A stretch of DNA of 64,000 nucleotides from Cytophagaceae bacterium (GTDB taxonomy: Bacteria > Bacteroidota > Bacteroidia > Cytophagales > Flexibacteraceae), in assembly GCA_947458545.1 (NCBI GenBank), contig CANGYH010000009.1, forward strand, positions 1 to 64,000. Reading direction: 5' to 3'. Of this stretch, positions 1 to 64,000 are shown piece by piece. Each line of letters opens with the position of its first letter. Position 1 is the stretch's first letter. Below the pieces are notes generated by a model. It was not told the origin of the DNA, ran no database searches, and was given only the letters and a program-made list of their open reading frames with translations. The translations under genes were made by a program, and so were the position numbers.

Positions 1-130
1 GCATAGGTGTAGTTTTGCTTTGGGCTTGCTAGGTATCATTTCTGAAGACCGGGTTACTATCAACTTTTGTCTTACCCCTTACATGTGCAATCAATAGTCC
101 TCCAGACGATTGAGCTTGTAGGCTATGTAA

Positions 131-165
131 GAAAAAGGCCCTCCCTACAGATGTAGAGTGGGCCT
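131..165 (-). terminator. Rho-independent terminator downstream of tRNA-Gln
   Basis: Read on the minus strand, AGGCCC and GGGCCT arms enclose an inner CTACA/TGTAG stem, and a run of five T follows. It lies about 25 nt after the 3' end of the minus-strand tRNA, so it most likely ends the tRNA transcript. Confidence 0.6.
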
Positions 166-189
166 GTGTTCGCTGTTATAACTATTTGT

Positions 190-260
190 TGACCGACTAG
201 GGCTCGAACCTAGACTCTTCTCAGCCAAAGTGAGACGTGTTGCCAGTTACACCATCGGTC
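190..260 (-). tRNA. tRNA-Gln (anticodon UUG)
   Basis: The minus strand folds as a cloverleaf. A 7-bp acceptor stem pairs GACCGAT with GTCGGTC (one T-G pair) and leaves discriminator A. The anticodon stem TCTCA/TGAGA carries the loop CTTTGGC, which places TTG at positions 34-36. The T-arm has the usual GGTTCGAGCCC-type sequence. The 3' CCA is not encoded. The gene lies between the giant PKD gene and a terminator hairpin on the same strand. Confidence 0.93.
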
Positions 261-342
261 AGTGCCGTAGCCGTTTCCGGCGATAGCGGGTGCAAAGATA
301 GCCGGGCGCGGTGCTTTGCGGCAAGCGCCCTGGCCTGTTTTT

Positions 343-3300
343 TTACTCCCGCAGCAGCGTCAAATCTCCGACAGATTCTTTCACCGTGCCGTCTATAAAG
401 CGGGCCCGCAGTTTGTACACATAAGTGTCTGTGGGGCAGGGGGCACCTTTGAAGTAACCGTCCCACCCGTAACCCACGCGCTGGCTGCGGAAGATAGCCT
501 CGCCCCAGCGGTTAAAGATCTGCAGGTCAATCTCTACCACGCCTTGGGTGAAGGGGTAGAACACGTCGTTGGTCACGTCGCGAGACTCAGGGTCCACAAA
601 GCCGCCCGTGGGGCCGCTCTTGTTGGGCGTAAAGGCGTTGGGCACCAGCCAAAAGCCGCCGTTCTCTACCTCTACCGGGGTGCGGGCCGTGTCTCGGGCT
701 ATGCAGCCTTCGGCGCTGGTTACCGTCAAAATGATGGTGTAGTTGCCCACGGCCGTGTATTTGTGGCGTGGCTCGGCATCGGCGCTGGTGGCACCGTCGC
801 CAAACTCCCATAGGTAGGTCTCGCCAGGGCGGGGCTCGCGCAGGATGCCGATCAGCTCATCGTCTGGGATGCGCAGCTTGCGTGGCGCGCGGGGGAAGGT
901 CGTAAAGGCGGCCGAGGGTACCTCGTACACGTTGATGATGTCAGTGCGCGTAGCGGTGTCGCTGCCACCGGGGCCGTAGGCAATCAGGCGGATGGTGTAG
1001 GTGCCCGGCCGGGTGAAGCGCTTGCTGGGGTTGCGCTCTTCAGACGTGGTGCCGTCGCCGAAGTTCCACTCGAAGCGGTTGGCAAAGCGGCTCGCGTTCT
1101 TAAAGACCACATCCAGCGGCGCGCAGCCAGCAGCCGGGCCCTCGAAGGCAGCCACCGGGGCAATGGGCAGCACCTGCAGCGGCAGGCGTACCGTATCCGT
1201 GCAGCCGGCGGGGCTGGTTACCACCATTCGCACCGTCAGGTTAAGGGTGGCCAGCGAGTCTTGCAGGCCGGTGAGCGTGTGGGTAAACAGCTCAGCACTG
1301 GTGGTATCGGTGCTGCCGTCGCCAAAGCTCCACTGGTAGCGCCAGCTAGGCCGGTAGAGGGTCTGGTTGCGCAGGGTGATGCGGTTGTTGGGCAAGCGCA
1401 CCACCCCGTCGGGCACAAAGGCAAACGCTCCGCGGGGCTGGCCGCTGACGCGGACCGTGTCTCGGTAGATGGCCTCGCAGACGGGCTGGAAGAACGCGTT
1501 GCTGCGTGCCCGGAGCGTAACCACAAAGACGGTGTCGCGCGGGCCGTTGTAGCGGAACACGTGCACTGGGTTCTTGTCGGCAGACGGGGCCGAGCCATCG
1601 CCGAAGTCCCACTCATACAGGTCGTCAGCATTGCGGCTTGTGTTGCGGAAGGCCACCGTCAGCGGTGCGCAACCTGCATTGGGCCGCACGAAGGAGGCCG
1701 TCAGCGCCGGGTTTACGTACAGCGGCAGGCGGCGGCGGTCTGTGCAGCCCTGTGGCGTCTCGGTAATGGCTTCTACCCATACCGTTTTGCGCTGGCTGGT
1801 GTTGTTGACCAGCACCGTATCGAGCGTGGTGCCGCGCAGCAGCACCGTGTCTATCTGTACGCCGTCCGTGAAGAGCAGGCGGGTTTGGCGGCCCTGGGTA
1901 GTGCTTTGGTCTGTGAGGCGCACGGCAAAGGGCGAGCAACCCTCTGTGGCCGAGGCCGCTATGGCTGCCACCGGCTGGGGATAGACGCGGATCTGCACAA
2001 AGGCGGTGTCTGGGCAGTTGTTGCCGGCTAGGTCTGCCACCAGTCGGATGGTGTAGCGCCGTACCGTGTCGCTGGGGTTGCGGTAGGTGTAGGCGATGTC
2101 GGCCCCAGTGCGGGGGGCGGCACCGTCACCCATGTCCCAGGTGTAGCGGTTGGCGTTGAGGCTGGTAGCGCCAGAGAAGCGCGCCAGCAGCGGCGTACAC
2201 CCGGCAGAGTCTATCAGGCTGATGCGGGCCGTCACCATCGGGCGCACCCGGACGGGGGCCTGGGTGGTGTCTGCACAGCCATGCTCAGAGATGGCAATGA
2301 GCTGGGCCGTGTAGGTGGCCAGCACCGAGGTGCTGTTGGTGTACAGGTGCGGCAGGGCCTGCACGGTGGTGTCGGCCTCGGCCCCGTCTCCAAAGCTGAA
2401 GCGGTAGCGCACCGCCCCGGTGGCGGCGCCTACAATCTGCGTTTGCAAGGGCGAGCAGCCGGCCTCGGGTTGGGGGCTCAGCAGGCCTGCCACGGGCTTG
2501 GCAAAGACGCGGATCTGCCTACGCACGGTATCGGCGCAGCCGGGGGCATTGGGATGCTGTACGGCCAGCTCGATGGTGACGACAGAGTCTCGGCCCGTGT
2601 TGTTGATAAAGACGTAGTCGAAGCTGCCCGTGCTGGCCCCTACGTACTGGCCGCCGATTGTCCAGCTCGTCTGGTTGCCTGCGGCAGAGCGGTTCTCGAA
2701 CCGTACCCGCAGCGGCGAGCAGCCCGAGTCTACACTTTGCCCGAAGGCGGCCGCCACCAACGGCAGCGTGCGGATCGTCTGGCTGCGCTCGGCCGTACAG
2801 CCGAAGGGGCTGGTTACCTGCAGGGTCACGTTCGTCTCTAGGATGGAGGCCGTGGGGTTGGCCAGCAGGGTGTCTATGCGGGAGGCTGTATCTCGCACCA
2901 CGGTAGTGCCAGGGCTGGCCAGTGTCCAGCGCCAGGTTTGGGCACCGCGGCTCTGATTTTGCAGGCTGATGGCAAAGGGCTGGCAGCCGGCCGTGTCGCC
3001 GGGGGTGAAGGCCGCCACCGGCCGCGGATAGACGGTGATGACGCGCTCGGCCGTGGCCGGGCAGCCTACGCCGTTTTGGTCTGCCACCAGGCGTACGGTG
3101 TAGCGCACCACGGTGTCTGTGCGGTTTTCAAAGACGCGGAAGGGGTTGGTGGCAAAGCTGGTGCCGCTGCCGTCGCCAAAGTCCCACTGGTAGAGGTTGG
3201 CGTTGCGGCTGGCGTTGGTAAAGAGCACACCGAGCGGGGCGCAACCGGCCGTGTCAGACGGGGTGAAGCCTGCCGCCACACCGGGCTTGACGACGATGTC

Positions 3301-6300
3301 CGTCCGGGCCGTATCCGTGCAGCCGAAGCGGTTGATGGCCACCAGCTCGGGGCGGAAGCGCTGGTCTTGGCTGGCCAGCGGGTTGGTGTAGATATGGCTG
3401 ATGGTCTGGGCCGTGGTGTCGAAGCGGGTGCCGTCGTCCAGGTTCCAGGCAAAGCGGGTGGCCCCTTCAGCAGCGCCGTTGAGCTCTACCAGCAGCGGCG
3501 AGCAGCCGCTGGCAGGCGAGGCAAACAGCACCCCGGCCCGGGGTTTGCCATAGACGCGGATCGTCTTGCGGACGGTGTCGGTACACTGGGCCCCGAAGCG
3601 GGAGGAGGCCACCTGCATCACCGTGAAGCTGGTATCGGCCAAGCCGTTGTGGACGAACGTGTAGGCCAGGGCGGTGGGGTTTTGGCTCACCAGTTGGCCG
3701 TCTATGAACCACTGCACGCGGTTGCCCTCGGCCACCTGGCTGGTGAAGGTGACGGCCAGCGGCGTACAGCCCGAGTCTGCCGAGGCCAGCAGCCCGGCGC
3801 GCACCAGGGGTTGCACCCGTACGCGGCGCTGCACACTGTCTGCACAGCCCAGGCGGTTGGCGGCCCAGAGCGTGACGCGGTGCTCTTGCACGTCTGCACC
3901 GGGGTTGGCCAGGGTGGTATCTATGGTGGCGCGGTCTAGGTAGATGCTGCGCAGTGTGTCGCGCTCAAAGGTCCAGCGCAGGGCATCGGCCCGGCGCGTG
4001 GCAGAGGCAAAGCGCAAGGCAAAGGGCTGGCAGCCCATCGTGTCGGGCGGGGTGAAGGCCACGGCCGGGCGGGGGAAGACGGTGATCGTCACCGTGTCCT
4101 CGTCTGGGCAGCCGATGCCGGCCTTGTCTGCCACCAGGCGCACGGTGTAGCGCACCACGGTGTCGGTCTCGTTGGTAAAGACGTGGAACGGCTCTGCCGC
4201 ATTGCTGCCCGAGCTGCCGTCGCCAAACGTCCATGTAAAGAGGTTGGCGTTGACGGACGAGGCCGAGCTGAGCTGCACGCCCAGCGGGCTGCAACCCTGG
4301 CGCACTGGCGCCACGATGCCTGCCGTCACGTTGGGCCGCACGCTCACCAGGCGGCGGGCCGTGTCTGCACAGCCGAAGCGGTTGGTGGCTACCAGGCGCA
4401 CGGCAAAGGTGCGCGTCAGTACGGAGCCCAGGTTTTGGAACGTGTAGCTGATCGTCTGGCTGGTGGTGTCGAAGCTGGTGCCGTCGCCTAGGTCCCAGTT
4501 GTAGCGCGTGGCGCCGGTGGCGTTGCCGTTGAGCTCTACCAGCAGCGGCGAGCACCCCGCGTCGGGCGAGGCAAAGAGGGTGCCTGCGTTGGGCCGGGCC
4601 AGCACCACCACGCGGCGGCGCACGGTGTCGGCACAGCCGGGGGCCAGGCGGTTGGTGGCCACCTGCATCAGCTCCACGGTAGAGTCGCGGTCGCTAAAGT
4701 TGAAGAGCGTGGCCCGCAGCACCGAGCCGGTGACGGCCTGCGGCGTGCCGTTGATGAACCACTGCACCTGCGCCCCCGCACTTGCCAGCGAGCCAGCCAC
4801 GAGCCTAAAGGGCGTACAGGCCGAGTCTTGCGCCAAGTCTATACCGGCCTGGGTGAAGGGGGCCACCCGTAGGCGGCCGGTGGCCGTGTTGGCGCAGCCG
4901 AAGCGGTTGTAAGCCTCTAGCCGGGTGGTGAGCGTCAGCAATTGGGCCGTGGGGTTGGCAATGGCTGTATCTACCGCCGGGCGGCCGGGGTAGGTGGCCA
5001 GGTCGCTGCCGCTGGCAATTGTCCAGGCCAGGCTGTCGGCCCCTTGGGCCAGGCTTTGCAGCCGCACGCGGAAGGGCTGGCAGCCAGACGTATCCGTAGG
5101 CGCAAAGGCAGCTCGCGGCACGGGATAGACGGTGATGACGCGCTGGGCCACGCTGGGGCAGCCTACCCCGGCGCGGTCTGCCACCAGGGTTACGGTGTAG
5201 CGGCGCACGGTATCGGTCTGGTTCTCGAAGCGGTAGAACGGGGTGCGGCCGGTGGCCGTGCCGAGGCTGTCGCCGAAGTTCCAGCTAAAGGTGTTGGCGT
5301 TGAAGCTGGTGGCGGCGTTGAACTGCACCGCCAGCGGGGCGCAACCGGCCGTGTCGCTGGCCGTGAAGCCGGCCCGCACCAAGGGCCGCACCAGGATGCG
5401 GGCTGTGGTGGTGTCGGCACAGCCGTTGGGTGTCAGGGCTATCTGCCGGACGGTGAAGGTGCGGTTGGTGGCCGCCAGGTTGTTGACGAAGGTGTAGCTG
5501 ATCGTCTGGCTCGCGGTGTCGAACCGGGTGCCGTCGCCCATGTCCCAGTTGTAGGTGGTAGCGCCGGTGGCGTTGCCGTTGAGCTCTACCAGCAGCGGCG
5601 AGCAGCCCTGCGTGGGCGAGGCAAACAGCGTACCCGCATCGGGCCGGGCAAACACCGTGACGGTGGCCGAGGCCGTATCCGTACACGTGGGCATTTGCGG
5701 GTTGTACACCACCAGCTGTACGCGGTAGGTGGTGTCTTGCCGGCCGGGGTTGATGAAGGTATAGGTGAGGCCCGAGGCCGCGTTGCCTACGGGCGTGCCA
5801 TTCACAAGCCACTGGCCCAGCACGCCGGGCGTGCTGGCTCCCGTAAAGCGTACGCGCAGCGGCGTACAGCCCGAGTCTGCCGACTGGCTAAACTGCGCCT
5901 CTACCAGCGGGCCTACGGTGGTGAGCTGGCTCTGGCCAGCCTGGCAACCAAAGCGGTTGTAGCCCAGCAGTTGCACCTGCACCGTGGCATTGGCAGGGTC
6001 TAGGTTTTGGTAAATGGTATCTACTACGGGGCGGTTGCGCACGGTGGTAGTGCCCGCCAGGCTGGTAAACGCCCAGCGGATGGAGTCTGTGCCTGCGGTG
6101 GTGGCACGGTAGCGCACGGCCAGCGGCTGGCAGCCCATGGTATCGGCCGGGGCCATGGCCACGCGGGGCAGGGGATAGACGGCAATGGTGCGGTAGGCCG
6201 TGTCGGGGCAGAAGCCGCCTGCGCGCTGGGCTACCAGGCGCACCGTGTAGCGGCGCACGGTATCGTCGTCGTTGGCAAATACTTTGACGGGGTTGGGCGC

Positions 6301-9300
6301 CGAGCTGGACGCGCCGCCGTCGCCAAAGTCCCAGGTATAGACGTTGGCATTGACCGAGGCCGAGCCGATGAACTGCGCCCGCAGCGGCGCACAACCGGCC
6401 GTATCTGCCACGCGGATGATGGCCGACGAGCCAGGCCGCACCGTTACGGCGCGGCTGAGCGAGTCTGCACAGCCAAAGGCGTTGGTGGCAATCACGCGCG
6501 GGTTATAGACGCGGTTGGCCGCCGTGGCCAGGTTCACAAACGTATGCTGCACGGCAGCAGCCCCGGTGTCGAAGCGGGTGCCGTCGGTAAAGTCCCAGGT
6601 GTAGGTGCCGATGCCGGTGCCCGTGGCGGCCAGGCGGGTGCGCAGGGGCGAGCAGCCCGCCACCGGCGTCACGTCTAGCCCCGTCAGACGGGGGGTGGGG
6701 TTTACGGTGATGGTGGTGTCGGCCGTGTCGGCACAGAGGCCGGCCAGGCTGTTGCGCACGGCAAGTTGCACCCGGTAGGTTACCGGGGCCAGGCCTGTGT
6801 TGGCAAACGTGTAGGTAAACGTCTGCGCATTGCCGCGCGAGATGCCATCCACGATCCACTCCAGCACATCGGCCCCCACGCTGCTCTCGCTGGTGAAGGT
6901 TACCGTCAGCGGGGCGCAGCCCGAGGCGGCGGTTTGCCTGAAGGCGGCGCGCACCAGTGGGTTGATGGTGAGGTCTTTCTGTACCGTGGCGGCGCAGCCA
7001 AAGGCATTGGCTGCCGTCAGGCGGACGGGCCGCACGGCGGGCACCAAGCCCAGGTTGCTGTAATTGCGTACGATGACTGTGTCTGCCGTGGTGCGCAGGG
7101 TATCATTAGAGCCAAAGAGCCAGGTGTAGCGCGTGGCCCCGCGGTTGCCCACGTAGGTATAGCGTACCTCCACCGGCGAGCAGGCCGAGGGCGGCGTCAG
7201 CGCCATGTCGAAGTCCACCGTGGGCCGGGACTTAACGCGGATGCGGCGCTGCACCACGCTGGGGCAGCCCGAGCTTTGGCTGGCGGCCACCAGCTCTACC
7301 ACAAAGACGGTGTCGCGCTCTGCCGAGAGGTTCTCGAAGGTGTAGGCAAACTCGGTGGGCGAGGCGCTCACCTGCTGCCCGTTGATGCGCCACACAAAGC
7401 TGTTGGCCGCCGCCGAGGTGGTGCGGTTGCGCAGCGTAGCCGTAAAGGGCGAGCAGCCCACGGTGTCGGGCAGTACCTCCATCTGGGCCTGGATGGCGGG
7501 CGATACCGTCACCGATACCAGCGCAGAGTCTGCACAGCCCGAGCTGCCCTGCACCAGGGCCCGCAGTTGGTACACCTGGTCTGCCCCGCCGTTATTGAAA
7601 AGGATCGTCTGCGTGGGGGCACCGCCGGTGGTATCCAGCGTTTGCCAGGCCAGCGTACCGGCCAGCCGCTGCTGGTACACCACCCGGCTTAGCCCGGCAG
7701 AGCCTTGCGTGCCCAGCGTTACGGCCAGCGGCGAGCAGCCTGCCACGGGGTCAGGAGTCAACACCAAAGTGGGCTTGGGCAGCACCCGCACCAGGCGCGG
7801 GGCGCTGGTATCTACGCAGGCATTGCCAATGCCCCGGGCCACCAGCCGCAATACGTAGCGCGTGGTGTCCGTAGCCGACGTGCTGACGAAGCTGAAGGCA
7901 TCCGGGTTGCGGTCAAAATTGACCGGCTGGCCGTTGACCAGCCACACGAAGTTGTCTGCCGCAGCCGAGCTGCCGTTGGTGGCCAGCACCCGCAGCGGCC
8001 CGCAGCCGATGGAGTCAGACAGGGTAAAGGCCGCCCGGGGCACGGGCTTCACGCGGACCTCCGTCGTAGCCTGGGCCTGGCAGCCGAAGGGCGTGGTGGT
8101 GGTCAGCGTCAGCGTATAGCCGCGCTCGGTGTTGGTGGTGTTGGTGTAGAGGTGGCTCTGGGCCTGCGGGCCCGGGACCGTTACCGGGGCGCTGCCGTCG
8201 CCGAAGGTCCAGGTGTAGGTGCTGCCCGCCACGGTCGTATCAGGCCGGGCCAGCACTTGCAGGGGGCTGCAGCCGCTGGCGGGCACCTGGCTCACCAGCG
8301 TAAAGGCGGCCGTGGGCACGCCATAGACGGTAACGGTGTCGGCCGTGGTGTCGGCGCAGGCGGCAAAGCTGCCTGCCGTGCCCGCCACCAGCGTTACCAC
8401 ATAGCGCACCACGGGTTGGTTGCCCGGGTTGCCAAACGTGTAGCGGAAGCTGCCGTTGGCCAGGTTGGGCGTAAAGCTGGCCCCCAAGCCGGTGCCGCCC
8501 ACCGTCCGCACAAACCAGGAATAATCTACCCCGTTGCGGAAGCCGATGTTGGCAAAATTGACCGTACCCGGCGCGCAGACGCGGTCCGTGTCGGCCGAGA
8601 AGATGGCCCGCACCGCAGGCCGCACCGTAATCGTCCGGCTAAAGGGCAGCGAGGGGCAGCCCAGGGCCGAGCGCACCACCAAACTGGCCGTGTACGTAAC
8701 CGGGTTGACGCCCAGGTTGGCCGGGTAGGTGTGGGTGGCGGCAGGCAGCAGGCTATCGGGCCGGCTGTTGCCGTCGCCGTAGGTGTAGAAGTAGTACCGG
8801 GCGTTGGTAGAGCCGGGCTGGGCGTTGAAGGCCACCGGCACGGTGCCCAGGCCGCAGACCTCCTCGGGCGTGGCAGAGAAACCTGCCACCGGGCGCGGTG
8901 CCGCCGTTATCTGCCTGCTTACGGAAGCCGAGCAGCCTGCCGCCGTCTGCACGTCTAGCTGAACGGTGTAGCTGACGGGGGCCGTGCCGAAGTTGGGCAG
9001 CGTCTTGGTGGGCAGGGGGTTGGTGCTGGTGGTGCCGTCCAGGTCTGTAAAGCGCCAGAGGTAGGTGGCCAGGCCGTTGCCCGTGGCTGAGAAGGTAACC
9101 GAGGCCCCGGCGCAGACCGTGTCTGGCGCGACGATGGCCGCGTTCGGGGCTGGGTAGGTGATGATAGGCCTGAATGACGTAAACCGGCAGCCTTGTGGCG
9201 AGATCAGCGTGAGCCGGGCTGTGTCTCGGCGCAAACCGCTGCCGGGGTTTAGGTACGTTTGCAGGGGCGGGTTCTCGCCGGTAAAGGTGTTGCCGTTGCC

Positions 9301-11628
9301 AAAGGCCCACTGCACCGTAAAGCCGCCCGTGCTGGGCAGGTTGTAGCTGTTGTTGAAGAACTGCACCCCGGCCAGCGGCGTACACCCATCTGCTTGGCTC
9401 ACAGAGAACAGCGCCACCGGCGCAGGCCGCACCTTGATGATGCGCGGCGCCGTCGTTACCGAGCAGGTGTCGCCTGGCACGCCTGTTATGGCGCGCAACA
9501 CTACGGTGTAGTAGGTGGTATCGCCCGGGCCCACGTAGGGCAGGGTTACGTTAAACGTATCCCGCACCGGGCGCACGATGCGTGTGTAGAGCAACGGCCC
9601 ACGGCTGAAGCTGAACTCGTAGCGGGCCGTGTCTCTGTCGCTTTGGTTGCGGATGGTGACCTGCGTAGGGTCGCAAACATCCTGGCTAAAGGCAAAGCTG
9701 GGTACCACCGAAGGCTGCACTACCACCTGCTGCGAGTCTACCACCGAGCAGCCGAAGGGCGTACGCACGCTTAGGCGCACCCAATAGGTGCCAGGCGCCG
9801 CATAGGTGTGGAAAGTGGCCCGGCCAGAGGCGCCGGGGCTATCAAAATTGTTGGTAATGGTGGCCGGAGACTGATACACCGTACCATCGCCCATGCTCAG
9901 GCGCCATTGCAGGTGGTTCCACCCCGTGGGCAGGCCCCGGTTGGCGGTGGGGATTACCCGGCTGCTGTCGCGCACTTGCAAGGCCTGCCCCACGCAAAAC
10001 CTACGGTCCGACAACCGCCAGCGCAGCGTCGGCCGCGGGTAGATGAAGACCGTATCGGCGTCTGACAGGCTCGGGCAGCCCGTAGAGCTGGCCGTCAGCC
10101 GGACGGTGTAGCGTCCATACAGCTTGTAGCGCACCCGGGCAGAGCTATCTGCCGCATTGATGCTGATAACCTCTGCCACGGCCGGGTTAGAGCCCGGGAT
10201 CGTCGGTATAAACCCAGAGCCTGCCGTTACGCCCGAGCCCAGGCTCCAGCCACCCCAAACCACGGTGGCCATATTGCGCGAGCGGTTTTCTACCCGCACC
10301 GTCAGCGTATCGCCGCAGGTTTGGCGCGGCGCCACGTTCACAATGGGCGTCACCGTCCGCTGCACCCGCACCTGTATTGAATCTACCCGCTGGCATACCT
10401 GCCCCCCATACCCATTGATGATGCTATATAGCCGCACCCAATAGGTGCCGCCCAGGTTGTAGGTATGGCTTACGGTGGGGCTGTTGTTTACCTCGCTGCT
10501 GCCGTCGCCCCACTCCCAGCGGTAGGTCTGGGCGCCGCTGGGGTTGGGCGTGCTGTTGCTAAAGTTCATCGGCTGGCCCGGGCAGGGGTTGTCGTTGAGC
10601 ACGGCAAATACCGGCCTGCGCGGAGCCACGATGCGGATGGTAGCCGTGGCACTGTCTGGCCCGCACTGGTTGCGGATGGCAAAGCGCAGCGTGTAGGTAG
10701 AGTCTGCCGGCACGGGCAACAGGGCGGCCCGGGGGATGTTGAGCGTGCGCGTAGCACCCGTGCGGGGCCTCCACACGTTGTTGCCGGGGAAGGGCAGCGG
10801 ATTGCTGAAACCCGTCAGCGCCAGCCAGCGCACCTCGCGGTCGTTAGAGTCTAGGCAGTTGAGGATCGACTGGTCGGTAAACTGCACGTCGGCAGGCTCG
10901 CAGAGCAGGATGCTGGCCGGGGCCACCACGGCCGTGTCTCGGTCCAGAAAGTAGTACTCCCCATAAATGGCCGAGGGCGACAGCCCGCCCGGCGTGGCCC
11001 CGCACAGGTTTTGGTAGGTAACCGTGATGCGGATGTTGCAGCCCGTGGTGGCAGGCTGGTACGTGTGCGATATGCTCTGGCCAAAGCTGCTGTAGTCTAT
11101 CGTATCCAGGCTTAAGTCTCCCCAGTTGATGACAAACTCCGTAAAGCCGTTCATGCCCGGAGACTGGTTTACGATCGTCAGCGCCTCGGGCACGCAGCGC
11201 TTGTTGGCAAAGCCGGCAGGTGGCGTAATAAAGCCAATGCCCGGCACGGTGGTGTTGCGGTCGTTGATGAAGTCTCCGCGTACGGTATCCGTCGTGCAGC
11301 CCGAAAACCACACCCGGTAGCGGAACAGCCCCCGCCCAAAGCGGCGGCTTACGCTGGTGGCTGGCCCGGCCACCAGTTGGGGCCCGGTACCGTCGCCCCA
11401 ATCAACCATAAAGTTAGACACCGGCCCGGCAAAGGTGAGCGTAAACGTGGTGCTGTCGGGCGCACCGACGGGGATGCACCGAAACTGCTTCAGCGGGCGG
11501 AACGTCGGCACGTTGCCTGCCCGCGGGTCTCGCACGGGTACGCACTGGCCCCAGCTTGGCAGGCTGGCCCCAAGGGCAGTAATCAATACCAGCGTAAGCA
11601 GAAGTAAAAACCGTAGCTGTGCTTTCAT
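343..11628 (-). CDS. Giant secreted PKD-repeat protein with type B T9SS (CHU_C) C-terminus
   Basis: This 3,761-residue protein begins with a signal peptide (MKAQLRFLLLLTLVLITALG, cleaved near SWGQ). It then has dozens of roughly 85-95-residue PKD-like modules marked by GCxPL, W-x-F/L-GDG and 'DTxxRYTVRLVA' motifs. The last 90 or so residues (from VPNAFTPN through FNRWGE to GWDG and CPTDTYVYKLRA) are the gliding-motility-associated C-terminal domain that directs T9SS export. In this family such proteins are surface adhesins or filamentous cell-surface polymers. No enzyme domain is visible, so a structural or adhesive role is inferred. ATG at 11628 is preferred to the GTG two codons upstream. 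Each module usually holds two cysteines (GC..PL and FGC/GCADT), suggesting one disulfide per module after export. The gene is monocistronic; the next genes upstream are divergent. Confidence 0.9.
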   Translation of the reverse strand: MKAQLRFLLLLTLVLITALGASLPSWGQCVPVRDPRAGNVPTFRPLKQFRCIPVGAPDSTTFTLTFAGPVSNFMVDWGDGTGPQLVAGPATSVSRRFGRGLFRYRVWFSGCTTDTVRGDFINDRNTTVPGIGFITPPAGFANKRCVPEALTIVNQSPGMNGFTEFVINWGDLSLDTIDYSSFGQSISHTYQPATTGCNIRITVTYQNLCGATPGGLSPSAIYGEYYFLDRDTAVVAPASILLCEPADVQFTDQSILNCLDSNDREVRWLALTGFSNPLPFPGNNVWRPRTGATRTLNIPRAALLPVPADSTYTLRFAIRNQCGPDSATATIRIVAPRRPVFAVLNDNPCPGQPMNFSNSTPNPSGAQTYRWEWGDGSSEVNNSPTVSHTYNLGGTYWVRLYSIINGYGGQVCQRVDSIQVRVQRTVTPIVNVAPRQTCGDTLTVRVENRSRNMATVVWGGWSLGSGVTAGSGFIPTIPGSNPAVAEVISINAADSSARVRYKLYGRYTVRLTASSTGCPSLSDADTVFIYPRPTLRWRLSDRRFCVGQALQVRDSSRVIPTANRGLPTGWNHLQWRLSMGDGTVYQSPATITNNFDSPGASGRATFHTYAAPGTYWVRLSVRTPFGCSVVDSQQVVVQPSVVPSFAFSQDVCDPTQVTIRNQSDRDTARYEFSFSRGPLLYTRIVRPVRDTFNVTLPYVGPGDTTYYTVVLRAITGVPGDTCSVTTAPRIIKVRPAPVALFSVSQADGCTPLAGVQFFNNSYNLPSTGGFTVQWAFGNGNTFTGENPPLQTYLNPGSGLRRDTARLTLISPQGCRFTSFRPIITYPAPNAAIVAPDTVCAGASVTFSATGNGLATYLWRFTDLDGTTSTNPLPTKTLPNFGTAPVSYTVQLDVQTAAGCSASVSRQITAAPRPVAGFSATPEEVCGLGTVPVAFNAQPGSTNARYYFYTYGDGNSRPDSLLPAATHTYPANLGVNPVTYTASLVVRSALGCPSLPFSRTITVRPAVRAIFSADTDRVCAPGTVNFANIGFRNGVDYSWFVRTVGGTGLGASFTPNLANGSFRYTFGNPGNQPVVRYVVTLVAGTAGSFAACADTTADTVTVYGVPTAAFTLVSQVPASGCSPLQVLARPDTTVAGSTYTWTFGDGSAPVTVPGPQAQSHLYTNTTNTERGYTLTLTTTTPFGCQAQATTEVRVKPVPRAAFTLSDSIGCGPLRVLATNGSSAAADNFVWLVNGQPVNFDRNPDAFSFVSTSATDTTRYVLRLVARGIGNACVDTSAPRLVRVLPKPTLVLTPDPVAGCSPLAVTLGTQGSAGLSRVVYQQRLAGTLAWQTLDTTGGAPTQTILFNNGGADQVYQLRALVQGSSGCADSALVSVTVSPAIQAQMEVLPDTVGCSPFTATLRNRTTSAAANSFVWRINGQQVSASPTEFAYTFENLSAERDTVFVVELVAASQSSGCPSVVQRRIRVKSRPTVDFDMALTPPSACSPVEVRYTYVGNRGATRYTWLFGSNDTLRTTADTVIVRNYSNLGLVPAVRPVRLTAANAFGCAATVQKDLTINPLVRAAFRQTAASGCAPLTVTFTSESSVGADVLEWIVDGISRGNAQTFTYTFANTGLAPVTYRVQLAVRNSLAGLCADTADTTITVNPTPRLTGLDVTPVAGCSPLRTRLAATGTGIGTYTWDFTDGTRFDTGAAAVQHTFVNLATAANRVYNPRVIATNAFGCADSLSRAVTVRPGSSAIIRVADTAGCAPLRAQFIGSASVNANVYTWDFGDGGASSSAPNPVKVFANDDDTVRRYTVRLVAQRAGGFCPDTAYRTIAVYPLPRVAMAPADTMGCQPLAVRYRATTAGTDSIRWAFTSLAGTTTVRNRPVVDTIYQNLDPANATVQVQLLGYNRFGCQAGQSQLTTVGPLVEAQFSQSADSGCTPLRVRFTGASTPGVLGQWLVNGTPVGNAASGLTYTFINPGRQDTTYRVQLVVYNPQMPTCTDTASATVTVFARPDAGTLFASPTQGCSPLLVELNGNATGATTYNWDMGDGTRFDTASQTISYTFVNNLAATNRTFTVRQIALTPNGCADTTTARILVRPLVRAGFTASDTAGCAPLAVQFNAATSFNANTFSWNFGDSLGTATGRTPFYRFENQTDTVRRYTVTLVADRAGVGCPSVAQRVITVYPVPRAAFAPTDTSGCQPFRVRLQSLAQGADSLAWTIASGSDLATYPGRPAVDTAIANPTAQLLTLTTRLEAYNRFGCANTATGRLRVAPFTQAGIDLAQDSACTPFRLVAGSLASAGAQVQWFINGTPQAVTGSVLRATLFNFSDRDSTVELMQVATNRLAPGCADTVRRRVVVLARPNAGTLFASPDAGCSPLLVELNGNATGATRYNWDLGDGTSFDTTSQTISYTFQNLGSVLTRTFAVRLVATNRFGCADTARRLVSVRPNVTAGIVAPVRQGCSPLGVQLSSASSVNANLFTWTFGDGSSGSNAAEPFHVFTNETDTVVRYTVRLVADKAGIGCPDEDTVTITVFPRPAVAFTPPDTMGCQPFALRFASATRRADALRWTFERDTLRSIYLDRATIDTTLANPGADVQEHRVTLWAANRLGCADSVQRRVRVQPLVRAGLLASADSGCTPLAVTFTSQVAEGNRVQWFIDGQLVSQNPTALAYTFVHNGLADTSFTVMQVASSRFGAQCTDTVRKTIRVYGKPRAGVLFASPASGCSPLLVELNGAAEGATRFAWNLDDGTRFDTTAQTISHIYTNPLASQDQRFRPELVAINRFGCTDTARTDIVVKPGVAAGFTPSDTAGCAPLGVLFTNASRNANLYQWDFGDGSGTSFATNPFRVFENRTDTVVRYTVRLVADQNGVGCPATAERVITVYPRPVAAFTPGDTAGCQPFAISLQNQSRGAQTWRWTLASPGTTVVRDTASRIDTLLANPTASILETNVTLQVTSPFGCTAERSQTIRTLPLVAAAFGQSVDSGCSPLRVRFENRSAAGNQTSWTIGGQYVGASTGSFDYVFINNTGRDSVVTIELAVQHPNAPGCADTVRRQIRVFAKPVAGLLSPQPEAGCSPLQTQIVGAATGAVRYRFSFGDGAEADTTVQALPHLYTNSTSVLATYTAQLIAISEHGCADTTQAPVRVRPMVTARISLIDSAGCTPLLARFSGATSLNANRYTWDMGDGAAPRTGADIAYTYRNPSDTVRRYTIRLVADLAGNNCPDTAFVQIRVYPQPVAAIAASATEGCSPFAVRLTDQSTTQGRQTRLLFTDGVQIDTVLLRGTTLDTVLVNNTSQRKTVWVEAITETPQGCTDRRRLPLYVNPALTASFVRPNAGCAPLTVAFRNTSRNADDLYEWDFGDGSAPSADKNPVHVFRYNGPRDTVFVVTLRARSNAFFQPVCEAIYRDTVRVSGQPRGAFAFVPDGVVRLPNNRITLRNQTLYRPSWRYQWSFGDGSTDTTSAELFTHTLTGLQDSLATLNLTVRMVVTSPAGCTDTVRLPLQVLPIAPVAAFEGPAAGCAPLDVVFKNASRFANRFEWNFGDGTTSEERNPSKRFTRPGTYTIRLIAYGPGGSDTATRTDIINVYEVPSAAFTTFPRAPRKLRIPDDELIGILREPRPGETYLWEFGDGATSADAEPRHKYTAVGNYTIILTVTSAEGCIARDTARTPVEVENGGFWLVPNAFTPNKSGPTGGFVDPESRDVTNDVFYPFTQGVVEIDLQIFNRWGEAIFRSQRVGYGWDGYFKGAPCPTDTYVYKLRARFIDGTVKESVGDLTLLRE
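1712..6957 (-). repeat. Five tandem copies of a four-module (about 350 aa) super-repeat inside the giant gene
   Basis: Four module types follow one another in fixed order, five times. Type A has 'W-x-I/V-x-G' (WLVNGTP, WFINGTP, WFIDGQL). Type B has 'LFASP..GCSPLLVELNG' and 'DGTRFDT'. Type C has 'NANxYxWDFGDG' and 'DTVVRYTVRLVA'. Type D has 'GCQPF' and 'NRFGC'. The period is about 1,050 nt; for example, the near-identical DNA segments around 4515-4565 and 5565-5625 are one period apart. The borders are approximate and correspond roughly to residues 1,560-3,305. Confidence 0.75.
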
Positions 11629-12239
11629 AGGCACCTGCGGGCCAATAAGGCCACGATTTGGTTTGTGGTCTAGGGGGTCAGAGAGAGGAGGAGGAAGGGT
11701 CGGGCCGCTGGGGGTGCTTGCCCGTGGCTATGGCCGCCCGCTATGGGGTAAAAGGCGGCTTCTGCGATAATTACAAATTTTAACGCAAGGCCTACCCCGG
11801 CAACATTGCTCTAAGCGCCAAACCTTACGCGGTTAATAAGCCTTGCCAACTCGCGCCGAATAGTCGAAAAAAGCCCTTTATTGCCCATAGTATCCAATCC
11901 CATCTGCGGCCATCCAGCCTTTGGACGCGGCAGTGTTACCGACAACCCTCTACAAAGGGCCCAACAAAAGTCCAAATGCTGCAAAAACTACATGCGCGTG
12001 GTTTCTGCCTCGGTTTGGTGCAATAATGTCAGGTCGGTGTAGGTTTTCGACGAATTTTAAGCAAAAGGCCCGTTTTGTAGAAAGAAATCTATAAGCCGTA
12101 GATATATTTCGGACATTAACACAAGGCACCCAATGCTTGGTGTTGGTACAACCTTTCTGCTGTCTCACCATTTTAACCCGCAAGGGTCTGCCGCTGCCAG
12201 AGGCCAAGTCCTGGTAGCTAAGCCCTGCCCCTTACACCT
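11629..12239. other. Intergenic region between divergent genes, no gene seen
   Basis: These 611 bases separate the divergent giant PKD gene and the HPt-like gene. The stretch is more AT-rich than the flanks between about 11760 and 12180. No convincing ORF, RNA gene or tandem repeat was found, and no clear TAnnTTTG element sits close to either start. It must hold both promoters. Confidence 0.5.
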
Positions 12240-12680
12240 GTGATCGTATCCAACAGCTACATCGGGGCCGTGCCCGTTTTGCCTGACGGCACCCCGCCCC
12301 TGCCCGAGGTGGAAGGTCTGCGCAGCACACTTTCGTTTGCCTACTTCGACAAGCTCTATGCCCAGGCCCCCGAGCAATACCACGAGATGCTCGACCTGTA
12401 CCTGCACGAGTATAACCTCTACCGGCAAGAGATTGGCCAAGCTTTTGAAGACCGCAACGAGGCTACCTTCCGCAGGATCAAGCACAAAATCATCTACAGC
12501 CTGCACCTGCTAGACCTGACGGCCCTGCACCACAACATGGAGGCCCTGGCCCGCCAATGGCACACCCTGGATGCCTTTGAGTTTATGACCGCAGCGCAGG
12601 CCTACCAAGCAGCCTTCCAGATGGTGCTGCAAGCCATTGCCGCCCAGCGCGACAGGCTGACCTGCCTGCCCGCCGCATAA
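12240..12680 (+). CDS. HPt-like small helical protein
   Basis: The product is a 146-residue, mostly alpha-helical protein. Residues 78-92 (FRRIKHKIIYSLHLL) resemble the core of histidine phosphotransfer domains, where H-K-x-K-x-x-x-x-x-L surrounds the phosphorylated histidine; His82 would be that residue. The usual glycine after the second lysine is absent, so it may be a degenerate or divergent HPt domain. There is no signal peptide or membrane segment. The start is GTG; no upstream ATG exists in frame. xseA begins 27 nt after the stop. No histidine kinase or response regulator lies nearby, so partners are unknown. Assignment rests on one motif only. Confidence 0.55.
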   Translation: MIVSNSYIGAVPVLPDGTPPLPEVEGLRSTLSFAYFDKLYAQAPEQYHEMLDLYLHEYNLYRQEIGQAFEDRNEATFRRIKHKIIYSLHLLDLTALHHNMEALARQWHTLDAFEFMTAAQAYQAAFQMVLQAIAAQRDRLTCLPAA

Positions 12681-12707
12681 GGCGCCCCGGGCCGTAACTT
12701 GGGGCCA

Positions 12708-13967
12708 GTGTCTGCCTTTACCCATGCCCCGACCTCCCCAGGGGCAGTCCCCCTCTATCAACTGGCCGCCGCCCTGGCCGAGGTCATAGACGACCAGTTT
12801 GGAACCACCCAGCGCCTGACGGCAGAGATAGCCTCGCTCACCGACAAAAACGCCCGGGGCCACTGCTACCTAGACCTGTTGGACAGAGACCCCGCCACCG
12901 GCGAGGAGACCCGCATCCGCGCCACCATCTGGGCCAGCCGTTGGCGGATGATAGACCACTATTTTGCCCAAGAGGCGGGCCAGCGCCTGGCCAAGGGCAT
13001 GCAGGTTTTGCTAGAAGGTACGGTAGGCTTCCACCCTACCTATGGCCTGTCTATCAACATCACCCATATAGATGCCGCCTACACCCTCGGCCGCCAGCGC
13101 CAGGCCCTAGAGCGGATTTTGGCCCAGCTGCAAACCGAGGGCCTGATGGAGCTGCAAAAGGCAACCCAGGCCCCCCCTGTTTTGCAACGCATAGCCGTCA
13201 TCAGCTCGCCATCTGCGGCGGGTTACCAAGACTTTGTGCACCAGTTAGAAGGCAACCCTTATGGCTACGCCTTTAGCCACACACTCTTTACGGCCATTAT
13301 GCAAGGGGCCGAGACAGAGGCCAGCGTGCTCAACGCCCTGGCCGCCATCGGCTTTAGGGCAGACGAGTTTGACTGTGTGGCCCTGATCCGCGGTGGCGGG
13401 GCAGATCAAGACCTGGTGGCCTTTAATACCTACGGCCTGGGCAAGTCTCTGGCCGAGTTTCCGCTGCCCGTGCTCACCGGCATAGGCCACGAGCGCGACA
13501 CGACCGTGCCAGACCTGGTGGCCTACGCCCGCCTGAAAACCCCCACAGCCGTAGCCGAGTACCTCATAGAGCAGGCCGCCTCCTACGAGGCCGCGCTAGA
13601 CAACGCCGCCCAGCGCATAAGCCAGCACATGCAAACCTGGCTGCTGCAGGCCCAAAACCAGCTGGCCCGGGCAGAGAATACCCTGCTGGGTCGCGCATCT
13701 GCCTACCTGCCCCGGCAGGCCACCCGGCTCACCAGCCTGTGCGAGCGCATCACCGCCGCTGCGCACCGCCGCCTGGATAAAGACCGCTACACCCTGGATG
13801 CCCGCGCCCAAAAGGCCCAATTGCTAGACCCCCGCCTGCAACTCCGCCGCGGCTTTGCCTTGGTGTATAAAGACGGCCAACTCCTCAAAGACCCAGCCCA
13901 AGCCCACGGCCCCCTAATCCTCCGCCTGGCCGAGGGCCAAGCAGAGGGAATCTTTACCAAAAGTTGA
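12708..13967 (+). CDS. xseA: Exodeoxyribonuclease VII large subunit
   Basis: The 419-residue protein has the order expected for XseA: an N-terminal OB-fold (about 15-110, with GQRLAKGMQVLLEGTVGFHP), then the catalytic domain with ISSPSAAGYQDF, 'CVALIRGGGADQDLVAFN' and 'LTGIGHERDTTVPDLVA', then a coiled-coil region and a 'LRRGFALVY' C-terminus. With XseB it degrades single-stranded DNA to oligonucleotides in repair. No xseB ORF follows here. I chose GTG 12708 because it gives the normal N-terminus; TTG 12699 is also in frame. TAACTTGG at 12695-12702 resembles a -7 element just before the start. The stop codon lies inside an AGTTGAG heptamer repeat. Confidence 0.93.
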   Translation: MSAFTHAPTSPGAVPLYQLAAALAEVIDDQFGTTQRLTAEIASLTDKNARGHCYLDLLDRDPATGEETRIRATIWASRWRMIDHYFAQEAGQRLAKGMQVLLEGTVGFHPTYGLSINITHIDAAYTLGRQRQALERILAQLQTEGLMELQKATQAPPVLQRIAVISSPSAAGYQDFVHQLEGNPYGYAFSHTLFTAIMQGAETEASVLNALAAIGFRADEFDCVALIRGGGADQDLVAFNTYGLGKSLAEFPLPVLTGIGHERDTTVPDLVAYARLKTPTAVAEYLIEQAASYEAALDNAAQRISQHMQTWLLQAQNQLARAENTLLGRASAYLPRQATRLTSLCERITAAAHRRLDKDRYTLDARAQKAQLLDPRLQLRRGFALVYKDGQLLKDPAQAHGPLILRLAEGQAEGIFTKS

Positions 13968-13983
13968 GAGTTGAGAGTTGAGA
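13962..13983 (+). repeat. Heptamer repeat (AGTTGAG)3
   Basis: There are three perfect period-7 units. The first contributes the TGA stop codon of xseA. A double-hairpin element (family i) follows after 8 nt, as it does next to the related array at 55015. Confidence 0.8.
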
Positions 13984-13991
13984 ATAGTCCC

Positions 13992-14062
13992 TGGTCCCGG
14001 TCTGCGACCGGGATCCACCCACGCAAGGCCCCTGCGGTCTCCAGACCGCTCAAAGGGAGGGC
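13992..14062 (+). repeat. Double-hairpin repeat family i, copy 1
   Basis: Two hairpins, CCCGGTC-TGC-GACCGGG and GCGGTCT-CC-AGACCGC, are separated by about 26 nt and followed by a purine-rich AGGGAGGGCT. A second copy with the same order lies at 55052-55125. Confidence 0.75.
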
Positions 14063-14121
14063 TCAGGGCCATGCTAGCCGGGTATTGTAGAATTTACCCT
14101 AGGCCAAGCCCGCAGGCTTGA

Positions 14122-14145
14122 AGGACAGGGCACCTGACCTGTCCT
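14122..14145 (+). repeat. REP-like palindrome family v, solo copy
   Basis: An 8-bp stem AGGACAGG/CCTGTCCT has an 8-nt loop. It is the same palindrome as the three copies beside the RAYT gene at 18726-18873. Confidence 0.7.
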
Positions 14146-14175
14146 ACCCCGCCCGTGCTTAACCCGCCCCCCTTG

Positions 14176-14228
14176 CTATCCTTAGACTCCCGTCTAAGGA
14201 TGCTCTGCCGGCCGACTCCCGTCGGCCT
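14176..14228 (+). repeat. Double-hairpin repeat family ii, copy 1
   Basis: Hairpins CCTTAGAC-TCCC-GTCTAAGG and GGCCGAC-TCCC-GTCGGCC are separated by about 11 nt. A second copy in the same orientation is at 55296-55348. Confidence 0.75.
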
Positions 14229-14236
14229 CAATCTAC

Positions 14237-14292
14237 CCCGACAAAAGCCAGGCAAACGCCCGACAAATCTCGAAAAAAATTGCTTGCAACTA
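14237..14292 (-). repeat. GTTGCAAGCAATTTTT / TGTCG repeat family vii, copy 1
   Basis: On the minus strand a head GTTGCAAGCAATTTTT is followed by TGTCG pentamers. Related copies lie at 55252-55292 and 55614-55675. Confidence 0.6.
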
Positions 14293-14398
14293 TCTGAATA
14301 TGAACTAAATTGATATTTAACCAACAACAGCAAAAATGAACACCCCAACACGCAGCCCCGTGCCATCCATGGGGACAGGTCTGCCGCCCTGGCCTACA

Positions 14399-14450
14399 CG
14401 CGAGGCGCAGCCGTCGCAAGAGCACGTGACAATGGCAAAGCCATTGCACA
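14399..14450 (-). repeat. Double-hairpin repeat family iii, copy 1
   Basis: On the minus strand a CAATGGC-TTT-GCCATTG hairpin is joined through TCACGTGCT to a hairpin of the GGC-TGC-GCC type. Other copies are at 24697-24745 and 55401-55452. In this copy the second hairpin has partly decayed. Confidence 0.7.
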
Positions 14451-14518
14451 GTTGAAGGGGGGGCGCCGCCCTTCCACCGTTTACCTGGGGGGCTTGCATT
14501 CTTACCCCCATCATCTAC

Positions 14519-14881
14519 TCACCTCACCCCAATCCACTTTAGGCAAAGCCAGACCAGCACGACCTGCACCGCAGCCCGCAGCCCGTAGGCCCAGCCTGGC
14601 AAGCCCAGCGCAGGGGGTGGCTCATGTAGATGGTAGAGGTGTAGTAGCAAGAATGCCACCATCAACCCCAGCAAACCCCAGCGGCCCCAGCGGTTGGTGC
14701 TGGTGTAGGTCAGCAGCAGCCCTACCGCTACCTCTGCCAAGCCGCTGGCCCAAACCAGGGGCAGCAACCAGTTTGCCGGCACCCACGGCGGAAAAACCTG
14801 CACATAAAACGTTGCATAGGCAAAATGTAGCAACCCTGCCACCGCCATACCCACCCCCACCACGTATCTGAGCAGCCCCAT
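14519..14881 (-). CDS. DoxX-like integral membrane protein
   Basis: The 120-residue protein has four predicted transmembrane segments (about 3-25, 37-56, 62-80 and 92-115). The spacing and the sequence 'GVGMAVAGLLHFAYA..Y....PPWVP' fit the DoxX/DoxD-like superfamily of small four-helix membrane proteins. These are often linked to quinone or redox physiology, but the substrate here is unknown. ATG 14881 is preferred to a TTG 11 codons upstream because it begins directly before the first membrane helix. The gene diverges from mreB and stands alone. Confidence 0.75.
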   Translation of the reverse strand: MGLLRYVVGVGMAVAGLLHFAYATFYVQVFPPWVPANWLLPLVWASGLAEVAVGLLLTYTSTNRWGRWGLLGLMVAFLLLHLYHLHEPPPALGLPGWAYGLRAAVQVVLVWLCLKWIGVR

Positions 14882-15018
14882 AGAGCCTGCCAAGGTAAGG
14901 TGCGTTTGGTGCAATCGGCCAAATAATCGTACATGCTAACTGTCAGGCCGTTAGGGCGGTATTTGCATCTTGGCAGGGGTGGGTTGGCCTTCTGTGCGTG
15001 TAAGGTGTTATTTGTCTG

Positions 15019-15036
15019 CTTTTGCCCGGGCAAAAG
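15019..15036. promoter_or_regulatory. Perfect 18-bp palindrome upstream of mreB, possible operator
   Basis: CTTTTGCCCGGGCAAAAG is a perfect palindrome. It lies about 68 bp upstream of the mreB -7 element, in the 356-nt region between the DoxX-like gene and mreB. It could be a dimeric regulator site; no protein is assigned. Apart from this palindrome and the mreB promoter the region shows nothing else. Confidence 0.35.
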
Positions 15037-15103
15037 GCCAGCCCAGCGAGGCTATACCTTACGCCGAAGGCCCGGCCCATGCAGGGCCAAGGTTGTAAAG
15101 CCC

Positions 15104-15111
15104 TACCTTTG
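15104..15111 (+). promoter_or_regulatory. -7 element TACCTTTG for the mre operon
   Basis: TACCTTTG matches the Bacteroidota -7 consensus TAnnTTTG exactly. It implies a start of transcription near 15118 and a leader of about 120 nt before the mreB ATG. No clear TTG element at the usual 19-nt spacing is seen. Confidence 0.55.
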
Positions 15112-15237
15112 TATCCTAATTTTCGGCTGAAAACACAACAACCCGCATCAGGCGGCTAAGCGCTTGGTTTTCACCTACCATCCAACACATGCCCCCGGGC
15201 CGTGCCAAGGCCCAGCCCGGGGCGCCCAACGCCAAGC

Positions 15238-16263
15238 ATGGGACTTTTCGATTTCTTTACCAGTGATATAGCCATTGATTTGGGTACAGCCAATACCCTC
15301 ATCATTCATAAAGATAAAATCGTGGTAGATGAGCCTAGCATCATCGCCATCAACCGCATCTCGGGCAAGGTCATGGCCATCGGCAACCAGGCCATGCAGA
15401 TGCACGAGAAAACCCACGACAACATCAAGACCATCCGCCCCCTCAAAGACGGTGTAATCGCCGACTTTACCGCTGCCGAGCAGATGATCCGGGGCATGAT
15501 CAAGATGATCCACAAGGGCACCAACCTCTTTGCGCCCAGCCACCGCATGGTGGTCTGCATCCCCTCCGGCATCACAGAGGTAGAAAAGCGCGCCGTTAAA
15601 GACAGTTGCGAGCACGCCGGTGCCAAAGAAGTCTATATGATCCACGAGCCGCTGGCCGCCGCCATCGGTATCGGTATAGACATCGAGCAGCCCGTGGGCT
15701 CTATGATTGTTGATATCGGCGGGGGTACGACAGAGATTGCCGTTATTGCCCTCTCTGGCATCGTGTGCGACCAGTCTATCCGCATTGCCGGAGACGTCTT
15801 CACCAAAGACATCCTCGACTACATGCGCCGCCAGCACAACCTGCTCATCGGCGAGCGCACGGCCGAGCGCATCAAAATCGAAGTTGGCGCCGCCATGACG
15901 GAGCTAGACGAGCCCCCGGCCGACTACGAGGTCCGCGGCCGAGACCTGATGACCGGCATCCCCAAAGTCATCAAAGTCACCTTCTCCGAGATTGCCTTCG
16001 CCCTCGACAAGTCCGTCGCCAAGATCGAAGAGGCCGTCCTGAAAGCCCTCGAGATCTCGCCCCCCGAGCTCTCGGCCGACATTTACGACAAAGGCATCCA
16101 CCTCACCGGTGGCGGCGCCCTCCTCCGCGGGCTAGACCGTCGCCTGCACATCCGCACCAAGCTCCCCATCCACGTAGCCGACGACCCCCTACGCGCCGTC
16201 GTAAAGGGCACCGGCATCGCGCTTAAAAACATCGAGCACTTTAAGTCGGTCTTGATGAGCTGA
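15238..16263 (+). CDS. mreB: Rod shape-determining protein MreB
   Basis: The 341-residue actin homologue polymerises under the inner membrane and guides lateral wall synthesis with MreC and MreD. Visible actin-family motifs are phosphate-1 'IAIDLGTANTLI' near residue 10, phosphate-2 'MIVDIGGGTTEIAVI' near 157, and adenosine 'IHLTGGGALLRGLDRRL' near 285. The N-terminal MGLFDFFTS supplies a short amphipathic membrane-binding helix, which supports ATG 15238. An in-frame upstream start at 15202 would add a Pro-rich tail and is rejected. mreC is the next core gene but is separated by the S23-type insertion element. Confidence 0.97.
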   Translation: MGLFDFFTSDIAIDLGTANTLIIHKDKIVVDEPSIIAINRISGKVMAIGNQAMQMHEKTHDNIKTIRPLKDGVIADFTAAEQMIRGMIKMIHKGTNLFAPSHRMVVCIPSGITEVEKRAVKDSCEHAGAKEVYMIHEPLAAAIGIGIDIEQPVGSMIVDIGGGTTEIAVIALSGIVCDQSIRIAGDVFTKDILDYMRRQHNLLIGERTAERIKIEVGAAMTELDEPPADYEVRGRDLMTGIPKVIKVTFSEIAFALDKSVAKIEEAVLKALEISPPELSADIYDKGIHLTGGGALLRGLDRRLHIRTKLPIHVADDPLRAVVKGTGIALKNIEHFKSVLMS

Positions 16264-16271
16264 GCCTTGCC

Positions 16272-16305
16272 GGAATTAAAAATTAAGAATTAAAAATTAA
16301 CAATT
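16272..16305 (+). repeat. Left inverted-repeat arm of the S23-type element
   Basis: Period-7 units AATTAAA, AATTAAG, AATTAAA, AATTAAC and AATT run up to the start codon of the enclosed ORF (ATG 16307). The arm is starkly AT-rich against GC-rich neighbours. Confidence 0.85.
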
Positions 16306-16306
16306 G

Positions 16307-16681
16307 ATGACAGCGGACAACGCTGTGCAAGCTAAGTCGTTCGCCTTTGCAGTTCGCTGCGTGAAGGTGGCTAAGGTATTGCAGCAACAGCGCAGTGAGT
16401 ATGTCCTAGCCAAGCAACTCATCCGGGCGGGAACGAGCATCGGAGCCAACATCGAGGAAGCCCTCGGTGGGCAAACCAGAAAAGACTTTGCCCACAAGCT
16501 GCAAATAGCCTACAAGGAGGCAAGGGAGGCACAGTACTGGCTTCGGTTGCTGGCTGCTACGCAATACCTAACGGCAGAAGAGGAAGCCAGCCTTTTGGCA
16601 GACATCAAGGAGCTTATTGCCTTGCTTACCTCTATCCTCAATACGCTTAAGCGTTCTGACCCATCCCCACCCAATTCTTAA
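16307..16681 (+). CDS. S23-type four-helix-bundle protein
   Basis: The 124-residue protein carries the signature of the S23 / 23S-rRNA intervening-sequence family, a homologue of the Avd accessory protein of diversity-generating retroelements. The signature segments are 'SFAFAVRCVKV', 'AKQLIRAGTSIGANIEEA', 'KDFAHKLQIAYKEARE' and 'YWLRLLAA', followed by a short polar tail. The family forms basic pentameric four-helix bundles whose cellular role is poorly defined. ATG 16307 is preferred to the overlapping TTG 16304. The ORF lies wholly between inverted repeat arms, and its stop codon TAA falls inside the right arm. No reverse transcriptase or variable repeat is nearby, so this is not a diversity-generating retroelement. 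Confidence 0.88.
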   Translation: MTADNAVQAKSFAFAVRCVKVAKVLQQQRSEYVLAKQLIRAGTSIGANIEEALGGQTRKDFAHKLQIAYKEAREAQYWLRLLAATQYLTAEEEASLLADIKELIALLTSILNTLKRSDPSPPNS

Positions 16682-16706
16682 TTTTTAATTCTTAATTTTT
16701 AATTCT
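16673..16706 (-). repeat. Right inverted-repeat arm of the S23-type element
   Basis: This is the inverted copy of the left arm with two mismatches in 34 nt. It contains the stop codon of the S23-type ORF and ends 2 nt before the GTG start of mreC, so the sequence immediately upstream of mreC is repeat-derived. Confidence 0.85.
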
Positions 16707-16708
16707 AA

Positions 16709-17554
16709 GTGGGTTCGCTCCTTGCGTTTTTGTTTCGTCTTCGCGCATTTGCGCTCTTGCTGCTGCTAGAGGGCCTATGCCTGGCGTTGATTACCCAGGC
16801 CAATACCTTTCAGCGGATACGGTTTACCAATACCAGCGATGCGGCCATTGCTCGGACATACGAGACCACCAGCCGCGTCAAAGGGTACTTCTACCTGGCA
16901 GACGTCAACAACGACCTTGCCGCCGAGAATGCCCAACTCAAGACCCAGCTAGAGCGCTACAAGGCCGTGGCCGACGCCCGCCTGGTAGATAGCCTGGCCC
17001 GAGACACCGGCCGCAACTACGATTATGTAGTGGCCAAGGTGGTAAACAACTCCGTCAACCGCGTCAACAACTATCTTACCATCAACCGGGGCACGGCCGA
17101 TGGCATCAGCGTGGGTATGGGCGTGGTGGGGCCAACGGGCGTAGTGGGCAAAGTGCGCACCTGCTCCGAGCATTTTGCCGTGGTAACCAGCCTGCTGCAC
17201 AGCAAGATGGTGACCTCGGCAGAGATATCACGCATCAAAGCCCAGGGCACCATCAAGTGGAAGGGCACCGGCCCCCGCTCAGCAACGTTGCTTTATGTGG
17301 CGCGCCACCTGAAGCCGGCCAAAGGGGATACGGTGGTGACCTCCTCGCTCTCGCCGGTGTTTCCGCAAGGCATTCTGGTGGGGCGCATCACGGGCGTCAA
17401 GATCAAAGACGACGATACCTTCTACACGCTGGACGTTGACCTTTCGACCAACTTCAGCACGCTAGAGTACGTCTACGTCGTCAAAAACGGGCTGCGGGCC
17501 GAGCAAGACAGCCTACAAGCCCGCGTGCCAGACCTTGTGCCAAGTGGCGACTAA
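16709..17554 (+). CDS. mreC: Rod shape-determining protein MreC
   Basis: This 281-residue bitopic protein has a short cytoplasmic N-terminus, one membrane helix (about 8-27, 'FALLLLLEGLCLALI'), a periplasmic coiled coil (about 65-90) and two beta domains with 'VNNYLTINRGTADGISVGMGVVG' and 'GDTVVTSSLSPVFPQGILVG'. It bridges MreB and the peptidoglycan synthases. The GTG start gives the usual 'GSLLAFLFRLRAF' N-terminus and lies directly beside the right arm of the inserted element. mreD follows after 68 nt. Confidence 0.95.
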   Translation: MGSLLAFLFRLRAFALLLLLEGLCLALITQANTFQRIRFTNTSDAAIARTYETTSRVKGYFYLADVNNDLAAENAQLKTQLERYKAVADARLVDSLARDTGRNYDYVVAKVVNNSVNRVNNYLTINRGTADGISVGMGVVGPTGVVGKVRTCSEHFAVVTSLLHSKMVTSAEISRIKAQGTIKWKGTGPRSATLLYVARHLKPAKGDTVVTSSLSPVFPQGILVGRITGVKIKDDDTFYTLDVDLSTNFSTLEYVYVVKNGLRAEQDSLQARVPDLVPSGD

Positions 17555-17622
17555 GCGCTGCCAATATCGCAACTTTGTATACCGGGCCTAGCTAGGCCCT
17601 ACCTTCTTCCTCATCGTCTGTT

Positions 17623-18138
17623 TTGAGCAGCTCCCGCATCGTCAAGTATCTGGTCCAGTGGTTTGTGCTGGTGGCCCTGCAGGTATTGCTGTTCAAGGAC
17701 TTTGCCTTCTTTAACACCAGCTATTGCTATGCCTACGTAGGGGCCTTTGTGCTGCTGCCCTTCGAGGTAAGCCTGGTGGGGGGGATGCTGCTGGCCTTCG
17801 GCACGGGCCTCCTGGTAGATGTTTTTTACGACACGCTGGGCATAGGCGCGGCAGCCTCGGTGGCGGTCGCTTACCTGCGCGGCCCCTTGCTCAAAGCGCT
17901 GACCCCAGCCGGCGGCTACGAAGGCTACATGGAGCCCACCCTGCCCAGCATGGGCCTGCAGTGGTACCTGCTCTACCTGTGCCCGCTGGTATTTTTGCAC
18001 GCGGCCATCCTGCTCAGCATAGAGCTCATCCACGCCGGCGAGATACCCCTGGCCCTGCTGAAGGCGGTTGCTACGGTTCCCTTCACAGTTATTATGATTG
18101 GCCTGGTGCAAAACGTACTGGTGCCTAAGAAGGGGTAG
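17623..18138 (+). CDS. mreD: Rod shape-determining protein MreD
   Basis: The 171-residue inner-membrane protein has about five transmembrane helices and the MreD pattern 'FVALLPFEVSLVGGMLLAFGTGLLVDVFYDTLG' in variant form, including the conserved G-L-L-V-D-V-F-Y-D segment near residue 64. Its size is normal. The start is TTG; the first in-frame ATG lies well inside the membrane region. It is the last gene of the mre cluster. PBP2 and RodA, which often follow in Bacteroidota, are absent, and the next gene is a convergent RAYT. Confidence 0.9.
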   Translation: MSSSRIVKYLVQWFVLVALQVLLFKDFAFFNTSYCYAYVGAFVLLPFEVSLVGGMLLAFGTGLLVDVFYDTLGIGAAASVAVAYLRGPLLKALTPAGGYEGYMEPTLPSMGLQWYLLYLCPLVFLHAAILLSIELIHAGEIPLALLKAVATVPFTVIMIGLVQNVLVPKKG

Positions 18139-18232
18139 GCGGGCTCAAAAGTAGGCTCGGCCATGTAGGCTAGGTCAGCATACCTGCCTCGCTGCCATTT
18201 TATCCCTGGGGCGGGTTAAGCCAAAATAAGGC

Positions 18233-18694
18233 CTAGAAGGTTTCGCCCTCTCCCCTGTAGGGCCAGGGTTGTCCTTCTGTTACCAAGCCTGCGCGTACTG
18301 AGTTCAGAAACATGTAGTCTCGCACGGAGTGATAGTTGTCTGTTGATCTTAGTAGACGATCATGAAAGCGGGGTTGCCAAAGATTCGCAAGGTTTGTTAG
18401 GGTTCTAAGCCTTAATGCACTTTTCTGCTTCCAAACACCGGTGACTACAGAAAGAGAACTAGAATCCTCTCTACTTGGGGAAACCAATAGGTGGACATGG
18501 TCTGGCATGATGACATATGCGCCGAAAGTCCACCCATGTCTCTGGCCGGCTGCCGACCATTCCTCCTTGAGCACCGAGTGTGCAAGATCAGCAGCCAGCA
18601 CTGGCATACGCTCATAAGTACACGTCGTTAACAGGTAAACGGGGTCCTGAATCCAGATTTGGTCAAGTCTTCTCAGGTAGTTTCCCGATCTCAT
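18233..18694 (-). CDS. REP-associated tyrosine transposase (RAYT, TnpA_REP)
   Basis: The 153-residue protein has the Y1/IS200-like HUH nuclease fold: the metal-binding motif 'IMPDHVHLLVSP' near residue 62 and the C-terminal 'DYMFLNSVRAGLV', whose tyrosine is in the position of the RAYT catalytic residue. RAYTs nick and move REP hairpins and are single-copy, domesticated relatives of IS200/IS605 transposases. A REP-like palindrome (18726-18749) lies 31 nt upstream of its start, and two inverted copies follow at 18816-18873. The ORF appears intact. Confidence 0.9.
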   Translation of the reverse strand: MRSGNYLRRLDQIWIQDPVYLLTTCTYERMPVLAADLAHSVLKEEWSAAGQRHGWTFGAYVIMPDHVHLLVSPSREDSSSLSVVTGVWKQKSALRLRTLTNLANLWQPRFHDRLLRSTDNYHSVRDYMFLNSVRAGLVTEGQPWPYRGEGETF

Positions 18695-18725
18695 GTTTTC
18701 TCGCCTTGCGTAAAGTAACTTCTGT

Positions 18726-18749
18726 AGGACAGGGCGATAGACCTGTCCT
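18726..18749 (+). repeat. REP-like palindrome family v beside the RAYT gene
   Basis: AGGACAGG and CCTGTCCT arms form an 8-bp stem with an 8-nt loop. The palindrome lies upstream of the RAYT start, in inverted orientation to the two copies at 18816 and 18849. Confidence 0.8.
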
Positions 18750-18815
18750 AAAACCCAATGCCTACGGTGCTGAATGTAGGATGTTCAAGGGTTGCCAAGG
18801 GATGGATTTCTAGTA

Positions 18816-18839
18816 ACAGGTCTGTCGCCCTGTCCTACA
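18816..18839 (-). repeat. REP-like palindrome family v
   Basis: This is the same unit as 18726-18749 in the opposite orientation, with the inner ACAGG/CCTGT stem kept and the outer pairs partly lost. Confidence 0.75.
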
Positions 18840-18848
18840 AGGGGTAGT

Positions 18849-18873
18849 GACAGGTCTGTCGCCCTGTCCTACA
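18849..18873 (-). repeat. REP-like palindrome family v, directly after glycogen synthase
   Basis: This is a tandem copy of the preceding unit and ends 3 nt before the stop codon of the minus-strand glycogen synthase gene. It may serve as its 3' end hairpin. Confidence 0.75.
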
Positions 18874-18876
18874 GAG

Positions 18877-20688
18877 TCAATTCAAGCTCACCCGCTCAAA
18901 GCTGTTGTAGGCCATCATGTAATAGCGGTAGAGCTTATCCCAGCCGAAGCTGGTGGAGCAGCTCTCGGTGCGGTTGCGCTGCATGATGCGCTCGCGACGG
19001 CTTTGCATCACAAAGCGGTAGAGCTGCTGGCTGAGCTGGTCGGCGGCCATGTCGTAGTTCTGGCCTGCGCGGTCGGTGATGTAGATGCCGTTGTCCTCGT
19101 GGTCGGGCATGGTGTTCATCACATAGTCGCCAAAGCCGGCCAGGTTGCTGGTTACGGTGGGCACGCCGCTGGCGATGCACTCCAGCGGCGTATAGCCCCA
19201 GGGCTCGTAGTAGCTGGGGAAAACGCCCAAGTGGCAGCCCCGCACAAACTGGCTGTAGTCCATGCCGAAGAGCGGGTTGGTGGCGTTTATGAAGTCTGGG
19301 TGATAGACCACCTTCACCTTGTCGTAGGGGTGGTTGATGAGGTTTTTGTCTCGGATGCCGTTCAGCACGGCGTCCTTTTGGTCGTCCATCAGGTTGTGGG
19401 TTACCACCAGAGGTAGCATCTCGCTGCGCCAGCCTTGCAGGGTGCGGCGCAGGCGCAGGCGCCAGTAATCGTCCACAAAGGCGTTCAGGTCGGGCAGGTT
19501 GTGGCCCTTCTCTTGCACGGCCTTGTAGAAGAGCTGCTCGCCGATGCGCTTCTCGATGGCGGCGCAGGTGGACTGCACCTCTTCCATAATGGCCCGGCTC
19601 TGCAGGGCAAAGGGGTTGATGCTGGTGTAAGGCTGCTTAGTGACGATGAACATGACGATGTTCACGTCCACGTTCTCGTACTTGAGCCAGTGGTTGAGAC
19701 GTGCCAGGGCCTCCAGGGTGATGTCGAAGCCCTTGTTCTTGTACTCGAAGCGGCCACTGGTAAAGAAGTACAGCGTCTTGTCCAGGTCAAACGAGTAACT
19801 GCTGAAGAAGTGCCCCATCACAAACTCGTGGATGAGCTGCTTGTACTTCTGGTGCAGGTTCTGGAACTCGTGCATGGCCACAAACCGCTCTATGTTCAGG
19901 CCGTTGGGCAAGATATAATCGGGCCTCCGGCCGATGAACTGGATACACTCCCGCCCCGTAACCTCAGAGACGGTCGTCATGATGTTGGCGGCCTGGCCGG
20001 CGGCACGCTCCAGGCGGGCAATCACCTCTACGTTGAAGTGGCGCGCCTCTTTGAGCCAGTCTGCAAAGGGCAGCATGCCGTAGAAGTCGGGCGCGTTCAT
20101 GGCCAGGTAGCGGCCCAGCAGCGTGGCATGGGTGGTGAAGATCGTCCGCACCGGCAGGTCTAAATGGCGCAGGGCGGGCAGGGCCGAGCCTGCCATCCAC
20201 TCGTGGAAGTGGGCCAGCACGGTCGTATCGGCGTCTTTGAGCTGGCTGTAGTGGTAGAAGAACTCTTTGACCATCTGGCCAAAGGCCAGCACTTGGTTTA
20301 CCAGGTTGTCTTGCGACTCTACGCTGAAACCATGGTCTGCCCAGAACTCGCCCCTTATCTCTCCCAGGCGGCCCATCGCGGTGTTGAAATCGAGCAACAC
20401 CACCTTAGGGCGTCCCGTCACCAACCAGGTGCCATAGACGGCACCGTAGCCCAGCTCGCGCAGTTTATAAACGGTGCGGGCAATGGGGTCGTCGGCGCCC
20501 TCTATGGGCTCAAACTCGGCCATAGCCCCGGCGTGGACGTAGGGGCCGATGAGCAGGTAGTTGGGGCCCCACTCGCGCACGGCGGCGGGCACCTTGCTGC
20601 GGATAACGGTGTAAATGCCACCCAGTTGGTTGCAGACCTCCCAGGCTACTTCTATGAGCTGTTTGTTTGAGTCCAAAGTTTGGTGCAT
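18877..20688 (-). CDS. Glycogen synthase, GT3 family (eukaryote-like)
   Basis: The 603-residue enzyme adds glucose from a sugar nucleotide to glycogen. Its N-terminus 'IEVAWEVCNQLGGIYTVIRSK' matches the GT3 family known from yeast and animals and found in many Bacteroidota, not the GT5 GlgA family. The C-terminal half has 'GCHLGVFPSYYEPWGYTPLECIASGVPTVTSNLAGFG', which holds the acceptor/donor-site glutamates. Length is shorter than the eukaryotic enzymes, which carry regulatory phosphorylation tails. The gene stands alone between REP palindromes and a divergent Mn-catalase gene. The donor sugar (UDP- or ADP-glucose) cannot be told from sequence. Confidence 0.93.
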   Translation of the reverse strand: MHQTLDSNKQLIEVAWEVCNQLGGIYTVIRSKVPAAVREWGPNYLLIGPYVHAGAMAEFEPIEGADDPIARTVYKLRELGYGAVYGTWLVTGRPKVVLLDFNTAMGRLGEIRGEFWADHGFSVESQDNLVNQVLAFGQMVKEFFYHYSQLKDADTTVLAHFHEWMAGSALPALRHLDLPVRTIFTTHATLLGRYLAMNAPDFYGMLPFADWLKEARHFNVEVIARLERAAGQAANIMTTVSEVTGRECIQFIGRRPDYILPNGLNIERFVAMHEFQNLHQKYKQLIHEFVMGHFFSSYSFDLDKTLYFFTSGRFEYKNKGFDITLEALARLNHWLKYENVDVNIVMFIVTKQPYTSINPFALQSRAIMEEVQSTCAAIEKRIGEQLFYKAVQEKGHNLPDLNAFVDDYWRLRLRRTLQGWRSEMLPLVVTHNLMDDQKDAVLNGIRDKNLINHPYDKVKVVYHPDFINATNPLFGMDYSQFVRGCHLGVFPSYYEPWGYTPLECIASGVPTVTSNLAGFGDYVMNTMPDHEDNGIYITDRAGQNYDMAADQLSQQLYRFVMQSRRERIMQRNRTESCSTSFGWDKLYRYYMMAYNSFERVSLN

Positions 20689-20918
20689 CGCCTCAGCCTT
20701 AAAACCGGATTTGGCTGGGGCTTAGGCAGGCAATTTAGGGCAAAACCCCGGCAAGTTCGATACAGACCCAGCGTAAATGCTGCCGCCAGGTTTTAGCCAA
20801 GGCGCTGCCCCTTTGGTCTATGGGCTAACAAGTTCTTTTTCAAGATTATAGTATAAGAAAAATACCAACCAACATATTTCTTAACCGTTACACAGGCTCC
20901 ACCAAACCACCCCACCTT

Positions 20919-21797
20919 ATGTTTTACCACGATAAAAGACTCCAGTACACCGTCCGGGTAGAGAAGCCCAACGCCAACTTTGCCCGCCTGCTGCAACAGG
21001 CCGTGGGCGGGGTAGAGGGCGAGATACGCGTGATGATGCAGTACCTCTTCCAGGCCTGGAACAGCCGCGGCCCGGCCAAATACCGCGACATGCTCCTCAA
21101 CACCGGCACCGAAGAGATCGGCCACATAGAGATGCTGGCCACGGCCATCGCCCTCAACCTGGAGAAAGCCCCCAACGACCTCAAAGACGACATCGCCAAC
21201 AGCAACGCCCTGGTAGGGGCAGTGATGGGCGGGCAAGACCCGCGCCATGTCCTCTCGGCAGGGCTGGGTTGTATGGCCGCAGATGCCAACGGCGTGCCCT
21301 TCAATGGATCGTGGGTGGTATCCACAGGCAACATCGCTTCGGATATGTATGCCAACGTGCATGCCGAGGCCAGCGGGCGCGTGCTGGCCACCCGCCTCTA
21401 CGAGATGACCGACGACGCAGGCATGAAAGACATGCTCAGCTTCTTGATTGCCCGCGACACCATGCACCAGAACCAATGGCTGGCCGCGCTTGAGGAGCTG
21501 GGCGGGGTGCAGGGCGCGGTACCCATCCCCAACAGCTTTCCTGCAGAGAAGCAGGCAGAAGCGTTTGCCTACACCTATGTAAACACCTACATAGGCGAGC
21601 AAGACCAGGCCCAAGGCCGGTGGACCAACGGCCCTAGCATAGACGGCAAGGGCAGCTTCAGCCAAGAGAAAATCCGCGGCTTGGGAGACGAACCCCGGCT
21701 AGGCCCGCCCCACCCCCTGGCACACGCCCAGGCCGAGCAGATGACCGGCTCGGGCGGCAAGGATCTGCTGGAAAAGGTGTCGGGGATGTTGTCGTAG
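20919..21797 (+). CDS. Manganese-containing (non-haem) catalase
   Basis: The 292-residue protein breaks down hydrogen peroxide at a dimanganese centre in a ferritin-like four-helix bundle. All ligands are visible: Glu35, Glu66, His69, Glu150 and His183, matching the spacing of the Lactobacillus plantarum enzyme apart from a two-residue shift of the last two. The motifs are 'GVEGEIRVMMQY', 'TEEIGHIEM', 'NVHAEASGR' and 'RDTMHQNQW'. The C-terminal tail from about 245 is polar and Pro/Gly-rich. The gene is divergent from glycogen synthase and followed by a 226-bp inverted-repeat element. Confidence 0.95.
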   Translation: MFYHDKRLQYTVRVEKPNANFARLLQQAVGGVEGEIRVMMQYLFQAWNSRGPAKYRDMLLNTGTEEIGHIEMLATAIALNLEKAPNDLKDDIANSNALVGAVMGGQDPRHVLSAGLGCMAADANGVPFNGSWVVSTGNIASDMYANVHAEASGRVLATRLYEMTDDAGMKDMLSFLIARDTMHQNQWLAALEELGGVQGAVPIPNSFPAEKQAEAFAYTYVNTYIGEQDQAQGRWTNGPSIDGKGSFSQEKIRGLGDEPRLGPPHPLAHAQAEQMTGSGGKDLLEKVSGMLS

Positions 21798-21821
21798 GGA
21801 ACCAGGCCCGCTTTGTGCATG

Positions 21822-22047
21822 GGGCGCACCCCCTCACCCCCCAGCCCCCTCTCCCCCTCTAGGGGAGAGGGGGTGCTAATCCATAAAAGCTAGTTGTAGA
21901 ATGAACTTTATGGATTACGAAGGAAAGCTGTACTAATTATTCGCGAAATTATCTATTATGGTCATAATCTAAATAGCCTGATAGTCTTTTGCTCCCCCTC
22001 TCCCCAGGAGGGGGAGAGGGGGCTGGGGGGTGAGGGGGTGCGCCCCC
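21822..22047. repeat. 226-bp inverted-repeat element (MITE-like) between Mn-catalase and nhaD
   Basis: Arms 21822-21875 and 21991-22047 are inverted copies of about 55 nt with only a few mismatches. Each arm is itself a hairpin of CCCCCTCTCCCC/GGGGAGAGGGGG type. They enclose about 115 nt of AT-rich DNA with no ORF. The layout resembles a non-autonomous element. Confidence 0.7.
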
Positions 22048-22114
22048 AGCGTATCGTTAGGTTAAACATGAAATTACCAATAATGCCAAACTGGTATAGG
22101 GGTTGCTTAAGGGC

Positions 22115-22122
22115 CAACTTTG
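22115..22122 (+). promoter_or_regulatory. -7-like element CAACTTTG upstream of nhaD
   Basis: CAACTTTG differs from TAnnTTTG by one base and ends 10 nt before the ATG at 22133, which predicts a very short or absent leader. Confidence 0.45.
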
Positions 22123-22132
22123 CATTGTTGTT

Positions 22133-23476
22133 ATGGTAACCGTTGCTGTCATCCTCTTCTTGCTGGGCTATGCGGCCATCGTGCTGGAGCATCCGCTCCG
22201 GGTAGATAAAACCGCCATTGCCCTGCTTACGGCGGTTTTATGTTGGACGGCCCTGGCCGTGCTGCCCCCACCGGCAGAGCTGCAAGGGGCGGTGGCCAAT
22301 GAATTTGCCACGGGCCATGCGCTGGCGGGGCCCTGGCAGAGCTATGTCGTCAGCTCACTGCAGCACCACCTGGAGGGCGCGGCAGAGATACTCTTCTTTC
22401 TGCTGGGGGCCATGACGATCGTGGAGCTGATGGATGCCCACCAGGCTTTCGGCATCATTACAGACCGCATCACCACACGCAACGGGCGGCGGCTGATGTG
22501 GGTGCTGGGGGTGGCTACGTTTTTCCTATCTGCCCTGCTAGATAATTTGACCACGACCATCGTGGTGGCCTCGCTGGTGCGCAAGCTGGTGGCAGAGGCA
22601 CGCCTGCGCTGGCTGTATGGGGGCATGATCGTGATTGCCGCCAACGCGGGCGGGGCTTTTTCGCCCATGGGCGACGTAACCACCACCATGCTCTGGATTG
22701 GCGGACAGATAACGGCCGGGCCGACGCTGACCCACCTATTTATTCCCAGCCTGGTTTGTGCGCTGGTGCCGATGCTGGTGTTGCAGCGGATGCTGCCCAA
22801 GGCGCTGGGTCCGCTGCCAGCCCTGGCTGCAGACCCCGCCACCCACGGCCGCACTTGCAGCCGCCGCGAGCAGTCTATCATGCTCTATGTGGGGCTGGCA
22901 GCCCTGGCTTTTGTACCCTTCTTTAAGGTGCTGACGGGCCTGCCGCCGGTGTTCGGCATGATGCTGGGCCTGGGCATCGTCTGGCTGGTGGGCGAGGGGC
23001 TGCACCGCGAGCGCCCCGGCGAGGAGCGCCGGGCCTTCTCTGCGGCGGCTGCCTTAAGCCGGGCCGACACCTCGTCGGTACTCTTCTTTTTCGGGATACT
23101 GATGGCCATCGGCGCGCTGGAGGCCCTGCACCTGCTGGAGCATCTGGCCGAGGCCCTGGTGGCCTCTGTGGGCAGACTGGATGTGATTGCCTACCTCATC
23201 GGGGTGGCCTCTGCCGTGATAGACAACGTACCGCTGGTGGCCGCCGCTCAAGGCATGTTCGAGCTGAACGTCTATCCCACAGACAGCGCCTTGTGGCGCT
23301 ACCTGGCCTATGCGGCCGGTACGGGCGGCTCGGCGCTGATCATCGGCTCGGCAGCGGGCGTGGCCGTAATGGGTATCGAGAACATCACCTTCGGCTGGTA
23401 TGTGAAGCACATCGGCGGCCTGGCTTTGTTGGGCTATACGGCAGGCTACCTGGTGCTGCTGGCCCTGGGCGGCTAA
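22133..23476 (+). CDS. nhaD: NhaD-type Na+/H+ antiporter
   Basis: The 447-residue inner-membrane protein has 10-12 transmembrane segments and belongs to the ion-transporter (IT) superfamily. The NhaD signature is clear: 'EILFFLLGAMTIVELMDAHQAF', 'FFLSALLDNLTTTIVVASL', 'NAGGAFSPMGDVTTTMLW' and, in the second half, 'ASAVIDNVPLVAAAQGMF'. It would exchange sodium for protons. ATG 22133 is preferred to TTG 22103 because it follows a -7-like element and leaves a normal N-terminal helix. Its stop codon overlaps that of convergent pyrE by 4 nt. Confidence 0.93.
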   Translation: MVTVAVILFLLGYAAIVLEHPLRVDKTAIALLTAVLCWTALAVLPPPAELQGAVANEFATGHALAGPWQSYVVSSLQHHLEGAAEILFFLLGAMTIVELMDAHQAFGIITDRITTRNGRRLMWVLGVATFFLSALLDNLTTTIVVASLVRKLVAEARLRWLYGGMIVIAANAGGAFSPMGDVTTTMLWIGGQITAGPTLTHLFIPSLVCALVPMLVLQRMLPKALGPLPALAADPATHGRTCSRREQSIMLYVGLAALAFVPFFKVLTGLPPVFGMMLGLGIVWLVGEGLHRERPGEERRAFSAAAALSRADTSSVLFFFGILMAIGALEALHLLEHLAEALVASVGRLDVIAYLIGVASAVIDNVPLVAAAQGMFELNVYPTDSALWRYLAYAAGTGGSALIIGSAAGVAVMGIENITFGWYVKHIGGLALLGYTAGYLVLLALGG

Positions 23477-24099
23477 ATGCCCCAGGTGGCCGGGCTTTGC
23501 CGCCAAGCCGCCAGCGATGCCAGGTCGTCGGCAGAGAACATGCCTTGGGCTTGGGCTACACGCAGCAGTGCGTCGTAGTCAGACAACGAAGAGAAGGGTA
23601 CCCCGGCCTGGTCAAAGGCCTCTGTGGCCTGGGCAAAGCCGTAGGTGAAGACGCAGAGCATCCCCGCCACCTGCGCGCCCTCTGTCGCCAAGGCCTGGCA
23701 GGCCGCCAGCGAGCTGCCCCCGGTAGAGACGAGGTCTTCTATGACGGCCACCGGCTGCCCGGGCACGATGCGGCCCTCTACCTGGTTGCCCCTACCGTGT
23801 TGCTTGGCGGCGCTGCGTACGTAGAGAAAGGGCAGCGCCAGCCGCTCTGCCACCAGCGCCCCTTGGGGGATACCCGCCGTGGCTACCCCGGCAACGGCCC
23901 CGGCTGTGGGGTAGGCGGTCTTTAGGGCATCGGCCAACGCATCGGCTACCTGTTTGCGGGCGGCGGGGTAGCTCAGTACCAGGCGGTTGTCGCAGTAGAT
24001 GGGCGAGCGCCAGCCGCTGGCCCAGGTAAAGGGGGCTTGCGGCCGCAGGATGACGGCCCCTGTCTCGAGCAGTAGGCGGGCGATGGCTTCGGCGTACAT
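23473..24099 (-). CDS. pyrE: Orotate phosphoribosyltransferase
   Basis: The 208-residue enzyme converts orotate and PRPP to orotidine 5'-phosphate in pyrimidine synthesis. It has 'FTWASGWRSPIYCDNR' for orotate binding, 'KQHGRGNQVEG' in the mobile loop, and the PRPP motif 'VAVIEDLVSTGGSS' near residue 117. ATG 24099 gives the standard N-terminus 'MYAEAIARLLLETGAV'; the longer reading to 24162 is rejected. A CAACTTTG element ends 4 nt upstream of this ATG. The gene is divergent from gmm and convergent with nhaD, sharing four bases of stop codons. Confidence 0.95.
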   Translation of the reverse strand: MYAEAIARLLLETGAVILRPQAPFTWASGWRSPIYCDNRLVLSYPAARKQVADALADALKTAYPTAGAVAGVATAGIPQGALVAERLALPFLYVRSAAKQHGRGNQVEGRIVPGQPVAVIEDLVSTGGSSLAACQALATEGAQVAGMLCVFTYGFAQATEAFDQAGVPFSSLSDYDALLRVAQAQGMFSADDLASLAAWRQSPATWGI

Positions 24100-24103
24100 G
24101 GGG

Positions 24104-24111
24104 CAAAGTTG
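24104..24111 (-). promoter_or_regulatory. -7-like element CAACTTTG upstream of pyrE
   Basis: Read on the minus strand, CAACTTTG is followed by CCCC and then the pyrE ATG. The spacing implies transcription starting at or within a few bases of the start codon. Confidence 0.45.
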
Positions 24112-24177
24112 CGGGTAGGGCAGGGGCGTGGGCAAGCCGAGCATGGCATCTTCGCACCGCAAAGCGCCCCAAGACCT

Positions 24178-24630
24178 ATGCTAGACCGTGCCACGTTTGC
24201 AGAAGTAATAAAAAACACGCCCCTGATAGCCCTAGACCTGATTGTACGCGATGCCGAGGGCCGCGCCCTTGTGGGCCTGCGACGCAACCAACCGGCTAAA
24301 GGCTATTGGTTTACGCCCGGCGGCCGCATCTACAAAAACGAGCGGCTAGACGATGCCTTCCGCCGCATCAGCCGCCAAGAGCTGGGCGTGGCTCTGGAGC
24401 GCAGCCAGGCCCGGCTGCTGGGCCTCTACGAGCACATTTATGACGACAATGTCTTTAATGCTGACTTCGGCACCCACTACGTGGTGAACGGCTACGAGGT
24501 GCAGCTAGACGCCGCTCTGGTGCCCGAGGCCTTTGCCACCCAACACCACGACGCACGCTGGATGACCATCGAAGGCCTGCTGGCCAGCGCGGAGGTGCAT
24601 GAGAATACGAAGGCCTATTTTAGGAATTAG
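24178..24630 (+). CDS. gmm: GDP-mannose mannosyl hydrolase (Nudix)
   Basis: The 150-residue Nudix protein hydrolyses GDP-mannose or GDP-glucose to GDP and sugar. It follows the E. coli Gmm (NudD) pattern closely: 'TPLIALDLIVRD', the modified Nudix box 'GGRIYKNERLDDAFRRISRQELG', which lacks one of the usual glutamates as in Gmm, then 'YEHIYDDN', 'FGTHYVVNGYE' and 'HHDARWMT'. ATG 24178 matches the family N-terminus. The last codons and the TAG stop lie at the start of an AATTAAA-type heptamer repeat. Confidence 0.93.
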   Translation: MLDRATFAEVIKNTPLIALDLIVRDAEGRALVGLRRNQPAKGYWFTPGGRIYKNERLDDAFRRISRQELGVALERSQARLLGLYEHIYDDNVFNADFGTHYVVNGYEVQLDAALVPEAFATQHHDARWMTIEGLLASAEVHENTKAYFRN

Positions 24631-24658
24631 AAATTAAAAATTAAGAATTAAAAATTTA
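24624..24658 (+). repeat. Solo heptamer array of the AATTAAA type
   Basis: Units AATTAGA, AATTAAA, AATTAAG, AATTAAA and AATTTA keep the period of 7 and match the arms around the S23-type ORF. The first unit supplies the gmm stop codon. No inverted partner or ORF is attached. Confidence 0.8.
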
Positions 24659-24696
24659 GGGTGCCGGGCTTGTCTGCTGTGCAATGACGGCCTACT

Positions 24697-24745
24697 GTGC
24701 AATGGCTTCGCCATTGTCACGTGCTCCTGCGAGGCTGTGCCTCGC
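24697..24745 (+). repeat. Double-hairpin repeat family iii, copy 2
   Basis: The CAATGGC-TTC-GCCATTG hairpin, linker TCACGTGCT and CGAGGC-TGT-GCCTCG hairpin follow the heptamer array by about 40 nt. Confidence 0.75.
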
Positions 24746-24776
24746 TTTTGCAGCACCTTCACAGCTTCCTCCTGCC

Positions 24777-24784
24777 TATATTTG
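24777..24784 (+). promoter_or_regulatory. -7 element TATATTTG before a small ORF
   Basis: TATATTTG is an exact TAnnTTTG match, ending 3 nt before ATG 24788. Confidence 0.5.
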
Positions 24785-24787
24785 GGT

Positions 24788-24922
24788 ATGCCCAGAATCA
24801 AGGTAACCATCCGCCCCGAAGACGTACAAGCCTTCTTTGAGTGGATAGGGGACCATGGGTATCCTATACCCATCGCTGATGAAGAGGACAGAAATGAGGG
24901 AGAGGCAGAAGTAGGGAGATGA
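24788..24922 (+). CDS. Small hypothetical protein (44 aa)
   Basis: The short ORF encodes a soluble, acidic 44-residue peptide beginning MPRIKVTIRPEDVQAFFEWI and ending in a Glu-rich tail. I do not recognise it. Support for its being a gene comes from the exact -7 element just upstream and from GC-rich codon use that ends sharply where the AT-rich island begins. It could also be the remnant of a longer gene cut by that island. Confidence 0.4.
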   Translation: MPRIKVTIRPEDVQAFFEWIGDHGYPIPIADEEDRNEGEAEVGR

Positions 24923-25021
24923 TTAAGAGTGTTGTCGATGCGAAAGAGAAGTAGGATAATCCTTAACCTTACCTTAAACTTAATTGGTTATATAAGAGAT
25001 TGTTTATAAATATAATTGTGT

Positions 25022-25870
25022 TTAAACGTCGCCATTGATCTTGCCATCATTGTGTAAGAACTTTACCTTTCCACTTCGTACATTTTTTACTATGGCTTTG
25101 ACAGTTTCTTGAGCATCAATTAGTGATTCAATTGGCTCGCTAACAGAAACCTGATAAGAAATTTTGACACCTTTTATTTTTACTAGTCCGAGATTTTTGC
25201 ACCTCATATAAGCTTCAGGCCACTCAAATGTATGTACTTTATTTTCGCTTTTAAAGTTATGTGGAAGACTTTTGGCTATCTCATGAAGACTGGTGACAAT
25301 TTTCCCACTATGGTTGTAAATATACACTGAATCCTCATTGATAGGATAGTTGATATCTAGTTCAAGATTTGACGTGTCAAACTTTCTATTTTCCAACCAG
25401 TCTTTATCAAACATTATTTCTCTTTGAATTATCGTTAATTTGCAAATGGATATATTTAAGCTTATACTTTTGATTCTTCCTTTCCAATCTTCCTCTATTG
25501 GTTCGCGTACCTCAATTAAATTGATACCATAATGATCAGCATATTTTATTGCACCTTCTTGGAAGGTGTTTCTACAAACAAAGATACCTGCTGAAATTCC
25601 AATGTCGTTGAGAACAGAATGGAAGTCTCTAATTTTACTTATAGATATATTTGCTTTATTGTAGCATTTGCATTCTATTGCAACCTTATGCTTAATCCCG
25701 GCTTGTTCAAATTCCCAATATATATCAATCTGATGCTTTTGCCCTGAGCGGCCAGAGATTTTTACATTGTTTTCAACATCTATGTTGTTGAGCCCTTCGT
25801 GCGATAGTATTGAATTGTAAACTTCTTGAATGAATTTTTCATAATCCCGGCCTTGTGTTTGTGCGTCCAT
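25022..25870 (-). CDS. Mrr-like PD-(D/E)XK restriction endonuclease family protein
   Basis: The 282-residue protein has an N-terminal nuclease-like domain. 'GRDYEKFIQEVYNSI' resembles the first Mrr helix. Asp49 in 'QKHQIDIYWEF' and Glu66/Lys68 in 'HKVAIECKCYN' form the PD-(D/E)XK site, and 'FHSVLNDIGISAGIFVCRNTF' follows as in Mrr_cat domains. The C-terminal 150 residues are unassigned. The family cleaves DNA, often modified DNA, in defence, but some members have other roles. Codon use is strikingly AT-rich compared with every neighbour, a sign of recent transfer. No methyltransferase lies nearby. Confidence 0.75.
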   Translation of the reverse strand: MDAQTQGRDYEKFIQEVYNSILSHEGLNNIDVENNVKISGRSGQKHQIDIYWEFEQAGIKHKVAIECKCYNKANISISKIRDFHSVLNDIGISAGIFVCRNTFQEGAIKYADHYGINLIEVREPIEEDWKGRIKSISLNISICKLTIIQREIMFDKDWLENRKFDTSNLELDINYPINEDSVYIYNHSGKIVTSLHEIAKSLPHNFKSENKVHTFEWPEAYMRCKNLGLVKIKGVKISYQVSVSEPIESLIDAQETVKAIVKNVRSGKVKFLHNDGKINGDV

Positions 25871-25893
25871 TACAATATACTTTTTGTTTTAGG

Positions 25894-25901
25894 CAAATTT
25901 A
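25894..25901 (-). promoter_or_regulatory. -7 element TAAATTTG for the Mrr-like gene
   Basis: Read on the minus strand, TAAATTTG matches TAnnTTTG exactly and lies 23 nt upstream of the ATG, so the foreign gene carries a promoter of host type. Confidence 0.5.
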
Positions 25902-26010
25902 TACTGCCACCCCGTCACTCCAAACACCGCCCGGCACAGCCTTTGCACCCTACAATGGCCTAGGAACTTGTGACAGCTTGCCCGCGTTCGGGCAGCAGTT
26001 GTGTGCCATT

Positions 26011-26598
26011 ATGACTGAATCGAACGTCAACCCTACCGACGAAACCACCTTGCACGCCCAGCCCGAGGCAGATGGGCAGGCCATGCCTGACAATGCGGCT
26101 GCCCCTGCTGACGCAGAAGCGCCTGAAGCCCCAGCCGACGAAGAAGCCAGCGCCCTGGCCGAGGCCCAGGCCCGCATTGCCGAGTACGACGACCGCTACA
26201 AGCGCCTCTTTGCCGAGTTTGAGAACTTCCGCCGCCGCACGGCCAAAGAGCGCATCGAGATGATTACCGGCGCCAATGCCGATCTGCTGCGCGATCTGCT
26301 ACCTGTGGTAGATGACATGGACCGCGCCATCAAGGCACAGGCCGCCGGGCAAGAGGCTACCGCCTTTGCCGAGGGCATCGGCCTGGTGCACAACAAACTG
26401 AAGCAAACCCTGGAGCGCAAGGGCCTCAAACCCTTCGATGCCATCGGCCAACCCTTCGATGCCGACCGGCATGAGGCCATCACCCAGATTCCCGCCCCGA
26501 CGGAGGCCCTCAAAAACTGCGTGGTAGATGAAATCGAAAAGGGCTACATGCTTGGCGAGAAGGTGCTGCGCTTTGCCAAAGTTGTGGTAGGCATTTAG
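26011..26598 (+). CDS. grpE: GrpE nucleotide exchange factor
   Basis: The 195-residue co-chaperone releases ADP from DnaK. After an acidic, Ala/Pro-rich N-terminus (1-45) comes the long helix 'YDDRYKRLFAEFENFRRRTAKER', the four-helix segment 'DLLPVVDDMDRAI' and the beta domain with 'GQPFDADRHEAITQIP' and 'GYMLGEKVLRFAKVVV'. ATG 26011 is chosen because the residues before it in the open frame are not GrpE-like. No CIRCE element is seen upstream. dnaJ follows 144 nt downstream, beyond an inverted-repeat element, and the TAG stop lies in that element's left heptamer array. Confidence 0.95.
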   Translation: MTESNVNPTDETTLHAQPEADGQAMPDNAAAPADAEAPEAPADEEASALAEAQARIAEYDDRYKRLFAEFENFRRRTAKERIEMITGANADLLRDLLPVVDDMDRAIKAQAAGQEATAFAEGIGLVHNKLKQTLERKGLKPFDAIGQPFDADRHEAITQIPAPTEALKNCVVDEIEKGYMLGEKVLRFAKVVVGI

Positions 26599-26734
26599 TT
26601 TTTAGTGATTAGTTAAGAGTGAAAAGTTAAAAGTTGATTTTTTGCTCTTGGCTCCAGCCTTACTTGATTTTCTACGACTGACACGAAGCGCCCCGTCTGC
26701 TCAACTTTTAACTATTAACTCTTAACTTTTAACT
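26593..26734. repeat. Heptamer-phased inverted-repeat element between grpE and dnaJ
   Basis: The left arm (26593-26637) and right arm (26701-26734) are arrays of AGTTAAR-type heptamers in opposite orientation. Over the 34 nt next to the centre they agree at 29 positions. The 63-nt centre has no ORF. The layout copies that of the mreB-mreC element without the protein gene: the left arm supplies the grpE stop codon and the right arm ends 8 nt before the dnaJ ATG. Confidence 0.75.
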
Positions 26735-26742
26735 CCCCCATC

Positions 26743-27906
26743 ATGGCTGCTAAACGCGATTATTATGAAGTCCTCGGCGTGGGCAAGACGGCCGATGCCG
26801 ACGAAATAAAAAAGGCATACCGCAAAATGGCCATCAAGTATCACCCTGACAAAAACCAGGGTGATGCCGCTGCCGAAGAAAAATTCAAAGAGGCCGCCGA
26901 GGCCTACGAGGTACTGTCTGACCCAGACAAGCGTGCCCGCTACGACCGCTTTGGCCATCAGGGCATGGGTGGCGCGGCCGGCGGCGGCCAGTACCAGAAC
27001 ATGGACGACATCTTCTCGCGCTTTGGAGATGTATTCGGAGATGAGTCGCCTTTTAGCCAGTTCTTTGGCGGTGGGGGTGGCCGGGGTGGCGCCTCGCGGC
27101 GCACGCGCAAGGGCAGCAACCTGCGCATCAAGCTAAAGCTGAGTCTGCAGGAGATTGCCCAAGGCGTAGAAAAGAAGGTGAAGGTGCGCCGCCAGGTGAG
27201 CTGCAAAGCCTGCGGCGGCAACGGGGCCCGCAACGGTACCGACCTGCGCGACTGTGGTACATGCCACGGCAGCGGCCAGGTGCGCCGCCGCGTGCAGACC
27301 ATGTTTGGCGAGATGACCAGCGCCACCACCTGCCCCACCTGCCAGGGCGAGGGCCGCACCATCAGCCACAGCTGCAACGTCTGCCACGGCGATGGCCGCG
27401 TAGAGCAAGAGGAGGTCGTAACGCTCAACATCCCCGCCGGGGTAGAAGACGGCATGACGCTCTCTATGAACGGCAAGGGCAACGTGCCCAGCCGGGGCGG
27501 TATAGCCGGAGACCTGCTCATCGTCATCGAGGAAGAGGCCGACCAACTGCTCAAACGCGATGGCCAGAACGTGGTGTACGACCTTTACATCAACTTTGCC
27601 GATGCTGCCTTGGGCAACCCCGGCATCGAGGTGCCCACGCTAGACGGCCGGGCCCGCATTAAGATCGAGCCGGGTACGCAGTCGGGCAAGATCCTACGCC
27701 TCAAAGGCAAGGGCGTGGCAGACCTGCAGTCGGGCACGCGCGGAGACCAGTTGGTGTACGTAAACGTCTGGACACCCAAAGACCTCTCTGCCGACGAGCG
27801 CGACCTGCTGGAGCGTATGCGCAACAGCCCCAACTTTGCCCCCAAGCCCGGCAAGAGCGAGAAAAGCTTCTTTGAGCGCGTGCGCGAGGCTTTCTCGGGT
27901 AACTAG
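26743..27906 (+). CDS. dnaJ: Chaperone protein DnaJ
   Basis: The 387-residue DnaJ stimulates DnaK ATPase and delivers clients. Domains in order are the J domain (about 3-70, HPD in 'IKYHPDKN'), a Gly/Phe-rich region (about 72-120), four CxxCxGxG zinc motifs ([32 protein letters not shown], about 150-220) and the C-terminal substrate domains. The fit to full-length type I DnaJ is complete. ATG 26743 is 8 nt after a repeat arm. dnaK is not in the window. Confidence 0.97.
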
Positions 27907-27923
27907 GCCTGTGATTACCCTGT

Positions 27924-27961
27924 AACGACGATGCCCGGGCTTAGGCCTGGGCATTGTCGTT
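27924..27961. terminator. Bidirectional terminator hairpin between dnaJ and osmC
   Basis: A 17-bp stem (AACGACGATGCCCGGGC against GCCTGGGCATTGTCGTT, with two G-T pairs) has a TTAG loop. It lies between the convergent dnaJ and OsmC-family genes, 18 nt after the first and 20 nt after the second. Confidence 0.75.
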
Positions 27962-27980
27962 GTATAGCAGATGGGTTGCC

Positions 27981-28403
27981 TTAGACGATCTCCAGCTCTA
28001 TGGGCACGCTCAGCGCGCGGCTGATGATGCAGTTGGCTTTAGCCGCCTCTGCCACCTGCCTGAAAGCCTCTGCCGATACACCCTCTGCCGAGCCAGAGAG
28101 CGTCAGTCGCACACCGGTGATGCTCATCCCCGTAGCCGTTTTGTCTAAAACTACCACGGCATCGGTATGCAAATCGCGGGCAACAAAGCCTTGTTGTTGC
28201 AACGAAAACGCCACCGCCATCGTAAAGCAGCCCGCATGGGCGGCGGCCAGCAATTCTTCGGGATTGGTGCCTGGTGCTTCTTGGTTAAAGCGGGCGCCAA
28301 AAGTGTAGGGGGTAGAGGATAACACGCCTCCGGGGGCGCTCAGGGTGCCTTTGCCGTCTTGGCCGGTACCGTTCCATTGTGCGGTTGCTTTCCGTTTTAG
28401 CAT
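27981..28403 (-). CDS. OsmC-family thiol peroxidase
   Basis: The 140-residue protein reduces organic hydroperoxides using two reactive cysteines. Cys59 in 'AAHAGCFTMA' and Cys125 in 'AKANCIISRA' are at the family positions, and 'GTNPEELLAAA' is the usual loop before the first. It is closer to the OsmC subgroup than to Ohr, judging from 'ARFNQEAPGTNPEELLAA'. ATG 28403 gives the typical 'MLKRKATAQWNG' N-terminus; the longer frame to 28427 is rejected. It is convergent with dnaJ across a shared terminator. Confidence 0.9.
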   Translation of the reverse strand: MLKRKATAQWNGTGQDGKGTLSAPGGVLSSTPYTFGARFNQEAPGTNPEELLAAAHAGCFTMAVAFSLQQQGFVARDLHTDAVVVLDKTATGMSITGVRLTLSGSAEGVSAEAFRQVAEAAKANCIISRALSVPIELEIV

Positions 28404-28764
28404 AGTATTTAGGGTTACGCAGCGCACTCGGGCTGCCTGGCATAGTTACGAAATATGGAACATAAACCTTACCAGCGCTTACCTAAACATGGAGCACGCG
28501 GCATAACAACACACAATCGTTTTCATCCTCACATTAGGCCTTCATCAAGACATAGTCAGGCCAAGCAGACGATTTTGTGCGTAAAACCCTCCATTTGGCA
28601 ACCCATCACCCGTTGGTCGAATACAGGCAACGCATAATACATCTTGGCCGTTTACTATTTAGCACATTTTTTCTGCCTAACGCGCTGCCCTCTTACACGC
28701 GTAACCTGAAGCATACTGTTATCGGCAGCGTGCCTTAAACAGCCCAATACTTTTGTCACAACGT
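28404..28764. other. Intergenic region without a supported gene
   Basis: These 361 nt separate the OsmC-family gene from a divergent small gene. An open frame at 28455-28637 encodes a basic, compositionally odd peptide and is not accepted. The only recognisable site is the -7 element at 28748-28755. Confidence 0.5.
28748..28755 (+). promoter_or_regulatory. -7 element TACTTTTG
   Basis: TACTTTTG matches TAnnTTTG and ends 9 nt before ATG 28765, predicting a leader of only a few bases. Confidence 0.5.
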
Positions 28765-29067
28765 ATGACTCAGCAACTCATCCAATCGCTTCTGCCCATG
28801 GCGGCTATGGCTGCGCCCGTTCTGGGCTGGTTCTACTGGGCATCTCCCGTGCTGCAAGAAAACGGCGAGAACACTGAAACGGATCTGCTCAATGTGGTAG
28901 ACGAGTTGGTGGGCTGCACGTGCCGCGCCTGCGTAGCACAAGCGCAGCTGGTGTCGCGTGCCAAATTCCAGCGTACGCCCTGGCGCAAGGGCCAAAAAGA
29001 CGGCTACGAGCGCAGCCAAGAGGTCTTGGCTGGCCAAACCGACACCATCGAGCACCACCAAGGCTAA
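28765..29067 (+). CDS. Hypothetical membrane-anchored protein with a CTCRAC motif
   Basis: The 100-residue product starts MTQQLIQSLLPMAAMAAPVL and has one hydrophobic segment (about 9-30), followed by a charged region. A close trio of cysteines in 'GCTCRACVAQ' near residue 50 could bind a metal or form a disulfide. The C-terminus is Lys/Arg- and then Glu-rich. I do not recognise the family. An exact -7 element directly upstream supports expression. It is convergent with the NlpC/P60 gene, only 2 nt away. Confidence 0.55.
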   Translation: MTQQLIQSLLPMAAMAAPVLGWFYWASPVLQENGENTETDLLNVVDELVGCTCRACVAQAQLVSRAKFQRTPWRKGQKDGYERSQEVLAGQTDTIEHHQG

Positions 29068-29069
29068 GG

Positions 29070-30065
29070 CTAACCCAACCGGCGGCTTGTCTGCCAGGTG
29101 GTAAACCGGCCAGCGTCAAAATCAGCGGCCTGGGGCACAAGGCTGTTGCGCCGCACCCGCCCGCTGGCGTGCAGGTAGTTTCCATCGCCCTCGTACACGG
29201 CTACGTGGGTAATTTTCTGCGGTAAGTCACCAAAAAAAAGCAAGTCTCCCGGTAGCAAATCTGCCGGGTTTTTGCTTTCTATGGGGGTGCCCAAGGCCAC
29301 CTGCTGGCTGGCATCTCTGGGCAGAGCCAGGCCGCAGAGCCAGGCGGCCAGTTGTACCAACCCGCTGCAATCTATGCCCCTGGGGCTAGTGCCGCCCCAG
29401 AGGTAAGGGGCCCCCATCCAACGGCGGATGTGTGGCAACATATCGGCCGCCGCAAAAGCGGTGGGCCGCTCTGGCAACAGTACCTCAGAGGGCAGGTATC
29501 CGCGGCGCATATCAGGTGTATAGACGGCAAAGCCGCTCACAGCCAGATCTACCCAGCGATCTCCCACGCCCAGCATACATCCTGCCGTTACGTCGAAGAC
29601 AGGTTCCGTCCGGTCGTAAGGGTCTGCCCAGGCCTGGGCGTAGTTGGCGGCGACGATCCACTTGGGCAGGGCGGCGTAGCCGGTGTTCCAGCATGGGTTG
29701 GCGGGCAGCAGATGCTCGCGATGCAGGTAGCCGAGGTAGCCGTCGTCAGTGCGCACGCGCCACCAGTCTGGCCCGGCCCGCTCAAGCACATCTACACGGC
29801 GGCCCATCAGGGCCTGGCTTAATTGTTCGGCTGCCTGCCGGGGCTCGGCCCGCAGAGGCGCTACAGATACCGTTACCAGGCCTGCTGTCTTGGCACCAAG
29901 CGCCACATCAGGCAGCAGGCGGATGGGCAGTTCTTGCCCCAAGTGTCGGCGGGCGGCCAGGGCCAGGGCTTCGTCGGTAGAGACGATTACCGCCCCTTCT
30001 GGCAAATTGCGCACCTCCAATACGTGCGCCCGTGCGTCAAACGGTGGCAGGTTAGGCTGGGCCAT
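29070..30065 (-). CDS. NlpC/P60 cysteine peptidase with SH3-like domains
   Basis: The 331-residue protein joins an N-terminal extension and SH3-like domains (about 60-200, 'GRRVDVLERAGPDWWRVRTDDGYLGYLHREHL' region) to a C-terminal NlpC/P60 domain (about 205-331). The catalytic residues are Cys233 in 'GIDCSGLV', His287 in 'ITHVAVY' and His299 in 'YLHASGRV'. Such enzymes cut D-Glu-diaminopimelate bonds in peptidoglycan fragments, as YkfC does. No signal peptide is visible, which suggests a cytoplasmic role in muropeptide recycling. The start overlaps the end of the upstream aminotransferase gene by 14 nt. Confidence 0.9.
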   Translation of the reverse strand: MAQPNLPPFDARAHVLEVRNLPEGAVIVSTDEALALAARRHLGQELPIRLLPDVALGAKTAGLVTVSVAPLRAEPRQAAEQLSQALMGRRVDVLERAGPDWWRVRTDDGYLGYLHREHLLPANPCWNTGYAALPKWIVAANYAQAWADPYDRTEPVFDVTAGCMLGVGDRWVDLAVSGFAVYTPDMRRGYLPSEVLLPERPTAFAAADMLPHIRRWMGAPYLWGGTSPRGIDCSGLVQLAAWLCGLALPRDASQQVALGTPIESKNPADLLPGDLLFFGDLPQKITHVAVYEGDGNYLHASGRVRRNSLVPQAADFDAGRFTTWQTSRRLG

Positions 30066-31206
30066 GGTCTAGCACTTGGGCAAGGCGGTCGGCCACGCGC
30101 TCCAAATCGTCGGGTAGTAGGTTGCTGCCGCTTGGCAGGCAGAGCCCTTGGGCAAACAGCCGCTCGGCGGTGCCGTCGCCCACGTAGGGTGCATCGGCAA
30201 AGACGGGCTGCAGGTGCATGGGCTTCCACAAGGGCCGGCTCTCGATGTTGTCTGCCTCCAGGTGCAGGCGGATGTCCTCTCGGGTGATGCCACCCGTCAG
30301 GGCAGGGTCCACCAAGATGCACGTCAGCCAGCGGTTGCAGAAGCTGCCCTCCGGCTCGGGCAGAAACTGTATGCCTGCCCGCTGGCCAAACCGCTTGTGG
30401 TAAAACGAGAAAACTGCCCTGCGCTGGGCGATCCGGTCTGGCAACACTTCCATTTGCCCGCGGCCAATGCCAGCCAGCACATTGCTGAGGCGGTAGTTGT
30501 AGCCTATGTGGCTGTGCTGGTAATGCGGGGCAGCATCTCGGGCCTGCGTGGCCAGAAAGCGCGCCTTCTGTATGGCAGCGCCGTCGGCCCCCAGCAAGGC
30601 ACCACCACCCGATGTCGTGATGATCTTGTTGCCGTTAAAGCTCAGCACCCCATAAGTGCCCAGTGTTCCGCAGGCCTGGCCCTGGTAGGTAGAGCCGAGC
30701 GCCTCGGCGGCATCTTCGATCAAGGGCAGCTCTGCCTCTTGGCAGATGCGGCGGATGGCTTCCATCTGGGCGGGCATACCGTATAGGTGTACCGCAATCA
30801 CGGCCCCGAGCCGGGCACCCGCCTGGCGGCGCTCGGCAATGGCCTGGGCCAAGGCCTCGGGGCTAAGGTTCCAGGTTTCAGCCTCGGAGTCTATAAACAC
30901 CGGCTTTGCTCCCAGATACACAATCGGGTTGGCAGAGGCCGAGAAGGTAAAGCTCTGGCACAGCACCTCTTGGCCCGGGCCTATGCCGGCCAGCACCAGT
31001 GCCAGGTGCAAGGCAGCCGTACCACTGCTGAGGGCCGCCGCATGGGCGGCCCCGGTAAAGCGGCAAAGGTCTTGCTCAAAGCCGTCCACATGGGGGCCCA
31101 GGGGGGCTATCCAGTTGGTGGCAAAGGCCTCGGCCACATAGTGTTGCTCTGCCTGGCCCATGTGCGGAGAGCTTAGCCAGATTTTGGGTGGGGTAGGGCG
31201 CGTCAT
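30052..31206 (-). CDS. DegT/DnrJ/EryC1-type PLP aminotransferase
   Basis: The 384-residue protein is a sugar aminotransferase of the ArnB/PglE type that transfers an amino group to a nucleotide-linked keto sugar, usually for surface glycans. Lys194 in 'SFNGNKIITTSGGG' binds PLP; 'SSGTAALHLAL' and 'LIEDAAEALGSTYQG' are family motifs. ATG 31206 yields 'MTRPTPPKIWLSSPHMG', close to the family start. A GACCTTTG element ends 8 nt upstream. No other glycan gene is adjacent, and the gene is translationally coupled to the NlpC/P60 peptidase, an unusual partner. Confidence 0.93.
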   Translation of the reverse strand: MTRPTPPKIWLSSPHMGQAEQHYVAEAFATNWIAPLGPHVDGFEQDLCRFTGAAHAAALSSGTAALHLALVLAGIGPGQEVLCQSFTFSASANPIVYLGAKPVFIDSEAETWNLSPEALAQAIAERRQAGARLGAVIAVHLYGMPAQMEAIRRICQEAELPLIEDAAEALGSTYQGQACGTLGTYGVLSFNGNKIITTSGGGALLGADGAAIQKARFLATQARDAAPHYQHSHIGYNYRLSNVLAGIGRGQMEVLPDRIAQRRAVFSFYHKRFGQRAGIQFLPEPEGSFCNRWLTCILVDPALTGGITREDIRLHLEADNIESRPLWKPMHLQPVFADAPYVGDGTAERLFAQGLCLPSGSNLLPDDLERVADRLAQVLDHGPA

Positions 31207-31332
31207 CCAGAAGACAAAGGTCGGTGCTGCACGGCTATTAGCCGTTGCCAACGGGGCAGAGGTGCCATAAACGCAAGCGCCCTGGCCCTTTTGTGCGGGG
31301 CCAGGGCGCAAGAGGTTGAGCAGGCGGCTGCC

Positions 31333-31671
31333 CTAGAGCGAGCGTACCAAGGCCAGGGCCCCGCGGCGCTGGTGGCGCGCCAAGGCGCGGTTGAGGGTGT
31401 AATGCTGTGTGCGCTGGGCACGGATCCTGGCCATGGCCTGGATGGCATCGTAGCGGGCATAGACGGTCCGCATCTGGGTGTGTTGGGCCAAGAGGTAGGG
31501 TACGAACACCAGGGCACCAAATACCAACAACGCACCCGCTACAGAAAAGGCCAATTGCGCTACCAGCGGAGAGCTCTGCATACCGAAAACCACGCTAACA
31601 ATTGCCAAACCCGGCAGGCCCAGAGAGAATACCATCGAAAAGGTGCGGAGGGCGATGTGCTTTTGTATCAT
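31333..31671 (-). CDS. Hypothetical two-helix membrane protein
   Basis: The 112-residue protein has a short basic start (MIQKHIALRTF), two transmembrane segments (about 10-32 and 42-65) and a basic cytoplasmic tail rich in Arg, Ala and Gln. I do not recognise it. ATG 31671 is chosen because the upstream part of the open frame is Pro-rich and unlike the rest. The tail could contact nucleic acid or lipid headgroups, but this is only composition. Confidence 0.5.
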   Translation of the reverse strand: MIQKHIALRTFSMVFSLGLPGLAIVSVVFGMQSSPLVAQLAFSVAGALLVFGALVFVPYLLAQHTQMRTVYARYDAIQAMARIRAQRTQHYTLNRALARHQRRGALALVRSL

Positions 31672-32131
31672 GGTGGTTTGAGGTTTGTGGGTACGGTTGG
31701 CGTTTTGCTGAAAGAGAGGCGGTGGGCAAGGCGTTTGCGGCAGCTGGGCTGCGGCTTTGGCCGTGTTGCCTACACCAATGTTAGGCCCTGCAGGCGGGCT
31801 GGTGCAAACGATTGCATGGCTGCCGGGCCTAAGGCCTGCCTTGCCGATGTAAGTTTTGGCCAGAAATCTGACTGGCAACCCCCCTAACGCAGCTAAAGCC
31901 TTGGCTTACTGCCCAATAGAGCGCTGGTTGTTGTTAGCATAACACTGCATGCACCCGATTTAGTTGGTGCAAACCTGCTAAACTTTCGGGCTGATGTTTG
32001 CCACTTTGGCAATGAATCTTGTCCGCATCCTTTGTTATGCCATAATTATAATTTTCTTATATTTAATTAACCGTATTCTCAACCTGCTATAAGGCAAGTT
32101 CGATAGTTTTTTATATCTTGCAAGAAATGCA
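31672..32131. other. Intergenic region, AT-rich towards its right end, no gene seen
   Basis: About 460 nt hold no supported ORF, RNA gene or repeat from the families found elsewhere. The part from 31990 to 32110 is much more AT-rich than the surroundings. Confidence 0.5.
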
Positions 32132-32164
32132 AGCAATCTGCCCTGCTGCTGGGCAGGGCTTGCT
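32132..32164 (-). terminator. Hairpin overlapping the stop of the acidic-tail protein gene
   Basis: On the minus strand AGCAA...CTGCCC pairs with GGGCAG...TTGCT around a 7-nt loop, beginning inside the stop codon. A strong T-run is missing. Confidence 0.4.
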
Positions 32165-32525
32165 ACGCCTCTGGCGCAGTGTCTTCGTCCCCCAGGTCGT
32201 CTGGCAGGTGGTCTAGGTCTGGGGGCAATTCGATGTCTTCTTCATCGCCTTCGCTGGCCTGCTCTGCTGTAAGGGTATGGGCGATAGCGGTATCCTCATC
32301 TTCTGGCCCGGCCGGCTCGCGGAACTCCTCTGGCACACCTTCGATGTCCTCGCGCCCGCGGAACTTCTTGTCCTTCACGTTGCGGTTCAGAAACAGGTTC
32401 AGCTTGTCAAGGTCATAGTTGGTCTTCACCTCTCCAAAGCTGTTGATCTCTACACTAAAGCCAGCCAGGTCTGGGTGCACGCGGGGCTGCTCGGGCTTTT
32501 TGCGGGGGGGGCGTTTGTTGCTCAT
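32163..32525 (-). CDS. Conserved-looking small protein with basic head and acidic tail
   Basis: The 120-residue protein starts with a basic 'MSNKRPPRKKPEQPRVHP', then a compact middle part 'GFSVEINSFGEVKTNYDLDKLNLFLN' followed by NVKDKKFRGR, and ends in a roughly 60-residue tail dominated by Glu and Asp. The middle part looks like a conserved Bacteroidota family of unknown function known to me only as 'hypothetical'. ATG 32525 is chosen because the longer frame to 32663 adds unrelated sequence. The charge split suggests binding to a basic partner or to nucleic acid. Confidence 0.6.
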   Translation of the reverse strand: MSNKRPPRKKPEQPRVHPDLAGFSVEINSFGEVKTNYDLDKLNLFLNRNVKDKKFRGREDIEGVPEEFREPAGPEDEDTAIAHTLTAEQASEGDEEDIELPPDLDHLPDDLGDEDTAPEA

Positions 32526-32710
32526 CTTATGAGAGTGTACGTCATAGCCTTGGCCTTGGGTTTTGGGCGTAGGCAGACCATCTTTACCTCTACAAGACGA
32601 GTGCCAGGCAGCTTGCCAAGCAAGCGTTGGTACAGGCAATTCTTCTGGATATTGCTGAACCATGGCCTTAGTTTTGATGTCTATCTATTACTAACCAGCC
32701 TAACAATCTT

Positions 32711-32854
32711 ATGAAACTGTTTGCCATGGCCCTTGTGGCCGCTATGCTGACGCTGGGCACCGCCTCGCGCATCAATGCTGACACCACCACCAAAAGCGAG
32801 TGCTGCGGCACGGGCGCAGCCTGCTGCTACCCCGGCAGCCCTTGCTGCGAGTAA
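32711..32854 (+). CDS. 47-aa secreted Cys-rich peptide with three CC pairs
   Basis: This short gene encodes a signal peptide (MKLFAMALVAAMLTLGTASR, cleavage near NAD) and a mature part of about 24 residues with three vicinal cysteine pairs: ECCGTG, ACCYPG and PCCE. The CC pairs are spaced 5-6 residues apart. The pattern suggests a periplasmic or secreted metal-binding or disulfide-knotted peptide; I do not know the family. A strong bidirectional terminator follows 23 nt after the stop, which supports a real transcript. Confidence 0.6.
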   Translation: MKLFAMALVAAMLTLGTASRINADTTTKSECCGTGAACCYPGSPCCE

Positions 32855-32877
32855 TCGCGGGCCCTTTGGCCCTACAC

Positions 32878-32918
32878 AAAAAGCCTCTGGCCGCCTATTC
32901 GGTAGCCAGAGGCTTTTG
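32878..32918. terminator. Bidirectional terminator
   Basis: AAAAGCCTCTGGC pairs perfectly with GCCAGAGGCTTTT around a 13-nt loop, with A and T runs at the outer ends. It serves both the Cys-rich peptide gene and the convergent outer-membrane protein gene. Confidence 0.85.
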
Positions 32919-32937
32919 CATTAAGACGCAAGCCGCA

Positions 32938-34299
32938 CTAGTCGATCTTAAAGCGTGTAAACCACTGGCTGTCGTTAAGTACGATGCCGAGTGTGAAGTT
33001 GACGTATGCCTCGCGGAAGCTGCCTGCTTCGGTAGGCCCTTGGCGCAGGCCCAGGTTTAGGTTGGTGTTTACCACCGGCCGGGTGTAGCGGGCCTCTTTG
33101 CGGATAACGGGCCAACCCAGGCCCAGCGTCAGGCCTATGTCTTGCATGCGCGTACCGTTTACGCTAAAGGGCAGTTGCCTGCCATACAGCCCCGCCCGGT
33201 AGCTGATGTAATTGCGATACCCTTGTCCGTTTACGTTGGGCACCCACTCTACCCCGGCAGAGCCTCGCCATGCGTCTTGCAAATTGCCGGGCGTGCCCAG
33301 GGGTACTACGCCTGCCCAAAGCTCGCGCACCAGATCTACCGCTACCGTATAACGCTGCGGCTGCTCGAAAGAGAGGCCAGCCCGCAGCGAGCGCGGTGCC
33401 TGCAGCAGCCCGTTTTGCATCCGCAGCAGCGTGTCTGACGATAGAAACGTGCGTGTGCCGCTCAGTGCGTTGATGGAGTACCTGTCCAGCACGATCTCGT
33501 CTTGCGTGCGCAATTGGCGGGGCAAGTCTGCCACCAGGCCCAGGCCGATGCGCTTGCCGCCTGGCAATTGCAGCCTGTACGTAGCGCCCACCCGGGCCGA
33601 CACGTCTGACACGCGGCTGCTGGTGCTGCGCGCCAGCCCCAGCGTATTAAGCTCTACCTCTGAGTAGCGCTGCTGGGTGCCAAACCAATATAGGCCCTGC
33701 GCCCCCAGCGTAAGCCCTTCTGCCAGGCGCACGCTGGCCGCCACCATGGCCTGAGAGATAGCCCCGCGCCCCCCAAAACTGTTGCGGAACGATACGTTGG
33801 TATCTGCCGCCAGGGGCCGGGCAGCGCTCACGGTATAGTCTATGGCGCTAAACTGGCGCAGGCCCAGCGCCAGCGTTACAGGCTCTGCAATGGGCAGGGT
33901 CATGGTAAAGTGCATGGGTGTAAAACGCGCCGCCGTTACACTGCCGGCCCCGCTGCGCCCATGGCGTATGCTGGTGCGTAGGCCTACCTCTAGGTTTACC
34001 TGCCGGTTATACCAAAGGTTGGCCGGGTTAAGCAGGCTGATGTGCTCTCGGCTGGGGGCAGCGGCACCGGCCTCGCCCATGGCTTGCTCTCGGGTGCTGC
34101 CGTCGGGCATTAGCTCGCCAAGGCCCAGCTCAGAGAGGGGGGTATTGCCGATAGAGCCCAGGTTGTTGCTCTGGCCCATGGCCCCAAAGGGTAGGGTGGT
34201 GGCCAGGCCCAAAAGCAGGCAGGCAGAAAATCGGGGTATCAGCTTCAAAATGCAGATGCTATAGAGGCAGCGCCAGGGCTTACAAATTGCCCGCCGCAC
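32938..34299 (-). CDS. Outer-membrane beta-barrel protein
   Basis: The 453-residue reading contains a signal peptide 'KLIPRFSACLLLGLATTLPF' cleaved near GAMGQ. The mature protein of about 410 residues alternates in beta-strand fashion and ends in 'AYVNFTLGIVLNDSQWFTRFKID', a plausible C-terminal strand. Early motifs (GLGELMPDGSTREQAMGEAG, 'ISLLNPANLWYNRQVNLEVG') resemble FadL/OmpP1-like barrels of Bacteroidota that sit beside coaX. Ligand unknown. The GTG at 34299 is the longest start; TTG 34248 would place the signal peptide directly at the N-terminus and is equally likely. Confidence 0.75.
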   Translation of the reverse strand: MRRAICKPWRCLYSICILKLIPRFSACLLLGLATTLPFGAMGQSNNLGSIGNTPLSELGLGELMPDGSTREQAMGEAGAAAPSREHISLLNPANLWYNRQVNLEVGLRTSIRHGRSGAGSVTAARFTPMHFTMTLPIAEPVTLALGLRQFSAIDYTVSAARPLAADTNVSFRNSFGGRGAISQAMVAASVRLAEGLTLGAQGLYWFGTQQRYSEVELNTLGLARSTSSRVSDVSARVGATYRLQLPGGKRIGLGLVADLPRQLRTQDEIVLDRYSINALSGTRTFLSSDTLLRMQNGLLQAPRSLRAGLSFEQPQRYTVAVDLVRELWAGVVPLGTPGNLQDAWRGSAGVEWVPNVNGQGYRNYISYRAGLYGRQLPFSVNGTRMQDIGLTLGLGWPVIRKEARYTRPVVNTNLNLGLRQGPTEAGSFREAYVNFTLGIVLNDSQWFTRFKID

Positions 34300-34335
34300 A
34301 AGAGTACGCCCACCCCGGCCGCTTTATTGCCTGGC

Positions 34336-35091
34336 TTAGGCAGGCACGGCCACGGTTTGATACCAGTAGAGCAATAGCTGCCCCTCTGGCACCAGATTGG
34401 GCAATACAAAGATGGGCTCTGCCAGCCGCTGAGCGAAAATGTACGCCCCCCCGCCCGTGAGCGCCGTCTGCAATCCCGGATGCTGCGCCGCCAACCCCTG
34501 CTGGAAGGCCTGCACCTCGAAGATGATGCCGTTGAGGGCCCCGCTCATCATGCAGTCTTCTGTAGAGAGGCCCGCCAGCGGAGCCTCTTCTGCCGGTTGC
34601 AGCAGGGGTAGGCCTGCCGTCAGTTGGTGCAGGGCCCGCAGGCGCATCACCAGCCCTGGCGATATGGCCCCGCCTACGTAGCGCCCCTGGGCGTCTAGCA
34701 CGTCGTAGGTGAGGGCCGTGCCTGCATCCAGCGCCAGAAAAGGCGGTTGCAGGTGCAGCAGCGCGCCGGCCAAGGCGGCGATACGGTCTGCCCCCAGCGT
34801 GGCAGAGCGGTACTGGTTCTCGAAAGGTAGCCGCAGGTGCAGGCCTACCTCCAGGCAGTGGGTAGGGCCTTGCAGCACCTCTAGGTAGGCGTCTCTGCCC
34901 TCGCCAACGGCACATACGATAGATCCGACGGGCTGGTACTTCTCTACCCAGAGGCGGGCCGTGTTGGGGGTAAAGAGGCGGTCTTCGGCTACCAGGGTGC
35001 CATTTGCAAACAGGCAAGCCTTGGCGCGGCTGTTACCAATGTCGATGCACAGCACCGGCTCGGGCCGCTCAATCAATGCGCGGAAATTCAT
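34336..35091 (-). CDS. coaX: Type III pantothenate kinase
   Basis: The 251-residue CoaX phosphorylates pantothenate in the first step of CoA synthesis. The ASKHA-fold motifs are visible: 'LCIDIGNSRAKACLF' near residue 14, 'LGADRIAALAGAL' near 98, 'LALDAGTALTYDVLDAQG' near 120 and 'VGGAISPGLVMRLRAL' near 140. Length is standard. The outer-membrane barrel gene follows within 37-90 nt depending on its start, and xth lies upstream with a 90-nt gap. Confidence 0.95.
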   Translation of the reverse strand: MNFRALIERPEPVLCIDIGNSRAKACLFANGTLVAEDRLFTPNTARLWVEKYQPVGSIVCAVGEGRDAYLEVLQGPTHCLEVGLHLRLPFENQYRSATLGADRIAALAGALLHLQPPFLALDAGTALTYDVLDAQGRYVGGAISPGLVMRLRALHQLTAGLPLLQPAEEAPLAGLSTEDCMMSGALNGIIFEVQAFQQGLAAQHPGLQTALTGGGAYIFAQRLAEPIFVLPNLVPEGQLLLYWYQTVAVPA

Positions 35092-35181
35092 GCAGGGCCA
35101 GTCGTTTCTAAAAGCAAAATCGGAGGAGAAAGAGGCAAATCCGGTGCCAAGATGCTATACCATAGGCAAAGAAGCGCAACC

Positions 35182-35946
35182 TCAATCCCATTCTACCACT
35201 ACCGGGCAATGGTCGCTGTGCTCGGCCTCGCGGGCCATGCGGGCTGCTTTCAGGCGTGCCGCCAGCTTTGCTGTGGCCGTTATGTAGTCTATGCGCCAGC
35301 CTATGTTGCGCGCCCGCGCCCCGGCGCGGAAGGTCCACCAGCTGTAGTCTCGTCCGTCTGGGTGCAGGTGGCGGTAGCCGTCCGTAAAGCCTGCCTGCAG
35401 GTATTGCGTCATCCAGGTGCGCTCTTCTGGCAGAAAGCCGCTGCTGTTTTTATTGGCCACCGGGTTGTGGATGTCTTGCTCGGTATGGGCGATGTTAAAA
35501 TCGCCTACAATAAAGAGCTCTTCGTAATGGCTGGCCATCTGCTGGGCAAAGGCCATAAAGTCTGCCAGCCAGGCAAACTTAAAGTCTTGCCGTACCTCGC
35601 CGGTGGTGCCGCTGGGCATGTAAACGTTCAGCACGGCCTCGCCCGTGCAGAGGTGGACGAGCAGCACGCGGCCTTCCAGGTCGTAGGCTTCTATGCCGCA
35701 GCCGATCTGCACATGGCGCGGGGCCTGCTTTACCAGGGTGGCTACGCCGCTGTACCCCTTTTTGGCGGCCGGGTGCCAGTACATCTGGTATCCTAAGGCC
35801 TCTAGCGGGGCCAGGTCTACGTCGGCCTCGGTGGCCTTAATTTCTTGCAGGCAAACCACGTCTGGCGCCTCGGCGGCCAGCCAATCTGCCAGGCCTTTGC
35901 GCAGGGCGCTACGCAGGCCGTTTACGTTATAAGAGACGATTTTCAC
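35182..35946 (-). CDS. xth: Exodeoxyribonuclease III / AP endonuclease
   Basis: The 254-residue enzyme of the exonuclease III family repairs abasic sites. Motifs are 'KIVSYNVNGLRSAL' (1-15), 'VVCLQEIKAT' with the metal-binding Glu, 'YMPSGT', 'LFIVGDFNIAHTEQDIHNP' with catalytic Asp and Asn, 'DYSWWTFR', 'WRIDYITAT' and the terminal 'HSDHCPVVVEWD' with the Asp-His pair. GTG 35946 is chosen because it places the family N-terminus at residue 2. It lies 14 nt after the tolC-like stop and therefore seems to be transcribed with the exporter genes. Confidence 0.95.
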   Translation of the reverse strand: MKIVSYNVNGLRSALRKGLADWLAAEAPDVVCLQEIKATEADVDLAPLEALGYQMYWHPAAKKGYSGVATLVKQAPRHVQIGCGIEAYDLEGRVLLVHLCTGEAVLNVYMPSGTTGEVRQDFKFAWLADFMAFAQQMASHYEELFIVGDFNIAHTEQDIHNPVANKNSSGFLPEERTWMTQYLQAGFTDGYRHLHPDGRDYSWWTFRAGARARNIGWRIDYITATAKLAARLKAARMAREAEHSDHCPVVVEWD

Positions 35947-35960
35947 AACCGGGGCGTAAG

Positions 35961-37490
35961 CTACCGTATGGTGGGCAAGGTAAGGCCATCTGTAAGCGCA
36001 CCTGCCAGGGCTTGTAATTGCACCAGGGCCTTTTGCCACTTGGCATGCAGTGCCACCAGCTTTACCTCAGACTCTATCAGCTTCGTCTCGCGCGTGTTGA
36101 CCAAGAACAGAGAGCTCTCGCCCAAGTTGAACTTAATGGACTCGCCGTCTCGCAAGACGCGGTAATTGTTCACCATCCGCGCCTGGGTCTCTATCATAGA
36201 GCGGAAGACGGACAGGTCGTTGCGGGTTTGGCGGTAGGCTACCTCAGCATCCCGCTCGGCTTGCTTTAGGCCCAGGCGCGCCTGCTCGGTTTTGATGCGG
36301 ATCTGGGCCAGTTTGCCCCGCTCTTTGCGCAAAAACAGCGGCATGGCCAAGTCTAGCCCAAAGCGATAGTTGTTACGAAAAAACGCGGCCTCTGGCGGCG
36401 GGAGCGACGAGCCGTACTTGTTAATAAACTGATACTTGATGTCTGCCACGGGGCGGAAGTTCTCCAGCGCCAGGCGGCGGTCAATGTCTAGCTGTTGCAG
36501 CTCTATGCGTTGGCTGGCCAGGTCTGGGTTCTGGCTCACGATCAGGTCTCGGCCTGCGGCGGGGTCTGGCCCCAGCAGGGCCACCTGCGGCATGGCAAAT
36601 GCCTCGGGCGAGGTAAGCGAGTCTATCGGATCTACCTCTTTGCTGCCCTCCCACAGGTAGCGTTGTAGTTGCATGCGGGCATTGCGCAGCTCGTTTTGGG
36701 CCTCCAGGTATTGGTTGCTGCGGTCTTGCAGCAAGATCTCGGCCTCTACGGTGTCGATGGCGGCCTCCTCGCCCACGCGGAATTTCTGCCGCACCCCGTC
36801 GTAGCGTAGTTGTGCCAGATCTACCCCCTCTCGCAAAAACTGCGCCTGGTGGTAGGCAAAGTAGAAGCTCCAATAGTCTTTGGCGGCCAGGCTCAGCACC
36901 TTGTTGGCGTAGGCGCGCGTAAGCTGCTCGCCCAGTTGCACCGCGTTTTTGCCTTGCAGCACGGCGGCCCGCCGGGCGTCTATAAGCAGGCCGCGGCCTG
37001 CTTGCAGCTCAATGCCGCCAAAGTAAAGGCCCGGGCCGCTGGTAAAGTTCTCTCCGCTTACAAAGGGGCCTCGGCCAAATTCGTAGCCGCCCGTCAGGTT
37101 TAGGCCGGCCCGCAAGGGCACCAGGCCTTTTGCCTCAGACACGTCGTAGTACACAAGCCCGTCTTGCCGCTTTTGGGCATTGAAGTAGCTCAGCTTCGGG
37201 TCGAAGTTGCCGCGCGCCTCCAGCAGTTGGGCCTCGCCGAATTTGCGGTAAAGCACCGCCTGCCGCACCAGCGGATGAGACTCGGCCACCCGCTCAAAAA
37301 AGCGGCGCTGGGTTAGCGTTCGCCCTTGGGCTGATAGCGGCCGCAGCGTAGCCCCCGGTGCGGGCGTACCCGCCTGCGGGCTAGGTAAATTGGTTTGCCC
37401 CAGGGCCGGGCCCGCCAGGGCGAAGGCCAGGCCGGCCAACCCCAAGGCAAACCGGCACAATGGCCGTAAGACGATGTCTGGTAAGGTCAC
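35961..37490 (-). CDS. TolC-family outer-membrane channel protein
   Basis: The 509-residue protein has a signal peptide (about 1-31, 'LGLAGLAFALAGPALGQ') and two repeats of the OEP domain, rich in long helices with 'VEAEILLQDRSNQYLEAQNELRNARMQLQRYLW' and 'QARLGLKQAERDAEVAYRQTRNDL' regions. Such proteins form trimeric channels linking an inner-membrane exporter through a HlyD adaptor to the outside. It starts with GTG and directly follows the hlyD gene, matching a type I secretion-like operon. Confidence 0.9.
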   Translation of the reverse strand: MTLPDIVLRPLCRFALGLAGLAFALAGPALGQTNLPSPQAGTPAPGATLRPLSAQGRTLTQRRFFERVAESHPLVRQAVLYRKFGEAQLLEARGNFDPKLSYFNAQKRQDGLVYYDVSEAKGLVPLRAGLNLTGGYEFGRGPFVSGENFTSGPGLYFGGIELQAGRGLLIDARRAAVLQGKNAVQLGEQLTRAYANKVLSLAAKDYWSFYFAYHQAQFLREGVDLAQLRYDGVRQKFRVGEEAAIDTVEAEILLQDRSNQYLEAQNELRNARMQLQRYLWEGSKEVDPIDSLTSPEAFAMPQVALLGPDPAAGRDLIVSQNPDLASQRIELQQLDIDRRLALENFRPVADIKYQFINKYGSSLPPPEAAFFRNNYRFGLDLAMPLFLRKERGKLAQIRIKTEQARLGLKQAERDAEVAYRQTRNDLSVFRSMIETQARMVNNYRVLRDGESIKFNLGESSLFLVNTRETKLIESEVKLVALHAKWQKALVQLQALAGALTDGLTLPTIR

Positions 37491-37495
37491 GACGA

Positions 37496-38950
37496 TTACT
37501 TGGCCTTTTTTTCGGGGATACCAAAGTCTGCACCCTGGCCTTTACGCTCAGCGCCAGGGATGGCCGTGCTGGCACCATAGCGGGCCATATTGGGCGGGAA
37601 ACCGTTGAGCTGACGCCAGATTTCGTAATAAATCGGCACGAAGTTGAGCATGGCCCAACCCTTGGCCCCAGAGCCCAGGCGGATCTCGTCTGGCCAGGGC
37701 TCCAACGTTTGGTCTGGCTTGATGAGCACCCGGTAGAGGCCATTGCTGCTGGCTACAAAATCTACCACGGCCAGCCTGCCGCCAAACGTGCCAACAGATG
37801 CATTGGGCCAACCCGAAAACTGCAGCGCAGGCCAGCCGTCAAACTCGATACGCACTTGCTGGCCGAGCTTGAGCAGGGGCAAGTCCATCGGGCGCACAAA
37901 CAGCTCTACGGCCCGCTCGGCCTTGCTGGGCATGATGGTGGCGATGGGCTCGCCGTCTTTGACGTTCTCTCCAATGCCCGCCTTCAGGGCCCTCACGATG
38001 ATACCGTCTTGCGGAGCCAGTACATGGTACTGGTCTTGCCGCACGCGCACGCTGGCAATCTTGTTTTGCAGTTTAGACAGGTCTGCGTCGGCCTCAGAGA
38101 GTACGGCCCGCTTGTAACTACGCTCGCCGTCTGTCTTGTTGATTTTGTCGGTGTACTCGGCCCGCACGCTGTTGAGCTCTATGCGCGCATTGATGAGCTC
38201 GTTGCGGGTATTGAGCAGCTTATTCTCGCTCTCCACCATGTAGGCAAATTTCTCTTGCAGGCTCTGCCGGCGCTTTTCAAGGTCTGTCAAAGAAATAAGG
38301 CCGTTCTTCTCATACAGTTCCTGAAAACGGTCGAACTGCCGCTTGGCGAGGGTGTATTGCACCTTTTGCGCCTCGTAGTTAGCCGAGTCGATAATCACCT
38401 TGTTGCGGGCCTGCAGCAGCTTGTTGCGCGTTTTGCGCAGGCTTAGGTCTAGGCCTTGCTGCAGGGCCACCAGCTGTGCGCTGGCAAACTCGATCTGTGC
38501 CTTGGTGCTGTTGATATAAGCCTGTTTGGCGTTGAACTGCTCTTGCAGGCGCACCAGCAGGTTGGGGTCAAAGTATTCGTCCTTAATCTCGGTAATGGTC
38601 AGCAGGGTATCGCCCCGGCGCACGGGCTGGCCCTCGGCCACGTGCCAGCGTTGAATGCGCCCGCCTATGATGTTTTGTACCGTCTGTGGGCGGTGGGCAG
38701 GGTCAAACGCGGTTACCGTACCCTCGCCGAAAACGGACTGCTGCCAGGGGATGAACGATATAACAATCAGCAGAAAGAACAGGCCCATCAGCCAGTAGCC
38801 CACGCGCCGGCCAAACTTGGGGGTGCGTAGGTTGTCCAGGCTGGTCAGGCGTATTTCTTCTCGGGCAAAGGCGGGCACCTCGCGCGCCTCCAGCCCGATC
38901 TCTTCCATCACATCCTTTTGGGCTGCTTTGGGGGTGTGTTCGTTTTTCAT
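37496..38950 (-). CDS. HlyD-family membrane fusion protein
   Basis: The 484-residue periplasmic adaptor has one membrane helix (about 49-68, 'YWLMGLFFLLIVISF'), a split biotinyl-lipoyl domain ('GGRIQRWHVAEGQPVRRGDTLL' and 'LAPQDGIIVRALKAGIGENVKDGEPI'), a long coiled-coil hairpin between them (about 130-300) and a beta-barrel region with 'RPMDLPLLKLGQQVRIEFDGWPAL'. It lies between the ABC-type gene (14-nt gap) and the tolC-like gene (5-nt gap). The large coiled coil fits an adaptor that reaches a TolC channel. Confidence 0.92.
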   Translation of the reverse strand: MKNEHTPKAAQKDVMEEIGLEAREVPAFAREEIRLTSLDNLRTPKFGRRVGYWLMGLFFLLIVISFIPWQQSVFGEGTVTAFDPAHRPQTVQNIIGGRIQRWHVAEGQPVRRGDTLLTITEIKDEYFDPNLLVRLQEQFNAKQAYINSTKAQIEFASAQLVALQQGLDLSLRKTRNKLLQARNKVIIDSANYEAQKVQYTLAKRQFDRFQELYEKNGLISLTDLEKRRQSLQEKFAYMVESENKLLNTRNELINARIELNSVRAEYTDKINKTDGERSYKRAVLSEADADLSKLQNKIASVRVRQDQYHVLAPQDGIIVRALKAGIGENVKDGEPIATIMPSKAERAVELFVRPMDLPLLKLGQQVRIEFDGWPALQFSGWPNASVGTFGGRLAVVDFVASSNGLYRVLIKPDQTLEPWPDEIRLGSGAKGWAMLNFVPIYYEIWRQLNGFPPNMARYGASTAIPGAERKGQGADFGIPEKKAK

Positions 38951-38963
38951 GGAGTGTAGGCGC

Positions 38964-40685
38964 TTATTGGGCGGCGGGGGTGGGGTTGGTCAGGTCGTTT
39001 ACCAGAGCAGCGTCTTGCCGCCAGATGCCATCGGCAGAGAACACAATCACGGTATTGGTGCGGGCATACTGGGCCAGCACCTCTACCATCCGGCTCTTTT
39101 GCCCCACCGTCATAAAGCGGACGTTGTCGCGGATGATCAACAGCCGCGGGGCCGTCATCAGGCGCATGGCCAGCGGCATAATTTCGGCCAGGTAGCCCTC
39201 TAGATTACGGCCTGCGGGCAGCAGGTTGTTGCGTAGCCCGTCGGGCAGGTTCAGGTAGTCTTCTTCGGCCCCGAGGCGCCGCATCCACAGCAGAAAGTCG
39301 TTGTAGCTGTAGTCTGGGTGCATCAGGCGCAGGTTGGTCTCTATGGTGCCCGCCAGCAAGTCTGCCGAGCCCGAGTAGAGGCCCAACTGCTGCCGCCAGG
39401 TAAAATTGTCCAGCTCGCGGATGGGGATGCCGTCTGCCAGGGCCACGCCCTGGTAATCTTCGTGGGCAGAGAGCAGGATGTCCGTCAGCGTATTGATGGT
39501 CTCTTGGTCGTGTACGTCCATCAGGTGCAGGCGGCCGGGCAGCAGGGCGGCGGTGTAATGCTGCAACACCGGGCGCCCGACGCTGTCTGCGGCAGAGAGG
39601 TCTCGCAGCACGATTTCGGCCCCGCGCTCGCCGTGGGGGTTGCGGGTGGTCAGGCTGGCGGCGCCATCTTCGTTCTCTCGGTAGAGGGCCGTTACGTGGC
39701 TGATTTTTTCGGTAGCCGTCAGCAGGTCGTAGATGGTATCCATGTAAATCACCAGCTTTTCTACCGAGCCCACCAGCGTGAGCACCACAAACTCGCTGGC
39801 CACAAACTGCCCCAGGGTGATGCGGTTATCTACCACCAGCACCACGCCTAAAATTAGCAGCCCGCCAATCACAAGCACCTTAAAGACGACGATCCAGGCA
39901 TACTGGACGATGAGTATTTTAAAGTGCTTGTCGCGGTAGCTCAGGTAGGTGGTAACCAGCTTATCTGTCTGCCTGATAGCCTCCGCATGCGAGAAAAGGC
40001 GGGCCGGCCGCACCACCCGCGCCGTCTCTTCTAGCCAGAAAGCCACCTTGTATTTATAGGTACTCTCCTTCAGGCTGGTATAGAGGCCCTCTGGGCCTGT
40101 AAAGCGGAAGATGCCATACAGAAAAATGGCCAGAAATAGAATAAGAAAGATGAAGAACGGATGGTAAAACGACAGCAGCAGCAACCCCACCAGAATCTGA
40201 ATAAGCGCCGCAGACAGGTCTATCAGCAGCTTGGGCAGGCTCTTTTGCAGGGTAATGACGTCGAAAAACCGGTTCATCAGCTCGGGCAGGTGTGACCCCC
40301 GCAGGGCGTCAAACCGCAGCCGCAGCAGAGAGAGCGTCATCTGAAAGGCCGTGCGCGCAAATACCCGCCGCTGCAAAATCTCTACCAGCCGTATCTGCAT
40401 GATCTGCAACACCCCAGACATGGCCGAGGCCAGAATGACCAGCCCGATGAGCACGTACACACTCTCGAAAACCAGCCCGCCAGAAACCCGCGTAATGATG
40501 CCCTGTATGCCTAGCGGCAAGGCCAGGCCCACCAACGCCGTAAAAACAGAAAAGACGTAGATGAAACCGATGTCTTTCTTCTCTTCTGCCAGCAAAGCCA
40601 GAAACTTGCGCAGCGGCGACCTGTGGTCAGAGATGTGGTGGTCGTCGTGCGGGGCCTGAGAGCCGTGAGGCGCAGAGTTACTCAT
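38964..40685 (-). CDS. ABC exporter-like protein with a degenerate ATPase domain
   Basis: The 573-residue protein has a type I ABC exporter membrane domain with about six helices (residues 40-310) and a C-terminal region of nucleotide-binding-domain length. The essential motifs are missing: the Walker A position reads 'LLPGRLHLMDVHDQETINTL' (about 381-400) without GxxGxGKS/T, the signature reads 'LPAGRNLEGYLAE' (about 489-501) instead of LSGGQ, and Walker B reads 'RLLIIRDN' (about 514-521) without the DE pair. The frame is intact, so loss looks ancient. A CACCTTTG element ends 10 nt before ATG 40685. It heads the apparent exporter operon, but an energy source is not apparent. Confidence 0.88.
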   Translation of the reverse strand: MSNSAPHGSQAPHDDHHISDHRSPLRKFLALLAEEKKDIGFIYVFSVFTALVGLALPLGIQGIITRVSGGLVFESVYVLIGLVILASAMSGVLQIMQIRLVEILQRRVFARTAFQMTLSLLRLRFDALRGSHLPELMNRFFDVITLQKSLPKLLIDLSAALIQILVGLLLLSFYHPFFIFLILFLAIFLYGIFRFTGPEGLYTSLKESTYKYKVAFWLEETARVVRPARLFSHAEAIRQTDKLVTTYLSYRDKHFKILIVQYAWIVVFKVLVIGGLLILGVVLVVDNRITLGQFVASEFVVLTLVGSVEKLVIYMDTIYDLLTATEKISHVTALYRENEDGAASLTTRNPHGERGAEIVLRDLSAADSVGRPVLQHYTAALLPGRLHLMDVHDQETINTLTDILLSAHEDYQGVALADGIPIRELDNFTWRQQLGLYSGSADLLAGTIETNLRLMHPDYSYNDFLLWMRRLGAEEDYLNLPDGLRNNLLPAGRNLEGYLAEIMPLAMRLMTAPRLLIIRDNVRFMTVGQKSRMVEVLAQYARTNTVIVFSADGIWRQDAALVNDLTNPTPAAQ

Positions 40686-40695
40686 AGATGCAGAA

Positions 40696-40703
40696 CAAAG
40701 GTG
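40696..40703 (-). promoter_or_regulatory. -7-like element CACCTTTG for the exporter operon
   Basis: Read on the minus strand, CACCTTTG lies 10 nt before the ATG of the ABC-type gene. Confidence 0.45.
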
Positions 40704-40889
40704 GCCAGTTGCCAAAAAGCCAAAGCGTTACCGGGCCGGGGCCCGCTCAAAAAAACCAGCAAAAAGCAATAAGCCGTTGGCCGACAAGCAAGCATCATGC
40801 CAACTGCCTGCACCCTGCTTTGTTTTTGTGTGAAGGTAAGGCCGCGCCGCGCCTTGCATCTGCCCCGCCATCTTGGCAGGGGCCGCTGC

Positions 40890-40897
40890 TATCTTTA
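40890..40897 (+). promoter_or_regulatory. -7-like element TATCTTTA for the M43 protease gene
   Basis: TATCTTTA (one base from consensus) ends 4 nt before ATG 40902. The same octamer stands 7 nt before the amylase ATG at 60011. Confidence 0.45.
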
Positions 40898-40901
40898 GGC
40901 T

Positions 40902-42155
40902 ATGAAATTTCAGTATTGGCTGGCACTGGGCTTGGTATGGGCCTGCTTTGGGGGCCTCCAAGCCCAGACGCAGGAGCCTTGCGGTACGGCGCTGGCTGTA
41001 CAGAAACTGACGCCCGAGCAGCGCCGGTTTTTGCCCGGTGGCCAGGCCTTTGAGCAGGCATTGCGCGTGGGGGCCACCCAGCACGGCAGCCTGTGCGACT
41101 CTGGCATTGTGTACCGCATACCGGTGGTTTTCCACGTTGTGCACAACGGAGAGCCGATCGGCACCGGAGACAACATCGCCGAGGCCCGCCTGCAAGAGCA
41201 AATAGACATCCTCAACCAAGACTATCGCCGGCGCCCCGGCACCCTGGGTTTTAACACTGACCCCCGCGGCGCCGACGCCTGGATAGAGTTTTACCTGGCC
41301 TGCCGAGACCCACAGGGCAACCCTCACACAGGTATTAATCGCATCAATGGCCAGCGCGATACCTGGGTGTTGGCAGACAACAGCCTGAAAGACGTCATCA
41401 GTTGGCCTACAGACCGCTACCTCAACTTCTGGGTGGCAGACATCGAAGGCTCGGGCCTGGGATGGGCTACTTTCCCGGCTTCTACGCTGCCCGGCCTGCC
41501 CATCACCCAAGGGACAGACGGCGTGGTGATAGACCGCGGGGCCGTGGGCTACAGCACCACGAGCCGCCTTTACAACAAGGGCCGCACCGCCACCCACGAG
41601 GTGGGCCACTGGCTGGGGCTGCTCCACATTTGGGGCGACGGCGACTGCAGCGCCACTGACTTTTGCGAAGATACCCCCCCGCAAAACGGGTACTTCCTCC
41701 AGTGCCCCATCCCCAGTGCCCTGGCCTGCCCCGGCGAGCCTGCCCCCATGCAGCGCAACTACCTGCAATACACCCCAGACACCTGCATGAACATCTTTAC
41801 CCGAGACCAGGTGTACCGCATGCGCTACGTGCTCTGCAACACGCCTGACCGTGTAACGCTGCGCAACCAGGCCCCCTGCACCACCCATACGCAGCCGCAG
41901 GCACGGCCCTTGTTCCAGATACTTTACCTGCCGGGCCTGGCCGGGCAGTTCAGGCTCGCCTTTGCCGAGGCAGGCCGGGCCCGCATTGTGCTCTACAGCG
42001 CCGACGGTAAGTACCTGTTAGACCAAACCGTAGACGCTGACCCAGGCCAACAGGTGAGCTACAACCTGAGCACCTTTGCCCCGGGCACCTATGCCCTTTT
42101 GGTTACCCAAAACGGCCGGCAAGAAGTCCGCCGCGTTGTAAACCGGGTCCGGTAA
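40902..42155 (+). CDS. Secreted M43 (pappalysin-type) zinc metalloprotease, T9SS cargo
   Basis: The 417-residue protein has a signal peptide (1-21, 'FQYWLALGLVWACFGGLQAQ'), a propeptide-like segment, and a metzincin domain with HEVGHWLGLLH at 232-242 (ligands His232, His236 and His242; base Glu233). The 'DTCMNIFTRDQVYRM' segment near 290 supplies the Met-turn. The last 80 residues ('LYSADGKYLLDQT...FAPGTYALLVTQNGRQEVRRVVN') are a type A T9SS sorting domain. Conserved Cys pairs fit an exported enzyme. It is likely a cell-surface or secreted protease. Confidence 0.93.
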   Translation: MKFQYWLALGLVWACFGGLQAQTQEPCGTALAVQKLTPEQRRFLPGGQAFEQALRVGATQHGSLCDSGIVYRIPVVFHVVHNGEPIGTGDNIAEARLQEQIDILNQDYRRRPGTLGFNTDPRGADAWIEFYLACRDPQGNPHTGINRINGQRDTWVLADNSLKDVISWPTDRYLNFWVADIEGSGLGWATFPASTLPGLPITQGTDGVVIDRGAVGYSTTSRLYNKGRTATHEVGHWLGLLHIWGDGDCSATDFCEDTPPQNGYFLQCPIPSALACPGEPAPMQRNYLQYTPDTCMNIFTRDQVYRMRYVLCNTPDRVTLRNQAPCTTHTQPQARPLFQILYLPGLAGQFRLAFAEAGRARIVLYSADGKYLLDQTVDADPGQQVSYNLSTFAPGTYALLVTQNGRQEVRRVVNRVR

Positions 42156-42309
42156 ATAGGTAATCAGGCCAGGTAAGCTTGCCTTAGGGCCGATGCCCCT
42201 TCCCTGTGGGGCACGCAATTTTGGCCCGTGGTGCCCCAGCCTTGGCATAAGTTACGCCCCTGCTGATGCTTACTTCTGCCCTGATGGCCCGAACTTGCAG
42301 CCTGTTGCA

Positions 42310-44940
42310 ATGAAGACCAAGGCCCCCAAAGCAGGTGCAGCCCCAGAGGCGGCCAAAGAGACGCCCCTGATGCGGCAATACAACGCCATCAAGGCGAAGC
42401 ACCCGGGGGCGCTGCTGCTTTTTCGGGTAGGCGACTTTTACGAGACCTTCGGCGAGGATGCCGTGGCTACGTCGGCGGCGCTGTCCATCACGCTCACCAA
42501 GCGGGGCAACGGGTCGGCGTCAGAGACGGCCCTGGCAGGCTTTCCGCACCACGCGCTGGATACGTATCTGCCGAAGCTCATCCGGGCCGGGCACCGCGTC
42601 GCCATCTGCGACCAGCTCGAAGACCCCAAGTTGGCCGTCGGCGTCGTAAAGCGGGGCGTAACCGAGTTGGTGACGCCCGGCATCAGCCTGGCCGATGCCA
42701 TGCTGGATGCCCGCAGCGCCCGCTACCTGGCGGCCGTACACCTGGGCGGGCCGCAGGTAGGCCTGGCCTTTCTGGACGCCAGCACGGGCGAGTTTCTCTG
42801 CGCCCAGGGCGATGCCGCCTTTGCCCAGAAGCTGATGCAGAGCCTGGCCCCGGCCGAGGTACTTTGCGCCAAGCCCCAGCGCCAGGCGCTGGACGAGCTC
42901 TTTGGGCAGGTGCAGGCCCCGTTCTACCTGGACGACTGGATCCTCCAGCCCGCCTTCGGCTACGACCTGCTGACGCGCCACTTTGCCACCCAGAGCCTGA
43001 AGGGGTTCGGCGTAGAGAACCTGCCCTACGCCATAGCCGCCGCCGGGGCCGTGCTCCACTATCTGGACACGACCGAGCACAAGCAGCTCTCGCACATCAC
43101 GGGCCTGAGCCGAATAGACGAAGCCGGCCACGTCTGGCTAGACCGGTTCACCATTCGCAACCTGGAGCTGATAGAGCCCCAGCACGAGGGCGGCACCGCC
43201 CTGGTAGATGTGCTGGACAAGACCGTGGCCCCCATGGGCGCGCGCCTGCTGCGCAAATGGCTGGTGCTCCCGCTGACAGACACCGCCCGCATTGCCGAGC
43301 GCCACACGGCCGTGGCCTACTTCGTAGAAGATGCCGCCGCCACCGATGCCCTGCGCGAGCACCTGCGCGCCATGGGCGACCTGGAGCGCCTGGCCAGCAA
43401 GGTGGCCATGCGCCGGATCAGTCCGCGCGAGCTGGCCCAACTGCGGCGGGCCCTGCAGCAGGTAGAGCCCATGCAGCAACTGCTGGCCGCCAGCCAGGTG
43501 CATCCGCTGATGGCCCTGGCCGACAGGCTGAACCCCTGCAGGGTGCTGGCCCAGCGCATAGCCCGCACGCTGGCAGACGATGCCCCGGTCCAGGTGGCCC
43601 AGGGCGGCGTCATCCGCCCCGGCGTGCACCCCGAGCTGGACGAGCTGCGTCAGATGGCCTTTGCCGGCAAAGACTACCTGGCCGAGGTGCAACGCCGCGA
43701 GGCCGCCCAGACGGGCATCCCGAGCCTGAAAATCAACTACAACAAGGTCTTTGGCTACTACCTGGAGGTAACCCACGCCCACCGAGACAAGGTGCCGGCA
43801 GACTGGATCCGCAAGCAGACGCTGGTGAATGCCGAGCGCTATATAACCCCAGAGCTGAAGACCTACGAAGAGAAGATCACCACGGCCGAAGACCGCATCG
43901 GCCTGCTGGAGGCCCGCCTCTGGCAAGAGCTGGTGGAAGAGACCGCCACCTACGTGGAGGTGCTGCAACAAAACGCCCGCCTGGCCGCCGAGGCCGACTG
44001 CCTGGCCGCCTTTGCCGAGGTGGCCCGCGCCTACCACTACGTGCGCCCCCAGATGGTGCCCGGCCGCGAGCTGACCCTGACCGGCGCCCGACACCCCGTC
44101 ATAGAGCGCCGCCTGCCCCCGGGCGAGGGCTACGTGCCCAACGACGTGCACCTGGACGAGGCCGAACAGCAGATCGTGCTGGTGACCGGCCCCAACATGA
44201 GCGGAAAGTCTGCCCTGCTGCGCCAGACGGCCCTGGTGGTGCTGATGGCCCAGGCCGGCAGCTTTGTGCCCTGCCAGGCCGCCACCATCGGCTGGGTAGA
44301 TAAGGTCTTTACCCGCGTGGGCGCCTCCGACAACCTGAGCCGGGGCGAGAGCACGTTTATGGTCGAGATGACCGAGACGGCCTCTATCCTGCACAACCTA
44401 TCAGACCGGTCACTGGTGTTGATGGACGAGATTGGCCGCGGCACCAGCACCTACGACGGCATCTCCATTGCCTGGGCCATTGTGGAGTATCTGCACAACC
44501 ACCCCAAGGCCCGGCCCAAAACCCTGTTTGCCACCCACTACCACGAGCTATCTGAGCTGGCCCAGACACTCCCGCGCATCAAGAACTTCAACGTAAGCGT
44601 GCGCGAGGCGCAAGATAGGGTCATCTTCTTGCGCAAGCTAGAGCCAGGCTCGGCCGCGCACAGCTTCGGCATACACGTGGCCCAGATGGCGGGCATCCCG
44701 CTGGAGGTCGTCTCCCGCGCCGACGAGGTCCTCAAACACCTGGAGGCCGACCGCCAGCACAAAGGCGTGGCCGCCCGCGTGCGCAAGGTGCCCAAGCCCG
44801 TCCAACTGGCCATGTTCGGCTCCGAAAACCCCCAGGCGGAGCTGGCCTTCCAAGCCCTCCAAGCGCTGGACCTCAACACGATGTCACCCATCCAAGCCCT
44901 GCTCAAACTGGCCGAGTTGCAGAAGATGGGGAAGGAGTAG
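42310..44940 (+). CDS. mutS: DNA mismatch repair protein MutS
   Basis: The 876-residue protein recognises mismatches and recruits MutL. Domain I has 'GDFYETFGEDA' with the mismatch-probing Phe-x-Glu near residue 41. The clamp and lever regions follow, then the ATPase with Walker A 'GPNMSGKSALLRQ', 'GASDNLSRGESTFMVEM', Walker B 'LVLMDEIGRGTSTYDG' and 'FATHYHEL'. ATG 42310 is chosen because earlier in-frame starts add unrelated residues. The C-terminal helix-turn-helix and 'MSPIQALLKLAELQKM' tail are present. The gene stands alone and is followed by a hairpin-repeat cluster. Confidence 0.97.
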   Translation: MKTKAPKAGAAPEAAKETPLMRQYNAIKAKHPGALLLFRVGDFYETFGEDAVATSAALSITLTKRGNGSASETALAGFPHHALDTYLPKLIRAGHRVAICDQLEDPKLAVGVVKRGVTELVTPGISLADAMLDARSARYLAAVHLGGPQVGLAFLDASTGEFLCAQGDAAFAQKLMQSLAPAEVLCAKPQRQALDELFGQVQAPFYLDDWILQPAFGYDLLTRHFATQSLKGFGVENLPYAIAAAGAVLHYLDTTEHKQLSHITGLSRIDEAGHVWLDRFTIRNLELIEPQHEGGTALVDVLDKTVAPMGARLLRKWLVLPLTDTARIAERHTAVAYFVEDAAATDALREHLRAMGDLERLASKVAMRRISPRELAQLRRALQQVEPMQQLLAASQVHPLMALADRLNPCRVLAQRIARTLADDAPVQVAQGGVIRPGVHPELDELRQMAFAGKDYLAEVQRREAAQTGIPSLKINYNKVFGYYLEVTHAHRDKVPADWIRKQTLVNAERYITPELKTYEEKITTAEDRIGLLEARLWQELVEETATYVEVLQQNARLAAEADCLAAFAEVARAYHYVRPQMVPGRELTLTGARHPVIERRLPPGEGYVPNDVHLDEAEQQIVLVTGPNMSGKSALLRQTALVVLMAQAGSFVPCQAATIGWVDKVFTRVGASDNLSRGESTFMVEMTETASILHNLSDRSLVLMDEIGRGTSTYDGISIAWAIVEYLHNHPKARPKTLFATHYHELSELAQTLPRIKNFNVSVREAQDRVIFLRKLEPGSAAHSFGIHVAQMAGIPLEVVSRADEVLKHLEADRQHKGVAARVRKVPKPVQLAMFGSENPQAELAFQALQALDLNTMSPIQALLKLAELQKMGKE

Positions 44941-44989
44941 TCGGGCAGCGGAAGCTCGCCCGGTGCTCTCGCAAGCCTCCTGGCCGGTG

Positions 44990-45042
44990 CTAAGCAAAGT
45001 CTCTGACTTTGCTTTATGCCGCTGCAAGTCTCTGACTTGCAA
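44990..45042 (+). repeat. Double-hairpin repeat family iv, copy 1
   Basis: Hairpins AGCAAAGTC-TCT-GACTTTGCT and TGCAAGTC-TCT-GACTTGCA are separated by TTATGCCGC. Confidence 0.8.
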
Positions 45043-45109
45043 TCTATTATAGCATCCTCACAGAGCAGCTTCTACCGTCCCCAGCCCCGCCGATGAGCCG
45101 CGTCCGTCT

Positions 45110-45161
45110 GGCAAGTCGGAGACTTGCAGCGGCCAAAAGCAAGGTCAGAGACCTTGCTTAG
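45110..45161 (-). repeat. Double-hairpin repeat family iv, copy 2
   Basis: This is the same two-hairpin unit in inverted orientation, with compensating stem changes (AGCAAGGTC-TCT-GACCTTGCT). Confidence 0.8.
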
Positions 45162-45316
45162 CGGATGGCTTCTACGGTAGTCTCACGCTTGGCAAACTGC
45201 ACCCCTCTAAAACGCAAAAGACCCGCCCTGGGACACTGATCTGACGGGAAGTGTGGCGAGTACTGTTGATGCAAACTTACGGATTTATAACGCCATATGA
45301 TGTCGATTCGTGCCAA

Positions 45317-45360
45317 AAAAACGCAAGAAAGCGTAAGAGAGCGCAAAAGCACGCAAAAAA
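45317..45360 (+). repeat. Decamer-phased repeat (about four AACGCAAGAA-type units)
   Basis: Units resembling ACGCAAGAAA recur at a 10-nt period. Together with family iv copies it fills the 576-nt region between mutS and dnaG, which holds no gene. Confidence 0.6.
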
Positions 45361-45369
45361 CTGGCCTTG

Positions 45370-45422
45370 CTAAGCAAAGTCTCCGACTTTGCTTTTTGCC
45401 GCTGCAAGTCTTTGATTTGCAA
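45370..45422 (+). repeat. Double-hairpin repeat family iv, copy 3
   Basis: Same layout as copy 1, with loops TCC and TTT. Confidence 0.8.
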
Positions 45423-45475
45423 TAAGATACGATTTATAATAGCACAAAGTGAGCCGGTTGCCATGCAGGTGGTGG

Positions 45476-45499
45476 ATGCAAGTCCGAGACTTGCAGCGG
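45476..45499 (-). repeat. Half copy of family iv beside dnaG
   Basis: Only the TGCAAGTC/GACTTGCA hairpin and the conserved GCGG linker start are present. It lies 17 nt downstream of the dnaG stop on the minus strand and may act as a 3' hairpin. Confidence 0.7.
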
Positions 45500-45516
45500 G
45501 CAAGGGTGATGGCCCG

Positions 45517-47658
45517 TTAAGGCAGGATACTAATCTTCAACTCCGCACAAATGCGGCGCTCTACATCTTTGATCTCCATGAACTGGCGGACCCATTGCTC
45601 GGCTTCGGCATCGTCGGTGGCGTAGGGGAGGGCGGCTTGTACCTCGGCCAGGCGGGCGCGTAGCTGGCGCAGGTTCAGGTAGCACAGGTGCCGGTAGGCG
45701 GCGTGGATCAGCGTCGGGCCCACTTCTTCTACCTTGACGCCCTTCTCAGCCCATTTGGGGCTGATGACGTAGCGGGGCATCACCAGCTCTTGGGCCAGGT
45801 TGCGCACGGCCGGGTCGGTGCTGGTGAGCAGGTGCTCGGGGCCGGGCTCCAGGCCGAGGGCCTTCAGCTTCTGAATCTCGCGCAGGGCCGAGGCCGCCGG
45901 CTCAGAGACAAATTCAATCTCGGCCAGTTCGTTGAGCAGATATCCCAGCAGCGTAAGGCCCTCCACAGGCCGGTGGCCGTGGTTCAGGATCAGGCGGATG
46001 GCTTCCGTCTCTTGCAGGGCAATCTGCTCGTGGGGCGAGAGCGCATCCAACAAACTGCCGATGGCAGGCTCCTCTACCGCTGCCGGAGCGATCGGGACAG
46101 GTGCTGGCTGGGCGGGGGGCAAAGGTGCCTCTCCCAAAGGAGCGGGTGGTGCGCCCCAATCCACCGGGTCGGGCCCGAAGGGGTCATAGTCCTCAAACTC
46201 CGGTGGCAGCGGAGGTGGGGCATCATCGGGCAGGCCGCCGGGGGGCAGCACGCCGGGGGGCAGGTCCAGCTTGGGCGGGGCTTGCGGAGGAGGCGCGGGT
46301 CCCTCCCGGCGCTCGCGGCGCTCGGCCTCGCGGGTGCGCTCTCGCTCGCGGGCACGCTCCATGCGGGCGGCCTCGGCGCGCAGGGTCTCTTCGGTTACCT
46401 GCAGCAGCCGCGCCGCCTCGTGGATGAGCACGTCCTGCTTCATCCGGTCGGGCATCAGGGTGATGGTGCGCACCACCTCGGCCGCCACGCCCGCCCGGCG
46501 GAAGGGGTCTTGCCCGGCCTCTTGCAGCAGCACGCGGGCCTTAAAGCTCACAAAGTCTTGTTCGTGGGCACGGGCATAGTCGTCAAACGCTTGGGGGCCG
46601 TGGGCCTTTAGGTAGCTGTCCGGGTCGTGGTTGTCGGGCAGCGAGAGCACGCGCACGGCCAGGCCTTCTTCCAGCAAGATGTCTATGCCCCGCAGCGCCG
46701 CTTTGATGCCGGCCGCGTCGCCGTCGAAGAGCACCGTCACGTTCTCGGTATAACGGCCCAACAGTTGGGCCTGCTCTTGCGTCAGGCTCGTGCCCGAGCT
46801 GGCCACGGCACGCGCAATGCCTGCCTGGTGCAGGGCAATCACGTCCAGGTAGCCCTCCGTCAGAAAGACCTGGTCTGCCTTGCGGATGTCTTGGCGGCTT
46901 TGCCAGAGGCCGTAGAGGATGCGGCTCTTCTGGTACACGGCAGACTCGGGCGAGTTGACGTATTTGGCCAGCTTGGCATCCTTGCCCAGGATGCGCCCAC
47001 CGAAGCCCACCACCCGCCCGCTGGGCGTGTAGATCGGAAACATCACCCGGGCGCGGAACCGGTCGTAGAGCGAACCATCGTCGCGGCGCAGGCTGAGGCC
47101 GGCCTGCTCTAGCACGTCGGCCGTGTAGCCGTCTTTGAGGGCCTGCTTGGTAAAGGCATCCGACGCATCCGGGGCCCAGCCTATGCCGAAGGCCTCTTGC
47201 GTGGCCGGCAAGATGCCGCGCTCTTTGAGGTAAGGCAGGGCGATGTTGCGGCCTGCCTCTGTGCCGGTCAGTTGCTTGCGGTACCAGCCCGCCGCATACT
47301 GCAGGGCCACCATCAGCGCCTCGCGGGCTTTGGCCGAGTCAGAGTCCTGGTCGTAACTGCCCTGGTCGTACTCCAGCGTTATGGAGTACTTGCGGGCCAG
47401 ATACTCGATGGCCTGGGCAAACGTGAGCCCCTCGATCTCCATCACAAACTGCACCGAGTCTCCGCCCTTGCCGCAGCCGAAGCACTTGTAAATGCCCCGC
47501 TCGGGGTTGACGTTGAAGCTGGGCGACTTCTCGTTGTGGAAGGGGCAGCGGGCAATCAGGTTGCGCCCCCGCCGCTTGAGCGAGACGAAGTCTCCCACCA
47601 CCTCGGCAATGTCTGCCGTGGTGGTTACCTGCCGCAGGATGTCTTCTTTGATGCGCAT
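45517..47658 (-). CDS. dnaG: DNA primase
   Basis: The 713-residue primase makes RNA primers for replication. The N-terminal CHC2 zinc finger has 'CPFHNEKSPSF' and 'YKCFGCGKGG' (about 38-66). The TOPRIM core has 'VFLTEGYLDVIALHQAGI' and 'NVTVLFDGDAAGIKA'. The helicase-binding C-terminal domain occupies the last 150 residues. Between the core and this domain is a linker of about 90 residues (about 435-530) that is mostly Pro, Asp and Ala, much longer than usual. The gene stands alone between repeat clusters and a divergent barrel gene. Confidence 0.96.
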   Translation of the reverse strand: MRIKEDILRQVTTTADIAEVVGDFVSLKRRGRNLIARCPFHNEKSPSFNVNPERGIYKCFGCGKGGDSVQFVMEIEGLTFAQAIEYLARKYSITLEYDQGSYDQDSDSAKAREALMVALQYAAGWYRKQLTGTEAGRNIALPYLKERGILPATQEAFGIGWAPDASDAFTKQALKDGYTADVLEQAGLSLRRDDGSLYDRFRARVMFPIYTPSGRVVGFGGRILGKDAKLAKYVNSPESAVYQKSRILYGLWQSRQDIRKADQVFLTEGYLDVIALHQAGIARAVASSGTSLTQEQAQLLGRYTENVTVLFDGDAAGIKAALRGIDILLEEGLAVRVLSLPDNHDPDSYLKAHGPQAFDDYARAHEQDFVSFKARVLLQEAGQDPFRRAGVAAEVVRTITLMPDRMKQDVLIHEAARLLQVTEETLRAEAARMERARERERTREAERRERREGPAPPPQAPPKLDLPPGVLPPGGLPDDAPPPLPPEFEDYDPFGPDPVDWGAPPAPLGEAPLPPAQPAPVPIAPAAVEEPAIGSLLDALSPHEQIALQETEAIRLILNHGHRPVEGLTLLGYLLNELAEIEFVSEPAASALREIQKLKALGLEPGPEHLLTSTDPAVRNLAQELVMPRYVISPKWAEKGVKVEEVGPTLIHAAYRHLCYLNLRQLRARLAEVQAALPYATDDAEAEQWVRQFMEIKDVERRICAELKISILP

Positions 47659-47802
47659 GGCTCTGAGGCTGCCCGGGCCGGCGGCAAGGTATCCTTACGT
47701 GCTAACCCATCGGCTAAGATACCACCCCCCAACCGGCAGGCCCGCAGGCCGTATAAATGGCCATAGCGGTGCCTGGGCATCGAGTATGCCGGGGCGCACC
47801 GC

Positions 47803-47810
47803 TAGTTTTG
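47803..47810 (+). promoter_or_regulatory. -7 element TAGTTTTG
   Basis: Exact TAnnTTTG match, 27 nt upstream of ATG 47838. Confidence 0.5.
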
Positions 47811-47837
47811 CCCAACCTAAAACAACTCTGAATCTGT

Positions 47838-48359
47838 ATGAAAAACCTGCTACGCATCTGCACCCTGTGCCTGGCCTTGGGCTTTGCCCTACCTGCCGCC
47901 CACGCCCAAAGCAACAAATGGGGCCTGGGTCTGCGCTTCGGCTCGCCGACGGCCTTCACCCTCAAGCGCTACCTCTCTGAGCGCAACGCCCTAGACATCA
48001 ACCTGGGTGTAGGGCAACGCGCCTGGCGCGACAACAGCTACGGCCGCTACCGCAATACTGGCTTTTCGGCCATGGTCAACTACCTCTGGCGGCAAGACGT
48101 CGGTGGGGCCAGCGGGCTGGAATTTTACTATGGCGTGGGCGGCTTGCTTTCGGTACGCAGCTATTACTATGACGACCGCCGCAACGACGTGTATAACACC
48201 CGCGCGGGCCTGGGCGTCACCGGGGCCGTGGGCCTGGAGTACTTCATCCCCCGCGCGCCCATCAGCCTTTTTTTAGAGGCTAACCCCTACGTGGAGGTGT
48301 TCCCGGCCCCGTTCTGGGTCAACCTCGGCGGTGCTTTGGGGGGGCGGTTTGTATTCTAA
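47838..48359 (+). CDS. Small secreted beta-barrel protein
   Basis: The 173-residue protein has a signal peptide (1-23, 'NLLRICTLCLALGFALPAAHA') and a mature part with alternating hydrophobic and aromatic residues typical of an eight-strand outer-membrane barrel: 'KWGLGLRFGSPTAFTLKRYL', 'ALDINLGVG', 'LEFYYGVGGLL', 'GAVGLEYFIP' and the terminal 'VNLGGALGGRFVF', ending in Phe. Function unknown. A consensus -7 element lies upstream. Confidence 0.8.
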   Translation: MKNLLRICTLCLALGFALPAAHAQSNKWGLGLRFGSPTAFTLKRYLSERNALDINLGVGQRAWRDNSYGRYRNTGFSAMVNYLWRQDVGGASGLEFYYGVGGLLSVRSYYYDDRRNDVYNTRAGLGVTGAVGLEYFIPRAPISLFLEANPYVEVFPAPFWVNLGGALGGRFVF

Positions 48360-48433
48360 GTATGCAATCAGACTTAAGCAGCAGTTAGTGGCAGGTCAGA
48401 TTTTCGTCTGGCTTGGCCCTACCTTCGCCAGGT

Positions 48434-49081
48434 ATGTCTGCCGCACGCGACGAGATCCTGGCCCGCATCCGCCAGGCCTTGCAAAAGCCCGACCTATACC
48501 AGCCCGCCGAGCCCGACTGGAAGGCTGACCTGTATGTGCCCGCAGAGGCCAAAGACCTGGCCGTGCAATTTGCCGACGTGTTTGAGAGCCGCGGCGGGCA
48601 GCTTTACTTCGTAGAGCACCCCGACGCATTTTTTGCAAGGGCAAAAGCCCTGGCAGACGAGCGCGGCTGGCAGCGGCTGGCCTGCTACGACGACACCCTG
48701 CAACAGTGGCTTGGCGCCGCAGGCATTGCCTACGACGGTACAGATACCCGCCTGGCCGAGGCCGAAGTAAGCTTCACCTTCTGCGAGGCGCTGGTGGCAC
48801 GCACGGGCTCTGTGTTGGTAAGCAGCACACAGACGCGGCGGCTGACGATTTACCCGCCTATTCATGTAGTGGTGGGTTTTGTGAGCCAGATCGTGCCAGA
48901 CATCGGCCATGGCCTGGCGTATCTGCGTCAGCTTTATCCGCAAGGGCTGCCCTCTATGCTCTCTTTGGTAACGGGCCCCAGCCGCACCGCCGACATCGAA
49001 AAGACGCTCGTGCTGGGTGCCCACGGCCCCAAAGAGCTGATTGTTCTGCTGGTAGACGATACCGCCGAAGAGCTGGCCTAG
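48434..49081 (+). CDS. LUD-domain protein (LutC/YkgG-like)
   Basis: The 215-residue protein belongs to the LUD family. 'SAARDEILARIRQAL' is the typical LutC N-terminus, and 'FTFCEALVARTGSVLVSS' and 'SLVTGPSRTADIEKTLVLGAHGPKELIVLLV' are family motifs. LutC works with iron-sulfur proteins LutA and LutB in lactate oxidation, but neither is present here. A TACCTTCG element ends 6 nt before ATG 48434. Its stop codon overlaps that of the convergent amidase gene by 4 nt. Confidence 0.88.
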   Translation: MSAARDEILARIRQALQKPDLYQPAEPDWKADLYVPAEAKDLAVQFADVFESRGGQLYFVEHPDAFFARAKALADERGWQRLACYDDTLQQWLGAAGIAYDGTDTRLAEAEVSFTFCEALVARTGSVLVSSTQTRRLTIYPPIHVVVGFVSQIVPDIGHGLAYLRQLYPQGLPSMLSLVTGPSRTADIEKTLVLGAHGPKELIVLLVDDTAEELA

Positions 49082-49887
49082 CGGCCTTCCATCTCCTCTT
49101 TATAATCTCTGAAGGCGCGGTATATCGCCGAGGCCAGATACACCTGCCCTTTCTTAGAGGCCAGGTACTTCTCTTCTTCTGCGTTGGTCAGGTAGCCGGT
49201 CTCAATGAGGGCAGAGGGCATGGCCGTCTTCCACAGCACAATGAAGCCGGCCTGTTTCACGCCCCGGCTCACACGGCCTCCTCGCCGGGCAAACTGATCT
49301 TCTACATGGCTGGCAAAGCGTAGCGAGTTGGTAATGTGCGCACTCTGCATGTTAGAAAAAAAGATATGCGCCAACGGCGACTTGGGGTTGAACCCGTCGT
49401 ACTTCTGCAAATAGTCTTTCTCTAGCAGAATGGTGCTGTTCTCGCGCTTGGCCACGTCTAGGTTGCCTTTGTTCACGTGGGCACCCATGCAGTACGTCTC
49501 GGTGCCATGCATAGACGCCTTAGAGATGGCGTTGCAGTGGATAGAGATAAACAGGTCTGCGTTGTTGCGGTTGGCAATGGCAGCGCGCTCGTCTAGCGGA
49601 ATGAAAACGTCTGTCTTGCGGGTGTAAATGACCTTGACGTTGGGCATGTATTGCTCAATCACGTCGCCCAGCTCTAGGGCAATGGCCAGGGTAATGTCCT
49701 TTTCGCGGTGCTTTTTGCCGTGGGTGCCGGGGTCTTTGCCGCCGTGGCCTGCGTCTATCACCACGGTTTGCACGCGGTAGCGGGTACGGCTGCGCTGGGC
49801 GGCGCTCAGGCATAGCAGACCGGCCATGCAGACGAGCAGGCCCAACCGGGCCGGGTATCCCCAAAAGAAAGAAAATCGCTGGCCCAT
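49078..49887 (-). CDS. N-acetylmuramoyl-L-alanine amidase (Amidase_3)
   Basis: The 269-residue zinc amidase cleaves the bond between MurNAc and the peptide stem during cell separation. After an N-terminal membrane or signal segment (about 11-30, 'ARLGLLVCMAGLLCLSAAQ') the catalytic domain shows 'VIDAGHGGKDPGTHGKKHREKDITL' in outline, His in 'LFISIHCNA', and Glu in 'SALIETGYLTNAEE'. A long insertion around 'HVNKGNLDVAKRENSTILLE' is typical of Bacteroidota members. CAACTTTG ends 9 nt before ATG 49887. Confidence 0.92.
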   Translation of the reverse strand: MGQRFSFFWGYPARLGLLVCMAGLLCLSAAQRSRTRYRVQTVVIDAGHGGKDPGTHGKKHREKDITLAIALELGDVIEQYMPNVKVIYTRKTDVFIPLDERAAIANRNNADLFISIHCNAISKASMHGTETYCMGAHVNKGNLDVAKRENSTILLEKDYLQKYDGFNPKSPLAHIFFSNMQSAHITNSLRFASHVEDQFARRGGRVSRGVKQAGFIVLWKTAMPSALIETGYLTNAEEEKYLASKKGQVYLASAIYRAFRDYKEEMEGR

Positions 49888-49896
49888 CCGCACCTG

Positions 49897-49904
49897 CAAA
49901 GTTG
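49897..49904 (-). promoter_or_regulatory. -7-like element CAACTTTG for the amidase gene
   Basis: Same octamer and similar spacing as upstream of nhaD and pyrE. Confidence 0.45.
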
Positions 49905-50149
49905 CGGCCTGGGGCAGGCTTTTGCCAACCCGGCAGGCAAGTGGCACAAAAGGGGTTGCAGCCCAGGGTAGGCAGGCTCCATCTTTGTAGTTCTTTTATC
50001 CGCAGCCTTCACCAGGCTGAGGGTCTGCCTGATACTGTTTTATGCCCTGGCACGGGCCAGGTACAGGGCAAACCCCCAGCTGGCTGCTTGTTGAACGATA
50101 CGCTCGTTTTTGGGCGTTATCTCGTTGTGTATCTAACCAACTTTTGTGA

Positions 50150-50392
50150 ATGATGACCCTGCCAGCTTCTGTTCTTTTGTTCTTCTCTAGCCTAGGCGGC
50201 TCCGAGCTTGTGCTGATTTTGGCCGTGCTGCTGCTTTTCTTTGGCGCCAAGCGCATCCCTGAGATTGCCCGCGGCCTGGGCCGGGGCATACGCGAGTTTA
50301 AGGACGCCACCAACGACATTAAACGGCAGATTGAAGAAGGTGAGGGCGATACCATCGCCGAGCGCCGCAAAGCCGTAAAAGACAACGCCTAG
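50150..50392 (+). CDS. tatA: Twin-arginine translocase subunit TatA/TatE
   Basis: The 80-residue protein has one N-terminal membrane helix (about 18-32, 'ELVLILAVLLLFFG'), then the amphipathic helix 'AKRIPEIARGLGRGIREFKDA' and a charged tail, the standard TatA layout. It forms the pore for folded proteins exported by the Tat route. tatC is not nearby. AACTTTTG ends 3 nt before the ATG. A second ATG follows immediately at 50153. Confidence 0.93.
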   Translation: MMTLPASVLLFFSSLGGSELVLILAVLLLFFGAKRIPEIARGLGRGIREFKDATNDIKRQIEEGEGDTIAERRKAVKDNA

Positions 50393-50511
50393 CCCCAAGC
50401 ACGGTAGGCACAGCCTCTGAAGGTCTCCGCTGCAAAATGGTGTAGCTACATCAATTCCTTTAGGAAACCGTATTTTTACCCGGTAAGGGCCTGCGCTGCC
50501 CCACAAACAGC

Positions 50512-50979
50512 ATGGAGCTAGAAAAGGAGATAGACCAGAAGCACTTTGCCTCTGAGCACCACAAGCTGCTCATAAACGTGCTATTTACCGGCAAGTGGCT
50601 AGACTATCGCCAGCAGCGGCGCTTCAAAACCTGGGATCTGACCCCCCAGCAATACAACATCCTGCGCATCTTGCGGGGGGCGGCCCCCAAGCCTGCCACG
50701 GTGCAGTATCTGACAGACCGCATGCTGGACAAAAGCAGCAACGCCAGCCGCCTGGTAGATAAGCTGGAAGAAAAAGGCCTTGCCTGCCGCGCCACCTGCC
50801 CCCACAACCGCCGCGCCGTTGACGTAAACATCACCGAGGCTGGCATGGCCCTGCTAGAGCAGATAGACGGCCGCAACGTATTGAACGACCACGTCTTTGC
50901 CCAGGTACTCACAGAGCAAGAGGCCCAAACGCTAAACCGACTGCTAGACAGGCTCAGAGACGCAAAGCTTGACCTCTAG
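50512..50979 (+). CDS. MarR-family transcriptional regulator
   Basis: The 155-residue protein has the winged helix-turn-helix of MarR: 'LTPQQYNILRILRGAAPKPATVQYLTDRML' forms the helices, 'KSSNASRLVDKLEEKGLACR' the recognition helix, and 'PHNRRAVDVNITEAGMALL' the wing. The single Cys in 'ACRATCPHNRR' could sense redox, as in some family members. It is not next to a transporter; the secreted amylase follows 172 nt downstream and tatA precedes. Target unknown. Confidence 0.9.
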   Translation: MELEKEIDQKHFASEHHKLLINVLFTGKWLDYRQQRRFKTWDLTPQQYNILRILRGAAPKPATVQYLTDRMLDKSSNASRLVDKLEEKGLACRATCPHNRRAVDVNITEAGMALLEQIDGRNVLNDHVFAQVLTEQEAQTLNRLLDRLRDAKLDL

Positions 50980-51151
50980 GCCGGTTTTCCTTACATGATT
51001 GCCAACCAAAGGCAGCTATTTGCAGTCATTTATATCGTTGGCACGATGCTTGCGCACGCGCTATTTTTAGCTACCCATTGGGTGCCCGGCAAAGCCACTT
51101 AATGGTCGCTGGATTATAAGCAAAACCGTATTAACCACCTCTACCCTCCGC

Positions 51152-53959
51152 ATGACGCTGCGCCTCCTCCGCAGCCTGGCGGCCTCGGCCCTGGCCGTGG
51201 CATCCTGGGCAACCCCAACCCTCTTGCAGGCCCAACCCGTCAAGCGGGTGGCCCTGCAAGGCTTTTGGTGGAACTACCGCAACAACAACTATCCCCAAGG
51301 CTGGGCCAATTATCTTATAGACCTGGCTCCCAGGCTGCGGGCCATTGGCGTGCAGGCCGTTTGGGTGCCGCCCAGCATCAAAAACGCCAACCCCTTCTCA
51401 GTAGGCTACAGCCCGTTTGACCATTACGACCTGGGCGACAAGTTCCAGAAGGGTAATCTGAAGACCCCCTTCGGAGACAAAGACGAGTACCTGCGCATGG
51501 TGGCTGTGCTGCACGCCAACGGCATAGAGGTAATGGAGGATATGGTGCTCAACCACATGGACGGTGCAGGCTCGTCTACAGGGGCTGGTGCCATAGACCC
51601 CGCCTACACCGCCTGGTACAATAGCCTGAACCCCCGCCCCGCAGACCCTACCGGCGGCAACAAGACCTTCCGCTACAGCTGTTTTGCCACCCCCGTGGCA
51701 GACGAGACTGCCACCGACTACCTGAGCCGCCAGGGACGCTTCCCCAAAAACTGGCGCAACTTCTACCCCAACCCCGTAGACGCCCGCCCCGCCGGCGACG
51801 ATCTGACCAACATCACCTTTGGGCCGGATATTGCCTACGGCGCAACCAGCTTTGGCCAGGCCACCAATGCCGGGTTCGACCCCGTGCAGACCAGCGGCTG
51901 GATGCGCAACAACATGCGCAATTGGGCCATCTGGTACAAAAAGCAGGTCGGCTTCGACGGCGTGAGGCTGGATGCGGTGAAGCACTTTCCGAACGCCGTG
52001 GCAGAGGACCTGCTCTGGAACATGATGTACAACGCCGGCTTTGCCAACGGTGGAGACAACTTTCTGGCCGTGGGCGAGTGGGTCGGCGGCAAGAGCGAGA
52101 TTGATGCCTGGACCGACGCCGTGCAGGGCCGTGCGGGCACGTTCGACTTCAGCCTGCGCGGGTTCGACAATACGCCGGGCTTACGCGGGCTGGTTTACGG
52201 ACAAGGCAATTACGACATGGGCAACCTCCCCGGCCTGCAGCAAAACCGGCGAGACCGCACGTTCCCCTTCGTGAACAACCACGACACCTTCCGCCCCACG
52301 CTGCTGGCCAACGGAGACCTGCCCCCGGCCAACAACTGGCGCCCCAACGGCGAGCTGGCCCCCTTTGTTGACCCGCGCGAGCCGCGCCTGGCCGCGGCCT
52401 ACGCCGTAGCCCTGGCCGTAGATGGCAACCCGGTCGTGTTTATGGAAGACCTCTTTGACCTGGGCAGCCGGGGCCGCCGCTACACCCACCTGCCTGCCTC
52501 AGACACCAGCCTGCCCTTCCGCGACGATGTAGCCAACCTGATAGCCTGCCACAACCGCCTGGGCTTTAAGCAGGGTGCCTACCTGGTGCCCTGGCAATCG
52601 GCAGATCACCTCATCATCGAGCGGCAGGGCCGGGCCATTATTGGGGTGACGGACAATTGGAACACCTGGCAGAGCCAGTGGATTACCACGCAGTTTGCCC
52701 CCGGCACCCGCCTGATAGACTATGGCGGCAGCTCGGGCGCTACAGACATCCGCACCGTAGCGCAAGACAGGCGCGTCCAGATATCTACCCCACCCTGCAA
52801 CGGCACCGCCCGGCGCCGAGGCTACAGCGTATGGGCACCCATTGGCCAGAACATCAACAGCTTTAACCCTGCCCCGCTGCAAACCGTGCAAGAGTGGGAG
52901 CTGGCCGACGACTTGGGCGACAGCCATCCCCGCAGCCTAGGCCAGGGTGGAGCACTGCCCGCCAACAGCCGCGCCCTGCGCTACGCGGGCAAAATCTACC
53001 CCGATGGCGGCACCCTCGTACGGGCCGACTTGTTTGTGAGCGATACCACCCGCCGCGTGGCCCTGCTCGTGCTAGACCGCTGCGGCCGCGTGCTAGACAG
53101 CGCCGTGGGCAATGGCCCCCTGGTGCTGCGTTACACGCCCCCCACCGCCGGGTGGATACAGTTGGCCGCCCGCAACGCCGCCCCCAACAACCCCAGCCAG
53201 CGCGTCTGGATAAAGGCCACCTACGTGGCGCCAAGCCAGCTAGATGCCCGGGCCAACCCCAGCTACACCCCCACCACGGCAGACCTGGGTGCCGACCGTA
53301 CACTCTGCCGGTTTACAGGTACGCTGACGGCCTTTACCGGGCCCGGCTTTACCTACCGTTGGGCAGACTCTACCGGCAGGCAGGTGGGCACCAACGCTAC
53401 GTTGGCTCCCCCATACGCAGGCCTGTTTAGCGTCGTGAAAACCAACACCACCAGCGGCTGCACGGCCACCGATACGGTGCGCGTAACGCAGTTGGTCGAT
53501 TTGCCGGTGCAGCCCATCGTCCGCCAGGTGGGCGATACCCTCCGCATAGACGCCGAGCCAGGTGTAACCTACCAGTGGCTACGCAACGGCGCCGTGTTGG
53601 CGGGGGCCACCGGTAGCTTCTTTGTGCCCACCCAAAACGGCACCTACAACGTGCGTGCCACCAACGGGGCCGGATGCGGCATCAACGGGCGCTCGCTCGA
53701 CTTTGTCGTCAGTCTGCAAGAGGCCCTGGCGGCAGGCATAGAGCTGGCCCCCAACCCGACGCCCGGCCAGGTACAACTGCGCCTGAGCGGCCTGGCCGCT
53801 GCCGCCATTAGCCTGCAACTGGTGGCGCCCGATGGCCGCCGCATACCCCTGCCCGCCGCCAGCACCTTGCTAGACCTGAGCACCCAGCCCGCCGGCGTTT
53901 ATACCCTGGAGGTGCTGACCCCCCAAGGCATAGGCCGCAAACGAGTGGTGAAGCAATAA
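51152..53959 (+). CDS. Secreted GH13 alpha-amylase with T9SS sorting domain
   Basis: The 935-residue protein hydrolyses alpha-1,4-glucans outside the cell. A signal peptide (1-28) precedes the GH13 barrel (about 32-500) with nucleophile Asp274 in 'GVRLDAVKH', acid/base Glu309 in 'AVGEWVGG' and Asp378 in 'FVNNHDTF'. Further beta-sandwich and Ig-like parts follow ('DLGADRTLCRFTGTLTAF', 'YQWLRNGAVLAGAT'). The tail 'LAPNPTPGQVQLRLSG...PAGVYTLEVLTPQGIGRKRVVKQ' is a type A T9SS domain. It stands alone, without SusC/SusD neighbours. Confidence 0.95.
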   Translation: MTLRLLRSLAASALAVASWATPTLLQAQPVKRVALQGFWWNYRNNNYPQGWANYLIDLAPRLRAIGVQAVWVPPSIKNANPFSVGYSPFDHYDLGDKFQKGNLKTPFGDKDEYLRMVAVLHANGIEVMEDMVLNHMDGAGSSTGAGAIDPAYTAWYNSLNPRPADPTGGNKTFRYSCFATPVADETATDYLSRQGRFPKNWRNFYPNPVDARPAGDDLTNITFGPDIAYGATSFGQATNAGFDPVQTSGWMRNNMRNWAIWYKKQVGFDGVRLDAVKHFPNAVAEDLLWNMMYNAGFANGGDNFLAVGEWVGGKSEIDAWTDAVQGRAGTFDFSLRGFDNTPGLRGLVYGQGNYDMGNLPGLQQNRRDRTFPFVNNHDTFRPTLLANGDLPPANNWRPNGELAPFVDPREPRLAAAYAVALAVDGNPVVFMEDLFDLGSRGRRYTHLPASDTSLPFRDDVANLIACHNRLGFKQGAYLVPWQSADHLIIERQGRAIIGVTDNWNTWQSQWITTQFAPGTRLIDYGGSSGATDIRTVAQDRRVQISTPPCNGTARRRGYSVWAPIGQNINSFNPAPLQTVQEWELADDLGDSHPRSLGQGGALPANSRALRYAGKIYPDGGTLVRADLFVSDTTRRVALLVLDRCGRVLDSAVGNGPLVLRYTPPTAGWIQLAARNAAPNNPSQRVWIKATYVAPSQLDARANPSYTPTTADLGADRTLCRFTGTLTAFTGPGFTYRWADSTGRQVGTNATLAPPYAGLFSVVKTNTTSGCTATDTVRVTQLVDLPVQPIVRQVGDTLRIDAEPGVTYQWLRNGAVLAGATGSFFVPTQNGTYNVRATNGAGCGINGRSLDFVVSLQEALAAGIELAPNPTPGQVQLRLSGLAAAAISLQLVAPDGRRIPLPAASTLLDLSTQPAGVYTLEVLTPQGIGRKRVVKQ

Positions 53960-54019
53960 GGCCGCTGCTTGCGGTATTGCCGCTGGCTGGCCTACCTTGC
54001 TGCCCAAGTTGTTGCCTAT

Positions 54020-54343
54020 ATGGATGGAATGGAAGACTTGTTTGCCGAGCAGAAGCGCTCGCTGGCCGAGCGCCTGGAGCTGCTGGAGCTTAAGCTCAAC
54101 AAGGTTTTGAAGGAGGGCCGCGCGCTCAAGGCCGAAAACCAGGCCCTGCACGAGGAGCGCCGCCAACTGCGCCAGACCATAGACCGCCAGCGCGAAGAAA
54201 GCCTGGCCCTGCAGCGGCAGATCAAGTCGTCTGTCATTGCAGGCAGCATGGCTGCCGGGGTAGATGAGGCCACCGCCCTGCGCGAGCGGATTGACCAGTA
54301 CATAGAAGAGATAGACCGGTGCATCTCCCACCTGAAGGCCTAG
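54020..54343 (+). CDS. Small coiled-coil protein, ZapB-like
   Basis: The 107-residue protein is almost entirely a heptad-patterned coiled coil ('LAERLELLELKLNKVLKEGRALKAEN...ALHEERRQLRQTIDRQREE') and ends in 'LRERIDQYIEEIDRCISHLKA'. That ending resembles the short protein usually encoded directly upstream of zapA in Bacteroidota. It may assist FtsZ ring organisation, but this is inferred from resemblance. zapA is absent; the next gene is on the other strand and touches it without a spacer. ATG 54020 is chosen as the first start within the heptad pattern. Confidence 0.65.
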   Translation: MDGMEDLFAEQKRSLAERLELLELKLNKVLKEGRALKAENQALHEERRQLRQTIDRQREESLALQRQIKSSVIAGSMAAGVDEATALRERIDQYIEEIDRCISHLKA

Positions 54344-54997
54344 CTAGCGTACCCGCGCCGCCCAAAGCCCGTCTCGCACGGGGAGCATGACGGCCTCCAG
54401 GCGTGCATCTTGGGCCAGTTGCTGGTTGAAGCTGGCCAGGTAGTCTGCAATGGCATCGGTGGTGTCTGGGGGTTGGGGGGTGTAGAGGCGGCCCTTCCAG
54501 AGCACATTGTCTATCAGCAGCAGGGTGCCGGGGCGGCACTTGGGCAAGATGGCCTCTAGGTAGGCCCCGTATGTGCGTTTGTCGGCATCTATAAAGACAA
54601 GCTCAAACGGGCCGGGCAGTGCCTCTAGCGATTGCAGGGCCGGGCCTATGTGCAGGTGCAGCCGCCCTGCCCAGGCAGACCGGTCAAAAAAGCCGCGCAC
54701 GGGCTCGGCCAGGCGGGCATCACGGTCTAGGGTGTGGAGCTGCCCGCCAGGGGCCAGGCCTTCTGCCAGGCACAGGGCGCTGTAGCCGGTAAAAGTGCCT
54801 ACCTCTAGCACCTGCTGGGGTTGCACCAACTGGCTCAGCAAGGCCAGCAATCTGCCTTGGTAGCGCCCGCTCAGAATATGCGCCCCACCCCCGAAGGTGG
54901 CCAGCGTGAAGGCCTCCACCTCGGCCAATAGGCCCGTGTCGGTGCCGGTCAGGTCGGCCAGGTATTGCTCTAGCGCATCGGGGAGTACGGATTGCAT
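54344..54997 (-). CDS. SAM-dependent O-methyltransferase (CCoAOMT/COMT family)
   Basis: The 217-residue enzyme has the family-3 O-methyltransferase layout: SAM-binding 'VLEVGTFTGYSALCLAEGL', 'LHTLDRDARLAEPVRGFF', the metal-binding 'LVFIDADKRTYGAYLEAI' and 'TLLLIDNVLWKGRL'. It methylates a catechol-type or other hydroxyl substrate; the substrate is not predictable. ATG 54997 follows a CACCTTTG element by only 3 nt, so the transcript is probably leaderless. Confidence 0.92.
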   Translation of the reverse strand: MQSVLPDALEQYLADLTGTDTGLLAEVEAFTLATFGGGAHILSGRYQGRLLALLSQLVQPQQVLEVGTFTGYSALCLAEGLAPGGQLHTLDRDARLAEPVRGFFDRSAWAGRLHLHIGPALQSLEALPGPFELVFIDADKRTYGAYLEAILPKCRPGTLLLIDNVLWKGRLYTPQPPDTTDAIADYLASFNQQLAQDARLEAVMLPVRDGLWAARVR

Positions 54998-55000
54998 ACG

Positions 55001-55008
55001 CAAAGGTG
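55001..55008 (-). promoter_or_regulatory. -7-like element CACCTTTG for the O-methyltransferase gene
   Basis: Minus strand, 3 nt before ATG 54997. Confidence 0.45.
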
Positions 55009-55014
55009 GAGAAG

Positions 55015-55047
55015 AGTTGAGAGTTGAAAGTTGAGAGTTGAAAGTTG
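55015..55047 (+). repeat. Heptamer repeat (AGTTGAG/AGTTGAA alternating)
   Basis: Units AGTTGAG, AGTTGAA, AGTTGAG, AGTTGAA and AGTTG keep an exact period of 7. It adjoins a family i double hairpin, as the array at 13962 does. Confidence 0.8.
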
Positions 55048-55051
55048 CCGC

Positions 55052-55125
55052 TGGTCCCGGTCTCTGACCGGGACCTAGACAGCCGTTACCCTGCGGTCTC
55101 CAGACCGCTGAAACGGAGGGCTTGG
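55052..55125 (+). repeat. Double-hairpin repeat family i, copy 2
   Basis: CCCGGTC-TCT-GACCGGG and GCGGTCT-CC-AGACCGC are present, followed by a GGAGGGCTT purine-rich end as at 13992. Confidence 0.75.
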
Positions 55126-55176
55126 GGGTGTGGTAGATGTTTGGGCTATGGGGGGCACCCCAGGTTGGGGCCGCCC

Positions 55177-55228
55177 CAGGCTGAAGCCGTGGGGCTACTA
55201 GGATAGCGACGGCTAAAGCCGCCCGCTG
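55177..55228 (+). repeat. Repeat family vi, copy 1
   Basis: GGCTGAAGCC and CGGCTAAAGCCG hairpins are joined by GTGGGGCTACTAGGATAGCGA. A second copy is at 55542-55586. Confidence 0.6.
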
Positions 55229-55251
55229 CTTGTTTGCTGATTATGAGGGTG

Positions 55252-55292
55252 TTGCAAGCAATTTTTGTCGGAGAATGTCGGGGGATTTGCCA
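55252..55292 (+). repeat. Repeat family vii, copy 2
   Basis: The head TTGCAAGCAATTTTT is followed by TGTCG pentamers about 11 nt apart. Confidence 0.6.
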
Positions 55293-55295
55293 TCG

Positions 55296-55348
55296 CTATC
55301 CTTAGACTCCAGTCTAAGGATGCCTTGCTGGCCGACTCCCGTCGGCCT
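55296..55348 (+). repeat. Double-hairpin repeat family ii, copy 2
   Basis: CCTTAGAC-TCCA-GTCTAAGG and GGCCGAC-TCCC-GTCGGCC, as at 14176. Confidence 0.75.
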
Positions 55349-55400
55349 CCCAACCGCATACGTCCCGTAGGGGCGGATCCGCGTGTCCGCCCCTACATAC

Positions 55401-55452
55401 TGTGCAATGGCTTTGCCATTGTCACGTGCTATGGCGAGGCTGCGCCTCGCGT
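55401..55452 (+). repeat. Double-hairpin repeat family iii, copy 3
   Basis: CAATGGC-TTT-GCCATTG, linker TCACGTGCT, and CGAGGC-TGC-GCCTCG. Confidence 0.75.
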
Positions 55453-55541
55453 GTAGGCCATGACGATAGACCCGGCAGTCTGTGTATGGGTAGGATTCGG
55501 AACGCTAGGCGTTACGCTAGTCCGTTGTTCGCCGTGTTCAC

Positions 55542-55586
55542 CCCGGGCTAAAGCCAGGGGCTACTGCTATGGCGACGGCTAAAGCT
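55542..55586 (+). repeat. Repeat family vi, copy 2
   Basis: It shares GGGGCTACT and GCGACGGCTAAAGC with the copy at 55177. Confidence 0.6.
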
Positions 55587-55613
55587 GAACGCTTTTGATT
55601 TCTGGTTTACAGG

Positions 55614-55675
55614 GAGTTACAAGCAGTTTTTGTCGAAAAATGTCGGCCCATTTGTCGGGAATTTGTCGATAATTC
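55614..55675 (+). repeat. Repeat family vii, copy 3, with four TGTCG pentamers
   Basis: The head GTTACAAGCAGTTTTTG is followed by TGTCG at spacings of 10-12 nt. Confidence 0.6.
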
Positions 55676-55771
55676 AACGGGGTAAAAACAGCCTACGCCC
55701 CTACCCCGGGTAAGATATATTCTCAGCCTATTCCAAAGCCAGTATTTGTGCCTCAGCCAATCTCTTATCTT

Positions 55772-57196
55772 TTATCTCTTCACCACCCGCCCCCGCCACA
55801 CCTTGCCCTGGGCCGTAAGCCGATACCCATAAACGCCAGGCGGTAAAGTAGATACGTCAACATTTTGGCTTGGTGCCACAGGATGGCTCAGGTGCAGCCT
55901 GCCATCGGTGCCATACAGCTCTAGCCTGCCCGGTGCCGCAAGGCCCGCAAAGTATAGCGTGCCGGTGCACGGGTTGGGGTAAGGTCTGGGGGTTGGCTGG
56001 CTTGCCTTTGTCTTGGTGGCGGTGGTAGGTTGCCAGGGGCGGTAGGGTATGCCCATGCCCGTGATGCGGGCGGCGTACCAGTCTTCTGCCGTAGAGTCAA
56101 CGAATCCTGCATAGCCAACACAGACGGCTGATGAATCCGCTAGAGAGGCATATGCAGTTAGATCGGCAGTCGTCTGCCCGGCTGCAGGTGGTATGGTCAT
56201 AAGCCAAAACAGGCTAGAGTCAGCTCTGAGCCGCTGCATCTGTACCTGCGTGCTTGTGCCTTGAAAGTAGGTAATCGACCCATCCGTATTTACCTGAGGC
56301 CCGCTAAAAAAGGGCAACCGGGGGAACCTACGTTCCCCGCCCCAGACCTTCGGTCCTGCCCAGCCTTGATGCAGACCTATGTACTGAGTAATGGGAGAGG
56401 ATAGTATGTTGCCCGATACTAAATACCTATCCCCCGGTGCCTGCCTGACAGAGACGGTCGGGTTATAGTCGAAGTTGATGCGGCTCGCACTCTGATAGAA
56501 CGTAGCCCGCCGGATCTCGAAGCCATCCTGGGCATACTCTGCGGCAAAGATGCGAGAGCCTGCCGTGCCCGAGACCAGGATGTTGCCGTCGCGCGTCATC
56601 TCTACATGGTGGCAGAAGGTGTTGCTGGGATGCTCGCGGATGACCGTGTCCCATTGGGTTACACCCAGGGTATCAAAACATACCAGATACCCAAAATTGC
56701 CCCAACCTCCGCGCGGATTGTCGCAGCGTCCTGTTGCCACCAGTGTTCCGTTAGGGCCTTCAATCATTTTATTGACGCTGAAGGCTTGGCGATACAGACC
56801 TACCCCTATGAAGTCTGAATACCAAAGAATGGTCCCGTCTTCGGGCTGGATGCGCACCAGCCTTGTGCGCGCCCCGCCGCCGGGAATGGATGAAACGGCA
56901 GCCGCATACACCTGCCCGGTAGCCAGTCGGCAAAGACTGTACTTCTGAATGTATGGGCCGATGATGGGTGTCCTTACTTTATAGAGGGTATCGCCATATA
57001 TGGTCAGGCGTAATAGCATGGCAAGCGTTGTGCCTTCACTTATGCCGATTGCCAGTACCGTACCGTCTTCCAAGCTCACAACATCTGAGAGTTGATCCGA
57101 GCTAGGCCAGCTATACCGCCGCTCCCATAGCAGACTCTGCCCCCACCCTCCCAGGGTGGGCAGCAGTAGGGCTAGGGTCAGCAGCAGGCGGCGCAT
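55772..57196 (-). CDS. Secreted repeat protein with type A T9SS sorting domain
   Basis: The 474-residue protein starts with a signal peptide (MRRLLLTLALLLPTLGGWGQ). The body has repeats with 'DGTVLAIGIS', 'DGTILWYSDF', 'DGNILVSGTAG' and 'DSSLFWLMTI', a pattern seen in beta-propeller-like proteins of Bacteroidota annotated as 'T9SS type A sorting domain-containing'. The C-terminal 'PYPNPCTGTLYFAGL...LPPGVYGYRLTAQGKVWRGRVVKR' is the sorting domain. No enzymatic residues are recognised. ATG 57196 is chosen because it starts the signal peptide. Confidence 0.85.
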   Translation of the reverse strand: MRRLLLTLALLLPTLGGWGQSLLWERRYSWPSSDQLSDVVSLEDGTVLAIGISEGTTLAMLLRLTIYGDTLYKVRTPIIGPYIQKYSLCRLATGQVYAAAVSSIPGGGARTRLVRIQPEDGTILWYSDFIGVGLYRQAFSVNKMIEGPNGTLVATGRCDNPRGGWGNFGYLVCFDTLGVTQWDTVIREHPSNTFCHHVEMTRDGNILVSGTAGSRIFAAEYAQDGFEIRRATFYQSASRINFDYNPTVSVRQAPGDRYLVSGNILSSPITQYIGLHQGWAGPKVWGGERRFPRLPFFSGPQVNTDGSITYFQGTSTQVQMQRLRADSSLFWLMTIPPAAGQTTADLTAYASLADSSAVCVGYAGFVDSTAEDWYAARITGMGIPYRPWQPTTATKTKASQPTPRPYPNPCTGTLYFAGLAAPGRLELYGTDGRLHLSHPVAPSQNVDVSTLPPGVYGYRLTAQGKVWRGRVVKR

Positions 57197-57292
57197 GGGG
57201 TGGGTGGTACGATGCGGTCCTAAGATAGGGCCGGTGGGTAACTTGCATACGCTATGGGCCCTTGCGCGTGCGTTATGGCCCTGATACCCGCT

Positions 57293-59521
57293 ATGCCGAT
57301 GCGTTTCTTGCTTTTGTTGTTGCTGTGCCTGCCGCTGGGCCGGGGGGCCTGGGGCCAAATGTGGTTCAGGCCGGGCACATTGCCCGTGGTGGGCCTGCCC
57401 CCGGGGCTGGCCGGGGCGGGGGGGCTGAACGCGCCCCAGTTCTCGGAGGCAGACCTGGACGGAGACGGCACGGCCGAGTTGGCTGCCTTCGACCGGTCGG
57501 GCAGTTCTTGGCAGGTTTTTCGGCGTGTGGGCGGGGCTTGGGTGGCCGCGCCCGACTATGCCGCCCTGCTGCCTGCCACCAACAACTGGGCCCTGCTGCG
57601 CGACTATAACCGAGACGGCCGTACCGACCTCTTTACCGACACGCGCGGCGGCGTAGCCCTCTACCGCAACGAGGTCGGGCCGGGCGGCGCGCCCTTCTTT
57701 ACGCTGGCTTATGATGGCCTGGTCTCTACCAGCCTGGCGGGCGGGCCGCTGCCGATGTACGTGCTGATGACCGACCTGCCCAGCATCTTGGACGTGGACG
57801 TCGACGGAGACCTGGACATCCTAACCTTTGAGAACGCGGGGGGCACCCTAGACCTGCACCGCAACCTGAGCAACGAGAACCCCGGCCAGGCGCCAGACCC
57901 CGTCCGCTTCCGCAAAGAGCCCTGCTATGGCCGCGTTTTCGAGACGTCTACCTGCGGGCAATACACATTCAGCATCAACTGCCGCGTGGGGGCCGAGGGC
58001 GAGGTGCCTCCGCCCGTGCCGCCTGGCCCCAGGCCCAGCCCGCTGCGGCCCATGCACGCAGGTTCTACCACGCTGGCCATAGACCTGCAAGGCAACGGCA
58101 AGCCAGATTTGCTGATCGGCGACGTGTCTTGCAAGCAGCTCTACCGGCTTGTAAACGGGGCGCCTGTGGGGCAGCCGGCGGGAATTACGGCCGTGGAGGG
58201 CGATTTCCCGGCCGGGACGCGGCCCGTGCGGTTTGATGTTTTTCCGGCGGCTTTTACGGCCGACATAGACGGCGACGGCCGGCAAGATCTGCTGGCCGCC
58301 CCCAACCTCTATGCCAGCGGGCCCCTGGAGACGCCCAATTTTGCCCGCTGCGTCTGGGCCTACCGCAACACGGCCCCGGCCGGAGCACCGAGCTATCAGT
58401 TTGAAACGGCCGGCTTTTTGCAGACCGACATGGTGGACCTTGGGGCCAACGCCGCCCCCGCCTGGCTAGACCTGGACGCTGACGGAGACCAAGACCTGGT
58501 GGTAGCCGCCCGAGACCGCATGCAGCCCGACGGCACCCTGCGCACCGGCCTGACGTGGTACCGCCGCGAGCCCCAGGGCCTGGTGCGGGCAGACACCAAC
58601 CTGCTGGGCTACCTGGCCGTGCGCTCTAACGAGCTGCTGCCCTTTGCGGCAGACTTTAACGGAGACGGCCGGGCAGACCTGGGCCTGCTGGTGCAGCGTG
58701 CCTTTAACCGCTCCGTAGGGCTTGTTATTCCGGTTGGTACCACCGTGGGGCCAGACGGTACCGCGCTGCAGCGGGCCCGGCAAGACTCGCTGCGGTTTGC
58801 GTTTTTGCCGGGAGACTATCCGGCCTTTGCCGACTTTGACCTGGACGGAGACCCCGATATGCTCTTGGGCCGCGATGATGGCTCCCTGAACCTGGTGCAG
58901 AACACGGGCAGCGCGGCCAACCCGCAGTGGGGCCCGCGCCAGAGCGGGTATCTGGGTTATCCGCCGGGCATCAACGTGGCCTGCAGGCCCGCCTTGGCAG
59001 ACCTGGACGGCAACGCCCAGCCGGACGTGCTGGTGACGATGGGCAACCTGCCCACCCGCCTCTACCGCAACCCGATCTTTATCAACGGCTACACGGCCGT
59101 GCCAGACACGTTGCTGTATCAGAACAACACCTTTCAACAGGCAGACCTGCTACCGACGATCTTCTTTCAGGCACCTTCTTTTACAGACCTCAACGGCGAC
59201 CTGCGCCCAGATCTGGTGCTGGGCACCAGCAACGGCGGCCTGCTTGTGTACGAGAATCAGCTAAACCAACCGCTGGCCACGGCTACCACGCCCGACAGGC
59301 CGCAGCCGCGTCTGTTGGGCAACCCCGGCCCAAGCCTGGGGCTTAGCCTACCGCAGCCTGCGCAAGTGCGCATAACAGATGGCCTGGGCCGGCAGTTATA
59401 CCTAGGCCAATGGGCCGCCGGGCTGCACCCTGGGCGGTGGGCCGCACCTGCGCCGGGCCTCTATCTTGTAGAGGTGGCCGGCCCGCAAGGCCGCACCGTG
59501 CTGCGATACGTGGCCCTTTAA
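57293..59521 (+). CDS. Secreted FG-GAP/VCBS-repeat protein, T9SS type A cargo
   Basis: The 742-residue protein has a signal peptide (MPMRFLLLLLLCLPLGRGAW), then repeats carrying calcium-binding D-x-D-x-D-G loops of the FG-GAP/VCBS type: 'EADLDGDGTAEL', 'RDYNRDGRTDLF', 'DVDVDGDLDIL', 'DIDGDGRQDLL', 'DLDADGDQDLV', 'DFNGDGRADLG', 'DFDLDGDPDML' and 'DLNGDLRPDLV'. They form an integrin-alpha-like beta-propeller. A short C-terminal T9SS domain ends in 'GLYLVEVAGPQGRTVLRYVAL'. An in-frame ATG at 57254, preceded by TAACTTGC, is an alternative start. It is divergent from the previous T9SS cargo gene. Confidence 0.88.
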   Translation: MPMRFLLLLLLCLPLGRGAWGQMWFRPGTLPVVGLPPGLAGAGGLNAPQFSEADLDGDGTAELAAFDRSGSSWQVFRRVGGAWVAAPDYAALLPATNNWALLRDYNRDGRTDLFTDTRGGVALYRNEVGPGGAPFFTLAYDGLVSTSLAGGPLPMYVLMTDLPSILDVDVDGDLDILTFENAGGTLDLHRNLSNENPGQAPDPVRFRKEPCYGRVFETSTCGQYTFSINCRVGAEGEVPPPVPPGPRPSPLRPMHAGSTTLAIDLQGNGKPDLLIGDVSCKQLYRLVNGAPVGQPAGITAVEGDFPAGTRPVRFDVFPAAFTADIDGDGRQDLLAAPNLYASGPLETPNFARCVWAYRNTAPAGAPSYQFETAGFLQTDMVDLGANAAPAWLDLDADGDQDLVVAARDRMQPDGTLRTGLTWYRREPQGLVRADTNLLGYLAVRSNELLPFAADFNGDGRADLGLLVQRAFNRSVGLVIPVGTTVGPDGTALQRARQDSLRFAFLPGDYPAFADFDLDGDPDMLLGRDDGSLNLVQNTGSAANPQWGPRQSGYLGYPPGINVACRPALADLDGNAQPDVLVTMGNLPTRLYRNPIFINGYTAVPDTLLYQNNTFQQADLLPTIFFQAPSFTDLNGDLRPDLVLGTSNGGLLVYENQLNQPLATATTPDRPQPRLLGNPGPSLGLSLPQPAQVRITDGLGRQLYLGQWAAGLHPGRWAAPAPGLYLVEVAGPQGRTVLRYVAL

Positions 59522-59548
59522 CTCTAACAATCTGCTGCCTTTTGCGAT

Positions 59549-59926
59549 ATGAAAAAGCTTTTCCCCTGGTTGCTTGTTGGTGGTGTGCTGGCGCTGGCCT
59601 CTTGCCTGGCAGACAAGGCCCCGTTGCCTGCGCCTGCCCCGCCCGTTTGTGACACCGTCGGGCTTACGTACAGGGCCGACATCAAGCCGATTTTAGACCG
59701 CAGCTGCGCCACGCCCGGCTGCCACGACGCTGCCTCGGCCACCATACCGGCTGATAATCCGCTTTATGACTTTGCCACGGCCCGTGCCACAAGCCTGGCC
59801 GGCCGGGTGGTGTGCAGCATAGAGCGTACGGGCAATTGCAGCCCCATGCCCCGGCGCCAGCCCGCCCTGCCCGCCTGCGAGGTGGCCAAGATCCGCGCCT
59901 GGGTGGCGGCCGGCTGCCCAGAGTAG
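59549..59926 (+). CDS. Lipoprotein with a CX4CH haem-like site
   Basis: The 125-residue protein has a lipobox (LASC, Cys19) after 'MKKLFPWLLVGGVLA'. The mature part has 'YRADIKPILDRSCATPGCHD', where a CX4CH motif stands in the position of the CxxCH haem c site found in related Bacteroidota lipoproteins, and a C-terminal 'CEVAKIRAWVAAGCPE', a common end of such cytochrome-like domains. Haem attachment through the variant motif is uncertain. The gene follows the FG-GAP gene by 27 nt and may be co-transcribed. Confidence 0.7.
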   Translation: MKKLFPWLLVGGVLALASCLADKAPLPAPAPPVCDTVGLTYRADIKPILDRSCATPGCHDAASATIPADNPLYDFATARATSLAGRVVCSIERTGNCSPMPRRQPALPACEVAKIRAWVAAGCPE

Positions 59927-59995
59927 TGGCGCTTAAGTAGCGGCTGCTGCAGGCAAGACGGCCACAATCGGCCTCTGGGTGCATACCTGCCGTGC

Positions 59996-60003
59996 TATCT
60001 TTA
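59996..60003 (+). promoter_or_regulatory. -7-like element TATCTTTA for the lipoprotein amylase gene
   Basis: It ends 7 nt before ATG 60011; the identical octamer precedes the M43 protease gene. Confidence 0.45.
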
Positions 60004-60010
60004 GCTGGCT

Positions 60011-61399
60011 ATGGTTCGCCTGTTTCTTTTTTGCCTGTTGATTTGGGGTACAGCCCTGGGATGCCGCCAAAAGCCAGACCCACAACCCACACCGCAACCC
60101 CCTACCGATACTACCCGGCCAGACACTACCCGACCCACGGGCCCGGGCTTCGCCATAGCCACGGCAGACCTGGCCATCTACGAGGTGAACCTGCAGGCGC
60201 AAGGCGCGGCGGGGCGCTTTGCTGCCTTTACCCCGCAGCTAGACTCCATCCGGGCGTTGGGCTGCAATACCGTCTGGTTGATGCCGATACACCCCATAGG
60301 CCAACTGCGCTCGGCTGGGGGGCTGGGCTCGCCCTATGCCATACGAGACTATACCGCCACCAACGCCGAGTTCGGCTCGCTTGCCGAGTTTAAGGCCCTG
60401 GTGCAGGCGGCCCATACCCGCAAGCTTCGCGTCATTCTAGACTGGGTAGCCAACCACACCGCCTGGGACCATCCCTGGATTACGGCCCACCCCGACTGGT
60501 ATGTGCGGCAGAACGGGCAGATCATCATTCCGCCCGGCACCAACTGGAACGATGTGGCCGAGCTAGACTACACCAACCCCGCCATGCGCCTGGCCATGAT
60601 CGAGGCCATGCGTTTCTGGGTGCGCGAGGCGGGCGTGGATGGCTTCCGCTGCGATGCGGCAGACTTTGTGCCGGCCGATTTCTGGCGGCAAGCCTTGGAC
60701 AGCCTGATACGCGAGCCTGCGCCCATGCCGCTCATCTTACTGGCAGAGGGCAGCCAGGTGGCCCAGTGGAACGCTGGCTTCGGGATGACGTTTGGCTGGA
60801 GTTTTTATGACCGCCTCAAGCAGGTGCTGGCTACTACCGTGCCCACCGCGCTGACGACCACCCACCTGGCCGAGCGCAACGGGGCCACCGAGGGCAAGTA
60901 TCGCCTCCGCTACACCACCAACCACGACAAAACGGCCTGGGAAGAAACCCCCATCGAAGCCTTTGGCGGGTTGGATAGGTCTATGGCCGCCTTTGCCACC
61001 CTGCTGGCCTATGGCGAGGTGCCCATGGTGTACAACGGGCAAGAGGTAGGCTGGCCCCAACGCACCCCCATCTTCACGCGGAGTACGATCAACTTTAACG
61101 CCAACCCGGCCATCAAGGCGGCGTACCGGCGCCTGCTACAGTTCCGTGCCCAGACGCCTGCCCTGCGCACGGGCAGCCTCACCACGTTGAGCACACCCTT
61201 TATGGTTGCCATATTGCGCCAAACCGCGGCCCAAGAGGCGCTGGTGGTGGTCAATGTGCGGTCTACACCACAAACCTTTGAGCGCCCGGCCAGCCTGGCC
61301 CCCACCGGGTGGACGAACCTCCAAGGCCAACCCGACAGCCTGCCTGCCCGGCTTACGCTGCCGCCGTTTGGCTATACCTGCCTGCGGCGGGTGCGGTAG
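60011..61399 (+). CDS. GH13 alpha-amylase family lipoprotein
   Basis: The 462-residue protein has a lipoprotein signal ending in 'GTALGC' (Cys18), a Pro/Thr-rich linker (about 22-45) and a GH13 barrel. Catalytic residues are Asp215 in 'GFRCDAADF', Glu246 in 'LLAEGSQ' and Asp306 in 'TTNHDKT'; 'LDWVANHTAWDHPW' is conserved region I. The linker and acyl anchor suggest attachment to the outer membrane, like SusG-type enzymes that trim starch to be imported. No susC/susD pair is adjacent. A strong hairpin follows the stop codon. Confidence 0.93.
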   Translation: MVRLFLFCLLIWGTALGCRQKPDPQPTPQPPTDTTRPDTTRPTGPGFAIATADLAIYEVNLQAQGAAGRFAAFTPQLDSIRALGCNTVWLMPIHPIGQLRSAGGLGSPYAIRDYTATNAEFGSLAEFKALVQAAHTRKLRVILDWVANHTAWDHPWITAHPDWYVRQNGQIIIPPGTNWNDVAELDYTNPAMRLAMIEAMRFWVREAGVDGFRCDAADFVPADFWRQALDSLIREPAPMPLILLAEGSQVAQWNAGFGMTFGWSFYDRLKQVLATTVPTALTTTHLAERNGATEGKYRLRYTTNHDKTAWEETPIEAFGGLDRSMAAFATLLAYGEVPMVYNGQEVGWPQRTPIFTRSTINFNANPAIKAAYRRLLQFRAQTPALRTGSLTTLSTPFMVAILRQTAAQEALVVVNVRSTPQTFERPASLAPTGWTNLQGQPDSLPARLTLPPFGYTCLRRVR

Positions 61400-61415
61400 A
61401 AAGCGGTCAGAAATG

Positions 61416-61449
61416 CCACGGCCCGGCGCGTAGACGCGTCGGGCCGTGG
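61416..61449. terminator. Strong hairpin between convergent genes
   Basis: CCACGGCCCGGCGCGT and ACGCGTCGGGCCGTGG pair over 16 bp with one G-T pair. It lies between the convergent amylase lipoprotein gene and the next T9SS cargo gene and would stop both. Confidence 0.75.
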
Positions 61450-61468
61450 TTGGATAAGGGGCAGCCTG

Positions 61469-62716
61469 CTATTGCCGCAGCAGGCGCTTGCGGAAAGTAT
61501 GGTCTTGCCCGACGGCCTCTACGAAATAAAACCCGCTGGGCAGTTGCGCCGGGAGCGATAACGCGTGGACTACGCCGCCTGGTAAAGGGTTTGTGCGGAA
61601 TACCTGCTTGCCTGTGGCATCAACCAATCGCACGGTGTAGCTAGCGCCCTCTGGCAGCGAGATTGTCAGGTTTGCGGCGAATGGGTTGGGAGAGACGATA
61701 AACTGACGCTCCAGCGCAGTGCGGCTTTGGGTAATAATGTAATAGGCATTGGGCCGGCGGCGATTAGCTACCCGCAATGGAATGGTATCGACAGGCAAAA
61801 AACCTTGCCCACATCGGTACTGGATGGGGGCCGAATCGGACCGAACAACAATGCTTAGGTTGGAGTCTAAGGGCGAAAAGTCTCCAAAAATCCACAAAGT
61901 GTCTGATACGGGGCGGTTGCTAGCAACAAAGGCATTGAAACGGCGGCTCAGATCGAGTGGATCATACACCTGCACATGCAAGCCCTGCGTCTGGATAGGC
62001 CGGTTTAGGTGTAAAACAGCCGGGCACATGCCGGTGCAGTTTGGGTCGAAGCCGATAGAGTTGATTGCCAAGCCTGCCGGGGTGGTTACGTCTGCGTACC
62101 GAGCATCGTTGCGAGGCGTACGGAAGATGATTTGGTAGCCGACGGTGGTGGTACTAAAGTTGTCTACATGCAGTAGATAGGTTTCACCAGCTTGTACGGT
62201 TATCGGCCTTTGAAACTTGGCCGGTGGTGATGTGTATGGGTCCCACATCCCGGTAGCACCCTTTAGGCTACTGTAGTCGCAGGATACCTGAAAGGGGCTT
62301 GGGGTGTTAAACCCCCCTCGAAACAAGCGGCAGGTAGCCTGGCTTACCGAAGAGCCTGCTGGCACCTGGTACAAAGCAAAATCATAGTCAGTAAGGCTGC
62401 CTCCTTCGCTTCCTAGGCTAATGGTATCGGTTACGTCGTTAGGCAGAATTAGGAAGTTGAGCACACCGCTTGCACGTACTGTAAACTGGTAGTAGGAACT
62501 AACGTGTTCGGTGGTGCCGCAACTACCTCTAAGCGAGTCGAGGATTAGCCCTCTTCCGCAAAGGTTGTAGTTGGGGCTTTGGTAGCGGGCGTTGCACAAA
62601 ACGATAGCGTTTTGGCAATCCTGCTCGGGCCGAGGTACATACCCCGGTGGGCAAGGTTGCGCCATGAGCAGCGCAGGCATCAAAGTGGCAAAGGCAGACA
62701 GAAAGCGTCTATACAT
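61469..62716 (-). CDS. Secreted protein with type A T9SS sorting domain
   Basis: The 415-residue protein has a signal peptide (MYRRFLSAFATLMPALLMAQ) and a Cys-containing N-terminal domain with 'CQNAIVLCNARYQSPNYNLCGRG' and 'SYYQFTVRASGVLNFLI', a pattern seen at the start of many Bacteroidota surface proteins. The tail 'VSPNPFAANLTISLPEGASYTVRLVDATGKQVF...LPSGFYFVEA' is a type A T9SS domain. Function unknown. ATG 62716 starts the signal peptide. A full promoter is visible upstream. Confidence 0.85.
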   Translation of the reverse strand: MYRRFLSAFATLMPALLMAQPCPPGYVPRPEQDCQNAIVLCNARYQSPNYNLCGRGLILDSLRGSCGTTEHVSSYYQFTVRASGVLNFLILPNDVTDTISLGSEGGSLTDYDFALYQVPAGSSVSQATCRLFRGGFNTPSPFQVSCDYSSLKGATGMWDPYTSPPAKFQRPITVQAGETYLLHVDNFSTTTVGYQIIFRTPRNDARYADVTTPAGLAINSIGFDPNCTGMCPAVLHLNRPIQTQGLHVQVYDPLDLSRRFNAFVASNRPVSDTLWIFGDFSPLDSNLSIVVRSDSAPIQYRCGQGFLPVDTIPLRVANRRRPNAYYIITQSRTALERQFIVSPNPFAANLTISLPEGASYTVRLVDATGKQVFRTNPLPGGVVHALSLPAQLPSGFYFVEAVGQDHTFRKRLLRQ

Positions 62717-62747
62717 AGAATTTTGGAGGTTGGATTGGCCTCTTCCC

Positions 62748-62777
62748 CAAATATAGATAAGAATCTCAAAGAACCAA
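62748..62777 (-). promoter_or_regulatory. Complete Bacteroidota-type promoter (TTG-N19-TATATTTG)
   Basis: On the minus strand TTG (62775-62777) and TATATTTG (62748-62755) are 19 nt apart, matching the known TTG/TAnnTTTG spacing. The leader to ATG 62716 would be about 25 nt. Confidence 0.6.
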
Positions 62778-62869
62778 GCAGGCGGGCCGCCTAACCATAG
62801 CATGGCTTAGGTGGGCAATTTCTGATGGTGTCTGCGTAGCTTGCAGCCGATTTCCCAACTTCTACCTGC

Positions 62870-63445
62870 TTGACAGACAACTCCATACTGCTATCGCTGG
62901 TGCCGATGCTGGCACTGCTGGGAGTGCTGCTGGTGCTTTGCCTGGCGCTGCTGCTTAAGCTATCGGCCGAGCAGTGGGTGCGGCTGGCTCAAGGCCGGGG
63001 CGGACTGTTGGGTGGGCTGGCTTTTCTGACGGGCCTATTGATGGCGATTGCCCTGCTGCCAGGCCAGGCCTGGGCGGCAGACCTGGTGAAGGTGGCCCTG
63101 GGTGCCTTCGTAGGGGCGGGGGCAGCCAGTCTGTATGCCAGGCCTGTGGTACAACAGGCCGCCCCTGCGGCCCCTCCGCTGCCAGTACCCAACCCTGCGT
63201 CCACCCACGCCCCCGCCGCCGAGCTAGACCATGAGCTGCACTTCATCAGCAACCGGCGCAACCCGGCCCAGGAGATCCAGAACGTGACCGAAGAGGCCCT
63301 CCGCCAGGGCTGGAACCTGACCGCCCTTGAGGCCGGTGCGGCCCACTTCGACGGTGTGATCCTCGTCTTTACCCGGCCTGCGCAAGGTGCGCGCACGCTG
63401 CGCTTTTCGGTAGATGGGCAGGTGCAGCAGGTGCCGCTGGTTTAG
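62870..63445 (+). CDS. Hypothetical protein with two membrane helices and a C-terminal domain
   Basis: The 191-residue protein begins with TTG and has two transmembrane segments (about 7-30 and 45-64), a further hydrophobic Gly/Ala stretch (70-88), a Pro-rich linker (about 95-112) and a soluble domain ('FISNRRNPAQEIQNVTEEALRQGWNLTAL') to the end. I do not recognise the family. Its stop codon overlaps that of the convergent phosphoesterase gene by 4 nt. Confidence 0.6.
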   Translation: MTDNSILLSLVPMLALLGVLLVLCLALLLKLSAEQWVRLAQGRGGLLGGLAFLTGLLMAIALLPGQAWAADLVKVALGAFVGAGAASLYARPVVQQAAPAAPPLPVPNPASTHAPAAELDHELHFISNRRNPAQEIQNVTEEALRQGWNLTALEAGAAHFDGVILVFTRPAQGARTLRFSVDGQVQQVPLV

Positions 63446-64000
63446 GCCTGGGCTTGCGGTTGCGCCGTTAGCTCTAGCACCGTAACCTCGGGCCAGATAC
63501 CGAAACGGCCGGGGTAGCCGATGAAGCCAAAGCCCCGGTTGACGTAGAGGTACTTGCCCGCCTCCTCGTACAGGTCGGCCCATTCGGGATAGACGTACTG
63601 CACCGGGCTCCATTTGAAAACGCTGGAGTCTATACCGAACTGCATGCCGTGCGTGTGGCCAGAGAGGGTCAGGTCTATGTCCGGAAAGTCGGGCCGCACC
63701 TGGGCGCGCCAGTGGCTGGGGTCGTGGCTGAGCAAGATTTTGACTGGGGCGGCCTCGGCCCCGGCGTAAGCCTTGGCTAGGTTGCCATACTTGGGGAACC
63801 GCGCCCGGGCCCCCCAGTTCTGGATGCCCAGCAGGGCTATTTGCTGGCCGTTGCGCTCCAGCATCTGGTGCTCGTCTAGCAGCAGGCGCCAGCCGAGGCG
63901 AGTGTGGTTGTCCATCAGGCGGCGCAGGTTTTGGGCCTTGGCCTGGGCAGAGCCCCACTGCACGTAGTCGCCATAGTCGTGGTTGCCCAAGATGGAGAAG
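63442..64000 (-). CDS. Calcineurin-like metallophosphoesterase (partial, cut by window end)
   Basis: The visible C-terminal 186 residues include 'LGNHDYGDY' (motif III), 'ILLSHDPSHW' (motif IV) and 'DLTLSGHTHGMQFG' (motif V) of the binuclear metallophosphoesterase fold. The tail 'YLYVNRGFGFIGYPGRFGIWPEVTVLEL' matches YaeI-type membrane-linked phosphoesterases that act on UDP-diacylglucosamine-like or related phosphodiesters. The N-terminal half with motifs I and II lies beyond base 64000. Confidence 0.9.
   Translation of the reverse strand, partial: FSILGNHDYGDYVQWGSAQAKAQNLRRLMDNHTRLGWRLLLDEHQMLERNGQQIALLGIQNWGARARFPKYGNLAKAYAGAEAAPVKILLSHDPSHWRAQVRPDFPDIDLTLSGHTHGMQFGIDSSVFKWSPVQYVYPEWADLYEEAGKYLYVNRGFGFIGYPGRFGIWPEVTVLELTAQPQAQA

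Follow-up and report, generated by a model that had tools for sequence, protein, structure and literature searches.

The window, i.e., the whole stretch of 64,000 nucleotides that was analysed, carries an intact S23 (four-helix-bundle) gene between mreB and mreC. The S23 gene occupies positions 16307–16681 of the plus strand, and translation of the open reading frame gave a product of 124 aa. The upstream neighbour is mreB (15241–16263, plus strand; PF06723, E 1.5e-126), and the downstream neighbour is mreC (16709–17554, plus strand, GTG start; PF04085, E 4.4e-38; NF010532). The S23 gene is enclosed by two arms, which were located by an inverted-repeat search and by TRF. The 5' arm (16273–16306, plus strand) is an array of GAATTAA/AAATTAA heptamers, and the 3' arm (16672–16705, minus strand) is the same array in inverted orientation. 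Each arm is 34 nt in length, with 33/34 positions complementary (97%) and 365 nt between the arms. TRF described both arms as period-7 and period-14 arrays (16274–16305 and 16673–16706). The ATG at 16307 abuts the 5' arm, and the stop codon falls within the 3' arm. The end of mreB at 16263 is separated from the 5' arm by 9 nt, and the 3' arm is separated from the GTG of mreC at 16709 by 3 nt. The preliminary description had claimed an intact four-helix-bundle gene within inverted, heptamer-phased arms at this junction. The intact gene, the inversion, the period of seven and the location all stood; its count of 32/34 matching positions gave way to 33/34, and its spacing of 8 and 2 nt holds if slightly wider ends are drawn. 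The flank-pair score of the window was 31.5, whereas 5,240 mismatched flank pairs scored 22 at most (99th percentile 13.5), and 0/200 dinucleotide shuffles reached the observed score. The inverted-arm S23 unit at mreB–mreC was hence confirmed as real.

The product of the gene belongs to the S23/IVP family, as its matches to PF05635 (E 4.7e-27; 94.5–94.7 bits, curated cut-off 33.8) and to TIGR02436, "four helix bundle protein" (E 1.6e-30; 105.5 bits, cut-off 24), both exceeded the curated cut-offs. The protein resembles the solved four-helix bundles 2RLD (E 3.6e-29) and 2GSC (E 2.5e-6), the crystal structures of which consist of five chains each. The predicted pI of the S23 domain was 9.3, and the median among 132 S23 loci was 8.7. 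S23 is the sole gene of the unit, and no transposase, the mark of an insertion sequence, is encoded there. The complementary ends around an S23 open reading frame are those of a 23S rRNA intervening sequence (IVS), but the unit stands between mreB and mreC and not inside a 23S rRNA gene.

The mreB–mreC junction was compared in relatives. The mreC gene was found in 37 of 39 genomes, the present one included, and the 30 loci retrieved comprised 29 from other genomes. Among the latter, mreB was readable directly upstream of mreC in 24, and five were unreadable. S23 was absent from all 24 readable junctions, where the gap measured 4–160 nt and was therefore too short for an S23 gene. The empty sites for which the preliminary description had proposed to look were thus present throughout, and the opposite outcome, a gene fixed at this place in all relatives, was absent. 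Arrays of the dialect class of the window occurred in 0/29 of the relatives' mreC loci. Inspection by eye found inverted heptamer hairpins of other dialects, without an S23 gene, at the mreB–mreC junction of three relatives (L063, L066 and L073).

A profile search of the contigs gave exactly two PF05635 matches in the genome to which the window belongs. The second S23 gene, on contig C1, has inverted arms of 36 nt at 94%, extending up to 46 nt at 85%, and its heptamers (GAGTTGA/AAGTTGA) are unlike those of the window (GAATTAA/AAATTAA). The other S23 gene of the genome is therefore also bounded by heptamer arrays, as the preliminary description had asked. Since the readable junctions were empty and the second gene was armed, neither of the two outcomes that spoke against the earlier reading was found. 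Genes of the GxxExxY family (PF13366), which had been considered as further carriers of such ends, were absent from this genome in the profile search.

Heptamer arrays that lack an S23 gene were more numerous than S23 units in this genome according to the pattern search, for which the reversed heptamer pattern was uninformative as a control of array counts because it is nearly the identical periodic pattern. Three such features lie within the window. A solo array at 24625–24656 (plus strand; TRF) has the AATTAAA dialect of the window unit, and another at 55013–55047 (plus strand; TRF) has the AGTTGA dialect of the second S23 unit. A small inverted pair of AGTTAAA-type arrays at 26624–26735 (TRF and pattern search; no strand assigned) lies directly 5' of a gene beginning MAAKRDYYE, which we take to be dnaJ-like. 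The small inverted pairs of the genome were considered as deletion copies of one element, and this was rejected as their interiors looked unrelated by eye. On contig C1, a stretch of 1.13 Mb (C1:145728–1277350) had no match to either heptamer pattern among the matches listed (for one pattern 100 of 158 places, a listing that extends beyond C1), unlike the rest of C1 and the contigs listed after it, in which matches were many. Solo AGTTGA-type arrays adjoined a recurrent CAAAGGTCGGG / CCTTTGC stretch in L114, L118, L119, L120, L122 and L124, and this stretch presumably resembles the -7 promoter box of Bacteroidota. Because S23-less arrays outnumber the units and the small pairs enclose unrelated sequence, arrays can exist or spread without an S23 gene. 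One alternative is that the arrays form a repeat family of their own, with the S23 gene as a passenger caught between two of them. The many arrays beside only two S23 genes, the unrelated interiors of the small pairs and the S23-less hairpins of the three relatives favour this explanation, which is weighed below with the heptamer sequences.

The genome was also searched for enzymes that might move such a unit. Eight Y1_Tnp matches were obtained, and one of them, a RAYT-like gene at 18233–18694 (minus strand; Y1_Tnp profile match), lies just beyond the mre genes. No heptamer arms of the searched pattern were found around this gene. The eight matches are in keeping with a Y1 (RAYT-like) transposase that mobilises the unit in trans, as with REP sequences. 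However, the arms of S23 units are arrays rather than single palindromes, and Y1_Tnp had 0 matches in four S23-rich genomes, i.e., G067 and G236 with nine S23 genes each and G221 and G252 with seven each. A role of Y1 enzymes is thus very improbable. Retrotransposition with a reverse transcriptase was considered as well, with S23 acting like Avd of diversity-generating retroelements, because passages of PMC10053308 describe Avd as related to the S23 family. RVT_1 gave no match in the present genome and was lacking in 14/20 genomes tested, this one included, so that such a route is scarcely to be expected.

The generality of the arms was evaluated in several sets of loci. PF05635 was found in 232/296 genomes of a phylum sample, often in multiple copies. 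The two S23 genes of the present genome and 130 of the best matches listed gave 132 loci, a choice that favours typical family members, and 131 remained once L085, which contains a run of N, had been left out. The arms had a shuffle p < 0.01 in 88/131 loci and p < 0.05 in 101/131, and 43/131 fell short of p < 0.01. The 99th percentile of mismatched flank pairs was exceeded in 78/131 loci, whereas the same-direction flank control exceeded it in 13/131. The 30 loci closest to the window protein, with the window counted among them, included 27 that passed at p < 0.01. A species scan (one genome per species, best 80 matches listed, L292 skipped) gave arms in 73/79 loci, namely, 39/45 in Bacteroidota and 34/34 among those not labelled Bacteroidota; phyla were read from record titles, and the latter group includes two unplaced records. 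Arms were present in 14/14 IMG/VR viral contigs, of which L348/L349 and L355/L356 look like duplicates. The arm test was positive in 0/29 mreC flanks and in 6/260 shifted pseudo-genes within the same loci, which served as controls. Inverted heptamer arms around S23 genes are a general pattern across many bacterial phyla. The longest arms of the set by far, exceeding 130 nt, were observed in L296 and contained a second interspersed word.

The period and sequence of the repeat were analysed in 157 loci (45 phylum-sample sites, 27 near homologues with L234 at p 0.02, and 85 scan loci). With periods of 5 to 10 tried, the strongest tandem period in both flanks was 7 in 145/157 loci, 8 in 11 and 9 in one. 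The heptamer unit varied by locus. In the clade of the window, the mean profile was ANNAATT, with ACGAATT as the commonest unit, and the profile was alike in Bacteroidota and other phyla. Heptamer similarity was correlated with S23 protein identity (Mantel rho 0.54 for 145 period-7 loci and 10,440 pairs; reached in 0/300 permutations), the values being computed without correction for shared ancestry. The correlation was 0.50 for the 5,481 pairs with differing host labels (0/300 permutations), where the label denotes the phylum from the record title, virus or unplaced. Mean heptamer similarity rose from 0.46 below 30% protein identity to 0.65 above 60%. Between sites of the phylum sample, rho was 0.24 (0/500 permutations). 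This variation of the heptamer with the S23 protein would be compatible with binding of the heptamers by the protein.

Genome-wide solo arrays were compared with the heptamers of resident units for two heptamers in 30 genomes. AATGTAG arrays occurred in 2/30 genomes, with 31 matches in G376 and five in G029, and the S23 unit of G376 carries the AATGTAG heptamer. AATTACG arrays occurred in 14/30 genomes and were more numerous in the seven genomes with a related-heptamer unit (Mann–Whitney p 5e-4; grouping by eye). The passenger explanation does not account well for arms that are inverted and abut the gene, for a heptamer that tracks the S23 lineage even across differently labelled hosts, or for AATGTAG arrays that are abundant only where the S23 unit uses this heptamer. 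We therefore consider it improbable that the S23 gene was caught between arrays that spread independently.

The orientation of the units relative to their neighbours was also determined, with the neighbour direction taken from the longest open frame beside the unit. With one locus per site in the phylum sample, both neighbours were in the sense direction at 47/61 clear sites and both antisense at five. Between co-directional neighbours, the ratio of sense to antisense was 54:3 in the species scan and 20:3 among the near homologues, whereas the viral contigs had no sense bias (three sense versus five antisense). In pairs of S23 genes at the same site, the orientation agreed in 220/222 and was flipped in two. 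The dN/dS of same-site S23 proteins had a median of 0.15 and a maximum of 0.56, with none at or above 1, in 93 non-independent pairs from 14 sites; by this measure, the S23 protein is under purifying selection. At shared sites, the two own arms fitted each other better than the arm of another species in 56/62 loci, which were chosen for good arms.

An RNA element of the IVS type would also have complementary arms. According to this explanation, the two arms base-pair within the transcript of the operon, cleavage of this stem by RNase III removes the S23 RNA from between the messages, and the arms are kept for the RNA stem. In the predicted fold of the window RNA, the arms form a long stem (z -6.7), and the sense bias of the units agrees with this proposal. 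Moreover, passages of PMC4990558 describe an IVS of Coxiella burnetii with an S23 open reading frame that is preceded by GACAGAT heptamer repeats; the terminal stem of this IVS, 28 bp in length, is cleaved in vitro by RNase III. However, of the mismatches between the arms, 176 preserve G.U pairing in the sense RNA and 218 are of the A.C type, and the RNA-stem explanation lost ground because no G.U excess was found in this wobble test. The likeness of the arms also came mainly from the shared heptamer, as the mean score was 20.0 with the real unit order and still 18.5 after shuffling of that order. The real order beat the shuffled order in 91 loci and lost in 37 (p 1e-7), and single loci reached p ≤ 0.05 in 4/134. 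It is thus unlikely that the arms are maintained for an RNA stem.

The presence and absence of units were examined at fixed sites. In one genus, a unit between groES and groEL was present in 5/30 nearest genomes (gap 521–614 nt) and absent in 25 (58–132 nt), and it replaced nearly the whole gap. The five unit-bearing genomes need five changes on the groEL tree, in which L403 (with the unit) and L402 (without it) are sisters with a support of 100/98. By eye, right-arm-like mini hairpins were seen before groEL in L378, L379 and L390, either without S23 or in tandem beside the S23 unit. In Nostoc plasmids, the unit of L360 matched those of L357–L359 with 87.6–87.8% DNA identity over 418 nt, i.e., the S23 gene and its immediate edges, and the neighbours were different. 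The L357–L359 unit stands inside a DNA cytosine methyltransferase gene, which is whole in L371–L373, and the site measures 456–470 nt in the former and 332 nt in the latter. The heptamer counts were equal in both arms of L357–L360 (4/4, 4/4, 3/3 and 2/2). In L360:2380–2960, the two arms appeared by eye to share a further repeat in mirror image, as if copied from arm to arm. In two other plasmids, a unit lies between cas2 and cas1, and these two genes are adjacent in L368 and L369. In the Planktothrix plasmids L361–L363, the S23 unit has drmD on one side and an MmeI/PglX-type methyltransferase gene on the other.

When 108 proteins of the clade were placed on a tree, the host labels needed 25 changes, compared with a minimum of 17 and a value of 32.6 for shuffled labels, which suggests that the clade is partly mixed between phyla. 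No clean target-site duplications were seen in the plasmid and groES–groEL alignments, where the compared units replace host sequence. These replacements also fit recombination through the flanking genes, and some of the spread may be ordinary recombination of this kind. As far as these alignments can be read, S23 units come and go at fixed sites. The repeat-bounded mobile unit suggested by the preliminary description gained support from the empty mreB–mreC sites, the second armed gene and the arms around most S23 genes tested elsewhere, and the S23 unit is very probably mobile.

The assignment to a mobile class rests on comparisons of sequence, i.e., on the anatomy and generality of the units, their presence and absence, the recurrence of one unit at a second, unrelated site, the preference for the sense orientation, the purifying selection and the covariation of heptamer and protein. 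DNA binding by S23 and movement by host enzymes are what we infer beyond this. Since the routes through an RNA stem, a Y1 transposase or a reverse transcriptase were without support, recognition of the arrays as DNA by the basic protein remains. The explanation that we favour, and consider rather probable, is a mobile element whose protein recognises the heptamer arrays as DNA ends and which relies on host enzymes. The unit would consist of one S23 gene between inverted arrays of the heptamer belonging to that S23 lineage. It would settle, mostly in the sense direction, where two co-directional genes leave a short gap, and S23 could there be transcribed along with the host operon without a promoter of its own. 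S23, a small basic four-helix bundle with five-chain relatives, may then bind both heptamer arrays in the form of DNA, much as transposon end-binding or iteron proteins act on arrays of sites, and the bounded segment would be copied or moved by enzymes of host replication or recombination.

A wider and more tentative possibility is a large class of mobile elements without a transposase, in which S23 proteins act as sequence-specific specificity factors. Each lineage might read its own heptamer (ANNAATT in the clade of the window), and the arrays might have two uses, bounding the S23 gene as its ends and offering sites for docking or writing at other places in the genome. The rRNA intervening sequences would then represent the special case of entry into 23S rRNA genes. 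S23 or "four helix bundle" genes, which are scattered in many genomes, have no settled role, and separate reports of heptamer arrays between genes give no mechanism. The union of an S23 gene and its own heptamer ends in one unit gives a context to both. Furthermore, the function of S23 becomes directly testable, namely, by asking whether S23 binds its heptamer. The rRNA intervening sequences are placed in a wider frame. The question also arises by what means such a unit spreads when it has no known transposase.

The literature search, in titles and the openings of abstracts, gave no paper in which S23 genes and heptamer arrays are treated together as one element. Arrays of TAACTGA in Beggiatoaceae, cyanobacteria and Bacteroidetes were reported by MacGregor (2015, PMC4679880), in the text of which "S23" has 0 occurrences. 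Passages of that article describe short intergenic arrays of one heptamer with a patchy distribution across phyla, as here, but as direct repeats with a possible regulatory role. REP/REPIN sequences with RAYT resemble the S23 units in being small, dispersed inverted units between genes, whereas S23 units are heptamer arrays around a gene and several S23-rich genomes are without a Y1 transposase. Diversity-generating retroelements share a related four-helix-bundle protein, Avd, according to passages of PMC10053308, but the present genome is without a reverse transcriptase (RVT_1). Insertion sequences and MITEs are likewise bounded units with inverted ends and presence or absence at sites; unlike them, the S23 unit has no transposase gene, its ends are tandem arrays, and no clean target duplication was seen. 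The closest known system is the 23S rRNA intervening sequence, for which transposition was suggested earlier (passages of PMC4990558). Both have an S23 open reading frame, a length of about 0.43 kb and complementary ends, and the Coxiella IVS also has heptameric direct repeats, as passages of the same article describe. In contrast, the S23 units stand between protein genes, both of their arms are heptamer arrays, many heptamers follow the protein, and there is no sign of selection for RNA pairing. The S23 units were rated as new because the defining place of an IVS in rRNA is not theirs and no described mobile class has such ends. Heptamer-ended S23 units appear to be a class of mobile DNA that has been overlooked and in which no transposition enzyme can be recognised.
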